Below, one piece after another: positions 1 to 36,937 of a stretch of DNA of 36,937 nucleotides. A program made the translations under genes and the position numbers. Under the pieces are notes generated by a model. That model searched no databases, had not been told where the DNA came from, and was given only the letters and a program-made list of their open reading frames with translations. Source of the DNA: Candidatus Peregrinibacteria bacterium RIFOXYA2_FULL_41_18. Its GTDB lineage: Bacteria > Patescibacteriota > Gracilibacteria > UBA1369 > UBA12470. The DNA lies in NCBI GenBank assembly GCA_001788795.1, contig MFXH01000015.1, forward strand, positions 1 through 36,937. The letters are read 5' to 3'. Position 1 is the first letter of the stretch, and the number at the start of each line of letters is the position of its first letter.

Positions 1-34
1 CAAATAGTGTGTCAGTGAAATAAAGAGATATTCT

Positions 35-442
35 TTATTTCTTCTTAGGCATGTATTTCAGCATGTGTTCTTTCTTCTTGAATTCGCCAAGTTCTTGCGG
101 GAAGATTTTTGCATAAACGTATACGATTCTTGCAAGTTGATATATACCAAGCGCAAGTATCAATATGAGTAGAATTCTCGTTGCAAGATAAGGTATGTTC
201 TGAGTTCTGAAGAATAAGAGTACGAATCCGAAAAACGCTGTTGTTGCCAGTTTGAAATGAACTCTTGGCAATAAGCGTTTCAGGATCTTCTTGTGCTCAC
301 TTCTTTTGATAAAAACTCTTAAATATTGGCCGAATACTATTAGAAGCAAGAAAAATGCGGCACAAACCCATAGATATTTGAATTCCGCCCCTGGTATGGT
401 GTTTAATAGGTAGTCGATTGAGAATAATTTAGTTATGTCCAT
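35..442 (-). CDS. Small integral membrane protein of unknown function
   Basis: This 135-residue protein matches no family I recognise. It has three hydrophobic segments, at about residues 24-45, 66-80 and 86-108, with basic loops (KRSEHKKILKRLLPR) between the first two and a Lys-rich C-terminus ending KKK. There is no signal peptidase or lipobox motif, so it is probably a polytopic inner-membrane protein. Its ATG lies inside the 3' end of the upstream Lgt-like gene (14-bp overlap), so it is very likely translated from the same mRNA and may work with that gene. It is the last gene of the priA-to-lgt run that can be seen; no terminator is visible in the 34 bases left. The reading frame is well supported by the overlap and by the coherent membrane pattern; the function is not known. 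Confidence 0.7.
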   Translation of the reverse strand: MDITKLFSIDYLLNTIPGAEFKYLWVCAAFFLLLIVFGQYLRVFIKRSEHKKILKRLLPRVHFKLATTAFFGFVLLFFRTQNIPYLATRILLILILALGIYQLARIVYVYAKIFPQELGEFKKKEHMLKYMPKKK

Positions 443-1238
443 TTTCTGTGTTAGTGTTATGTGAATTTTGATCGTTCTGTCTGAATCTTTTTAGCAGAAT
501 CCAGCCTGAAATGACAAACATTATTGCGCAAATTACGCTTGCGAGTCTTATCCCAAAGATTTCAAACGTATCATCGCCTCTTAAAGATTCTATGAACATT
601 CTGATGAATGAGTACGTTGTTACGGCTACCAATGTCTTATTTCCGTCTTGAGTGAAGAATTCGTGTTTTCTGAACCTTTTAAATATATGAAGTATTCCTG
701 TTGTGTAAATTATCGAATAAATCTGAACCGGATGAACAGGTACTGTGTATTTTACGTTTATGCTTTCATAAGCCACTCCCCAAGGAAGATCTGTTGGCGT
801 TCCATAAGCTTGACCATCTAGGAATTGACCGATATTCGCTATGATTATGCCGATGCCTATCGGGGTTATCATTCTGTCGAGCCATTTCATGATGTTTTCA
901 CCTCTTTTGAAGCAAATTATGGCAAGCATTATTAGAAATCCGAGAAGACCTCCCCAGAAAGAAAGTCCTTTGTCCCATATGTAGAAAAATTGTAGCAGAT
1001 ATACGAATCTGAAGACCGGTAGATATATTTGTCTGTTTATTAAGAAGAAAACCAATCTTGCCATGAATAAAGTGACCAGTAGGATGCTTATCGAGTGATT
1101 GAATATCATTGAGAGGTCAAGTCGGTGTCTTTTTGCCGTTTTTGCGAAAGATAGAGAGCCTGCGATAAATGCAATCGTTACGAAAAGCCATAATGAATAA
1201 AGGGAGAACGGGCCTATCTGAAAGAGTATTGGATACAT
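429..1238 (-). CDS. lgt: Divergent prolipoprotein diacylglyceryl transferase family protein (Lgt-like)
   Basis: Lgt moves a diacylglyceryl group from phosphatidylglycerol to the lipobox cysteine of prolipoproteins in the cytoplasmic membrane. This 269-residue protein has about seven membrane helices and the family layout: GLSFWGGLLG at 91-100, the signature region at 134-146 ending QAYG, HPVQIYS at 169-175, and the C-terminal R213-x3-E217 pair that corresponds to E. coli R239/E243. Several key positions differ. The signature usually read as R-I-G-N-F-x-N-G-E is N135-I-G-Q138-F-L-D141-G-Q143, and the position of E. coli H103 is W95. The HPxQ motif and the GG motif are kept. It may be a working but remodelled Lgt or a relative with another substrate. 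It starts one base after the stop of the upstream gene and overlaps the next gene by 14 bp, so it belongs to an operon. Lipobox proteins occur in this window (33456-33800), so a lipoprotein pathway is expected. Confidence 0.75.
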   Translation of the reverse strand: MYPILFQIGPFSLYSLWLFVTIAFIAGSLSFAKTAKRHRLDLSMIFNHSISILLVTLFMARLVFFLINRQIYLPVFRFVYLLQFFYIWDKGLSFWGGLLGFLIMLAIICFKRGENIMKWLDRMITPIGIGIIIANIGQFLDGQAYGTPTDLPWGVAYESINVKYTVPVHPVQIYSIIYTTGILHIFKRFRKHEFFTQDGNKTLVAVTTYSFIRMFIESLRGDDTFEIFGIRLASVICAIMFVISGWILLKRFRQNDQNSHNTNTENGHN

Positions 1239-1239
1239 T

Positions 1240-2724
1240 TTAGAAATTAAAGATTAATAGTGCCGTTGCGATAATTCCGGCTAATCCTATAAATGGAGTG
1301 ATAAGTTTTTGCCTTGGTAAGAATTTGGTTTTTCCCGCCAGTAAAATATACCATAAAAATATGATTGAAACTAAGTATTTCAGGAGACCGTTTTCAGTCA
1401 TGTCCGGATTCCATGGTAATGAGATCGTATAGTCCAGTTTTTTTTGTGTGAGATAGTATGTTGCGAAATAATATAACAAGTAAAACCCAAGCAGCCATCC
1501 TAAGAAATTCGCAGTTTCTTCGGTTAAGGTATCTCTTTTGATTGTTGTTTCTTGAGTTATAACTTTGGTCTTTTTTTGATGTTTGAGGGTGCGTAGTTTT
1601 TCTTTTAAATTTTTTCTTTCTTCCAGAATGCTTTTTATGCTTTCGGAAACTTGTTTTCTTGCATCTTTATCAGAAGTTTTTATCCAAATTTTTATATATG
1701 TTATCAGCTGTTTGTTCGTTGTGCCGATAATGGATTTAAGAGAAAGTATTTCCGGATCTTGCTTGAATTTCTCTGATATTATCAGAAGGATTTTTTCGAG
1801 AGGTTTGAATCTCATCATTGGCAATTTGCCGTGCAGGTCTTCGATGAAGGTTTTCTTGTGTGTATCCGTTGAATGAAGCGATGCCATCATTTCTTGTGTC
1901 TCAACTATCAATGAAGCTTTTTCTTTTTGAAGCATCTCTTTATGCAAGAAGAGTTCTTGGCTCTGAATTTTACTTAATAATTCTTCGGCGGTATGTTCTA
2001 TGTATTCGAGGTTTGTACTGTTCTTTATTCTAAGCAGTTTATCTATATATCCCTGAATCAGTTTCTTATTTTCAGGTCTTATTTCTTGATCGTATTTTGA
2101 TAAGACAGCTTTGATTTTTTCCAGTACATAATCGACCTTGTCTAGCAGGATTTTTTGCTGTTCTTTGAAATCTTTGTCTTTTGAAGCTTCTGCGTTGATT
2201 TCGGATTCCGCTTTTTGCAAGTCTTCGATTTGCGCTTTGAGCTGGGTAGTTCCTTCTTCGCGATCTTTTGTTTTTTCTTCCGGTGTGTTGTCGAGTTTGC
2301 TTATATAGCTAACGTCGAATTGGTATTCCGTTACTAATCTTTTGAATGCCGAGAGCTTATCGATTCCCGGTATTGTTCCGACAATTTTTTTACCTGTTTT
2401 GTCTCGAGCTTCGAACTCGAATTTTGTAAGTATTTTGTTGTCGGTTTTCTTGAAAAAACTGCCGGTTTTCTGCTCTTGTTGCGCCGGTGGTGCTTTTGTA
2501 ATCGGGACTTCTTCGACTTTTCTTGGTTTTTCCTCCTCTTTAGGTGTTGCTTGCGGCGGTGGAGTGGTTGTTGCAGCAGGGGTTTCGGTCGCTTCTGTTA
2601 TGCTCAAAATCGCCAGATTTAATTTGTTTAATTCTTTCCTAGCCTCATCTTCGTTTTGTGCGCTTAAACTGCCCGTCATTTTCTGGTTGTCCTGCGTGAT
2701 GGCAACGTACTTATATTGAGGCAT
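1240..2724 (-). CDS. Coiled-coil membrane protein with two PilC/GspF N-terminal-like modules
   Basis: The 494-residue protein begins with two copies of a small module that resembles the repeated N-terminal segment of type IV pilus PilC/GspF proteins (aromatic-x-Y/F-x-A, D-x-x-G-K, G-T/S, A-x-x-x-L, hydrophobic end). Copy 1 is residues 3-43 (YKYVAITQDNQKMTGSL) and copy 2 is residues 101-142 (FEFEARDKTGKKIVGTI). They are joined by a Pro/Thr/Glu linker (about 44-95). Residues 155-385 are highly charged and helical, probably coiled coil, and three hydrophobic segments follow (about 405-425, 447-463, 475-492). The large T2SSF membrane domain of PilC is absent. I infer a membrane-anchored cytoplasmic adaptor that may touch a pilus or secretion platform; the window also has a prepilin peptidase. 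It starts 3 bp after the pyrG stop, in the same operon. The function is not established. Confidence 0.7.
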   Translation of the reverse strand: MPQYKYVAITQDNQKMTGSLSAQNEDEARKELNKLNLAILSITEATETPAATTTPPPQATPKEEEKPRKVEEVPITKAPPAQQEQKTGSFFKKTDNKILTKFEFEARDKTGKKIVGTIPGIDKLSAFKRLVTEYQFDVSYISKLDNTPEEKTKDREEGTTQLKAQIEDLQKAESEINAEASKDKDFKEQQKILLDKVDYVLEKIKAVLSKYDQEIRPENKKLIQGYIDKLLRIKNSTNLEYIEHTAEELLSKIQSQELFLHKEMLQKEKASLIVETQEMMASLHSTDTHKKTFIEDLHGKLPMMRFKPLEKILLIISEKFKQDPEILSLKSIIGTTNKQLITYIKIWIKTSDKDARKQVSESIKSILEERKNLKEKLRTLKHQKKTKVITQETTIKRDTLTEETANFLGWLLGFYLLYYFATYYLTQKKLDYTISLPWNPDMTENGLLKYLVSIIFLWYILLAGKTKFLPRQKLITPFIGLAGIIATALLIFNF

Positions 2725-2727
2725 AAA

Positions 2728-4359
2728 TCAGCTTTTATTTTTGTTTCCGACGGATGCTGCTTTTATAAACCCGTGGAATAAAGGATGCGGTCTGTTTGGT
2801 CTGGATAAAAATTCAGGATGGAATTGAGATCCTATCATAAACGGATGATTTTTCATTTCAGCGATTTCAACAAGGTTGGCTTTTTCATAAATTCCGGCGA
2901 TTTTCCAGTCTGTGTTTTCGAGTTTTTCCCTGAAAGAATTGTTTATTTCGTATCTGTGGCGATGGCGTTCGTTGATTTCCGGTTTTTTATAAAGTTCGTA
3001 GGTTTTTGTGCCTTTTGTCAGTTTGCAAGGATAAGCGCCAAGTCTTAGCGTGCCTCCTTTTTCTTTGTCTTTATGTTGTCCCGGTAAGAAATGAATTATG
3101 TATTTGTCTTTTGAAATCTTCCCTTGTTCGTCAAATTCTTCAGATGTTATCTCGGGATCTTCCAATACGTGACGTGCATATTCTATTGTCATGATTTGCA
3201 TCCCGAGGCATAGGCCCAAATATGGAATCTTGTTTTCTCTGCAGTATTTCGCTGCAAGTATTTTGCCTTCAGTTCCTCTTATGCCGAAACCTCCCGGTAC
3301 GACAATTCCTTGGCAAGATTTCAATTCTTCCCAAGCTTTTTTATCGTTTTTCTCAAGTTTCTCCGAGTCTACCCATACTGTTTCAAGTTCGCGATTCTCA
3401 TGATAGCAGGCGATTTTCAAAGATTCGATTACGCTTATGTATGCATCTTCAAGATGAGTGTATTTTCCGACCAATGCTATTTTGAGAGGCTTCCTTTTTG
3501 CATTTATTTTATCTACAAGATCTTTCCATGGTTTCAGTTTCGGTGTTACTTTCCCGAGGTTAAGTTTCTTTGCGACTAACTGTGCAACTTTATATTCGTC
3601 GAATTCCAGAGGAACTTGATAGATTGAGTTGGCTGTTACCGCTGGGATTACCGCATCGGCTTCCACGTCGCAGAAAAGAGAGATTTTTTTCGTAAGTTCT
3701 TTGCTGATAGGATAGTCTGCACGTGTGATAATAATATCTGGCTGAATACCGATTTGGCGCAATTCTCTGACTGATGCTTGAGTCGGTTTTGTTTTAAGCT
3801 CTTTCGATGCTTTCAGGTAGGGGAGAAGCGTGAGATGAATGAATAATGTGTTTTCCGTTCCAAGTTCTCGGCGCAGTTGTCTAATTGCTTCGAGGAATGG
3901 TTGTCCTTCTATATCGCCGACCGTTCCGCCGATTTCACACATTACGATGTCTGCGCCGCTTGATTTGCCGGCGCTTAGAATTCTTTTTTTGATTTCTCCT
4001 GTTATGTGAGGGATTATTTGAATGGTGCCACCAAGAAAATCTCCTTTGCGTTCTTGCGAGAGGACGCGCGTGTAGATTTTACCCGTTGAGACGCTTGAGA
4101 TTTCGCTTAAGTTTTCATCTATGAATCTCTCGTAATGTCCTAAGTCGAGGTCTGTTTCCGCGCCGTCGTCTGTGACAAAAACCTCTCCATGTTGAAAAGG
4201 GCTCATCGTTCCCGGATCTACATTGAGGTATGGGTCAAGTTTCTGAGTGAATACTTTGAATCCCGATGCTTTTAACAATGTGCCTATTGATGCGGCTGCA
4301 ATTCCTTTTCCAAGGGATGAGCAGACTCCTCCTGTTACGAATATGTATTTTGTGGGCAT
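2728..4359 (-). CDS. pyrG: CTP synthase
   Basis: CTP synthase makes CTP from UTP, ATP and glutamine in the cytosol. The 543-residue length is typical. The synthetase domain starts with the ATP-binding loop at about 10-19 ([10 protein letters not shown], with Cys where Val is usual), followed by the [11 protein letters not shown] motif. The class I glutamine amidotransferase domain begins near residue 293 ([14 protein letters not shown]) and has its nucleophile C384 in GLCLGMQ and the H514/E516 pair in QFHPEF. Both active sites look complete. It lies 73 bp after trpS, and that gap holds a heptamer repeat array ending 7 bp before the ATG. No Shine-Dalgarno sequence is visible; the bases before the start are pyrimidine-rich. 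The identification is secure. Confidence 0.98.
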
Positions 4360-4366
4360 GGGGGAA

Positions 4367-4403
4367 AGCTTATAGCTTATAGATTGGAGATTATAGATTC
4401 AAG
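4367..4403. repeat. 7-bp period repeat array upstream of pyrG
   Basis: About five successive heptamers in exact register, variants of AGCTTAT and AGATTAT (also AGATTGG, AGATTCA). The array begins 7 bp upstream of the pyrG ATG and fills half of the trpS-pyrG gap. The same 7-bp register appears at several other gene starts in the window with different heptamers. Confidence 0.8.
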
Positions 4404-4432
4404 TCTGAAAATCTTGGTATTCGTAATTCGTC

Positions 4433-5407
4433 TTAGAGGCCGACTTTTTTTCTGACTTCGTCTAAGGTTTTTGCAGCTGATGAGCGTGCGATTTTTGCTC
4501 CATTTCTTAACACCTCATCAATGTAATCCAAATTTTTTTGAATCTCAATTCTTTTTTCACGTGCCGGCCTTAATTCTTCAAGAATTGCTTCAAACAGCAT
4601 TTTTTTGTCTTCCACGCATCCTATTTGTGCGCTTTTGCAGCGTTTTTCTATATCCTTTATCTTGGAACTGTTGAAGATTTTTTGAAGTGAAAAAACGTTG
4701 CAGATTTCTGGGTTTCCCGGAATTTCTTTTTTTATTCTGTTCGGATCTGTAACCATTCCCATGATTTGTTTTCGCAATTCTTCTTCCGGAGCAAAAATTT
4801 CCACAGTATTTCCGTAGCTCTTACTCATTTTATGTACGCCATCGGTTCCTATTATTGTTTCGACCTCTTCTTCGATAAGGTCTGCAGGTAGAGTAAGAGT
4901 ATCTCCGTAAGTTGAGTTGAATGTTTGCGCTATGTCGCGTGCGATTTCTATATGTTGTTTTTGATCTTTTCCAACAGGTACAAAATCCGATTGATAGGCG
5001 AGTATGTCCGCCGCCATTAAAACCGGATATTGGAAAAGTCCCGCGGTCGGATTTTTTTTGCCTTTTGCAAGAGAGTCTTTCCATGCGTGAGCGCGCTCAA
5101 GAAGTCCGAAAGGTGTTATTGTCGAAAGTATCCAGGTTAATTCTGTTACTTCCGGCACATCGCTTTGTTTGAAAAATGCTGTTTTCTTTGGGTCAATTCC
5201 GAGCGCAAGATAATCTGCTGCGAGTTCGCGAGTCATTTCTTCGAGGTTCTTGCCGTCTCTTACGGTTGTAAGGGCGTGATAGTTGGCTATGAAATACAAA
5301 CACTCGTATTTTTCTTGAAGTGCAACGTGTCTCTTCATTGCGCCAAGATAGTTTCCTAAGTGCGGTTTGCCCGATGGTTGCATTCCCGATAAGACTCGTT
5401 TTTTCAT
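4433..5407 (-). CDS. trpS: Tryptophanyl-tRNA synthetase
   Basis: This class I aminoacyl-tRNA synthetase charges tRNA-Trp in the cytosol. The 324-residue protein has the SGMQPSGKPHLGN start, in which PHLGN (15-19) is the HIGH-type motif, and a KMSKS loop at 193-197 followed by YGNTV. The sequence between them (FIANYHALTT, DILAYQ, VPVGKDQKQHIE) is the usual TrpRS Rossmann core that forms the tryptophan pocket. The length matches bacterial TrpRS. The gene begins 3 bp after the priA stop, so priA, trpS and pyrG are probably co-transcribed. No T-box or other leader control is visible, and there is no room for one. The assignment is secure. Confidence 0.97.
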   Translation of the reverse strand: MKKRVLSGMQPSGKPHLGNYLGAMKRHVALQEKYECLYFIANYHALTTVRDGKNLEEMTRELAADYLALGIDPKKTAFFKQSDVPEVTELTWILSTITPFGLLERAHAWKDSLAKGKKNPTAGLFQYPVLMAADILAYQSDFVPVGKDQKQHIEIARDIAQTFNSTYGDTLTLPADLIEEEVETIIGTDGVHKMSKSYGNTVEIFAPEEELRKQIMGMVTDPNRIKKEIPGNPEICNVFSLQKIFNSSKIKDIEKRCKSAQIGCVEDKKMLFEAILEELRPAREKRIEIQKNLDYIDEVLRNGAKIARSSAAKTLDEVRKKVGL

Positions 5408-5410
5408 GTT

Positions 5411-7369
5411 TTAAATTGTGATTAATGGATCTATGTCGACTCTTATATTTTCATCCGCTGACATATCTTTTATTCTTTGAAAAATTTCTTTGTCGAACTC
5501 TTTTGCTTTTATGAACAGATTGTAGTGGTATTTGCTGTGTTTTTTTGAAATGAGAGCCGGGGCTGAAGTTATCTCAATACCTTTCGATTCCAGTTTTTTA
5601 TGAGCTTCTGCCGCTTTTTGTTTTGCTTTTTCAAAATCGGGGTCAGTATAGGTTAATTTTATTATTTTGTAAAAAGGAGGAAGATTGAGCCGTTTTCTTG
5701 ATGTTATTTCTTGTTCATACATCAGCTGGTAGTTATGGTCTTTTACAGCTTTTAGGGCGAAATTATCAGGTACGTATGTTTGTATTATTACCGAGCCTTG
5801 GAGGTCTCTTCGTCCGGCTCTACCGGATACTTGCGAGAGGGTGTTGAAAATAAATTCCTGGCTTCTGAAGTCGGGGATGTGAAGTCCGACATCCGCCATT
5901 ATTACCGCTACAAGGTCTACTTTTTCTATATCAAGTCCTTTGCTGATCATTTGAGTTCCTATCAGTATGTCCGCTTCGTGTTGATGAAATTTCTTGTAAA
6001 TCAAAGGGAAGTCGTCCCGCGTTTTCACAGTGTCCTTGTCTGCTCTAAGGACCTTTGCAGACGGAAATGTTGTACAAATTTCTTGTTCAATTCTTTCCGT
6101 TCCGAGTCCGATGTTTTTTATACGGATGCTTCCGCAAGTCGGGCAGGATAACGGGGATGGTTTTTTGTTTCCGCAGTGGTGGCAAATCAGAATGCTTTTG
6201 CCGTTTTTGATTGAATAATGGTATGTCATTTTTACCGAGCAGTTTTCGCATTCCGGCGAATATCCGCATTCCCGACAAGTGATTGAGGATGCTGTTCCTC
6301 GTCGGTTTAGGAAAAGTATGGCTTGTCTGCGGTCTTTTAGGATTTTTGTAAGTTTTTCATGAAGTTCTCTACTGAAGATGCCGAAATTTCCGGCACGAAG
6401 TTCCTCGCGCATATCGACTATTTTTATTTCCGGAAGAGGGGTTGAGCCGATTCGCTCGGGAAGTTCAAGGAGTTTGTATTCGTTGTTTTGCGCTTTGTGG
6501 AATGTTTCTACCGATGGGGTTGCCGATCCGAGAATGAGTTTTGTTCCTGTTAATTGGGCGATTTTTTCCGCGACTGTGCGGGTGTCGTAGCGCGGGCTTT
6601 GATCTTGTTTATAGCTCAGGTCATGTTCTTCATCGATTATTATTGCTCCGAGATTTTTGAAAGGTGAGAATATTGCTGAACGTGAACCGATTGTTACAAC
6701 TGCTTCGCCGGAGGCTATCTTAAGCCATTGCGTTGTTCTTTGTGTTGCCGTTAGGTTTGAATGAATTATTGCGGTTTTGTTTTTGAATATTTTTTTGAAA
6801 TAGTTTTCCGTTTGAGGCGTGAGTGATATTTCAGGGATCAGGATTAAAGTTTGTTTGTTTTGTTTCGAGAGTTCATAAGCGATATTGAGATAGATTTCTG
6901 TTTTGCCGGAGCCCGTTACTCCGTGAATAAGAAATTTGTTCGCAGAATCGTTTAGTATGCTTGCTGTAGCCGCTTTTTGCTCTTTTGTCATTTTTAATTT
7001 CGGAGCCGGTATTTTTGATGTGGATTTTTTTTCGCGGATCATTTTGCCTTTCAATCCCCAGATTTTGTCAGGAAGAAACATTTTGAAAGCTTTGTAGTCG
7101 CTTGAAATGTAATAATCGGATATGAATTTTGCCGTTTCGAATTGCCAATCCTGCATGCTCGGATACGAGTCGTTGATTTTTATTATTTGGCGCGTTTTGA
7201 AAGATGGTTTTGTATCTGTTGTGTTTGTCACTATGCCACCGAGTTTTTTATTTAAATAAGGAACTATTACAAGAGTTCCTTTTTTTACATTCATTCCTTC
7301 TGGGATTTCATATGTAAATGATTTTCCGAGATTGGAATATTTCTGATTTAATAAAATTTCGGCGTACAT
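5411..7369 (-). CDS. priA: Primosomal protein N' (PriA replication-restart helicase)
   Basis: PriA recognises stalled or repaired forks and reloads the replisome. The 652-residue protein has the N-terminal 3'-end DNA-binding domain (about 1-100), a superfamily 2 helicase core with Walker A GVTGSGKT (150-157), the DEEH box (246-249) and SATPS, and an insertion with zinc-binding cysteines between about 365 and 412 (CRECGYSPECENC, CHHCG, CPTCG). Helicase lobe 2 carries GTQMISKGLD and QVSGRAGR. It is somewhat shorter than E. coli PriA (about 730), mostly in linkers. It is the first gene of the minus-strand operon and diverges from the SLH protein gene. A heptamer array starts 11 bp upstream of its ATG, and no Shine-Dalgarno sequence precedes the start. 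Recombination partners RuvA and RuvC are also encoded in this window. The identification is secure. Confidence 0.97.
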   Translation of the reverse strand: MYAEILLNQKYSNLGKSFTYEIPEGMNVKKGTLVIVPYLNKKLGGIVTNTTDTKPSFKTRQIIKINDSYPSMQDWQFETAKFISDYYISSDYKAFKMFLPDKIWGLKGKMIREKKSTSKIPAPKLKMTKEQKAATASILNDSANKFLIHGVTGSGKTEIYLNIAYELSKQNKQTLILIPEISLTPQTENYFKKIFKNKTAIIHSNLTATQRTTQWLKIASGEAVVTIGSRSAIFSPFKNLGAIIIDEEHDLSYKQDQSPRYDTRTVAEKIAQLTGTKLILGSATPSVETFHKAQNNEYKLLELPERIGSTPLPEIKIVDMREELRAGNFGIFSRELHEKLTKILKDRRQAILFLNRRGTASSITCRECGYSPECENCSVKMTYHYSIKNGKSILICHHCGNKKPSPLSCPTCGSIRIKNIGLGTERIEQEICTTFPSAKVLRADKDTVKTRDDFPLIYKKFHQHEADILIGTQMISKGLDIEKVDLVAVIMADVGLHIPDFRSQEFIFNTLSQVSGRAGRRDLQGSVIIQTYVPDNFALKAVKDHNYQLMYEQEITSRKRLNLPPFYKIIKLTYTDPDFEKAKQKAAEAHKKLESKGIEITSAPALISKKHSKYHYNLFIKAKEFDKEIFQRIKDMSADENIRVDIDPLITI

Positions 7370-7380
7370 GGGATTAATAT

Positions 7381-7429
7381 CGAATACCGAATACAGAATA
7401 CCGAATACAGAATACCGAATACCGGATGA
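7381..7429. repeat. 7-bp period repeat array upstream of priA
   Basis: Seven contiguous heptamers in perfect register, alternating mainly CGAATAC and AGAATAC and ending with the degenerate CGGATGA. The array lies 11 bp upstream of the priA ATG in the 141-bp divergent gap with the SLH gene. It is the longest and cleanest array in the window. The unit length is the same as at pyrG, manC, aroC and rpmE but the sequence differs. Confidence 0.9.
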
Positions 7430-7471
7430 ATGGTTAAGATGAAATATCTTTTGTGCGACTGCGATGTTTCC

Positions 7472-7480
7472 TGATAGAAT
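7472..7480 (+). promoter_or_regulatory. Candidate extended -10 promoter of the SLH metalloprotease gene
   Basis: TGATAGAAT, a TGn extended -10 with a 5/6 match to TATAAT, lies 30 bp upstream of the ATG at 7511. The best -35 (TTGTGC at 7451-7456, spacer 18) is weak, as is common for extended -10 promoters. No Shine-Dalgarno sequence lies between it and the start codon. Confidence 0.45.
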
Positions 7481-7510
7481 CCTCCACGTTTAAAATACAA
7501 ACAAAATTTT

Positions 7511-9724
7511 ATGAAAAACATTTCTCAAAAGTTGATTATCGGATTGTTTTCTTTTGTTGCTGCTGTTTTGCCGGTTTGGGGTTCCGTATCCTTTGCCGTA
7601 ACTTTCAGCTCCGATGTTTTCGCAGGCGACTTAAAAGAATACGCAATACGAACCGAGCATTTTCAAATAGAATATAGCCATATTATAGGTTTGCAGTCTG
7701 ATAGCGATGCAGATGGTATTTCTGATGTTATCGAAGAAGTTGCCGAGTACGCCGAGAGATCTTGGGATTTGGAAGTTGATCAGTTGGGTTTCAGCGAGCC
7801 TGTTGCCGATGGAGAATATGTTTATTTGATCTTAGATGATAGGGATGAGTACCTCTATGAGGGTACGATGGGAGTTACGTGTTATTTTGATGATTTTTCT
7901 CTCTATATGGCTATAGATCCATGGATGTCTTCGGATTATTTGAAAGTGACGGTTGCTCATGAGTTTATGCATGTTTTGCAATTTGGACTGGATTTTTATT
8001 TCCAAGAAAGTTATCAGGATATTTATTTTGCTGAGGCTACGGCGGTTTGGATGGAGGATTATGTTTATGACGATATAAATGATTATGTCGGATATCTTAC
8101 GGATTATTTCGATTATCCGGATTATTCGGTTTTCGCCGGTGTTGTCCCCGATGGAACGTTTTTTGAATATGCGCTTGGGATTTGGCCCAGATTCTTGACC
8201 GAGTATTATGATGATAACAGCTTGGTTTTGGACTCGTGGAATCAAATTATTGAGCTTGATAGTGTTGGAAATGGTGGTTTTTTTACCGTTTTTAGCGCTG
8301 TACAAGATGTAGTTGAGGCTGAAGGTGATGATATCGATGAGGTTTATCAGGATTTCTCTATTTGGAATTTAGCAAAAGAAGATTACTACGAAGAGGGGGA
8401 TGAATATCCCGATGTTTACATATTGAATACTTGGAGTTCTTATCCCGTTGTTAACAAAATGCCTTCTCCCGGTATGAGGCCGGCTTTGTATGGTTCAAAT
8501 TATATCGCCTTTGATGTGCCTTCAAGCGGAGATGATTTCAAGTTTACTCTTACGAAACCTTCAGGGATTGAAATGGGTGTTTCTTTTGTTCCGATGGACG
8601 GGGCTGATTTTGACCTGAACGCTCTTGATAAAAATATAATTGGAGAGGATGAGACTTATGTCGAGTTGGTTGTCGAAAATGCTTCCGATTATGATAAGGT
8701 TTATGTTGTGGTATCTCCTCTTGGGGCGCAGCTGACCGGGAATACTTCCACATTTGATGAAGGATATGTTTATTATTATTCGGCGGATTTCGGCGACTAT
8801 AGTGAGAGCGAGGAGGTTACCAGTTCTACAGATGTGGTTATAGAACAAGAAGTGAAGGAAGGGGAGTCGTCTTCATCTAATTCCGATGGGGTTTCCGTCG
8901 ATGATGAGCTGATACTTGCTGTGAAAGCTTCTGATGATGAGTCTGTTACTTTGAGTTGGAACAGGTTGAGTGATCTCGGGATAGATCATTATCTTCTTTA
9001 TTTCGGTTCAGAGAGTGGAAATTATATGGGAAGTGATGAGGTGGATCGTGCATGGACTACGACGTCTTCGGTTAATGAACTTGCTCCCGGAGAGGTCTAT
9101 TATTTCATGATAGAGGCTTATTCTATCGATGATGAACTTCTTATATCTTCAAGTGAGGTTGCCGCTGAGACTGCGACATTTTCTTTTTCCGATATGGACA
9201 GTTCCGATGAAGCTTATGATGCGGTGATAGGCTTGTATGAAATAGGCATTATAGAAGGTTATGACGATGGTACGTTTGGGGCTGAAAATACAGTGAATAG
9301 AGCGGAATTGCTCAAGATCCTTATCGAAGGAGTTGGTACTATTGAGATTTCCGATGATTACGCGAATTGTTTCGATGATGTTTCGGACGAGTGGTATGCG
9401 AAATATGTTTGTTATGCCAAGGAGCAAGGTTGGGTGAGTGGGTATGATGATGGGAATTTTTATCCCGCTCAAACGGTCAATAAGGTTGAGGCCTTAAAAA
9501 TGCTTCTTATGGTTTTCGGTTATGAACTTGAAGAGGGATCTTATATATCAGGAGGAATGCCTTATAGTGATACTTGGCCTACATCTTGGTATGCGATTTA
9601 TGTAGATACGGCTTTCGATCTTGGTATTTTGAGCGAAGAAGAAGGCGGTGTTTTTGAGCCCGAAGAGGGAAGAAATAGGGGAGAGATTTGTATGGAGTTG
9701 TGGGAGCTAATTAACAGTTTGTGA
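7511..9724 (+). CDS. Secreted MXAN_6640-like putative metalloprotease with FN3 and SLH repeats
   Basis: This 737-residue exported protein is probably held on the cell surface. It has a signal peptide (about 1-38, hydrophobic 9-29), a DSDADGISD calcium-type loop near 65, and a gluzincin-like site H150-E-F-M-H154 with E175 in EATAVWMED 21 residues later. That spacing and the following acidic VYDDINDYVGYL segment recall the MXAN_6640 putative metalloprotease family. A fibronectin type III-like domain spans about 463-555. Three S-layer homology repeats follow at about 558-605, 620-665 and 684-737; the third is degenerate. SLH repeats normally bind cell-wall polysaccharide, so a wall-anchored surface protease is the natural reading. 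The protein is very acidic and rich in Asp, Glu and Tyr. The gene stands alone on the plus strand and its 3' end overlaps the next minus-strand gene by 18 bp. Protease activity is inferred from motifs only. Confidence 0.85.
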   Translation: MKNISQKLIIGLFSFVAAVLPVWGSVSFAVTFSSDVFAGDLKEYAIRTEHFQIEYSHIIGLQSDSDADGISDVIEEVAEYAERSWDLEVDQLGFSEPVADGEYVYLILDDRDEYLYEGTMGVTCYFDDFSLYMAIDPWMSSDYLKVTVAHEFMHVLQFGLDFYFQESYQDIYFAEATAVWMEDYVYDDINDYVGYLTDYFDYPDYSVFAGVVPDGTFFEYALGIWPRFLTEYYDDNSLVLDSWNQIIELDSVGNGGFFTVFSAVQDVVEAEGDDIDEVYQDFSIWNLAKEDYYEEGDEYPDVYILNTWSSYPVVNKMPSPGMRPALYGSNYIAFDVPSSGDDFKFTLTKPSGIEMGVSFVPMDGADFDLNALDKNIIGEDETYVELVVENASDYDKVYVVVSPLGAQLTGNTSTFDEGYVYYYSADFGDYSESEEVTSSTDVVIEQEVKEGESSSSNSDGVSVDDELILAVKASDDESVTLSWNRLSDLGIDHYLLYFGSESGNYMGSDEVDRAWTTTSSVNELAPGEVYYFMIEAYSIDDELLISSSEVAAETATFSFSDMDSSDEAYDAVIGLYEIGIIEGYDDGTFGAENTVNRAELLKILIEGVGTIEISDDYANCFDDVSDEWYAKYVCYAKEQGWVSGYDDGNFYPAQTVNKVEALKMLLMVFGYELEEGSYISGGMPYSDTWPTSWYAIYVDTAFDLGILSEEEGGVFEPEEGRNRGEICMELWELINSL

Positions 9725-10528
9725 TCGGTATAAATCGTTTAGGAGAGTTATCGCTTTATCTCTTTCTTTCGTGTTTGTCTGAATGAATGTATTTGTAAAA
9801 TTTGTAAGTTTTAATTCCGAGTCGAAATATATGCCTTTTGCTTGATCGTTTTTGAACGGTTCATCTTGGTTTGCAGGATTGCCTAATTCTCCTCTTGATG
9901 CAGCTTCGATAGTTGATTCGATTGTGATCATATCTTCGATAGCTGATTCAAATCTGTCGTATTTGAGCTTGTCGTTAATAATCCACGTGCCGTCTTTTTG
10001 CGATCTCAGGGTCAAGTTGTGGCTGCTTACGGTTGTTTCCGTGAATGAGATTACTCTTGCCTGTAATATGTTTTTCTCGTCGATTTCAAGTATTTTCATC
10101 TGCAAATGTTCCATCTCCATTTTTGACAGCCATTCTCTTAATGGGGCGCTTAAAGTTTCCATTGAGTTATCTTGTTCTGAAGGTATTCCAAGTTGAGATA
10201 ATAAAGCCCGTTGTTCTTGGTCGTTTATGAATTTTGTAAGTTTTGCATAAAGATCAGGGTCGTGCATTTCTATCTCTTCAAGCAGAGTATAGAATTTATC
10301 TTTATTTGTAACTCCAAGAGGTCCTGAAAAATTTTGATAAATTCTCTCTTCGTTTGTTCCTTTGCGATGGTCTTGGCATATTGTTATTGCTTCAATTGGA
10401 AATGAACTTGTATCTTCTGTTCTTGTACAGCCTGTTGATGATGCCAATGCTAATAGAAGAGCTGTATGGAATCTTAATCCCACCAATGATTTAACAGATG
10501 GATTTTCGCTTGGGTTTTGTCTTAACAT
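9707..10528 (-). CDS. Putative lipoprotein of unknown function
   Basis: I do not recognise the family of this 273-residue protein. Its N-terminus has a hydrophobic stretch (residues 18-33, HTALLLALASSTGC) ending in Cys, which could be a lipobox although Ser at -3 is not ideal; a plain signal anchor is the alternative. The rest is hydrophilic and helix-rich, with a segment (ARVISFTETTVSSHNLTL ... WIINDKLKYD) that looks like a beta-sheet fold such as those of NTF2-like or lipoprotein accessory domains, but this is a guess. It is monocistronic, with its own good promoter at 10556-10583, and it converges on the SLH gene with an 18-bp overlap of the coding ends, which leaves no room for a separate terminator. 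The start is fixed by the only N-terminal Met, about 20 nt after the expected transcription start. Confidence 0.75.
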   Translation of the reverse strand: MLRQNPSENPSVKSLVGLRFHTALLLALASSTGCTRTEDTSSFPIEAITICQDHRKGTNEERIYQNFSGPLGVTNKDKFYTLLEEIEMHDPDLYAKLTKFINDQEQRALLSQLGIPSEQDNSMETLSAPLREWLSKMEMEHLQMKILEIDEKNILQARVISFTETTVSSHNLTLRSQKDGTWIINDKLKYDRFESAIEDMITIESTIEAASRGELGNPANQDEPFKNDQAKGIYFDSELKLTNFTNTFIQTNTKERDKAITLLNDLYRSQTVN

Positions 10529-10555
10529 GTATTGTTTTTATAGATCCGAGGCGTT

Positions 10556-10583
10556 ATTCTATACTAAAAATTCAATTTGTCAA
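10556..10583 (-). promoter_or_regulatory. Sigma-70-type promoter of the 273-aa lipoprotein gene
   Basis: Read on the minus strand: TTGACA (10578-10583), a 16-bp spacer, and TAGAAT (10556-10561). The predicted start of transcription is near 10549, giving a leader of about 20 nt without a Shine-Dalgarno sequence. The -35 overlaps the candidate plus-strand -35 of the tRNA gene. Confidence 0.55.
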
Positions 10584-10606
10584 ATCCTTTGGTTTTATGT
10601 TAGCTT
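10577..10606 (+). promoter_or_regulatory. Candidate promoter of tRNA-Arg
   Basis: TTGTCA (10577-10582), an 18-bp spacer and TAGCTT (10601-10606), placing the transcription start some 6 bases before the mature tRNA 5' end. The -10 match is modest. The -35 box is shared face to face with the minus-strand promoter of the neighbouring lipoprotein gene, because ATTTGTCAAAT is palindromic. Confidence 0.35.
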
Positions 10607-10618
10607 ATGTTTCGATTT

Positions 10619-10695
10619 GCGCTCGTAGCTCAATTGGATAGAGCACCGGTCTTCGGAACCGGGGGTTGTGGGTTCGATTCCCTCCGAGCGCACCA
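10619..10695 (+). tRNA. tRNA-Arg, anticodon UCG, with encoded CCA
   Basis: The cloverleaf folds well: acceptor GCGCTCG/CGAGCGC, D arm GCTC/GAGC with a GG-containing loop, and anticodon stem CCGGT/ACCGG around loop CTTCGGA (anticodon TCG, reading CGA and probably other CGN codons). The variable loop is 5 nt, the T loop is TTCGATT, and the discriminator A is followed by encoded CCA. The T stem GTGGG/CCCTC holds one U-U mismatch (positions 50 and 64). A 7-bp period repeat array and then a hairpin terminator lie downstream. Confidence 0.95.
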
Positions 10696-10735
10696 GTAGA
10701 TAAGACACAAGAAACAAGACACAGACAGCAGATAA
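10694..10735. repeat. 7-bp period repeat array 3' of tRNA-Arg
   Basis: Six heptamers in register, variants of CAAGACA, CAAGAAA, CAGACAG and CAGATAA. The first overlaps the tRNA CCA end. The array separates the tRNA from the shared terminator hairpin at 10751-10778. This is the only array found next to an RNA gene rather than a start codon. Confidence 0.7.
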
Positions 10736-10750
10736 GAGGTGACTAGTTTC

Positions 10751-10778
10751 AAAAAAAGCCCCGCATTTCTGCGAGGCT
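10751..10778 (-). terminator. Rho-independent terminator of secDF
   Basis: Read on the minus strand: an 8-bp stem AGCCTCGC/GCGGGGCT (one G-U pair), a 6-nt loop and then seven T. It begins 18 bp after the secDF stop. The plus strand also runs into a T-rich stretch after the hairpin, so it may end the tRNA transcript too. The identical stem is used again at 35830-35857. Confidence 0.9.
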
Positions 10779-10796
10779 CTTTCTGTCTTTTAACTT

Positions 10797-13700
10797 TTAT
10801 CTATTATCTGTTGTTTTCTTGTGCCACCAGACCAAGATAGGCGTGGCGATGAATATTGAAGAGTATGTACCGACTATGATTCCGAATGCCAATGCGAGTG
10901 TGAAATAGAAAATTGAACTTGCGCCGAAGATCAATAAGGCGATGAGCGTGATCAGTGTTGACATTGAGGTGTTGATCGAGCGTGCTATTGTCTGACTGAT
11001 TGAAGCGTTCGCCGTTTCGTAGAAGTTGTGATGAGAACCGATTCTTAGGTTTTCTCTTAATCTATCGAATACTACGATTGTATCATGTACGGAGAAGCCC
11101 AGTACCGTCAGAAGCGCGGTGACGAAAAGTGCATCTATTTCCGTTCCCATGAAATGACCGAGAAGTGCGAATGCACCTACTACTATTATTACGTCATGAG
11201 CGAGGGCGATTATTGTGCATACGCCGAATCTCCATGGGCCGATTGAACGTGGGACTTTTCTGAAAGCTATAGAGACATAGATCGCGATCATCATTATTGC
11301 CACGACAATTGCTATTATTGCTTTCTTTGTTGTTTTTGATCCTATTGTAGGTCCGACTGTCGTGAATCTTATTTCTTCAAGTTCACCAAGGGTTGATGAG
11401 AATTTCTCTATTATTGAGTTGTGTGTAGTTTCCGATATGTGTTTGATTCTTATGATGAAATTTCCCTCACCGGTTTTTACGATTACGGGGGTGCCGAATT
11501 CGGTTGTTGTTGTCGCTATTTCAGTTGTTTCGGCAGTACCGCCTGTTAACATGATGCTTTCTCCCAGAATTTCAGATTCTTCAATCGCAACAGTTTCCGC
11601 CGAAGGGCTGTTTAATTGTTCTTGTACTTCGTTTAGAGTTTGGGTGATTTGATCTGAAGTTACTTCTGTGTTTGTGAATTTGATTTCCATCAAAGTTCCT
11701 CCCTTGAAGTCCAAGCCCCAGTTAAGTCCGAATACCATTGTTGAAACCAATGAAACTATTACTGCAATTGCTGAAATTCTGATCCATGTTTTTGCCGAGT
11801 CCATTATTCTGAACTCTTTTCTTGGTTTGTTTGAAACTCCGAACAACCAGTTTTGCTCCAGCGATTTTTGACCTGCTGTGCTTCGCAGGAATGTTTTTGT
11901 TATGCTGATTGCCGTAAACATTGAGATCAAGATACCAAGAGCAAGGTTGAATGCGAATCCTCGTATGATTGATGAACCCAAATAGAATAAGATTGCGCAA
12001 GTTATCAATGAAGAGAAGTTTGAGTCGCGAATTGAGTCCCAAGCTCGTTTGAAGCCGGTTTCAATTGCGAGTGCATGAGGTTTGCCGGCTCTTAATTCTT
12101 CTTTTATACGTTCGAAAATCAATATATTTGCGTCAACAGCCATACCTATAGAAAGTACGACACCGGCGATACCGGCGAGTGTTAAGGTTACAGATTCCGA
12201 TAATACGAATGTGACAAAGAAAAGTACGCATACCGCCAAAACAAACGTGGTGAATTTTTCGAAATTGCCTTCGTTCGACTTGAGTATTGTTGCGATAATC
12301 GCACCGAAAACTATAAGTCCTCCGAGGATTGCAAATGGAAGAGGTAGAGCGATTTTTATCGCGAATAGAAGGATTATAGAGTAGATTGCGAGCGCCAATA
12401 CTGCGAGAACTCCTGGGAGTCTGTAATACAAAATCATTGCGAGTGCCAATATGATTACGCCGATTAATCCTCCGTGGAGACTTTGGGTTAGAGCTTCTGA
12501 GCCGAGTGTTGAGCTGATTGTGTATTGTCCTGCAAGTGTTATTGGAGCAGGAATTGCACCTGTGTTGAGGTCGCGAGCCAATTCAGTTGCTTCTTCGACC
12601 GAGAACTGACCGGTTATCTGTGCAGTTCCGCCGGAAATTTTTGTATTAACCGTAGGTGCCGAAATCAAATCTCCTCCAACGAAAATTGCCAAAGGTTTTC
12701 CTATATTTCTTCCTGTTATTTCTTCGAACATAGTTCCGCCCTCTTCGTCGAATTGAATTGTTACGTAAGGCATGTAGCTGCTTTGGTCAAACTGAACATC
12801 GGCGTGTACGAAGTGTTCACCGGTAAGTTCGGTCGTGACCCATGAGTTTGGAAGGGTCAAATATATGATTTTGTTTAGAGCGTATTCGTTTATGTTTTCA
12901 AATTTTGCGTCTGTGACTTTTATTAAATGATATCCGTATTGCGTTTCAACGATTTCCGATAATTCTCCGATTTCGGTTTCGAATGCTGCTGTTTCAAATT
13001 CAGGAACCATTGCTCCTTTTCCGAAAAAACCGAGGTCGCCACCGTTAGCTCCCGTACCAGCGTCTTCAGAATACTCTGTTGCGAGCGAGGCGAAATCTTC
13101 ACCGTTTAAGGCTTTTTCACGTATGTCTGAAATTAACGTATAGGCTTCATCTTTTGTTCTATCTGATGCGAGTTGAGATTCGTCCCAGCCGATAAGGATG
13201 TGGCTTGCCTGTACTTCTGTTTTCTGTTCACCTTCTTGGTGGTCTTTTACCTGTATTAAGAAATATCCTTCGAGGTCTATGATGTTGCCGCTAAGGTCGT
13301 ATGTTTGGCCATCAATGCCTGATATTACTTCCGATACGATGTCGCCCGCTTCGAGTCCTTCGACGTATGGCTTAATGTCTTCCGATATATTGTTGATATC
13401 TGTCAGTTCGGTTTCCGTGCGTATTGCGAATTCCGAATAGGTTGTTTCTTGTTCATCTCCCACGGTTATGAAGTCTTCGCCGTCAAGTATTCTGTTCAAT
13501 GCATCTTCCGCATATCCGAGTCTATTTGCTTTTTCAGTTTCATCAAGAGTTGAGCTCTGTTCCTTGAATTCGAGTTGGATTGATTTACCCAAAACGGATT
13601 TAGCCTCTTCAAGATCCGTTATGCCTGCTAGTTCTACGATTATATGATATTCATTTCCGACATTTGATGCGTAGATGTTTGGTTCAGAGACTCCAAGTCC

Positions 13701-13961
13701 GTTTACGCGTCTTGTAATTACCTCTTGTACGCCATCTACTAAGCTTTCTTTATCGGTTTCTGTAACTCCGCTCAAATCGATTTTGTAATCAAGCTGAGTT
13801 CCACCTTGCAGGTCCAGACCCAAGTTGATCTTCATCTCTTGCAAGAATTCAGATCCCGAAGGAAGAACCTTCTCTTGTGTTGAGTAGGGGAGGTTGATGA
13901 ATCCGAGGATCGCCGTCATGACGAATATGGCGATTAGTTGCCATGTGAGGTATTTTTTCAT
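10797..13961 (-). CDS. secDF: Fused SecD-SecF with an inserted PpiC/parvulin domain
   Basis: SecDF uses the proton gradient to help pull proteins through SecYEG. The 1054-residue chain joins SecD and SecF. SecD has TM1 (about 5-22), INLGLDLQGGTQL, the first-periplasmic-domain end LAIFVGGDLISAP, and the signature GMAVDANILIFERIKEEL. SecF starts near 720 with GLDFKGGTLMEI (about 750) and has GFSVHDTIVVFDRLREN. Inside the SecD P1 domain, residues about 250-350 form a parvulin-type prolyl isomerase domain (VQASHILIGWDE, DFASLATEYSED, GGDLGFFGKG, GYHLIKV). Residues about 150-245 look like a second, degenerate copy (GDIVSEVI, GYFLIQVKD). The SecD membrane part has two more hydrophobic segments than usual between TM3 and TM4. 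The gene follows the cupin by 14 bp and ends at a strong terminator. Substrate chaperoning on the outer face of the membrane is the natural inference. Confidence 0.95.
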   Translation of the reverse strand: MKKYLTWQLIAIFVMTAILGFINLPYSTQEKVLPSGSEFLQEMKINLGLDLQGGTQLDYKIDLSGVTETDKESLVDGVQEVITRRVNGLGVSEPNIYASNVGNEYHIIVELAGITDLEEAKSVLGKSIQLEFKEQSSTLDETEKANRLGYAEDALNRILDGEDFITVGDEQETTYSEFAIRTETELTDINNISEDIKPYVEGLEAGDIVSEVISGIDGQTYDLSGNIIDLEGYFLIQVKDHQEGEQKTEVQASHILIGWDESQLASDRTKDEAYTLISDIREKALNGEDFASLATEYSEDAGTGANGGDLGFFGKGAMVPEFETAAFETEIGELSEIVETQYGYHLIKVTDAKFENINEYALNKIIYLTLPNSWVTTELTGEHFVHADVQFDQSSYMPYVTIQFDEEGGTMFEEITGRNIGKPLAIFVGGDLISAPTVNTKISGGTAQITGQFSVEEATELARDLNTGAIPAPITLAGQYTISSTLGSEALTQSLHGGLIGVIILALAMILYYRLPGVLAVLALAIYSIILLFAIKIALPLPFAILGGLIVFGAIIATILKSNEGNFEKFTTFVLAVCVLFFVTFVLSESVTLTLAGIAGVVLSIGMAVDANILIFERIKEELRAGKPHALAIETGFKRAWDSIRDSNFSSLITCAILFYLGSSIIRGFAFNLALGILISMFTAISITKTFLRSTAGQKSLEQNWLFGVSNKPRKEFRIMDSAKTWIRISAIAVIVSLVSTMVFGLNWGLDFKGGTLMEIKFTNTEVTSDQITQTLNEVQEQLNSPSAETVAIEESEILGESIMLTGGTAETTEIATTTTEFGTPVIVKTGEGNFIIRIKHISETTHNSIIEKFSSTLGELEEIRFTTVGPTIGSKTTKKAIIAIVVAIMMIAIYVSIAFRKVPRSIGPWRFGVCTIIALAHDVIIVVGAFALLGHFMGTEIDALFVTALLTVLGFSVHDTIVVFDRLRENLRIGSHHNFYETANASISQTIARSINTSMSTLITLIALLIFGASSIFYFTLALAFGIIVGTYSSIFIATPILVWWHKKTTDNR

Positions 13962-13975
13962 ACTTTTTCTTTAGG

Positions 13976-14377
13976 TTAAGATTTATTTATAGTTGAAAGT
14001 TTGCTGTCTAATTCCTCATTGTTGCCTTCGCCCGACCTGCCGTAGTCGTCTGCGAGTTTGACTACGTCATCCAGTTCCGGAGTTGAGACCTCCAGTATCT
14101 CGCTGTCTTCAATGCCTTCCGCTCGATGAATCGTCCCGTGAGTTATATCCAGCTTATCGCCTTGTTTCAAGATTATCTCTTTCAAATTGTTTGCATCCGA
14201 TCCGTAAGTCATCTTGATTTGCCCTTTAAGGACATATTGAGTTTCTTCTTTTATCTTATGGTATTGCAACGAATACCTGTGTCCTTTTTTGATTTCAAGA
14301 ATTTTGCCTGCGTATCTGTTGTTATGAGCAAACCAGATCTCTTTCCCCCAAGGTTTTAATTTGATTTGTGTTTCCAT
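13976..14377 (-). CDS. Cupin-domain protein, mannose-6-phosphate isomerase type II-like
   Basis: This 133-residue single-domain cupin resembles the C-terminal isomerase domain of bifunctional ManC/AlgA enzymes. The start PWGKEIWFAHNNRYAGK leads into the metal-site motifs GHRYSLQYHKIKEET (ligands H56/H61 region and Glu) and GDKLDITHGTIHRAE (third His). The tail STPELDDVVKLADDYGR is characteristic of this cupin group. It lies 134 bp downstream of manC, whose product has only the nucleotidyltransferase domain, so the pair may split what is one protein in other bacteria (Man-6-P isomerase and GDP-mannose synthesis). It precedes secDF by 14 bp, probably on one transcript. The substrate is inferred and other sugar phosphates are possible. 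Confidence 0.85.
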   Translation of the reverse strand: METQIKLKPWGKEIWFAHNNRYAGKILEIKKGHRYSLQYHKIKEETQYVLKGQIKMTYGSDANNLKEIILKQGDKLDITHGTIHRAEGIEDSEILEVSTPELDDVVKLADDYGRSGEGNNEELDSKLSTINKS

Positions 14378-14479
14378 TTTTAACTGATTCCGGCAACAAA
14401 AAATAAGCGCGTATAGTTTAGTCCTTGATTTGGTCTTAGGCTAGGGATTTTTGAGGATAATGAGTTGCGCGGAGGGAAT

Positions 14480-14528
14480 AGATGGTAGCTGGTAGATAAA
14501 AGTCGTATGACTTAAGCCTTATGACTTA
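14480..14528. repeat. 7-bp period repeat array spanning the manC stop codon
   Basis: Seven heptamers in register, including AGATGGT, AGCTGGT, AGATAAA and two copies of TGACTTA. The array extends into the last codons of manC, whose stop is at 14512-14514, so the protein tail SHKA is written by repeat units. A small hairpin (AAGTC/GACTT, loop ATAC) forms just after the stop but is too weak to call a terminator. Confidence 0.65.
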
Positions 14529-15567
14529 CGATCTTCTTCACGTTTTGACTCTCTTTCAACGGACAGATCAGGCTTTCGTCTCGGGTTTTGATGACCGCCA
14601 TGCCTTTTAGACCGAGAACGTTCAGTTTTTTGGAGTTGTAATTATAGATCAGGTTGCCTTCGCAGGAGATTGCTTTGACTGGGCCTTTTATTACGTTTTT
14701 CTTGGAATCTCCTCCTGATAATTCTTTATAGAGAGTTTCCCAAGTTCCGATATCGCTCCAACCGAGATTTGCAGGGAGTATCTGTACTTCTGAAGGTTTG
14801 AGATGCTCCATTATTGCGTAGTCGATCGAGATTTTTTCGCAGAGAGGATACTCTTTTTCTATTGTGGATTTTTCTTTTGGTGTTCCGAGTGATTTTTTTA
14901 TCAACATCATCTTCCTATAAGTGTCCGGAAGGTGACGAGCAAATCTGTCCAAAATGTCTTGAGTTCGCCAAACGAAATATCCCGTATTCCATAAATAACT
15001 TACGTCCGCCACATATTTTTCTGCGGTTTTCAGGTCGGGTTTTTCCGTAAATTCTTCGAATTCAAAATAATCGTTTCCTTTTATTGTTCCTTTGCGTGAG
15101 CCGATTCGTACGTATCCGAAATTCGTATTTGGTTCTCTTGCTTTTACCTCCACTATATTCAGAGTGTGATCGCGAAGGGCGAGAGCTTCTGCCGATTTCA
15201 GTTTGGATGCGAACTCTTTTTTGTCCTGTACGAGGTGATCGGCGTAAATAATTGCCATTACAGATTCGGGGTCGCGTTTATTGATGATGGTGGCGGCGAG
15301 GGCGATGCAGGTTGCCGTATCGCGCATGGCCGGTTCGACTATTATGTTTTCTTCCGGAACTTGAGGCAGTTGTTCACGAATATATGGAACGTATTTTTCG
15401 TTTGTGGCGATTAGTATGTTTTTTGCAGGCAAAAAAGCTGTGCGTTCAAAAGCTTCTTGAAGCATAGTTTTATCTGAAACTAGTGAGTGGAATTGCTTGG
15501 GTTTTTCTTCTGTTGATAGTGGCCATAGGCGCGTTCCTGCGCCTCCTGCGAGGATGACTGCGTACAT
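14512..15567 (-). CDS. manC: Mannose-1-phosphate guanylyltransferase
   Basis: The enzyme makes GDP-mannose from GTP and mannose 1-phosphate for envelope glycans or protein glycosylation. The 351-residue protein begins with the nucleotidyltransferase loop LAGGAGTRLWPLS (7-19) and EKPKQF, and it has YADHLV, FTEKPDLKTAE and LWNTGYFVW, the hallmarks of ManC-type GMPs. The C-terminal left-handed beta-helix half (GNLIYNYNSKKLNVLGLKGM) is present, but the fused isomerase cupin found in longer ManC/AlgA enzymes is absent; a separate cupin gene follows. The ATG choice is fixed because the LAGG loop begins at residue 6. Heptamer arrays flank both ends of the gene (14480-14528 and 15575-15609), and the downstream one encodes the last residues. 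Confidence 0.95.
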   Translation of the reverse strand: MYAVILAGGAGTRLWPLSTEEKPKQFHSLVSDKTMLQEAFERTAFLPAKNILIATNEKYVPYIREQLPQVPEENIIVEPAMRDTATCIALAATIINKRDPESVMAIIYADHLVQDKKEFASKLKSAEALALRDHTLNIVEVKAREPNTNFGYVRIGSRKGTIKGNDYFEFEEFTEKPDLKTAEKYVADVSYLWNTGYFVWRTQDILDRFARHLPDTYRKMMLIKKSLGTPKEKSTIEKEYPLCEKISIDYAIMEHLKPSEVQILPANLGWSDIGTWETLYKELSGGDSKKNVIKGPVKAISCEGNLIYNYNSKKLNVLGLKGMAVIKTRDESLICPLKESQNVKKIVSHKA

Positions 15568-15574
15568 GGGAGAG

Positions 15575-15609
15575 GAATTACGAATATCGAATAACGAATT
15601 ACGGTAAGA
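15575..15609. repeat. 7-bp period repeat array upstream of manC
   Basis: Four clear heptamers (GAATTAC twice, GAATATC, GAATAAC) plus a weaker fifth. The array begins 7 bp upstream of the manC ATG, the same offset as at pyrG. No other feature is seen in the rest of the 150-bp gap. Confidence 0.8.
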
Positions 15610-15718
15610 AGTATTTTAATGGAAAATTTCGTTGGGAGGGGAGAAAGGGGTTGACAGAAATAGGCGAATGTTCTCAGTTCGACTCTGATCACTGAATTAT
15701 GTGATTTTGTATTGTTGA

Positions 15719-16378
15719 TTATCTTCCTTCTGTTGGTCTTACAGCTGGTCTTATGTTTGGTTCGTATTGTGGAGTAGCCCCTGTCGCTGGTCCTCTTGGT
15801 GCTGGCGTTGAAGCCTGAGGAGGAGTTGCAGGTCTTTGTGGGGAAGCTGCTACTGGAGGAGGTGTAGTAGTAGGTCGTGGAGTAGCCCCTGTCGCTGGTC
15901 CTCTTGGTGTTGGCGTTGAAGACTGAGGAGAAGTTGCAGGTCTTTGTGTGGAAGCTGCTACTAGAGGAGGTGTAGTAGTAGGTCGTGGAGTAGTAGCCCC
16001 TGTTGCTGGTCCTCTTGGTGCTGGCGTTGGAGACTGAGGAGGAGTTGCAGGTCTTTGTGGGGTTACTGTTATTGGTTGTTCTGTATTTTTTTTCTTGTGT
16101 CTTGGCTCTTCTTGTATCAATCCGAGTAATCTTAATCTTAAAGTTATTTGTTCTAGTAAAAAATTAAGACTATCTTGATCTAATAATCTTTGTGTTAACC
16201 ATTGCGTTGCATTTCTTTGTACATCTAATAGCGATTCATTGTCTAAGGCTTCAAGTCTTTGTCGTAGCGTATCGACATTTCTTTTTTGTGCCAAATCTCG
16301 AATTTTTCCAGTTATTTTGCTTCCGTCTCTTCCTAGGCTTTTTAAGTTTACTGTGCCCTGAGGTGTTGTTTCTGGCAT
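15719..16378 (-). CDS. Pro/Thr-rich tandem-repeat protein of unknown function
   Basis: I do not recognise this protein. Its N-terminal 100 residues are helical and charged (LRQRLEALDNESLLD, LTQRLLDQDSLNFLL, ITLRLRLLGLI). Its C-terminal half is a low-complexity Pro/Thr/Ala region made of about three copies of a 36-residue unit containing QRPATPPQSPTPAPRGPATGAT; the last copy is partial. There is no signal peptide or membrane segment, so it is probably cytoplasmic with a disordered tail. I place the start at the Met of MPETTPQG. The first possible ATG (16396) would leave only about 5 nt after the predicted transcription start, while 16378 gives the 20-nt leader seen for the neighbouring genes. 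It diverges from the 945-aa gene and the two share an interlocked promoter region, so they may be co-controlled. Confidence 0.65.
   Translation of the reverse strand: MPETTPQGTVNLKSLGRDGSKITGKIRDLAQKRNVDTLRQRLEALDNESLLDVQRNATQWLTQRLLDQDSLNFLLEQITLRLRLLGLIQEEPRHKKKNTEQPITVTPQRPATPPQSPTPAPRGPATGATTPRPTTTPPLVAASTQRPATSPQSSTPTPRGPATGATPRPTTTPPPVAASPQRPATPPQASTPAPRGPATGATPQYEPNIRPAVRPTEGR
15774..16062. repeat. 108-111 bp tandem repeat inside the Pro-rich gene
   Basis: The DNA motif starting GTAGCCCCTG recurs at 15774, 15882 and 15993, so the period is 108 then 111 bp (36 and 37 codons, the extra codon being one Thr). Copies are nearly identical at the DNA level with mostly isolated substitutions, which suggests recent duplication. 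The third copy is cut short near 16062. Confidence 0.9.
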
Positions 16379-16407
16379 ATGATTGATAATAAACAATTAG
16401 GTAATCG

Positions 16408-16437
16408 AATTTAGCTTGACATGGCAATGGTTGTCAA
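16408..16437 (-). promoter_or_regulatory. Candidate minus-strand promoter of the Pro/Thr-rich gene
   Basis: Minus strand: TTGACA (16432-16437), an 18-bp spacer and TAAATT (16408-16413). It overlaps the plus-strand promoter so fully that each -35 lies within the other's spacer. The -10 is only a moderate match. Confidence 0.4.
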
Positions 16438-16443
16438 TATAAA
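16416..16443 (+). promoter_or_regulatory. Sigma-70-type promoter of the 945-aa gene, with inverted repeat
   Basis: TTGACA (16416-16421), a 16-bp spacer and TATAAA (16438-16443), which predicts transcription from about 16450 and a leader of about 19 nt without a Shine-Dalgarno sequence. TTGACA and the downstream TGTCAA (16432-16437) form a 6-bp inverted repeat with a 10-bp centre, which could be either two divergent -35 boxes or an operator. Confidence 0.6.
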
Positions 16444-16468
16444 TTATTGCACTTTAAAGTAAATAACG

Positions 16469-19306
16469 ATGGTTGAGAGCAAGTCAGTTCTTGGAAGAGT
16501 TGGTGATTTTGATGTTGGAACTCTTAGTGGATACCCATTAATTAAACATGCTGTTTCCGGAAGACCTCTTGAGTTAGAGGAGGCCTGTTCGGTTTCCGAT
16601 GCGAGTGCGGCTTGTTTAGATGAAATGAGGCGCTCTATGGGTGCATTAATGTCTATTGGCCGTAGGGCACTTTCAAGGGTAGATCCTACTTTGTCGATAT
16701 TCGATTACTTACCTATTTCAAAAGATCAGTTAGATCTCTATGGAGATTCTAATCGGAGGTTATGCTGGGCTCCAACTGAATTTCTTGAGATGGGGCTATT
16801 GCCTTATGCTACAGATCCGGATCATGTAAGGTGTTTGGTTTGGGGGTATGTTCTCCACTGTGTAAAGGATAATATGGGAGATATTATGGCTCGTATTACT
16901 GGGTCGTCATCTATTACTCATCAGAGTCTATTATATGTTGTAGGGTCAATGAGTAGTTGTGGTTTATGGCAATCTCTGCATAGTTGCGGTAGAAACGGTT
17001 TGGCTCTTATGGGCTTTGTTGATGCATTGAGGCCGGATCAATTGGAGCCGTATGTAAATGAGACTTCTAGAGACGGTGCTTTTATGCTTATGGTTGATCC
17101 CACTATGGTTCCGCCGATGGCTACTAATTCTGAATTCGGTATGTTTCCTAATGTCGAGAGAAAAATCCCTGACGCGAAGAGGATGACTCCTCCAAAAATT
17201 GCTCGTTTATTGCAATTGCCCGGTTTAAGAGAACATATTGATAATGATCGATTTAAGTTTGTTCGAACTGTTGGTACGGATTTGGCTATTATTGCTGAGT
17301 ATTTCTGTGAAAATGATGATGTTGTTAATATGAATGCGGTTACGGTTGAAGATGTTAGAACGTGGTTGGTTTCGAAATTTAAAAAACACAATCCTAGTTT
17401 GAATGTTGCTCGTTATCAATTATTGAGGTTGCACGGTACTAGTTTTGAACGTGCTGGTGATTTTATTCAGCAGTATATTCTTGATTTGCATGAAAAAGAG
17501 CATCCTTGGTTATTTGAAGTTGCTGGCATCTCGAAAGCTGATTGCGTTGGTTATAATCCATTGTTTGTTCTATATTCTCGTGTTGCTTGTAATATTGAGT
17601 CGGTTCCCGAATCTCGCGTTGTTGAATTGGGGAGTGTTTTGCCTGGTCATGATTGGATTAATGTTTTTTGTGATGGTGATGAGAGCCCTTTGAATTTGCT
17701 TTCTCATATTGGTGAGGTTAGTAGTCGTGTTTCCGAAGTAAGTGTGTCCCAGATCCGTTGTGATGTTAATGATGTGCATGAATTTAATCGATCAGTATTG
17801 GGATTCCTATCTTCTTACGGGTTGAATGTTTGTGATAGATGGGTTGAACATCCTGGGTTTGAACTTTTAGATCCTATGGAAATTTCTAGGTATGCTAATG
17901 AGAATTCTGTGAATGCTTTTGATGAAATTCTCAAGGGTATTGTTACGCGTGTGAGTGAAATGTCTCCTCGTGAATTGTTGTGTTTTAAGCATGAAGTTGT
18001 CGATCGTTTGCCTGAACACAAGCGTGCGGATGCACAGGCTTTGATTACCGAACTTGCAGAAAGAATGGCTCTTAGTATTAGTTTTGATGATTTGGAGCCG
18101 GAAATCTTGATACAAGTTGCAAGAGGGCAATCTGTATTGCCGGCTGGGTCGATTTTGTTACCCGGTGATGTTCGATATGAAGAGCTAGTTGGTAAAGTTG
18201 CTATTGCTGATCGAATTGGGCCTTTGGCTGAGAGGGCTTTGTTGCAAAGACATCTTAGTGGTGTTCGCGGTGAACAGGATATTGTTTCATATCTTATGAG
18301 TCACAGAGATTCTATCCATCCTGCCGAATTGGTATTACCTTATCCTGATGCTCCGAATCGTGAGGTGATTCGTGAATTTGGTGATTCGCCTGATCTGTTG
18401 GCTTTGTTGCAGATGACAACGTTGCTTGTTTATCTCGGATATACTCCTGATCAAATTATGGCTGAAATTTCTGCTCAAGCACAATTATCTGTTGCTGGAT
18501 CGCATTCATCTTTGACAACTGTCGGTCTTGAGTGGGAACAGGTTGGCGCGTCGTCTGAAGGGCTAATTGTAGATCCTAAGGTGTTTCCTTGGTTATTTAA
18601 TGTTTTGCCTGCCGGCAATGATAAGAGCTCTAATGAACTAATGACGTCTCCTACACTTGGTGTTGCGATGCAGGGATTAATGATGTCTTTGGTAACAGAT
18701 CCCAGATTTGGTTTTATGCGTATGGATCGTTTGTTTGGACAAGCCGGGGCCTCTCCGAGAAGTTCATTGCATTTAAATATGGCTGTTCCTCGAGATTTGC
18801 CATTTGAGCATGGTGTTGTTGGAAGATTTATGTCTCCTCTAAATTTGGCTAGTTGGTTTATTCATGGATCAGGTGACGATGCTATATCGGGGTTTACAAG
18901 TAATAATGCTGGTGTTGTTAGAGGTTGGAGGGGTAGGTCTTTACTTGATGTACTTGGTGATAAGAGGCCTGATGCTAAAGTTGAATTGAAAAAACTTGCT
19001 ATTGAACCTGATGCTTCTCATTTGCGTGATATGGCACAGTTTCAAATGCTTGGTTCTGCTGGTATGCAGCGTATGAGGGAAGAAGCAAGATTACCTTTGT
19101 CTCCAAGTGAGAAAATTATGGCTGGGTTGTATGAATCCTTTTCTAGGGAGATTCGTTCTGTTGGAAGAGGTGGTGTCGAAGTTTCTCGTGAAGTTGTAGG
19201 TAGGTATGCATCACAAGTAGCTACGGAATTAGGTGTAACTTGTGGTGTCCAAAAGACATCAGGTATTGTTTTAACTGATCATCGAGGGGTTGTTGTTCCG
19301 AAGTAA
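16469..19306 (+). CDS. Large unrecognised protein with a possible amidoligase-like C-terminal domain
   Basis: I do not recognise this 945-residue protein by overall similarity. It has no signal peptide or membrane helix and appears soluble and cytoplasmic. The N-terminal 640 residues are mixed helix and strand with several Cys and His but no motif I can name. In the last third, four spaced motifs recall the GCS-like COOH-NH2 ligase (amidoligase) fold: GLEWE (E688, E690), NELMTSP (E723), SSLHLNM (H768, N770) and AKVELKKLAIEPDAS (E839), followed by helices. In that family the first acidic pair and later Glu/His bind Mg-ATP. Spacing is shorter than usual and the final Arg of the ELR motif is Lys here, so this is a hypothesis. 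The gene is monocistronic with its own promoter, and its end lies 3 bp from the convergent gpmI stop. A lineage-specific protein is likely. Confidence 0.7.
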   Translation: MVESKSVLGRVGDFDVGTLSGYPLIKHAVSGRPLELEEACSVSDASAACLDEMRRSMGALMSIGRRALSRVDPTLSIFDYLPISKDQLDLYGDSNRRLCWAPTEFLEMGLLPYATDPDHVRCLVWGYVLHCVKDNMGDIMARITGSSSITHQSLLYVVGSMSSCGLWQSLHSCGRNGLALMGFVDALRPDQLEPYVNETSRDGAFMLMVDPTMVPPMATNSEFGMFPNVERKIPDAKRMTPPKIARLLQLPGLREHIDNDRFKFVRTVGTDLAIIAEYFCENDDVVNMNAVTVEDVRTWLVSKFKKHNPSLNVARYQLLRLHGTSFERAGDFIQQYILDLHEKEHPWLFEVAGISKADCVGYNPLFVLYSRVACNIESVPESRVVELGSVLPGHDWINVFCDGDESPLNLLSHIGEVSSRVSEVSVSQIRCDVNDVHEFNRSVLGFLSSYGLNVCDRWVEHPGFELLDPMEISRYANENSVNAFDEILKGIVTRVSEMSPRELLCFKHEVVDRLPEHKRADAQALITELAERMALSISFDDLEPEILIQVARGQSVLPAGSILLPGDVRYEELVGKVAIADRIGPLAERALLQRHLSGVRGEQDIVSYLMSHRDSIHPAELVLPYPDAPNREVIREFGDSPDLLALLQMTTLLVYLGYTPDQIMAEISAQAQLSVAGSHSSLTTVGLEWEQVGASSEGLIVDPKVFPWLFNVLPAGNDKSSNELMTSPTLGVAMQGLMMSLVTDPRFGFMRMDRLFGQAGASPRSSLHLNMAVPRDLPFEHGVVGRFMSPLNLASWFIHGSGDDAISGFTSNNAGVVRGWRGRSLLDVLGDKRPDAKVELKKLAIEPDASHLRDMAQFQMLGSAGMQRMREEARLPLSPSEKIMAGLYESFSREIRSVGRGGVEVSREVVGRYASQVATELGVTCGVQKTSGIVLTDHRGVVVPK

Positions 19307-19309
19307 GGT

Positions 19310-20809
19310 TTAGATCAACCCACTTCCCATCTCCTTCGGCCTCTTTATCCCCATAATCTTCAGTACGGTTGGTGCGATTGCAGATAAGCCTTTTCCGCGT
19401 GCGAGCTTAAGTTTTTTATCCGATATAAGCGTGCATAAGACAGGGTTGAGCGAGTGTGCTGGATTTTCTGAGCCGTCTGGGTATTTTTTCTGTTCAGCAT
19501 TGCCGTGGTCTGCGGTCAGTATGATCGAGTATCCGTGTTTTTGTGCTTGAGGGATTAGTTCGTGCAAGCATTTATCCAAATGTTTGCAGCACTTGATTGT
19601 CGCTTCCAAATCACCTGAATGACCGACCAAGTCGGCGTTGGCATAGTTGAGAGCGATGAAGCCATATTTTTCGCGCTCGATTTCTGCAATGGCTTTGCGC
19701 GTGACCTCTGATGCGCTCATCTCCGGTTTTTCGGCATAAGATGCGACCTTTGGCGAAGGAATCATTATTCTGTCCTCGTATTTGTAAGGTGTTTTGATTT
19801 GTGAGTTGAAGAAGAATGTGACGTGCGCGTATTTTTCCGTTTCGGCGATGCGTAATTGTCGGATATGATTTTTGGCTAAAATTTCCCCGAGGTTGTGTTT
19901 GATGATAGGTGTATGAAAAGCAATTTCCGCCTTTTTGCTGTATTCGCCGAATGCTGTCATTTTCAGATTTTTAACCCCTTTTAGAAGTCTATCCGCTAAT
20001 TGGCGGGCGCGGTCCGTGCGGAAATTCCAGAAGATTACCGAATCTTTTTTCTTGATGAGTCCGTTTTTGTTTAAAATTATCGGCTTGATGTAGTAGTCGG
20101 TATCATCTCCTCGTTTATAAGCATTTTCTATTGCTGTTATCGGATCGGACTCTTGAAATCCTTCTCCTTCGGTCATCAATTTGTAAGCTTTTTCTGTGCG
20201 ATCCCAATTTGTGTCGCGGTCGAGCGCGTAATATCTTCCAACGATTGTTGCGATTGAGCCTGTTTTTAGCTTTGCGATTTGTTTTTGAACCTGTTGTAGA
20301 TATTTAGCAGCTGAGCGTTCAGGTACGTCTCGGCCGTCGGTTATTGCATGTATAAAAACTTTGTTCAACCCGTGGCGTTTAGCCAGTTGCAGACAGGCAA
20401 AAAGGTGGTTTATATGTGAGTGAACGCCTTCGTCCGAAATCATGCCGATCAAGTGAAGTGCCGATGAGTTTTTTTTCGCATTTGCGATAGATTTAATAAT
20501 CGCAGGGTTCTTGAAAAATTTGCCGTTTTTTATGTCGCGGTTTATGTGTTCCAGCGATTGAAACACAACTCTTCCGGCTCCCATTGTGAAATGGCCCACT
20601 TCACTTCCGCCCATTGAGTTTTTTGGTAGACCGACAGCTTCGCCGTTTGCTTTCAGAACTGTTGTCGGATATTTGCGGCGGAGAGATTTTTCATATTTCA
20701 TGCGTGCGAGCTCGATTGCATTCCCTCGTTTTTTTGCTTTGCGAGAGCCATCTTTGTCGTATCCGAATCCGTCGAGGATTATTAATAAAACTTTATTTGA
20801 TTTTTTCAT
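19310..20809 (-). CDS. gpmI: 2,3-bisphosphoglycerate-independent phosphoglycerate mutase
   Basis: The enzyme interconverts 3- and 2-phosphoglycerate in glycolysis using two Mn ions and a phosphoserine. The 499-residue protein has the alkaline-phosphatase-type metal Asp D13 (ILDGFGY), the catalytic Ser69 in GGSEVGH, HAITDGRDVP, the substrate motif GRYYALDRDTNWDRTEKAY, ANADLVGHSGD and TADHGNAE, so the full active site is present. Relative to the common form it carries a short basic insertion after DGFGY (KDGSRKAKKRGNAIE). It is the last gene of the glmS-to-gpmI operon and starts directly after the prepilin peptidase stop with no gap. It ends 3 bp from the convergent 945-aa gene, so no terminator fits between them. 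Pyruvate kinase lies upstream in the same operon, a glycolytic link. The identification is secure. Confidence 0.97.
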   Translation of the reverse strand: MKKSNKVLLIILDGFGYDKDGSRKAKKRGNAIELARMKYEKSLRRKYPTTVLKANGEAVGLPKNSMGGSEVGHFTMGAGRVVFQSLEHINRDIKNGKFFKNPAIIKSIANAKKNSSALHLIGMISDEGVHSHINHLFACLQLAKRHGLNKVFIHAITDGRDVPERSAAKYLQQVQKQIAKLKTGSIATIVGRYYALDRDTNWDRTEKAYKLMTEGEGFQESDPITAIENAYKRGDDTDYYIKPIILNKNGLIKKKDSVIFWNFRTDRARQLADRLLKGVKNLKMTAFGEYSKKAEIAFHTPIIKHNLGEILAKNHIRQLRIAETEKYAHVTFFFNSQIKTPYKYEDRIMIPSPKVASYAEKPEMSASEVTRKAIAEIEREKYGFIALNYANADLVGHSGDLEATIKCCKHLDKCLHELIPQAQKHGYSIILTADHGNAEQKKYPDGSENPAHSLNPVLCTLISDKKLKLARGKGLSAIAPTVLKIMGIKRPKEMGSGLI

Positions 20810-21562
20810 CTATATAAGTAAATTAAGATACCAATTTACGATTTTTTCTCCCATGAAAATTGTTATGAATGTTCCTGTTACAAGAAACGGTCCGAGTGCG
20901 ATTTGTTGGTTGAGATGTTTCTTTTTTGATGCGAGAAGTCCGATTGAAATTATAGATCCTATAACGTAGCTGATTACCAGTGCCGCGATTGTCATTTGCC
21001 AGCCCAGTAGAGCTCCCATAAGCGTTCCGATGCGGATATCACCCATGCCGACCCATTTGCCTTTTGAGATAATGATTTGGATTAAAAAGAATCCGGCTCC
21101 GATCGCGATTCCGATAAGTTTTGATTTCCAGTCTTCGGGTCCCAGAAGAAGTGCGAGGATTATGCTTGGTATTAAGATTATGTCTGATATTTCCAGATAT
21201 TTTAAATCATAAAAAAATGTAAATATCAGGGCGAAAGATATTGCGAGATAGAATAAAAATTGAGGGTAGGGGAATGTCAGATAAGTGATTGTGAAAATTA
21301 TTGCGGTTGAGAGTTCGATTGCAGGATAAATAATGCCGATTTTTTCTTTGCAAAATCTGCATTTGGCCTTGTTGATTATGTAGCTTATGATCGGAATTAA
21401 GTCGCGTGCGCGGAGAGTTTTTTTGCACCATGGGCAGTGCGATCTGCCGATGAACATTCCGCTTTCTTCGTCATGTATTCGCGGAATTAATACGGTCAAG
21501 AAACTTCCGAAAACAAGTCCGAGAACAAATATCAGAATTATGGGGAGGGTGCTATTCATCAA
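20810..21562 (-). CDS. pilD: Prepilin peptidase / N-methyltransferase (A24 family)
   Basis: This membrane aspartyl protease cleaves type IV prepilin leaders and methylates the new N-terminus. The 250-residue protein has the N-terminal methyltransferase-type segment FGSFLTVLIPRI with the zinc-type cysteines C43/C46 (HCPWC) and C68/C71 (CRFC). It also has the two catalytic Asp: D119 in FYDLKYLEISD and D175 in GMGDIRIG (consensus GxGDxxL). Eight membrane segments fit the family. The gene overlaps the TPR gene upstream by 11 bp and is followed at once by gpmI. It supports the presence of type IV pili or a related secretion system; the PilC-module protein at 1240-2724 is another hint. The full pilus operon is not in this window. 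Confidence 0.93.
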   Translation of the reverse strand: MMNSTLPIILIFVLGLVFGSFLTVLIPRIHDEESGMFIGRSHCPWCKKTLRARDLIPIISYIINKAKCRFCKEKIGIIYPAIELSTAIIFTITYLTFPYPQFLFYLAISFALIFTFFYDLKYLEISDIILIPSIILALLLGPEDWKSKLIGIAIGAGFFLIQIIISKGKWVGMGDIRIGTLMGALLGWQMTIAALVISYVIGSIISIGLLASKKKHLNQQIALGPFLVTGTFITIFMGEKIVNWYLNLLI

Positions 21563-23051
21563 TCCCTTGGTTTAACAGGTTGTTGAATTTTTGCGCGGCA
21601 AGTGCGCCGATCGAATCGTTTTGATCAAGGTTGTAAGCTTTTTTGTAATTCTCAAGCGCTTCCGACAGATCTCCTTGCAGTTCGTACATTGTTCCGAGAT
21701 TAAGATAAGCTGCTGCTAGATCAGGATCGATTTCGAGAGCTTTTTCTAGGTATTCTTCCGCGTTTTCATAATCTCCATCTTCAACATAAACCCATCCGAG
21801 CAGATTGTAGCTCATCGCTTCGTCAGGATTTGTAGTGATTGCTTGTCTTGCCAGTTCAAAAGCTTGAGCCATGTCGTTCAGTTGTTCCATGTTCAACCAG
21901 ATTGGGCGTATGAAGTAATTTACGTCCGTCGAATTAAGTTCAAGGATTTTTTCATAATTTCTTTCCGCTGCATCATAGTCTTGCTCGGTGAAATAAATCT
22001 CTGCGAGTTTTTGATAAACTTGTACTTGCGGTTCGAATCCGTAAAGCAGAGAAAGGTCTAGGTATTTGATTGCGTTGTCGTAATCGTCCAGCCCGTAATA
22101 TGCGAGGCTCAGGAAGTAGTTTGTTTCCGGTTTGGTGATGTCGAGTTCTATCGCTTCTTCGAAGGCGGATGCGGAGTCTTCATACTGTTCGAGATTGAGG
22201 TAGGCATATCCGAGAAGTATCCATGCGTCTCGATATGTCGGTGTTTCGCTAAGGACTTGATATAGCGTTGAGATTGCAAGTTCGTACTGTTCTGTATCTG
22301 TTGCGGCTTGTGCGAGAAGAGTGCGAAGGTGGTTCTCTTGTCCTCCTTGTTCCAATTCATATTCTGCATATGCTGTCAGGAATAACTGTGCGTTTGTTTT
22401 TAGTGTTTCATCTAGTGTTGTGTCGACGATAGACTGGAAATACTCTTCGCTTCTGTCGTATTCGCCATCATAGAAATAAAGCATTCCTTGATAGTATTTC
22501 AATTCGTTGCTTTCGGGATTGACTACGGAATCAACCGTCTGTCTTGCTTCGGTGAAATTGTTCAGATGCATATATGCCTGTGCAATTCCCGTTACGGCAG
22601 ATATATTGTTTGGACTTTTTTCAAGTGCTTTCTGAAAACTCAGAAGGGCTTTGTCATAGTCTTTTGTTGAAAGATGAGTATCTCCGATTAGTATGTAAGG
22701 CTCTGCTGAATTTGGGCTTGTTTTTGATGCTTGGGTAAATTCATTTACTGCGAGAGTGTAGTAGCCGTTTTCTCGAAGAAGTTTCCCCTTGTCGATATAT
22801 TCGGAATAAGTTGTTTCTGTTGCGACCTTGTTATCGGTTGAGTCTGTTTGATTTAATTCTTGCAGAGCGCTGGTTAGAAGATTTATGTCGGTTTGTTTCA
22901 CCAAAACAGTCGTTCCTATGATGGCGACTATAACTGCGATTAAAGTCAGAGATATTAGTATTGGTTTTTTGATGGCGGTTTTGTTATGTCGGTGCGAATT
23001 ATAGCAAGGAGTTTTATGAGGTGGGAGATATTTTTCATTGTTGGTTTGCAA
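21552..23051 (-). CDS. Membrane-anchored TPR-repeat protein
   Basis: The 499-residue protein has one N-terminal membrane segment (about 31-50, ISLTLIAVIVAIIGTTVLV) preceded by a basic, His-rich cytoplasmic tail, then about eleven tetratricopeptide repeats from residue 80 to the end. Typical units are AWILLGYAYLNLEQYEDSASAFEEA and AYLNLGTMYELQGDLSEALENYKKA, each split by a few residues. TPRs form a superhelix that binds other proteins, probably on the outer face of the membrane here. The start is a TTG 15 bp after ruvC; there is no ATG before the membrane segment, so the rare start is needed to keep the anchor. The 3' end overlaps prepilin peptidase by 11 bp. A scaffold role in the pilus or envelope is possible but is not shown by the sequence. 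Confidence 0.88.
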   Translation of the reverse strand: MQTNNEKYLPPHKTPCYNSHRHNKTAIKKPILISLTLIAVIVAIIGTTVLVKQTDINLLTSALQELNQTDSTDNKVATETTYSEYIDKGKLLRENGYYTLAVNEFTQASKTSPNSAEPYILIGDTHLSTKDYDKALLSFQKALEKSPNNISAVTGIAQAYMHLNNFTEARQTVDSVVNPESNELKYYQGMLYFYDGEYDRSEEYFQSIVDTTLDETLKTNAQLFLTAYAEYELEQGGQENHLRTLLAQAATDTEQYELAISTLYQVLSETPTYRDAWILLGYAYLNLEQYEDSASAFEEAIELDITKPETNYFLSLAYYGLDDYDNAIKYLDLSLLYGFEPQVQVYQKLAEIYFTEQDYDAAERNYEKILELNSTDVNYFIRPIWLNMEQLNDMAQAFELARQAITTNPDEAMSYNLLGWVYVEDGDYENAEEYLEKALEIDPDLAAAYLNLGTMYELQGDLSEALENYKKAYNLDQNDSIGALAAQKFNNLLNQGIDE

Positions 23052-23066
23052 AGAGGTGCGGATGTG

Positions 23067-23543
23067 TTATGAATTGCGTTTCATCTGCTGATGCGTTAGT
23101 GCGATTGCAATTGCATCCGCTGCATCATCAGGCTGAGGCAGTTCGTCTAATTTTAAGATCAGTTGAACCATCTTTTGTATTTGCAGTTTTTCAGCTTGTC
23201 CATTGCCTGTAATTGCTGATTTTATCTCAACTGGTTTGTATTCAGCTATTTCCACACCGAGTGATGCTAGTGTTGCGATTATTGCTCCGCGCGCTTGGGC
23301 GACTCCTATTCCGGTTTTGATATTTTTTACGAAAAAAAGTTCTTCGATCGCCGCGCAGTCCGGTTTGTATTTTTTGCAAATTGTTTTTATGTCGTTGCAG
23401 ATTTGTTTGAGCCGTTCTGGCGCCGAATCCGTTTTTAATGTTTGGATGATGCCGAAATCGAGGACGCCCTCTCCTTGTATTATTGCGAATCCGGTTGTGG
23501 CTGTTCCGGGGTCGATGCCGAGGATTCGTAAGTCGTTGGTCAT
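23067..23543 (-). CDS. ruvC: Holliday junction resolvase RuvC
   Basis: RuvC cuts four-way DNA junctions in recombination together with RuvAB. The 158-residue length is typical. The RNase H-fold acidic residues are all visible: D11 in GIDPGTATTG, E67 in AIEELFF and D140/D143 in DDAADAIAIALTH. The conserved VAQARGA helix and the NGQAEKLQIQKMV segment are present. It is in the glmS operon, 26 bp after pyk and 15 bp before the TPR gene. RuvA lies apart, at 32292-32858, so the usual ruvC-ruvA-ruvB cluster is split; ruvB is not in the window. The identification is secure. Confidence 0.97.
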   Translation of the reverse strand: MTNDLRILGIDPGTATTGFAIIQGEGVLDFGIIQTLKTDSAPERLKQICNDIKTICKKYKPDCAAIEELFFVKNIKTGIGVAQARGAIIATLASLGVEIAEYKPVEIKSAITGNGQAEKLQIQKMVQLILKLDELPQPDDAADAIAIALTHQQMKRNS

Positions 23544-23569
23544 AGTATGTTGCAGGTGGCGGATGGCAC

Positions 23570-24961
23570 TTAAATTTTTACTGTTGAAAGCAGTTTTCTC
23601 TCATTGTTTGCGCTTACAATTACAATTTTATTGCCGCTTTTTACTAGGCGATTTTTTTTGAGTAGCCGTATTGTTGCAGTTTCAAGTTCGGATTCGTTTT
23701 TGATCGACTGAGTGGATATAATGATTTTATTTATACCCCAAATCAGAGCCATTTCTCTTCCTGTTTGTTCACTTGTCGTTATGGCGATAAGTTCTGTCAT
23801 AGGGCGATATTTTGCGATTTGGCGCGCAGTGTATCCTTTTTCTGTTATGAGTACTAGATGGTTGGCTTTTATGTTTTGTGCAAGATTGATTGCGTTTAAG
23901 CAGGTTGCTTCCGTTACTGTGAGGTTTTTGCTTTCATTTAATGCCGGAAGTAAGAAGGGTTTTTTCTTAAGTTCGTTTTCGACAGCTCTTGCGACTGCGG
24001 CGAGCGTCTGTATTGATTCCAAAGGATGCTGGCCTGTTGCGGTTTCGTTCGAGAGCATGAATGCGTCAGCACGGTCGAAAATCGCCGTTGCCGCATCTGA
24101 AATTTCCGCTCGTGTCGGGCGAGAATTCTCTATCATCGATTCAAGCATCTGAGTTGCGACTATGACCGGTTTTGCGTACTCGTTGCATAAATGGATGATC
24201 TCTTTCTGGTAAATCGGTACCTGTTCCGCTGGGATTTCCAATCCGAGGTCACCTCTGGCTACCATTACGCCATCTGCCGCTTCGATGATTTCCCTCATGT
24301 TTTCAATAGCTTCTTTTCGTTCGATTTTTGCGATTATCTTTGAGTCTGTGTGTTTACGAAGGTTGATTATGTCGCGAGCTGATTTGACGAATGAGAGTGC
24401 GACGTAGTCTACGCCGTTTTTTATTCCGAATTTCAAATCTGCCAGATCTTTTTTCGTCAGTGATGCGGCGCTTAATGTGGCGTTTGGAGTGTTGATGCCT
24501 TTATGGCTTTTTATGACTCCGTTCGTGAGTGATTTTGTTGTGATTGAATTGATTGTTGTAGAAACAACTTTTAGTTCAATAAGACCATCGTCTATCAAGA
24601 TAGTGTCATTTTTTTTGACTTCCAGCGGTAGTTTCTTATATTGAATCGGAACCTCGTTTTTTTTGTGTAGTAATGAGGTCGTTAGGACAACTTGTTGATT
24701 TTTTGTAATTGGGAAACCTTCTTCCGGCAATTTCCCGACTCGTATTTTTGGGCCTTGCAGGTCTTGCAGTATTGCTACGTTCTTACCTGTTTTCTTGGCG
24801 GCTTGACGAAGGTTTTTGATTATTTGTGAAAAATGTTCGTAAGATCCATGCGAAAAATTGAGACGCGCAATATCCATACCGGCGTTAAGCATACGTTCAA
24901 GTGCATACAGGCTGTCAGATGCTGGGCCGAGTGTTGCAATGATTTTTGTGCGTTGTGGCAT
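23570..24961 (-). CDS. pyk: Pyruvate kinase
   Basis: The enzyme makes pyruvate and ATP from phosphoenolpyruvate and ADP. The 463-residue protein has the N-terminal TKIIATLGPAS motif, ARLNFSHGSYEH, DLQGPKIRVG, the catalytic Lys segment KIIAKIERKEAI, MVARGDLGLEIP, and the signature region ATQMLESMIENSRPTRAE. The usual MLSGETAKG reads MLSNETATG here. The C-terminal regulatory domain is present. It lies 33 bp after glmS and 26 bp before ruvC. A weak GC-rich 7-bp-spaced motif sits near its stop (23552-23572). Together with gpmI in the same operon and pgi elsewhere in the window, it indicates an active glycolysis. The identification is secure. Confidence 0.97.
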   Translation of the reverse strand: MPQRTKIIATLGPASDSLYALERMLNAGMDIARLNFSHGSYEHFSQIIKNLRQAAKKTGKNVAILQDLQGPKIRVGKLPEEGFPITKNQQVVLTTSLLHKKNEVPIQYKKLPLEVKKNDTILIDDGLIELKVVSTTINSITTKSLTNGVIKSHKGINTPNATLSAASLTKKDLADLKFGIKNGVDYVALSFVKSARDIINLRKHTDSKIIAKIERKEAIENMREIIEAADGVMVARGDLGLEIPAEQVPIYQKEIIHLCNEYAKPVIVATQMLESMIENSRPTRAEISDAATAIFDRADAFMLSNETATGQHPLESIQTLAAVARAVENELKKKPFLLPALNESKNLTVTEATCLNAINLAQNIKANHLVLITEKGYTARQIAKYRPMTELIAITTSEQTGREMALIWGINKIIISTQSIKNESELETATIRLLKKNRLVKSGNKIVIVSANNERKLLSTVKI

Positions 24962-24994
24962 TTTTGTTTTTATTGACCTGATTTTAATCTCAAA

Positions 24995-26773
24995 TTATTT
25001 AACAGTCACGCTTTTAGCCAGATTTCTTGGCATATCAGGATTGTTTTGTCGTAAAACCGCCAATTGGTAGGCGAGAATTTGTATTGGAATTATTGAAACG
25101 ATAGGGGATGTCATGCCGGCGTCGGGAACTTTTATCCAGAAATCAAAAATGGAATTGTTCTCTGGAGCAACTCCGATTATGTAGCCACCACGTGCTTTTA
25201 TTTCGGTTGCATTCGAGATGATTCCCGCCTTTGTTTCGTCGTTTGCAACTATTGCGATGCAAGGCGTGCCTTTTGAAATCAATGCGATTGGGCCGTGCTT
25301 GAGTTCTCCTCCTGCGAATCCTTCCGCGTGTATATATGAAACTTCTTGAAGTTTGATTGCCGATTCAAGTGCGATCGGGTAATTAAGGTCTTTCCCGATT
25401 ATATACATACTTTCGACTCCTTGAATTTTTTCGGCTATTTCTCGGATATAGTCTTCGTATCGTGGGTTAAGCATGTCGTTTATTTGGCTTGCTGTTGAGA
25501 CGAGAAGACGTTTCCCTTCGTCGAGTTTGCCTGCGCATGCATAAGCAAGGAGTGTTAATATTGCTAACTGAGAAGTTGTTGCTTTTGTTGAAGCTACGGC
25601 TTTTTCAGGGCCCGCTTTTATCGGAATTACAATATCTGATATTCGTGCCATTGTTGATGTTTCGACGTTTACAATTGAAACGATTTTCACACCTTTTTTC
25701 TTCGCTTCTTCTATAGCTTCAAGGGTATCTGCTGTTTCGCCGCTTTGCGAAATGGCGATCATGAGCGATTTGTCTTTCATGAACGGGAGGAAGCTTGAAA
25801 ATTCCGAGCCGAACATGAAGTTGATGTGTTTTTGCGCTATATGTGAAAAAAGATAGGTTCCAACCATGCCGACTTTTCCTGCTGTTCCGCAACCTACGAT
25901 ATAGGTTCCGTATGCGTTTTTTATAGCTTTTGCGACTTCCAGAATCTTTATTTCAGGTTGGTTGATTGCGCGTGTTAGCGTGTCCTTTTGCTCCATGATT
26001 TCTTTCATCATGAAGTGTTTAAATTCACCTTTTTCTGCACTCTTTTCATCCCAGTCGATTATTATTATGCGTTTCTCTATTTTCTTATCCGTTTTGAGGT
26101 CTGTGAATTCTATCCCTTTTCGTGAAAGTGAAACCATTTGGTCGTCATCGAGATACATTACTTTCTTCGTGTACTTAAGGAATGCCGGAATATCTGAAGC
26201 TATGAAGTATTCGTTTTCGCCCGTCCCGACGATGAGAGGTGAACCTCTTCTAGCCGCGAGGATTTTTTCTTCGTCTCTTGAAATGGCGAGTAGGGCGTAG
26301 CGACCTTCTCCTTTTGACAGTGCGATTTTGAAAGCCTGTTCGAACCCTTCGCACATATGCTCCTGAATCAGATGAGCAAAAACTTCCGTATCTGTTTCAG
26401 AGACGAATTTGTGGCCGCGTTTAATTAAATCCTTCTTGAGTGATTCGTAGTTTTCCAAAATTCCGTTATGGGCGATTACTATTTCTTTTTCTTCGCTTGC
26501 GTGTGGATGGGCGTTCATATCTGTTACTCCGCCGTGAGTTGCCCACCTAGAGTGTCCTATTGCGATATGAGCAGGTTCGCAAGTTAGTTCTTTTTTTAGA
26601 CTTTTTACATCAGAAATTTTACCCGTGTGTTTCTCGATTACGATCTCGCCCGATTCTCTTCTGCAAGCGATTCCCCACGAATCGTATCCGCGATATTCGA
26701 GTTTCTTAAGTCCTTCGAGGACTATCTGTGCCGAATTGTCTTGTGGGCCTAAGTAGGCGAAGATGCCGCACAC
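24995..26773 (-). CDS. glmS: Glutamine-fructose-6-phosphate aminotransferase (isomerizing)
   Basis: GlmS makes glucosamine 6-phosphate from fructose 6-phosphate and glutamine, the first step to UDP-GlcNAc and peptidoglycan. The 592-residue protein starts MCGIFAYLG, with nucleophile C2 exposed after Met removal, and has LEYRGYDSWGIA and HSRWATHG in the Ntn-type glutaminase domain (about 1-220). Two SIS sugar-isomerase domains follow (SQSGETADT, STKATTSQ, and ESAIKLQEVSYIHAEGFAGGELKHGP). The tail RNLAKSVTVK matches the family end. The start codon is GTG. This is the first gene of the operon to gpmI. Its upstream 149-bp gap holds a 9-bp period repeat and the promoter of the divergent 153-aa gene; no glmS ribozyme is evident. 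Confidence 0.97.
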   Translation of the reverse strand: MCGIFAYLGPQDNSAQIVLEGLKKLEYRGYDSWGIACRRESGEIVIEKHTGKISDVKSLKKELTCEPAHIAIGHSRWATHGGVTDMNAHPHASEEKEIVIAHNGILENYESLKKDLIKRGHKFVSETDTEVFAHLIQEHMCEGFEQAFKIALSKGEGRYALLAISRDEEKILAARRGSPLIVGTGENEYFIASDIPAFLKYTKKVMYLDDDQMVSLSRKGIEFTDLKTDKKIEKRIIIIDWDEKSAEKGEFKHFMMKEIMEQKDTLTRAINQPEIKILEVAKAIKNAYGTYIVGCGTAGKVGMVGTYLFSHIAQKHINFMFGSEFSSFLPFMKDKSLMIAISQSGETADTLEAIEEAKKKGVKIVSIVNVETSTMARISDIVIPIKAGPEKAVASTKATTSQLAILTLLAYACAGKLDEGKRLLVSTASQINDMLNPRYEDYIREIAEKIQGVESMYIIGKDLNYPIALESAIKLQEVSYIHAEGFAGGELKHGPIALISKGTPCIAIVANDETKAGIISNATEIKARGGYIIGVAPENNSIFDFWIKVPDAGMTSPIVSIIPIQILAYQLAVLRQNNPDMPRNLAKSVTVK

Positions 26774-26788
26774 GTTGGGGGAGTATTA

Positions 26789-26815
26789 AGAAGTAGAAGA
26801 AGTATGAGAAGTGAC
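26789..26815. repeat. 9-bp period repeat upstream of glmS
   Basis: AGAAGTA, AGAAGTA and AGAAGTG recur at 26789, 26798 and 26807, a strict 9-bp step. It begins 15 bp upstream of the glmS GTG. The position is like that of the 7-bp arrays but the period differs. Confidence 0.55.
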
Positions 26816-26866
26816 ATAGTAAATGCGAGGAGAAGTTTAGTATAGATGGGGTTATGAGTCCAGCTA

Positions 26867-26895
26867 TTGACAAGCGGGCGGTTTTGGGTTATTTA
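26867..26895 (+). promoter_or_regulatory. Candidate promoter of the 153-aa gene
   Basis: A perfect -35 TTGACA (26867-26872), a 17-bp spacer and TATTTA (26890-26895). The predicted transcription start is near 26902, about 21 nt before the ATG at 26923. No Shine-Dalgarno sequence is seen in that leader. Confidence 0.5.
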
Positions 26896-26922
26896 TTTCG
26901 TCTTAAATTATAAAAATCCCTT

Positions 26923-27384
26923 ATGTCAGAAACTGAAATTATTAGAGTTGCCTTTCGTGGTGAAGATGCCGGTAAAGTTCTCGATCGAACTATGTTGGAC
27001 GATTGTCGCGTATCTGTTGATGAGGATATGCATTTTACTGATGACCAAGCAGCTTATTTGGTTGGATGTATAGAGCGAGTTTTTCGTTGCTTGCGTGGTA
27101 TGAAAAAGCTCGTTATCGAGCCTCAAGCTGTTCAAAATGCATGTACTCGTATTGCCGGATATCCCTTATCCGTGCTTTCCGTTAGTTTGAAAGCTGGCAG
27201 TGAAGAATGGACGAAAAGAGATCCGGTTTATTGGTTTGTTATGGCTGACACTGTTCTTCGTATAATTGAGAGGACTTGTCCTTTTACTTATGGATACGTC
27301 ATGTCGCAAATTGAAGGATTTGAGCGTGATGCTGCTGCATTGCGTAACAGATTCAGCAATTTACATGTTTTGCAAGATCGTTAG
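26923..27384 (+). CDS. Small cytoplasmic protein of unknown function
   Basis: I do not recognise this 153-residue protein. It is soluble, slightly acidic and mostly helical by eye (DDQAAYLVGCIERVFRCLRG; DPVYWFVMADTVLRIIERT), with four Cys (residues 23, 49, 56, 71) that are not arranged as a zinc site and one more at 126. There is no signal peptide. The reading frame is supported by its own good promoter, the 20-nt leader and an even codon pattern. It stands alone on the plus strand between two minus-strand operons. Its last 24 bp overlap the end of the convergent M24 peptidase gene. Like the 945-aa and Pro/Thr-rich genes it seems to be a lineage-specific single-gene insert. Confidence 0.65.
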   Translation: MSETEIIRVAFRGEDAGKVLDRTMLDDCRVSVDEDMHFTDDQAAYLVGCIERVFRCLRGMKKLVIEPQAVQNACTRIAGYPLSVLSVSLKAGSEEWTKRDPVYWFVMADTVLRIIERTCPFTYGYVMSQIEGFERDAAALRNRFSNLHVLQDR

Positions 27385-28374
27385 TTCTTTATCCGCTTTT
27401 GTAAGACTCTGGAATCCGTTTTTCGTTATCACTCCCATATCCTCGATCCTTACGCCGAATTTGCCATTGAGATAAATTCCCGGTTCGACAGTTACGACCA
27501 TGCCGGTTTTCAGTTTGTCTTTTGAGTGTTCCGATAGGCTGGGGGATTCGTGGATTTCGAGTCCGATTCCGTGGCCTAGACCATGAATCATTTCTATTTT
27601 TTTTGAGGCGAACGTAAATGCTTTATGCGCGGTTATTTCGGGTCTTAATCTGTTAATTACGGATTTTTGAATGTTTAGGACTTTGTTGTAAATTTCCGCT
27701 TCGAATGGGGTTGGCGTTCTAGTGAATAATGTTCTTGTCATGTCCGAGCAGTAGCCTTTGTAAATCACTCCCATGTCAATCAGTATAATGTCACCTTTTT
27801 TGAGACGCGTGTTGTCGTTTTCATGATGGGGAATTGCGGAATTTTTGCCGAAAGCTATGATCGGTTCGAAAGAGAGAGAGTCAGCTTTTAAGTCGTGTGC
27901 TACTACATGGATTTTCCATGCAATTTCTTTCTCGGTAACTCCTTGTTTTAGGAGTTTCCTGATTGAATAAAAAACTTGTTCATTAATTGACTGTGAGCGC
28001 TTGAGCAAGCTGATTTCGTCTGGTGTTTTTATTGCTCTAAGTTGTTCGATTGCCCCTGATTGCGGTTTGAGTTTTGCCGGACGTCCGATCTTTTTCCAGT
28101 GTTTGAGGGCTATGTAGGTTAGGTTAGATGATTCGAATTCGATTTCTGTTATTCGATGTTTTTTAATAAGGCGAGTCCATGTTTCTTCGAAATGTCCTTT
28201 TTTGTAAAGTTCCAGTTCGAATGTTTTTGGAATCGTTCTTTTTGCTTCTTCGAGATATCTGGAATCCGTGAAGAAATAATTTTTCTTTGCCGTTTGCAGA
28301 ATTACGGCTTTTGAGCCGGTGAAGCCTGATAAGTAGCGGATGTTGGTAGGGGAGGTGATGAGGAGATTTTGCAT
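27361..28374 (-). CDS. pepP: M24 family metallopeptidase (Xaa-Pro aminopeptidase-like)
   Basis: M24 'pita-bread' enzymes remove N-terminal residues before proline using two metal ions. The 337-residue protein has an N-terminal creatinase-like domain (1-125, NIRYLSGFTGSKA) and the catalytic domain with all five metal ligands visible: IDMG and CSDMTRT (two Asp), HGLGHGIGLEIHE (His), EPGIYL (Glu) and RIEDMGV (Glu). The substrate specificity (PepP or PepQ type) cannot be set from sequence alone, so the symbol is tentative. It starts 12 bp after the PPDK-N-like gene and probably shares its transcript. The 3' end overlaps the convergent 153-aa gene by 24 bp. The family assignment is secure. Confidence 0.93.
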   Translation of the reverse strand: MQNLLITSPTNIRYLSGFTGSKAVILQTAKKNYFFTDSRYLEEAKRTIPKTFELELYKKGHFEETWTRLIKKHRITEIEFESSNLTYIALKHWKKIGRPAKLKPQSGAIEQLRAIKTPDEISLLKRSQSINEQVFYSIRKLLKQGVTEKEIAWKIHVVAHDLKADSLSFEPIIAFGKNSAIPHHENDNTRLKKGDIILIDMGVIYKGYCSDMTRTLFTRTPTPFEAEIYNKVLNIQKSVINRLRPEITAHKAFTFASKKIEMIHGLGHGIGLEIHESPSLSEHSKDKLKTGMVVTVEPGIYLNGKFGVRIEDMGVITKNGFQSLTKADKELTILQNM

Positions 28375-28386
28375 GTCCTCATTGTG

Positions 28387-31020
28387 CTACTTTTTATCTA
28401 TTTTTACAATTTCAGGAAGTTGCTCGTCTTTTTTTGCTATATAAAGAGCATTTGGCTTCTCTCCTGTTCTGTTGTCTTGAGCTAAATGAGCTACGAAAGG
28501 TGTTTTTTCTGATGCTAGTTCTGAGTTTATTGTTCTATGCGTTGCATCAACATCTATTATCTTTACGTATTGTATAAGTTTTCTTGCCGTATCCGCAGGA
28601 CAACCTTCTTTTATCAAAGCTGATTCAATATCTCCTATTAAAGTCTGTTGTGCTTGTGCGATGAGTGGTAATTCTAAGATTTCGGCAGCTCTTATTTTAA
28701 ATGCTGCTGTCCCCATTTGCGCATCTAATGTTCTTTGCAGGCTATGGCTTCCGAATGATGGAGAATATTCCGTTCCTTCTGGAAACATTTCTATTATTCC
28801 GACCGCATTTGATGAGTCGGCCGGTTGGGCAGGAATTCCTGCGTGATCATCTGTAGATTCCCATCTTTTTATTGTCATGATCGCATATTTTCTATTTTCT
28901 CTTTTTTGAATTTCTTTATTAACTATTCTCACGAACGTTGCTATATGTCTTCTTTCTGTTGCCGTGCATTCTTCGAATATTTTCGGGTGTACGAAAACCA
29001 AGTCTGTTATGTTAGTGCAGAATGTTCCGTTTCGCGAGTCTTTTCCTTCGAGTACTGTTGATTCTTTTTTTACAGATTCCGGTTTCCTTGAAGGTTTGAG
29101 ATTTTGAGGTAAGTTCTGAGGTCTGCATTGTACCAAATTAATTTTCAATACTCCTCCGCTTGCAGCCTCTACCGTGAATTCACAATCTACTTCATAGCCG
29201 AGTTGTTTTTTTAATTTCTGTACCATGTATCTTATTACTCCCCCAAGTTCGGTATATTTTAATAATCCTTCGCATGTGATTGCTCTCCATCTTATTGGAT
29301 CGTCAAATTTTCCACCCATCCCGAAGGTTTTTATGTTATTCGGCAGTGCGCCTTCGCTGTCTAATTCTTCTTTTGTTTTTTCTTGTATTTCATTCGAGCT
29401 TAATTTTAGTACGTGTATTTTTCTTTGAGGTACTTCTCCTTTGAAACCTGTCGCCTTCGGTTTGCCAAGCATTACGAATTTGCTTCCAGTTCCATCAACC
29501 ACAGCTCTGCCGAGTCCTATAGCTAGAGCCATAGATCCTTGTCCAGGGTCTACTCCATCTCCTATTACCTGTGGAGCGAAGGATGTTGCCATACCGGAAA
29601 ATCCCGGATAGAAATAGTCTCCATGTTTTTCCCCGTTTAGTACTTGCACAAGTATGCCCATTTCTTCATCTTCTTGAAGCAGATTATGTAGTTTTCTGTA
29701 TTCCATCACGTTTTTTGTGAATACCGACCCGTAAACTTTTAGGATGGCTTGTTTGAATTTTTCAAAATCCTCTTCGAAATCCCCACAATTTGCCAATTCG
29801 ACACTCTCGTATTGTCCCGCAAATGATGCGCCAAGTCTGTCCTCAAGTTCGCTTGAAGATCTTACGATGATTGGTTTTCCGTGTAATTCTCTGAATAATA
29901 TTGCGAGTTGTCTCTCTCGGTGCGGAGGAAATTTTGCCACCATCATTTCTGTTTCTATTTCTTTATAAATGGCTTCCGGTGGATCTTCTCCTCGTTGATA
30001 ATAGGCTTTTAACATAGAAGTTCTTCCACCTACATTTGGATTTTCACTTCTTACTTCTTTAAACACATTTGATCCTAAAAATCTTGAAGTGTTTTGTTTA
30101 AGACATCTCTCCAATAGTTCCTCCATTTTTGGATCTAATCCTTCAGTATCTTTATCTTCCAATGCTGCGTATGCCAGTATTATCCCAAGTGCTTTTGCTC
30201 CAATCCTTCCTGTAGCCAAAGAGTCGGGCATTTGATCTATGATTGCCCTTATATGTTTTGCTTTTAAATGATTCATTCCGCATTCTATATGATGCTTATC
30301 TTGAGTCATTAATCTTCTTATCAGTTGTTCAAGTGCTGTTGTTTTTCCTATTTCATATATTTTTTCTTTTGAGTTTTCCGCTATCTCAACTATTCCAACC
30401 AATTCATCTATTGTTGCAACTTCGATATCTGATCTTATTCTCTCTTCTTCTTTATCTTTAAAGAATTTTTCTCTTAATTTTTCTTCGTCTTGTGTAAGAT
30501 ATTTTGTCCTCACCGATTCCAAACATTCGTTTCTTGTTCTGTCATCGAGTTGAGCCAAAGCTCTTATACTTGTTACGGTTCTCCACTTCAAAATATCTTC
30601 ATGTGTAGGAGATTCCGATTCTTTTTCTCTTCTTGCATCTTGGTTAGCTTTTTTATCTATTCCAGCATGTCCACCTTCTAGTCCTTTGTCATATACGATT
30701 CTCCTTATTCCTGCCATTACTTCCCATAATTCTTTATTACCTCTTATGTTATCTGCTATCTCTCTAAAAAGAGCATATGATATTGCATCTGCTTCTGTTG
30801 GCATTTCCTTGAGTGCCTGTGCTTCTAAAGTTTTTTTTATAATTTCATTACCAATATCTCCCAGTTCAGAGAGTGCTTCTAGTGCGCTTTTTATATCTGT
30901 TAAAGCTTGATCCTCTCCTTCGGTTTTCTTTCTGAGGATTTCTCCGATTTCGCGGATGCTATCATCGCTTATTCGTCCAAGTCTTTCTAGAGTGGCCCCA
31001 TGGGATGGTTGTGCATCCAT
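28387..31020 (-). CDS. PEP/pyruvate-binding (PPDK-N) domain protein without transfer or PEP-barrel domains
   Basis: The 877-residue protein contains the ATP-grasp domain of the PEP synthase/PPDK family in its middle: IIVRSSSELEDRLGASFAGQYES (split here at R386, the usual RSS motif), GILVQVLNGEK, FYPGFSGMATSF, ALAIGLGRAVVDG and a final LVQCRPQN. It lacks the phospho-His swivelling domain and the C-terminal PEP/pyruvate barrel, so it cannot be a normal PEP synthase. The region near residues 720-780 (KRWESTDDHAGIPA, PSFGSHSLQ) resembles the C-terminal part of the PEP/pyruvate-binding family in which W-G-S-S-D and GSHFFQ are usual. About 330 N-terminal residues are charged and helical with no match I know. 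It may phosphorylate or dephosphorylate a protein or glycan. The gene leads the M24 peptidase operon. Confidence 0.8.
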   Translation of the reverse strand: MDAQPSHGATLERLGRISDDSIREIGEILRKKTEGEDQALTDIKSALEALSELGDIGNEIIKKTLEAQALKEMPTEADAISYALFREIADNIRGNKELWEVMAGIRRIVYDKGLEGGHAGIDKKANQDARREKESESPTHEDILKWRTVTSIRALAQLDDRTRNECLESVRTKYLTQDEEKLREKFFKDKEEERIRSDIEVATIDELVGIVEIAENSKEKIYEIGKTTALEQLIRRLMTQDKHHIECGMNHLKAKHIRAIIDQMPDSLATGRIGAKALGIILAYAALEDKDTEGLDPKMEELLERCLKQNTSRFLGSNVFKEVRSENPNVGGRTSMLKAYYQRGEDPPEAIYKEIETEMMVAKFPPHRERQLAILFRELHGKPIIVRSSSELEDRLGASFAGQYESVELANCGDFEEDFEKFKQAILKVYGSVFTKNVMEYRKLHNLLQEDEEMGILVQVLNGEKHGDYFYPGFSGMATSFAPQVIGDGVDPGQGSMALAIGLGRAVVDGTGSKFVMLGKPKATGFKGEVPQRKIHVLKLSSNEIQEKTKEELDSEGALPNNIKTFGMGGKFDDPIRWRAITCEGLLKYTELGGVIRYMVQKLKKQLGYEVDCEFTVEAASGGVLKINLVQCRPQNLPQNLKPSRKPESVKKESTVLEGKDSRNGTFCTNITDLVFVHPKIFEECTATERRHIATFVRIVNKEIQKRENRKYAIMTIKRWESTDDHAGIPAQPADSSNAVGIIEMFPEGTEYSPSFGSHSLQRTLDAQMGTAAFKIRAAEILELPLIAQAQQTLIGDIESALIKEGCPADTARKLIQYVKIIDVDATHRTINSELASEKTPFVAHLAQDNRTGEKPNALYIAKKDEQLPEIVKIDKK

Positions 31021-31054
31021 GTGGCTGTATTTAAATAGTGCCTTTATTTTTACA

Positions 31055-31083
31055 TATAGCTTTTATTTGTCAAACTAGGCTTT
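31055..31083 (-). promoter_or_regulatory. Candidate promoter of the PPDK-N-like gene
   Basis: Minus strand: a perfect -35 TTGACA (31078-31083), with only A/T-rich sequence at -10 (TAAAAA at spacer 15, or AAAATA at spacer 17). It sits 58 bp upstream of the ATG at 31020. The -35 is convincing, the -10 is not. Confidence 0.35.
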
Positions 31084-31116
31084 GCTGTTGTGCAATAAAG
31101 TCCTTGTTTGCGAAAC

Positions 31117-32292
31117 TTATTTTAAAATCTCTCTAGTAATCTTTTTCCCCATCTCAACCCCCAGTTGGTTGTACGTGTTCACCCCATGCATTTTCCCCAG
31201 CAGGGCGATTTGAAGTTCAAGCGTCATAATCAATTCACCAATTGTTTCTTCTGTTATTTTCGGAATTATCAGCGTTTGAGTCGGGATGAGCGCTTTTTCA
31301 AGGGCTTCTTGCGTCCCTTTTTTCTCGGCGTTCATCAGGTCTTCGAGAGTGTATTTTTCTCCCGGTATTTGAGGTGCGTGGTGATGACGTGTAACTTCCA
31401 AGAATAGCACTTGTTTGTTTTTTGGTCCGTCCATGAATAATTGTAATTGCGAGTGTTGGTCTGTCGGTCCGATTGCGCGGATTGGCGTTGGGCCGATTTC
31501 AGGTGTTTTGCCAAGGCTCTCCGCCATCAGTTGAATGTACCAGTCTGCGAATCTGTTTAGTCTGTAAGAATAGGGGAATACGACAGTTATTTTCTTGCCT
31601 GAGTTGTATTCTCTGAATTGGTTTTCTGCGAGCATTAGCGGTATGTTTTTCTCGGCAGGTTCGTGTTTGAAATGTTCCCATGCGTCGAGTGCGCCTTTTT
31701 GGATTTTCTCTATATCGATATTTGCCATTTTGGCAGGTAGTAAGCCGACTTCTGACAATACGGAGAATCTTCCGCTAAGGTTTTTTGGCATTGTTACAAT
31801 CGGCAAGCCGGTTTTGCCCAAGAAGCTATCTTTTTCCGCTGTTATGATTGTGAAATGCTCTTTTGGATCTAGTTTTGCATCAATGATTTTCTGATGAAAA
31901 AACTTAAACAAACTGACTGTTTCTATTGTGTTTCCGGATTTGCTTATCGCGATGAAGTGAGTGTCTTTTAGTGATATGTTTTGAGATAAATGAAAAATTA
32001 AATCCGGATCGATTTGGTCTAAGAAAAAAAAGTGGGTTGAGTCAGCTTCCATATGTTTGAGCGGGCGATAGAGAGCGCGCATGATTGCGATTCCTCCGAG
32101 GGATGAGCCGCCGATGCCAAGAATTATTATTTTCTTGAAATTTCGTTTGGGAATTGAGAGGCGGTTAATTAGGTCTTTGTCGATTGCGGAATTTATGAAT
32201 GGATGTAAGCCGTTTTCAATTTCTTTCAGGAATTCTTCCTTTAAGTTCTTGTGGGTGGCGCTGGTTGTTTTTGATGAAAGTTGGATTTGCAT
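31117..32292 (-). CDS. pgi: Glucose-6-phosphate isomerase
   Basis: PGI interconverts glucose 6-phosphate and fructose 6-phosphate. The 391-residue protein has the SIS-fold sugar-phosphate loops (ILGIGGSSLGG, AISKSGNTIET), GRFSVLSEVGLLPA, the substrate-binding GPTDQHSQLQLFMDGP and the C-terminal Lys motif (NTYNQLGVEMGKK, where PFDQPGVE is common). It is short compared with the usual 440-550 residues, the saving being mainly at the N-terminus and in loops. The start overlaps the ruvA stop (TAATG), which indicates translational coupling. It is the last gene of the aroC operon; no clear terminator follows, only an imperfect hairpin around 31075-31110. Its product, fructose 6-phosphate, is the GlmS substrate and feeds mannose synthesis. 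Confidence 0.96.
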   Translation of the reverse strand: MQIQLSSKTTSATHKNLKEEFLKEIENGLHPFINSAIDKDLINRLSIPKRNFKKIIILGIGGSSLGGIAIMRALYRPLKHMEADSTHFFFLDQIDPDLIFHLSQNISLKDTHFIAISKSGNTIETVSLFKFFHQKIIDAKLDPKEHFTIITAEKDSFLGKTGLPIVTMPKNLSGRFSVLSEVGLLPAKMANIDIEKIQKGALDAWEHFKHEPAEKNIPLMLAENQFREYNSGKKITVVFPYSYRLNRFADWYIQLMAESLGKTPEIGPTPIRAIGPTDQHSQLQLFMDGPKNKQVLFLEVTRHHHAPQIPGEKYTLEDLMNAEKKGTQEALEKALIPTQTLIIPKITEETIGELIMTLELQIALLGKMHGVNTYNQLGVEMGKKITREILK

Positions 32293-32858
32293 TATACGTT
32301 CTTAAGAAAGTACTTGATGCATTCTTCTGTATCTGTGAATGTTGCTTCTGCGCGCGATATTACTTTTTCGATTTGTCCTTGCGAGTAACCGAGTCGCATA
32401 AGGGCGTCTATTGCGTCTTGATCGATATTTATATTTGAGTGAGTTCGTGTGTTTAGGTCTGTCGGTTCTATCTTGTTTTTGAGTTCCAGTACAAGGCGTT
32501 CGGCAGTGCGTTTACCGATTCCTTTTATGTGTGAAAGTATTGCAAGATCTCCGGTTGCGATCGCGTTTTTTATCTTACAAATATCGGAGTTCATAATCTC
32601 CATTCCTGTTTTTGGGCCTATGCCTGAAACTGAAATTAATTGCTTGAAAAAATTCAGTTCGTTTACATCTTGAAATCCGTAAAGGCTTATTGCGTCTTCG
32701 CGAACTTGAGTGTGTAGAAACAGGCTTATTTCTGTTTTCTCGCGTGCTTGTGTGAAAATCGTTTCTGAAACAGTTACCAAATAGCCGACTCCGTTTGTGT
32801 TTATGATTAGAGTTTTGTCGAGTTTGGCTTGGATTTTCCCTTCTATGAATGCGAACAT
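32292..32858 (-). CDS. ruvA: Holliday junction branch migration protein RuvA
   Basis: RuvA binds four-way junctions as a tetramer and loads the RuvB motor. The 188-residue protein has the N-terminal OB-like domain (MFAFIEGKIQAKLDKTLII, LHTQVREDAISLYGF) and two helix-hairpin-helix motifs (SVSGIGPKTGMEI at about 76-88, HIKGIGKRTAERL at about 111-123). It also has the small C-terminal RuvB-binding domain (DALMRLGYSQGQIEKVI). The length is typical. Its stop overlaps the pgi start by one base. An 8-bp period repeat lies just upstream, between it and the HD gene. Its partner RuvC is encoded about 9 kb away in another operon. The identification is secure. Confidence 0.97.
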   Translation of the reverse strand: MFAFIEGKIQAKLDKTLIINTNGVGYLVTVSETIFTQAREKTEISLFLHTQVREDAISLYGFQDVNELNFFKQLISVSGIGPKTGMEIMNSDICKIKNAIATGDLAILSHIKGIGKRTAERLVLELKNKIEPTDLNTRTHSNINIDQDAIDALMRLGYSQGQIEKVISRAEATFTDTEECIKYFLKNV

Positions 32859-32869
32859 TGGGGAGGGCT

Positions 32870-32896
32870 TTAGGAAGTTAGGGGTTTAGGACTTGG
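32870..32896. repeat. 8-bp period repeat upstream of ruvA
   Basis: TTAGG recurs at 32870, 32878 and 32886, an 8-bp step, starting 11 bp upstream of the ruvA ATG. The third copy contains the stop codon of the HD gene (32886-32888). The position matches the 7-bp arrays but the period differs. Confidence 0.5.
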
Positions 32897-33443
32897 TGAA
32901 CCAATCTGTGAAATGGGTTTTCTCCATCTCTTTAAGAGTCTTTTTTGCGGAAGTTGTTTTCAGATTTTCTCGAACGTGATCTATCCAGAGTTTAGCTGTT
33001 TTGTTGCCGTTATCAAAGTACTCTTTTGCTTGAAATGCTGTTTCCAACATGTCGGCGTCGCGAGCGATGTGACTTTCGAGAGTTTTTTGCGCATCAAATT
33101 CTTCATATAGTTTTGCGAAGACCGAACCGGTTTTTGTAGGCAAGTTTTTTGTTTGGTCCATGAATGCTTTTTTCTCGAAAGGTTTTACGTCAAAATATTT
33201 TCTCGAAATTTTATGTTGGTCGCCCGTGCGAATTTCTCCGTTGTCATGAATCAATGTCATCATTGCGCATTTTTCAGGATTTACACCTTCAAGATCGGCT
33301 AGAATATAGGCGATTTGAGAAGCTCTTAATGCGTGTTCCGCAAGGGTATCGGGATCTTTAATTCCTGCGAATTTTATTCCGCAATGTTTGAATTTTTTCA
33401 GATTTGCGAGCTCGAATACGAAATGAACAATTTTTTTATACAT
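32886..33443 (-). CDS. HD-domain hydrolase, YfbR/HDDC2-like (possible 5'-nucleotidase)
   Basis: HD-domain enzymes use metal-bound His/Asp to hydrolyse phosphate esters; YfbR/HDDC2 members act on deoxynucleoside monophosphates. The 185-residue protein has H37 (AEHALRAS), the H66-D67 pair (LIHDNGE) and D129 (IARDADMLE), with the SRKYFDVKP and KLYEEFDAQKTLES segments usual in this branch. The length matches HDDC2-type proteins. It sits between a small lipoprotein and ruvA in the aroC operon, 27 bp before ruvA. The nucleotidase role is inferred by family and is not proven by specific residues. Confidence 0.85.
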   Translation of the reverse strand: MYKKIVHFVFELANLKKFKHCGIKFAGIKDPDTLAEHALRASQIAYILADLEGVNPEKCAMMTLIHDNGEIRTGDQHKISRKYFDVKPFEKKAFMDQTKNLPTKTGSVFAKLYEEFDAQKTLESHIARDADMLETAFQAKEYFDNGNKTAKLWIDHVRENLKTTSAKKTLKEMEKTHFTDWFTKS

Positions 33444-33455
33444 AGTGGTGTTTTT

Positions 33456-35772
<2,317 letters not shown>

Positions 35773-35814
35773 GAAGATTAAAGATTAAAGATTGGAGATT
35801 AAAGATTAAAGCAA
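35773..35814. repeat. 7-bp period repeat array touching the aroC start
   Basis: Six heptamers in perfect register: AAAGATT three times plus GAAGATT, GGAGATT and AAAGCAA. The array starts at the base next to the aroC ATG and fills most of the space to the rpmE terminator. It occupies the place where a ribosome binding site would be. Confidence 0.9.
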
Positions 35815-35829
35815 AAGAGTGGAAAAGTA

Positions 35830-35857
35830 AAAAAAAGCCCCGCTGATTAGCGAGGCT
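35830..35857 (-). terminator. Rho-independent terminator of rpmE
   Basis: Minus strand: stem AGCCTCGC/GCGGGGCT, a 6-nt loop and a run of seven or more T, 9 bp after the rpmE stop. It separates the PKD protein-rpmE transcript from aroC. The stem is base-for-base the same as that of the secDF terminator; only the loop differs. Confidence 0.9.
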
Positions 35858-35865
35858 TTGTGTAA

Positions 35866-36180
35866 TTATTCTTCTGTTTTCTCTGTTTCTTTTTGTAGTT
35901 TCTCGTTTACTTTTTCCGTCATGGTTTTTTTCCTCTTCTTTGGAGTTTTTGTTGCTGCGGCTTCGCGAGCCTTTTTAGCAGCTTCTAACTTGTTTCTGAA
36001 CTTATCTACGCGACCTGCGGTATCTACAAGTTTCTGTTGGCCTGTGTAGAAAGGGTGGCAAGCAGAACAAAGTTCAGTATGTAGTTCTTTTTTGGTTGAT
36101 CCAATCGTTATAACATGTCCGCATGAACAGGTTATCTTTGCATCTTTAGTATACTGTGGATGTACGCCGTCTTTTTTCAT
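35866..36180 (-). CDS. rpmE: Ribosomal protein L31 with long charged C-terminal extension
   Basis: L31 bridges the two ribosomal subunits at the central protuberance. The 104-residue protein has the family core ([30 protein letters not shown]) and the four zinc cysteines of the C+ form: C18, C20, C38 and C41. The core ends near residue 68; the last 35 or so residues are a Lys/Glu/Ala-rich tail with no match, longer than in most L31 proteins (65-90 aa). It lies 19 bp after the calcium-binding/PKD protein gene and ends at a strong terminator. A heptamer array touches its ATG and also holds the stop codon of the upstream gene. The identification is secure. Confidence 0.96.
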
Positions 36181-36208
36181 ATAGCTTATAGGTTATAGCT
36201 TATAGTTT
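36181..36208. repeat. 7-bp period repeat array touching the rpmE start
   Basis: Four heptamers in perfect register: ATAGCTT twice, ATAGGTT and ATAGTTT. The array starts directly at the rpmE ATG and includes the stop codon of the upstream gene (36200-36202). Its heptamer is close to that of the pyrG array in another phase. Confidence 0.85.
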
Positions 36209-36937
36209 TTTTACTTTTTTTACTTTAATCTTCTTTTTTGGTGCTTCCTTCGCTTTGGCTCGCGGATTGTACTTAAAAACGATGTAGAAAGCAAGTAAAA
36301 GCAGGATTAGGATGAAAAATCCTAAGAAGAGCATGAACCCTTTTGAATGTATTCGTAGCGTGACTGCTTCTGTACGACTTTCCCCTTTATCATCCGTGAT
36401 TGTCAGTATTACTTCCTTTTCTCCGCTTTCAAGATATGTTGCCGTATAAATCGGTTGAACGCTTACGGTTTCTCCATCTATGATCCAAGTATAATGTTCA
36501 ACTTGGCCATCTTCGTCATATGAATCTTCTGCTGTTAGCATTATATCTTGATTTGTAAATGCAATAGGGAAGCTGTCTTTGTCTATATCTATTATTGGGC
36601 CTTTGTTGTGATCATCTGGGTCTTCTTCGTCGCCAACTAAATCGTTGTCGTCATCTGGATCTGCATTATCGCCGATTCCATCGCTATCAAAATCTATCCA
36701 TTCTTCCATGTCTAATGAGAATGCGTCTTCAGAGTCGGAAAATCCGTCTTCATCTGTGTCATATTGAAGAGGGTCGGTTTCTTTTTCGTCTTCGTCGTTT
36801 ATGCCATCTCCATCGTCGTCAGAATCGGAGTTGTTGCCGATTCCATCCAGGTCTGTATCTAGTGTTTCGTTATAATCTATTGGCATCTCGTCAACTTCAT
36901 CAAGAACCCCATCGTTGTCGTCATCAGTATCTGCATT
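36200..36937 (-). CDS. Calcium-binding repeat / PKD-domain membrane protein (5' end outside window)
   Basis: The frame is open to the window edge: upstream of the internal Met at 36886 the codons read NADTDDDNDGVLDEVDE, which continues the repeat pattern, so the true start lies outside. The visible part has thrombospondin type 3-like repeats rich in DxDxDG loops (DLDGIGNNSDSDDDGDG, DTDEDGFSDSED, DFDSDGIGDNADPDDD) that should bind Ca. A PKD-like beta-sandwich follows (AEDSYDEDGQVEHYTW ... KEVILTITDDKGES), then one C-terminal membrane helix (FMLFLGFFILILLLLAFYI) and a basic Lys-rich tail that should face the cytosol. It is therefore an outward-facing surface protein anchored at its C-terminus. 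It is co-transcribed with rpmE. The ligand and partner are unknown. Confidence 0.85.
   Translation of the reverse strand, partial: NADTDDDNDGVLDEVDEMPIDYNETLDTDLDGIGNNSDSDDDGDGINDEDEKETDPLQYDTDEDGFSDSEDAFSLDMEEWIDFDSDGIGDNADPDDDNDLVGDEEDPDDHNKGPIIDIDKDSFPIAFTNQDIMLTAEDSYDEDGQVEHYTWIIDGETVSVQPIYTATYLESGEKEVILTITDDKGESRTEAVTLRIHSKGFMLFLGFFILILLLLAFYIVFKYNPRAKAKEAPKKKIKVKKVKKL

Follow-up and report, generated by a model that had tools for sequence, protein, structure and literature searches.

What does a 945-residue protein with no convincing family in Pfam, NCBIfam, PHROGs or PADLOC do in a bacterium with a genome of 1.24 Mb? The window, by which we mean the whole stretch of 36,937 nucleotides analysed here, is contig 15 of that genome (99% complete). 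An initial annotation had placed a 945-aa ORF at 16469-19306 on the forward strand, and this ORF is real and intact, with both its ATG start and its stop codon present. The same annotation called the product an orphan that might hide an amidoligase or GCS-like ligase domain. The word orphan holds in that no convincing database family claims the protein, but four homologues exist, one of them a paralogue in the same genome. The C-terminal part taken by itself found nothing noteworthy in PHROGs, and a role in anti-phage defence was set aside, PADLOC having returned no noteworthy match. The large gene is laid out as follows.

16469..19306, forward strand: whole ORF, 945 aa, predicted to be an amide ligase of GS/GCS fold preceded by a long helical N-terminal region (ORF and homologues)
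16469..18388, forward strand: N-terminal region, residues 1-640, predicted to be nearly all-helical (AlphaFold2 model)
17183..17638, forward strand: best conserved N-terminal block, residues 239-390, helical, pLDDT roughly 54-86 by block (model and alignment)

Profile and protein searches recovered, besides the paralogue, one homologue each in GW2011_GWC2_39_14 (G051), the Loclat bin (G073) and GW2011_GWF2_39_17 (G024). The family thus comprises five genes in four genomes, all within one order of Peregrinibacteria, with pairwise identities of about 28-47%. No further convincing member was found in ~350 genomes of the class, 380 genomes of the phylum or viral contigs; C-terminal-only, N-terminal-only and full-length profiles run against class and phylum gave weak local matches only beyond the five genes, and no relative was found in the PDB. 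The N-terminal and C-terminal parts occur together in every family gene, and an alignment-based search of 341 genomes with residues 1-574 found no relatives outside the family. Kinship with unannotated proteins of 894 and 1497 aa encoded near two of the homologues was rejected after a negative blastp. This is a small, lineage-restricted family that has so far gone unannotated.

We then turn to the putative active site, whose elements lie in the C-terminal part.

18506..19048, forward strand: predicted catalytic core, residues 680-860, with GS/GCS-like strand order (model, Foldseek, alignment)
18518..18547, forward strand: motif 1, T-x-G-x-E688-x-E690-x-x-[GA], predicted Mg ligands on the first strand (T, G, E and E invariant in five proteins)
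18632..18652, forward strand: motif 2, N722-E723-x-x-[TS]-x-P728, with E723 the predicted metal ligand (alignment)
18764..18784, forward strand: motif 3, [SA]-x-H768-x-[NS], predicted nucleotide- or metal-binding His on a strand (model and alignment)
18941..18964, forward strand: family-specific [LF]-L-D-x-x-G-D-K, residues 825-832, with L826, D827, G830, D831 and K832 invariant (alignment)
18980..18991, forward strand: motif 4, E839-x-[KRH]841, counterpart of the GCS/amidoligase E-x-R (alignment)

The four motifs from which the hidden domain had been proposed, GLEWE (686-690), NELMTSP (722-728), SSLHLNM (765-771) and VELKKL (838-843), are present in that order, and all five proteins keep them. 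In the five-protein alignment, 22 of the 181 positions in residues 680-860 are invariant. This stretch contains eleven Glu and His residues, and the five that are invariant (E688, E690, E723, H768 and E839) are exactly the five ligands of the initial scheme (P = 0.0022, conditional on five being invariant among eleven). The metal ligands of glutamine synthetase (GS) follow the order ExE, E, H, E; judged from sequence, the five predicted ligands of the family keep this order of the GS/GCS superfamily without exception. Two caveats raised at the outset also hold. The spacing is compressed, at 35, 45 and 71 residues against 43, 76 and 101 in YbdK; the family members hold it constant, at 34-36, 45-47 and 66-71 residues, whereas YbdK and two CPR amidoligases have 43, 76-77 and 87-101 and PafA has 54, 60 and 101. 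The Arg of the canonical ELR is indeed replaced, the position two after E839 being K, K, R, K and H across the family, and the Asn of H-x-N in motif 3 is Ser in one homologue.

Structure prediction points the same way. Modelled blind with AlphaFold from four sequences (pTM 0.79, pLDDT 72), residues 600-932 had the motifs on or beside predicted strands and showed the GS/GCS-like sheet that a hidden domain of this kind should have, at moderate quality. Foldseek comparison with the PDB filled places 1-11 with YbdK, its Salmonella homologue, PafA, Dop and glutamine synthetase chains, the best being YbdK (1r8g; E 1.8e-3, prob 0.98). Against BFVD, amidoligases made up most of the named matches in the top 22, with a phage amidoligase best (E 3.2e-4, prob 0.99). 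The full-length AlphaFold2 model, also from four sequences, was poor (pLDDT 54), with PafA and Dop as top PDB matches and glutamine synthetase seventh. TM-scores for the matches of the 600-932 model were only about 0.3, with rmsd of 10-14 A and moderate model confidence, and the matches therefore support assignment to the superfamily but not atomic detail. Taken with the conserved motifs, these ranks strongly suggest that the C-terminal domain has a GS/GCS fold, which on the predicted model we consider very likely; the initial proposal is borne out for fold and active-site pattern, with catalysis as a prediction.

Sequence comparison alone did not reach this far. The suggested comparison with amidoligase_2 and GCS profiles gave no score beyond column-shuffled controls: in profile-profile alignment, 34, 5 and 27 of 100 column shuffles scored as well for PafA/Dop, GCS2 (a set of five YbdK-like proteins) and Amidoligase_2, respectively, and some motifs fell in register despite these shuffle-level scores. 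Neither hmmsearch against the PDB, permissive hmmscan nor hhalign against these three sets gave anything above controls. PF04107 (GCS2/YbdK) gave no match by hmmscan, nor did PF12224 (Amidoligase_2) by hmmscan or in a search of the own genome; the control genomes were silent for PF12224 too, and the model does match in four other genomes of the phylum.

The best pointer to function is a divergent partner gene, which the initial annotation had overlooked.

15719..16396, reverse strand: partner, 225 aa with TTG as start or 219 aa with the ATG at 16378, pI 11.3 (divergent small ORF)
15722..15739, reverse strand: RPTEGR at the partner's C-terminus (3 of the 780 scanned ORFs have the motif, each one a partner)

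A small basic ORF of 126-225 aa lies head-to-head upstream of four of the five family genes, and its products share a pI of 10.8-11.3 and a low-complexity tail; in G024 the divergent neighbour differs, being a 300-aa protein. Three partner proteins end in R-[PT]-[PTS]-E-G-R plus 0-4 residues, and a loosened version of this motif at the ORF end was found in only 3 of the 780 ORFs scanned, every one a partner. Leave-one-out HMMs of the N-terminal part of the partners recovered that of G073 (2.6e-4), the paralogue's partner (2.7e-3) and, weakly, that of G051 (0.05). The window's own partner was not recovered in this way; what ties it to the others is its position, composition, tail motif and promoter site. 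Partner similarity is highest (blastp 2e-5) for the two enzymes that resemble each other most (47% identity). In the probably disordered tail of the window's partner (within 15719-16396, reverse strand), a Pro/Thr/Ala-rich unit (TPAPRGPATGAT...) recurs as near-repeats, about three in all, which suggests that duplication lengthened the linker.

The two genes also share a promoter-like site.

16416..16437, no strand assigned: face-to-face TTGACA-N10-TGTCAA, overlapping divergent -35 boxes and/or an operator (two genomic sites only, one per module copy)
16438..16443, forward strand: probable -10 box TATAAA of the large gene, spacer 16 (sequence)
16408..16413, reverse strand: possible -10 box TAAATT of the small gene, spacer 18 (sequence)

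The intergenic gaps measure 72-98 bases and contain TTGACA facing TGTCAA in four loci, with a shortened version in G024. Across the 1.24 Mb of the own genome, each of the two copies of the module has one TTGACA-N6-12-TGTCAA site and there are no others; the reversed control pattern does not occur at all. A functional link between the large and the small gene is, in our judgement, highly probable.

The module is flanked by iPGM and a nucleotidyltransferase gene, and these two are directly adjacent in three relatives (G001, G013 and G040); the enzyme and its partner were therefore probably gained or lost as a unit. A sister genome (G002) carries unrelated genes at the same spot, which suggests a hot spot for lineage-specific genes. 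These are two in number (L054:3290-5427), encoding a protein of 429 aa and a methyltransferase-like one of 288 aa. A phage origin was rejected because viral contigs hold no relatives and the neighbours are housekeeping genes, and the GC content of the module (0.416) is similar to that of the window (0.407), hence no sign of recent foreign origin by composition.

Other genes nearby have features of their own. A SecDF fusion of 1054 aa (10797-13961, reverse strand), similar in length to the SecDF of relatives, carries, between its first SecD domain and the P1 head, a rotamase domain of the PPIC type (parvulin). A 737-aa protein (7511-9724, forward strand) has three SLH domains, a weak fn3 and a weak DUF6055 match, and an 877-aa protein (28387-31020, reverse strand) matches PPDK_N only at 346-652, with no domain on its first 345 residues. 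Near the paralogous module, on contig 16 of the own genome (L021:9564-10808, reverse strand), a glutamate-5-kinase-like gene (AA_kinase and PUA) encodes an N-terminal helix-turn-helix domain and is followed by aldehyde-dehydrogenase (ProA-like) and ProC-like genes.

How might the pair work? We propose, as a reading with about an even chance of being right, that the large protein works as an ATP-dependent amide ligase of GS/GCS fold and that its small partner is thereby modified or conjugated. We infer that the C-terminal ~250 residues would form a compact glutamine-synthetase/GCS-fold domain acting as an ATP- and Mg-dependent carboxylate-amine ligase, and ligase activity as such seems probable. 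The long helical N-terminal region may position or recognise the substrate. The large and small genes would form a two-gene module under a shared, dedicated divergent promoter, with the small basic protein, made of an N-terminal domain and a tail, as the most likely macromolecular substrate; we put this assignment slightly below an even chance. The enzyme would phosphorylate a carboxylate, perhaps that of the near-terminal Glu of R-[PT]-[PTS]-E-G-R, and then form an amide bond, such that the small protein would be either modified or, in the manner of Pup and PafA, attached to a target. As further residues follow the tail Glu, it could serve in the way of Pup only after trimming or by another chemistry. 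A stronger version, which we think unlikely, is that this is a new protein-tagging system of Peregrinibacteria in which a GS/GCS-fold ligase, with no recognisable sequence kinship to PafA, conjugates the dedicated small tailed protein via its near-terminal Glu to targets in cells that lack a proteasome.

Where a palindrome separates two divergent genes, one of them often regulates the other, and for this reason the main alternative is that the ligase acts on small molecules, for example to form gamma-glutamyl or other amides, and that the small protein is a DNA-binding regulator at the TTGACA-TGTCAA palindrome. The top PDB match, YbdK, is a carboxylate-amine ligase of the small-molecule type; many regulators are arranged in this way, divergent from their target across a shared palindrome, and here the partner has a strongly basic composition and only the module carries the palindrome. 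However, neither HTH nor any other DNA-binding family matches the small proteins, a repressor would not usually carry a long low-complexity tail with a conserved motif at its end, and the palindrome could be nothing more than two face-to-face -35 boxes. Ligation of small molecules would also leave the N-terminal region of roughly 580-640 residues without explanation. We therefore regard this alternative as rather unlikely.

Quite improbable, in our view, is that the superfamily fold serves another activity on the partner or on other proteins, as a Dop-like amide hydrolase or deamidase or a McsB-like phosphotransferase. McsB is a kinase of related fold and appears with Dop among the PDB matches, and the basic position after E839 accepts Lys, Arg and His, not Arg alone. 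PafA and Dop, moreover, share a common fold and catalyse opposing reactions (PMC3511204). Yet McsB ranks just twelfth (prob 0.25), and the five conserved residues appear to fit the GS/GCS ligand order, with nothing specific to guanidino kinases. Chance resemblance of the motifs on an unrelated, perhaps structural, fold could appeal to the shuffle-level profile scores and the low TM-scores but is very improbable, as the invariant Glu and His are exactly the five predicted ligands, and PDB and BFVD, as well as the full-length model, all rank the same superfamily top.

If the amide ligase reading is right, an amide-ligase family has been escaping sequence profiles, and its likely partner is already in hand. 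Whether bacteria with ultra-small genomes use ubiquitin-like tagging is a question on which this two-gene module bears. Even with a small-molecule substrate, the GS/GCS superfamily would gain a compact core joined to a large new helical region.

Set against known systems, the family shares with glutamine synthetase (PF00120) the ligand order ExE, E, H, E, and GS chains are among its fold matches, but there is no sequence match, the core is much shorter and the long N-terminal region is unrelated. GCS2/YbdK (PF04107) provides the best PDB fold match, and profile alignment sets TVGLEWE of the window protein on TLGIELE of YbdK; by contrast, the family has no Pfam match, a compressed core, a much longer protein and a conserved small partner. 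With Amidoligase_2 (PF12224) and phage amidoligases it shares the motif order G-x-E-x-E, Glu, His, E-x-R/K and the top viral structure matches. There H-x-H becomes H-x-[NS] and E-x-R becomes E-x-[KRH], with order kept and ligands invariant; the amidoligase spacing of 43, 76-77 and 87-100 shortens to 35, 45 and 71 in the window protein, which adds its long N-terminal region. PafA/Dop (PF03136) is matched in fold by both models, the family H-x-N lies in register with C-H-E-N of PafA, G-D shortly precedes the last Glu in both, and both involve a small partner with a conserved Glu near its C-terminus. However, the catalytic core is C-terminal in the family and N-terminal in PafA/Dop. A true Pup/proteasome pathway is rejected: PF03136 gave nothing over cut-off in the 89 genomes of the order, the own genome included, and the proteasome (PF00227) is absent from the own genome, while controls matched. 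The likeness to Pup is therefore one of analogy, not membership. The partner exceeds Pup in length, includes an N-terminal domain and carries its Glu 3 to 7 residues from the end; four of five loci have a small partner, and in three of these the conserved Glu lies close to the C-terminus without being the terminal residue. Pup itself is small and disordered, its C-terminal Glu being the point at which a member of the carboxylate-amine ligase superfamily joins it (PMC3511204), and a proposal recounted there from Iyer et al. 2009 traces Pup back to modified peptides on which amidoligases acted.
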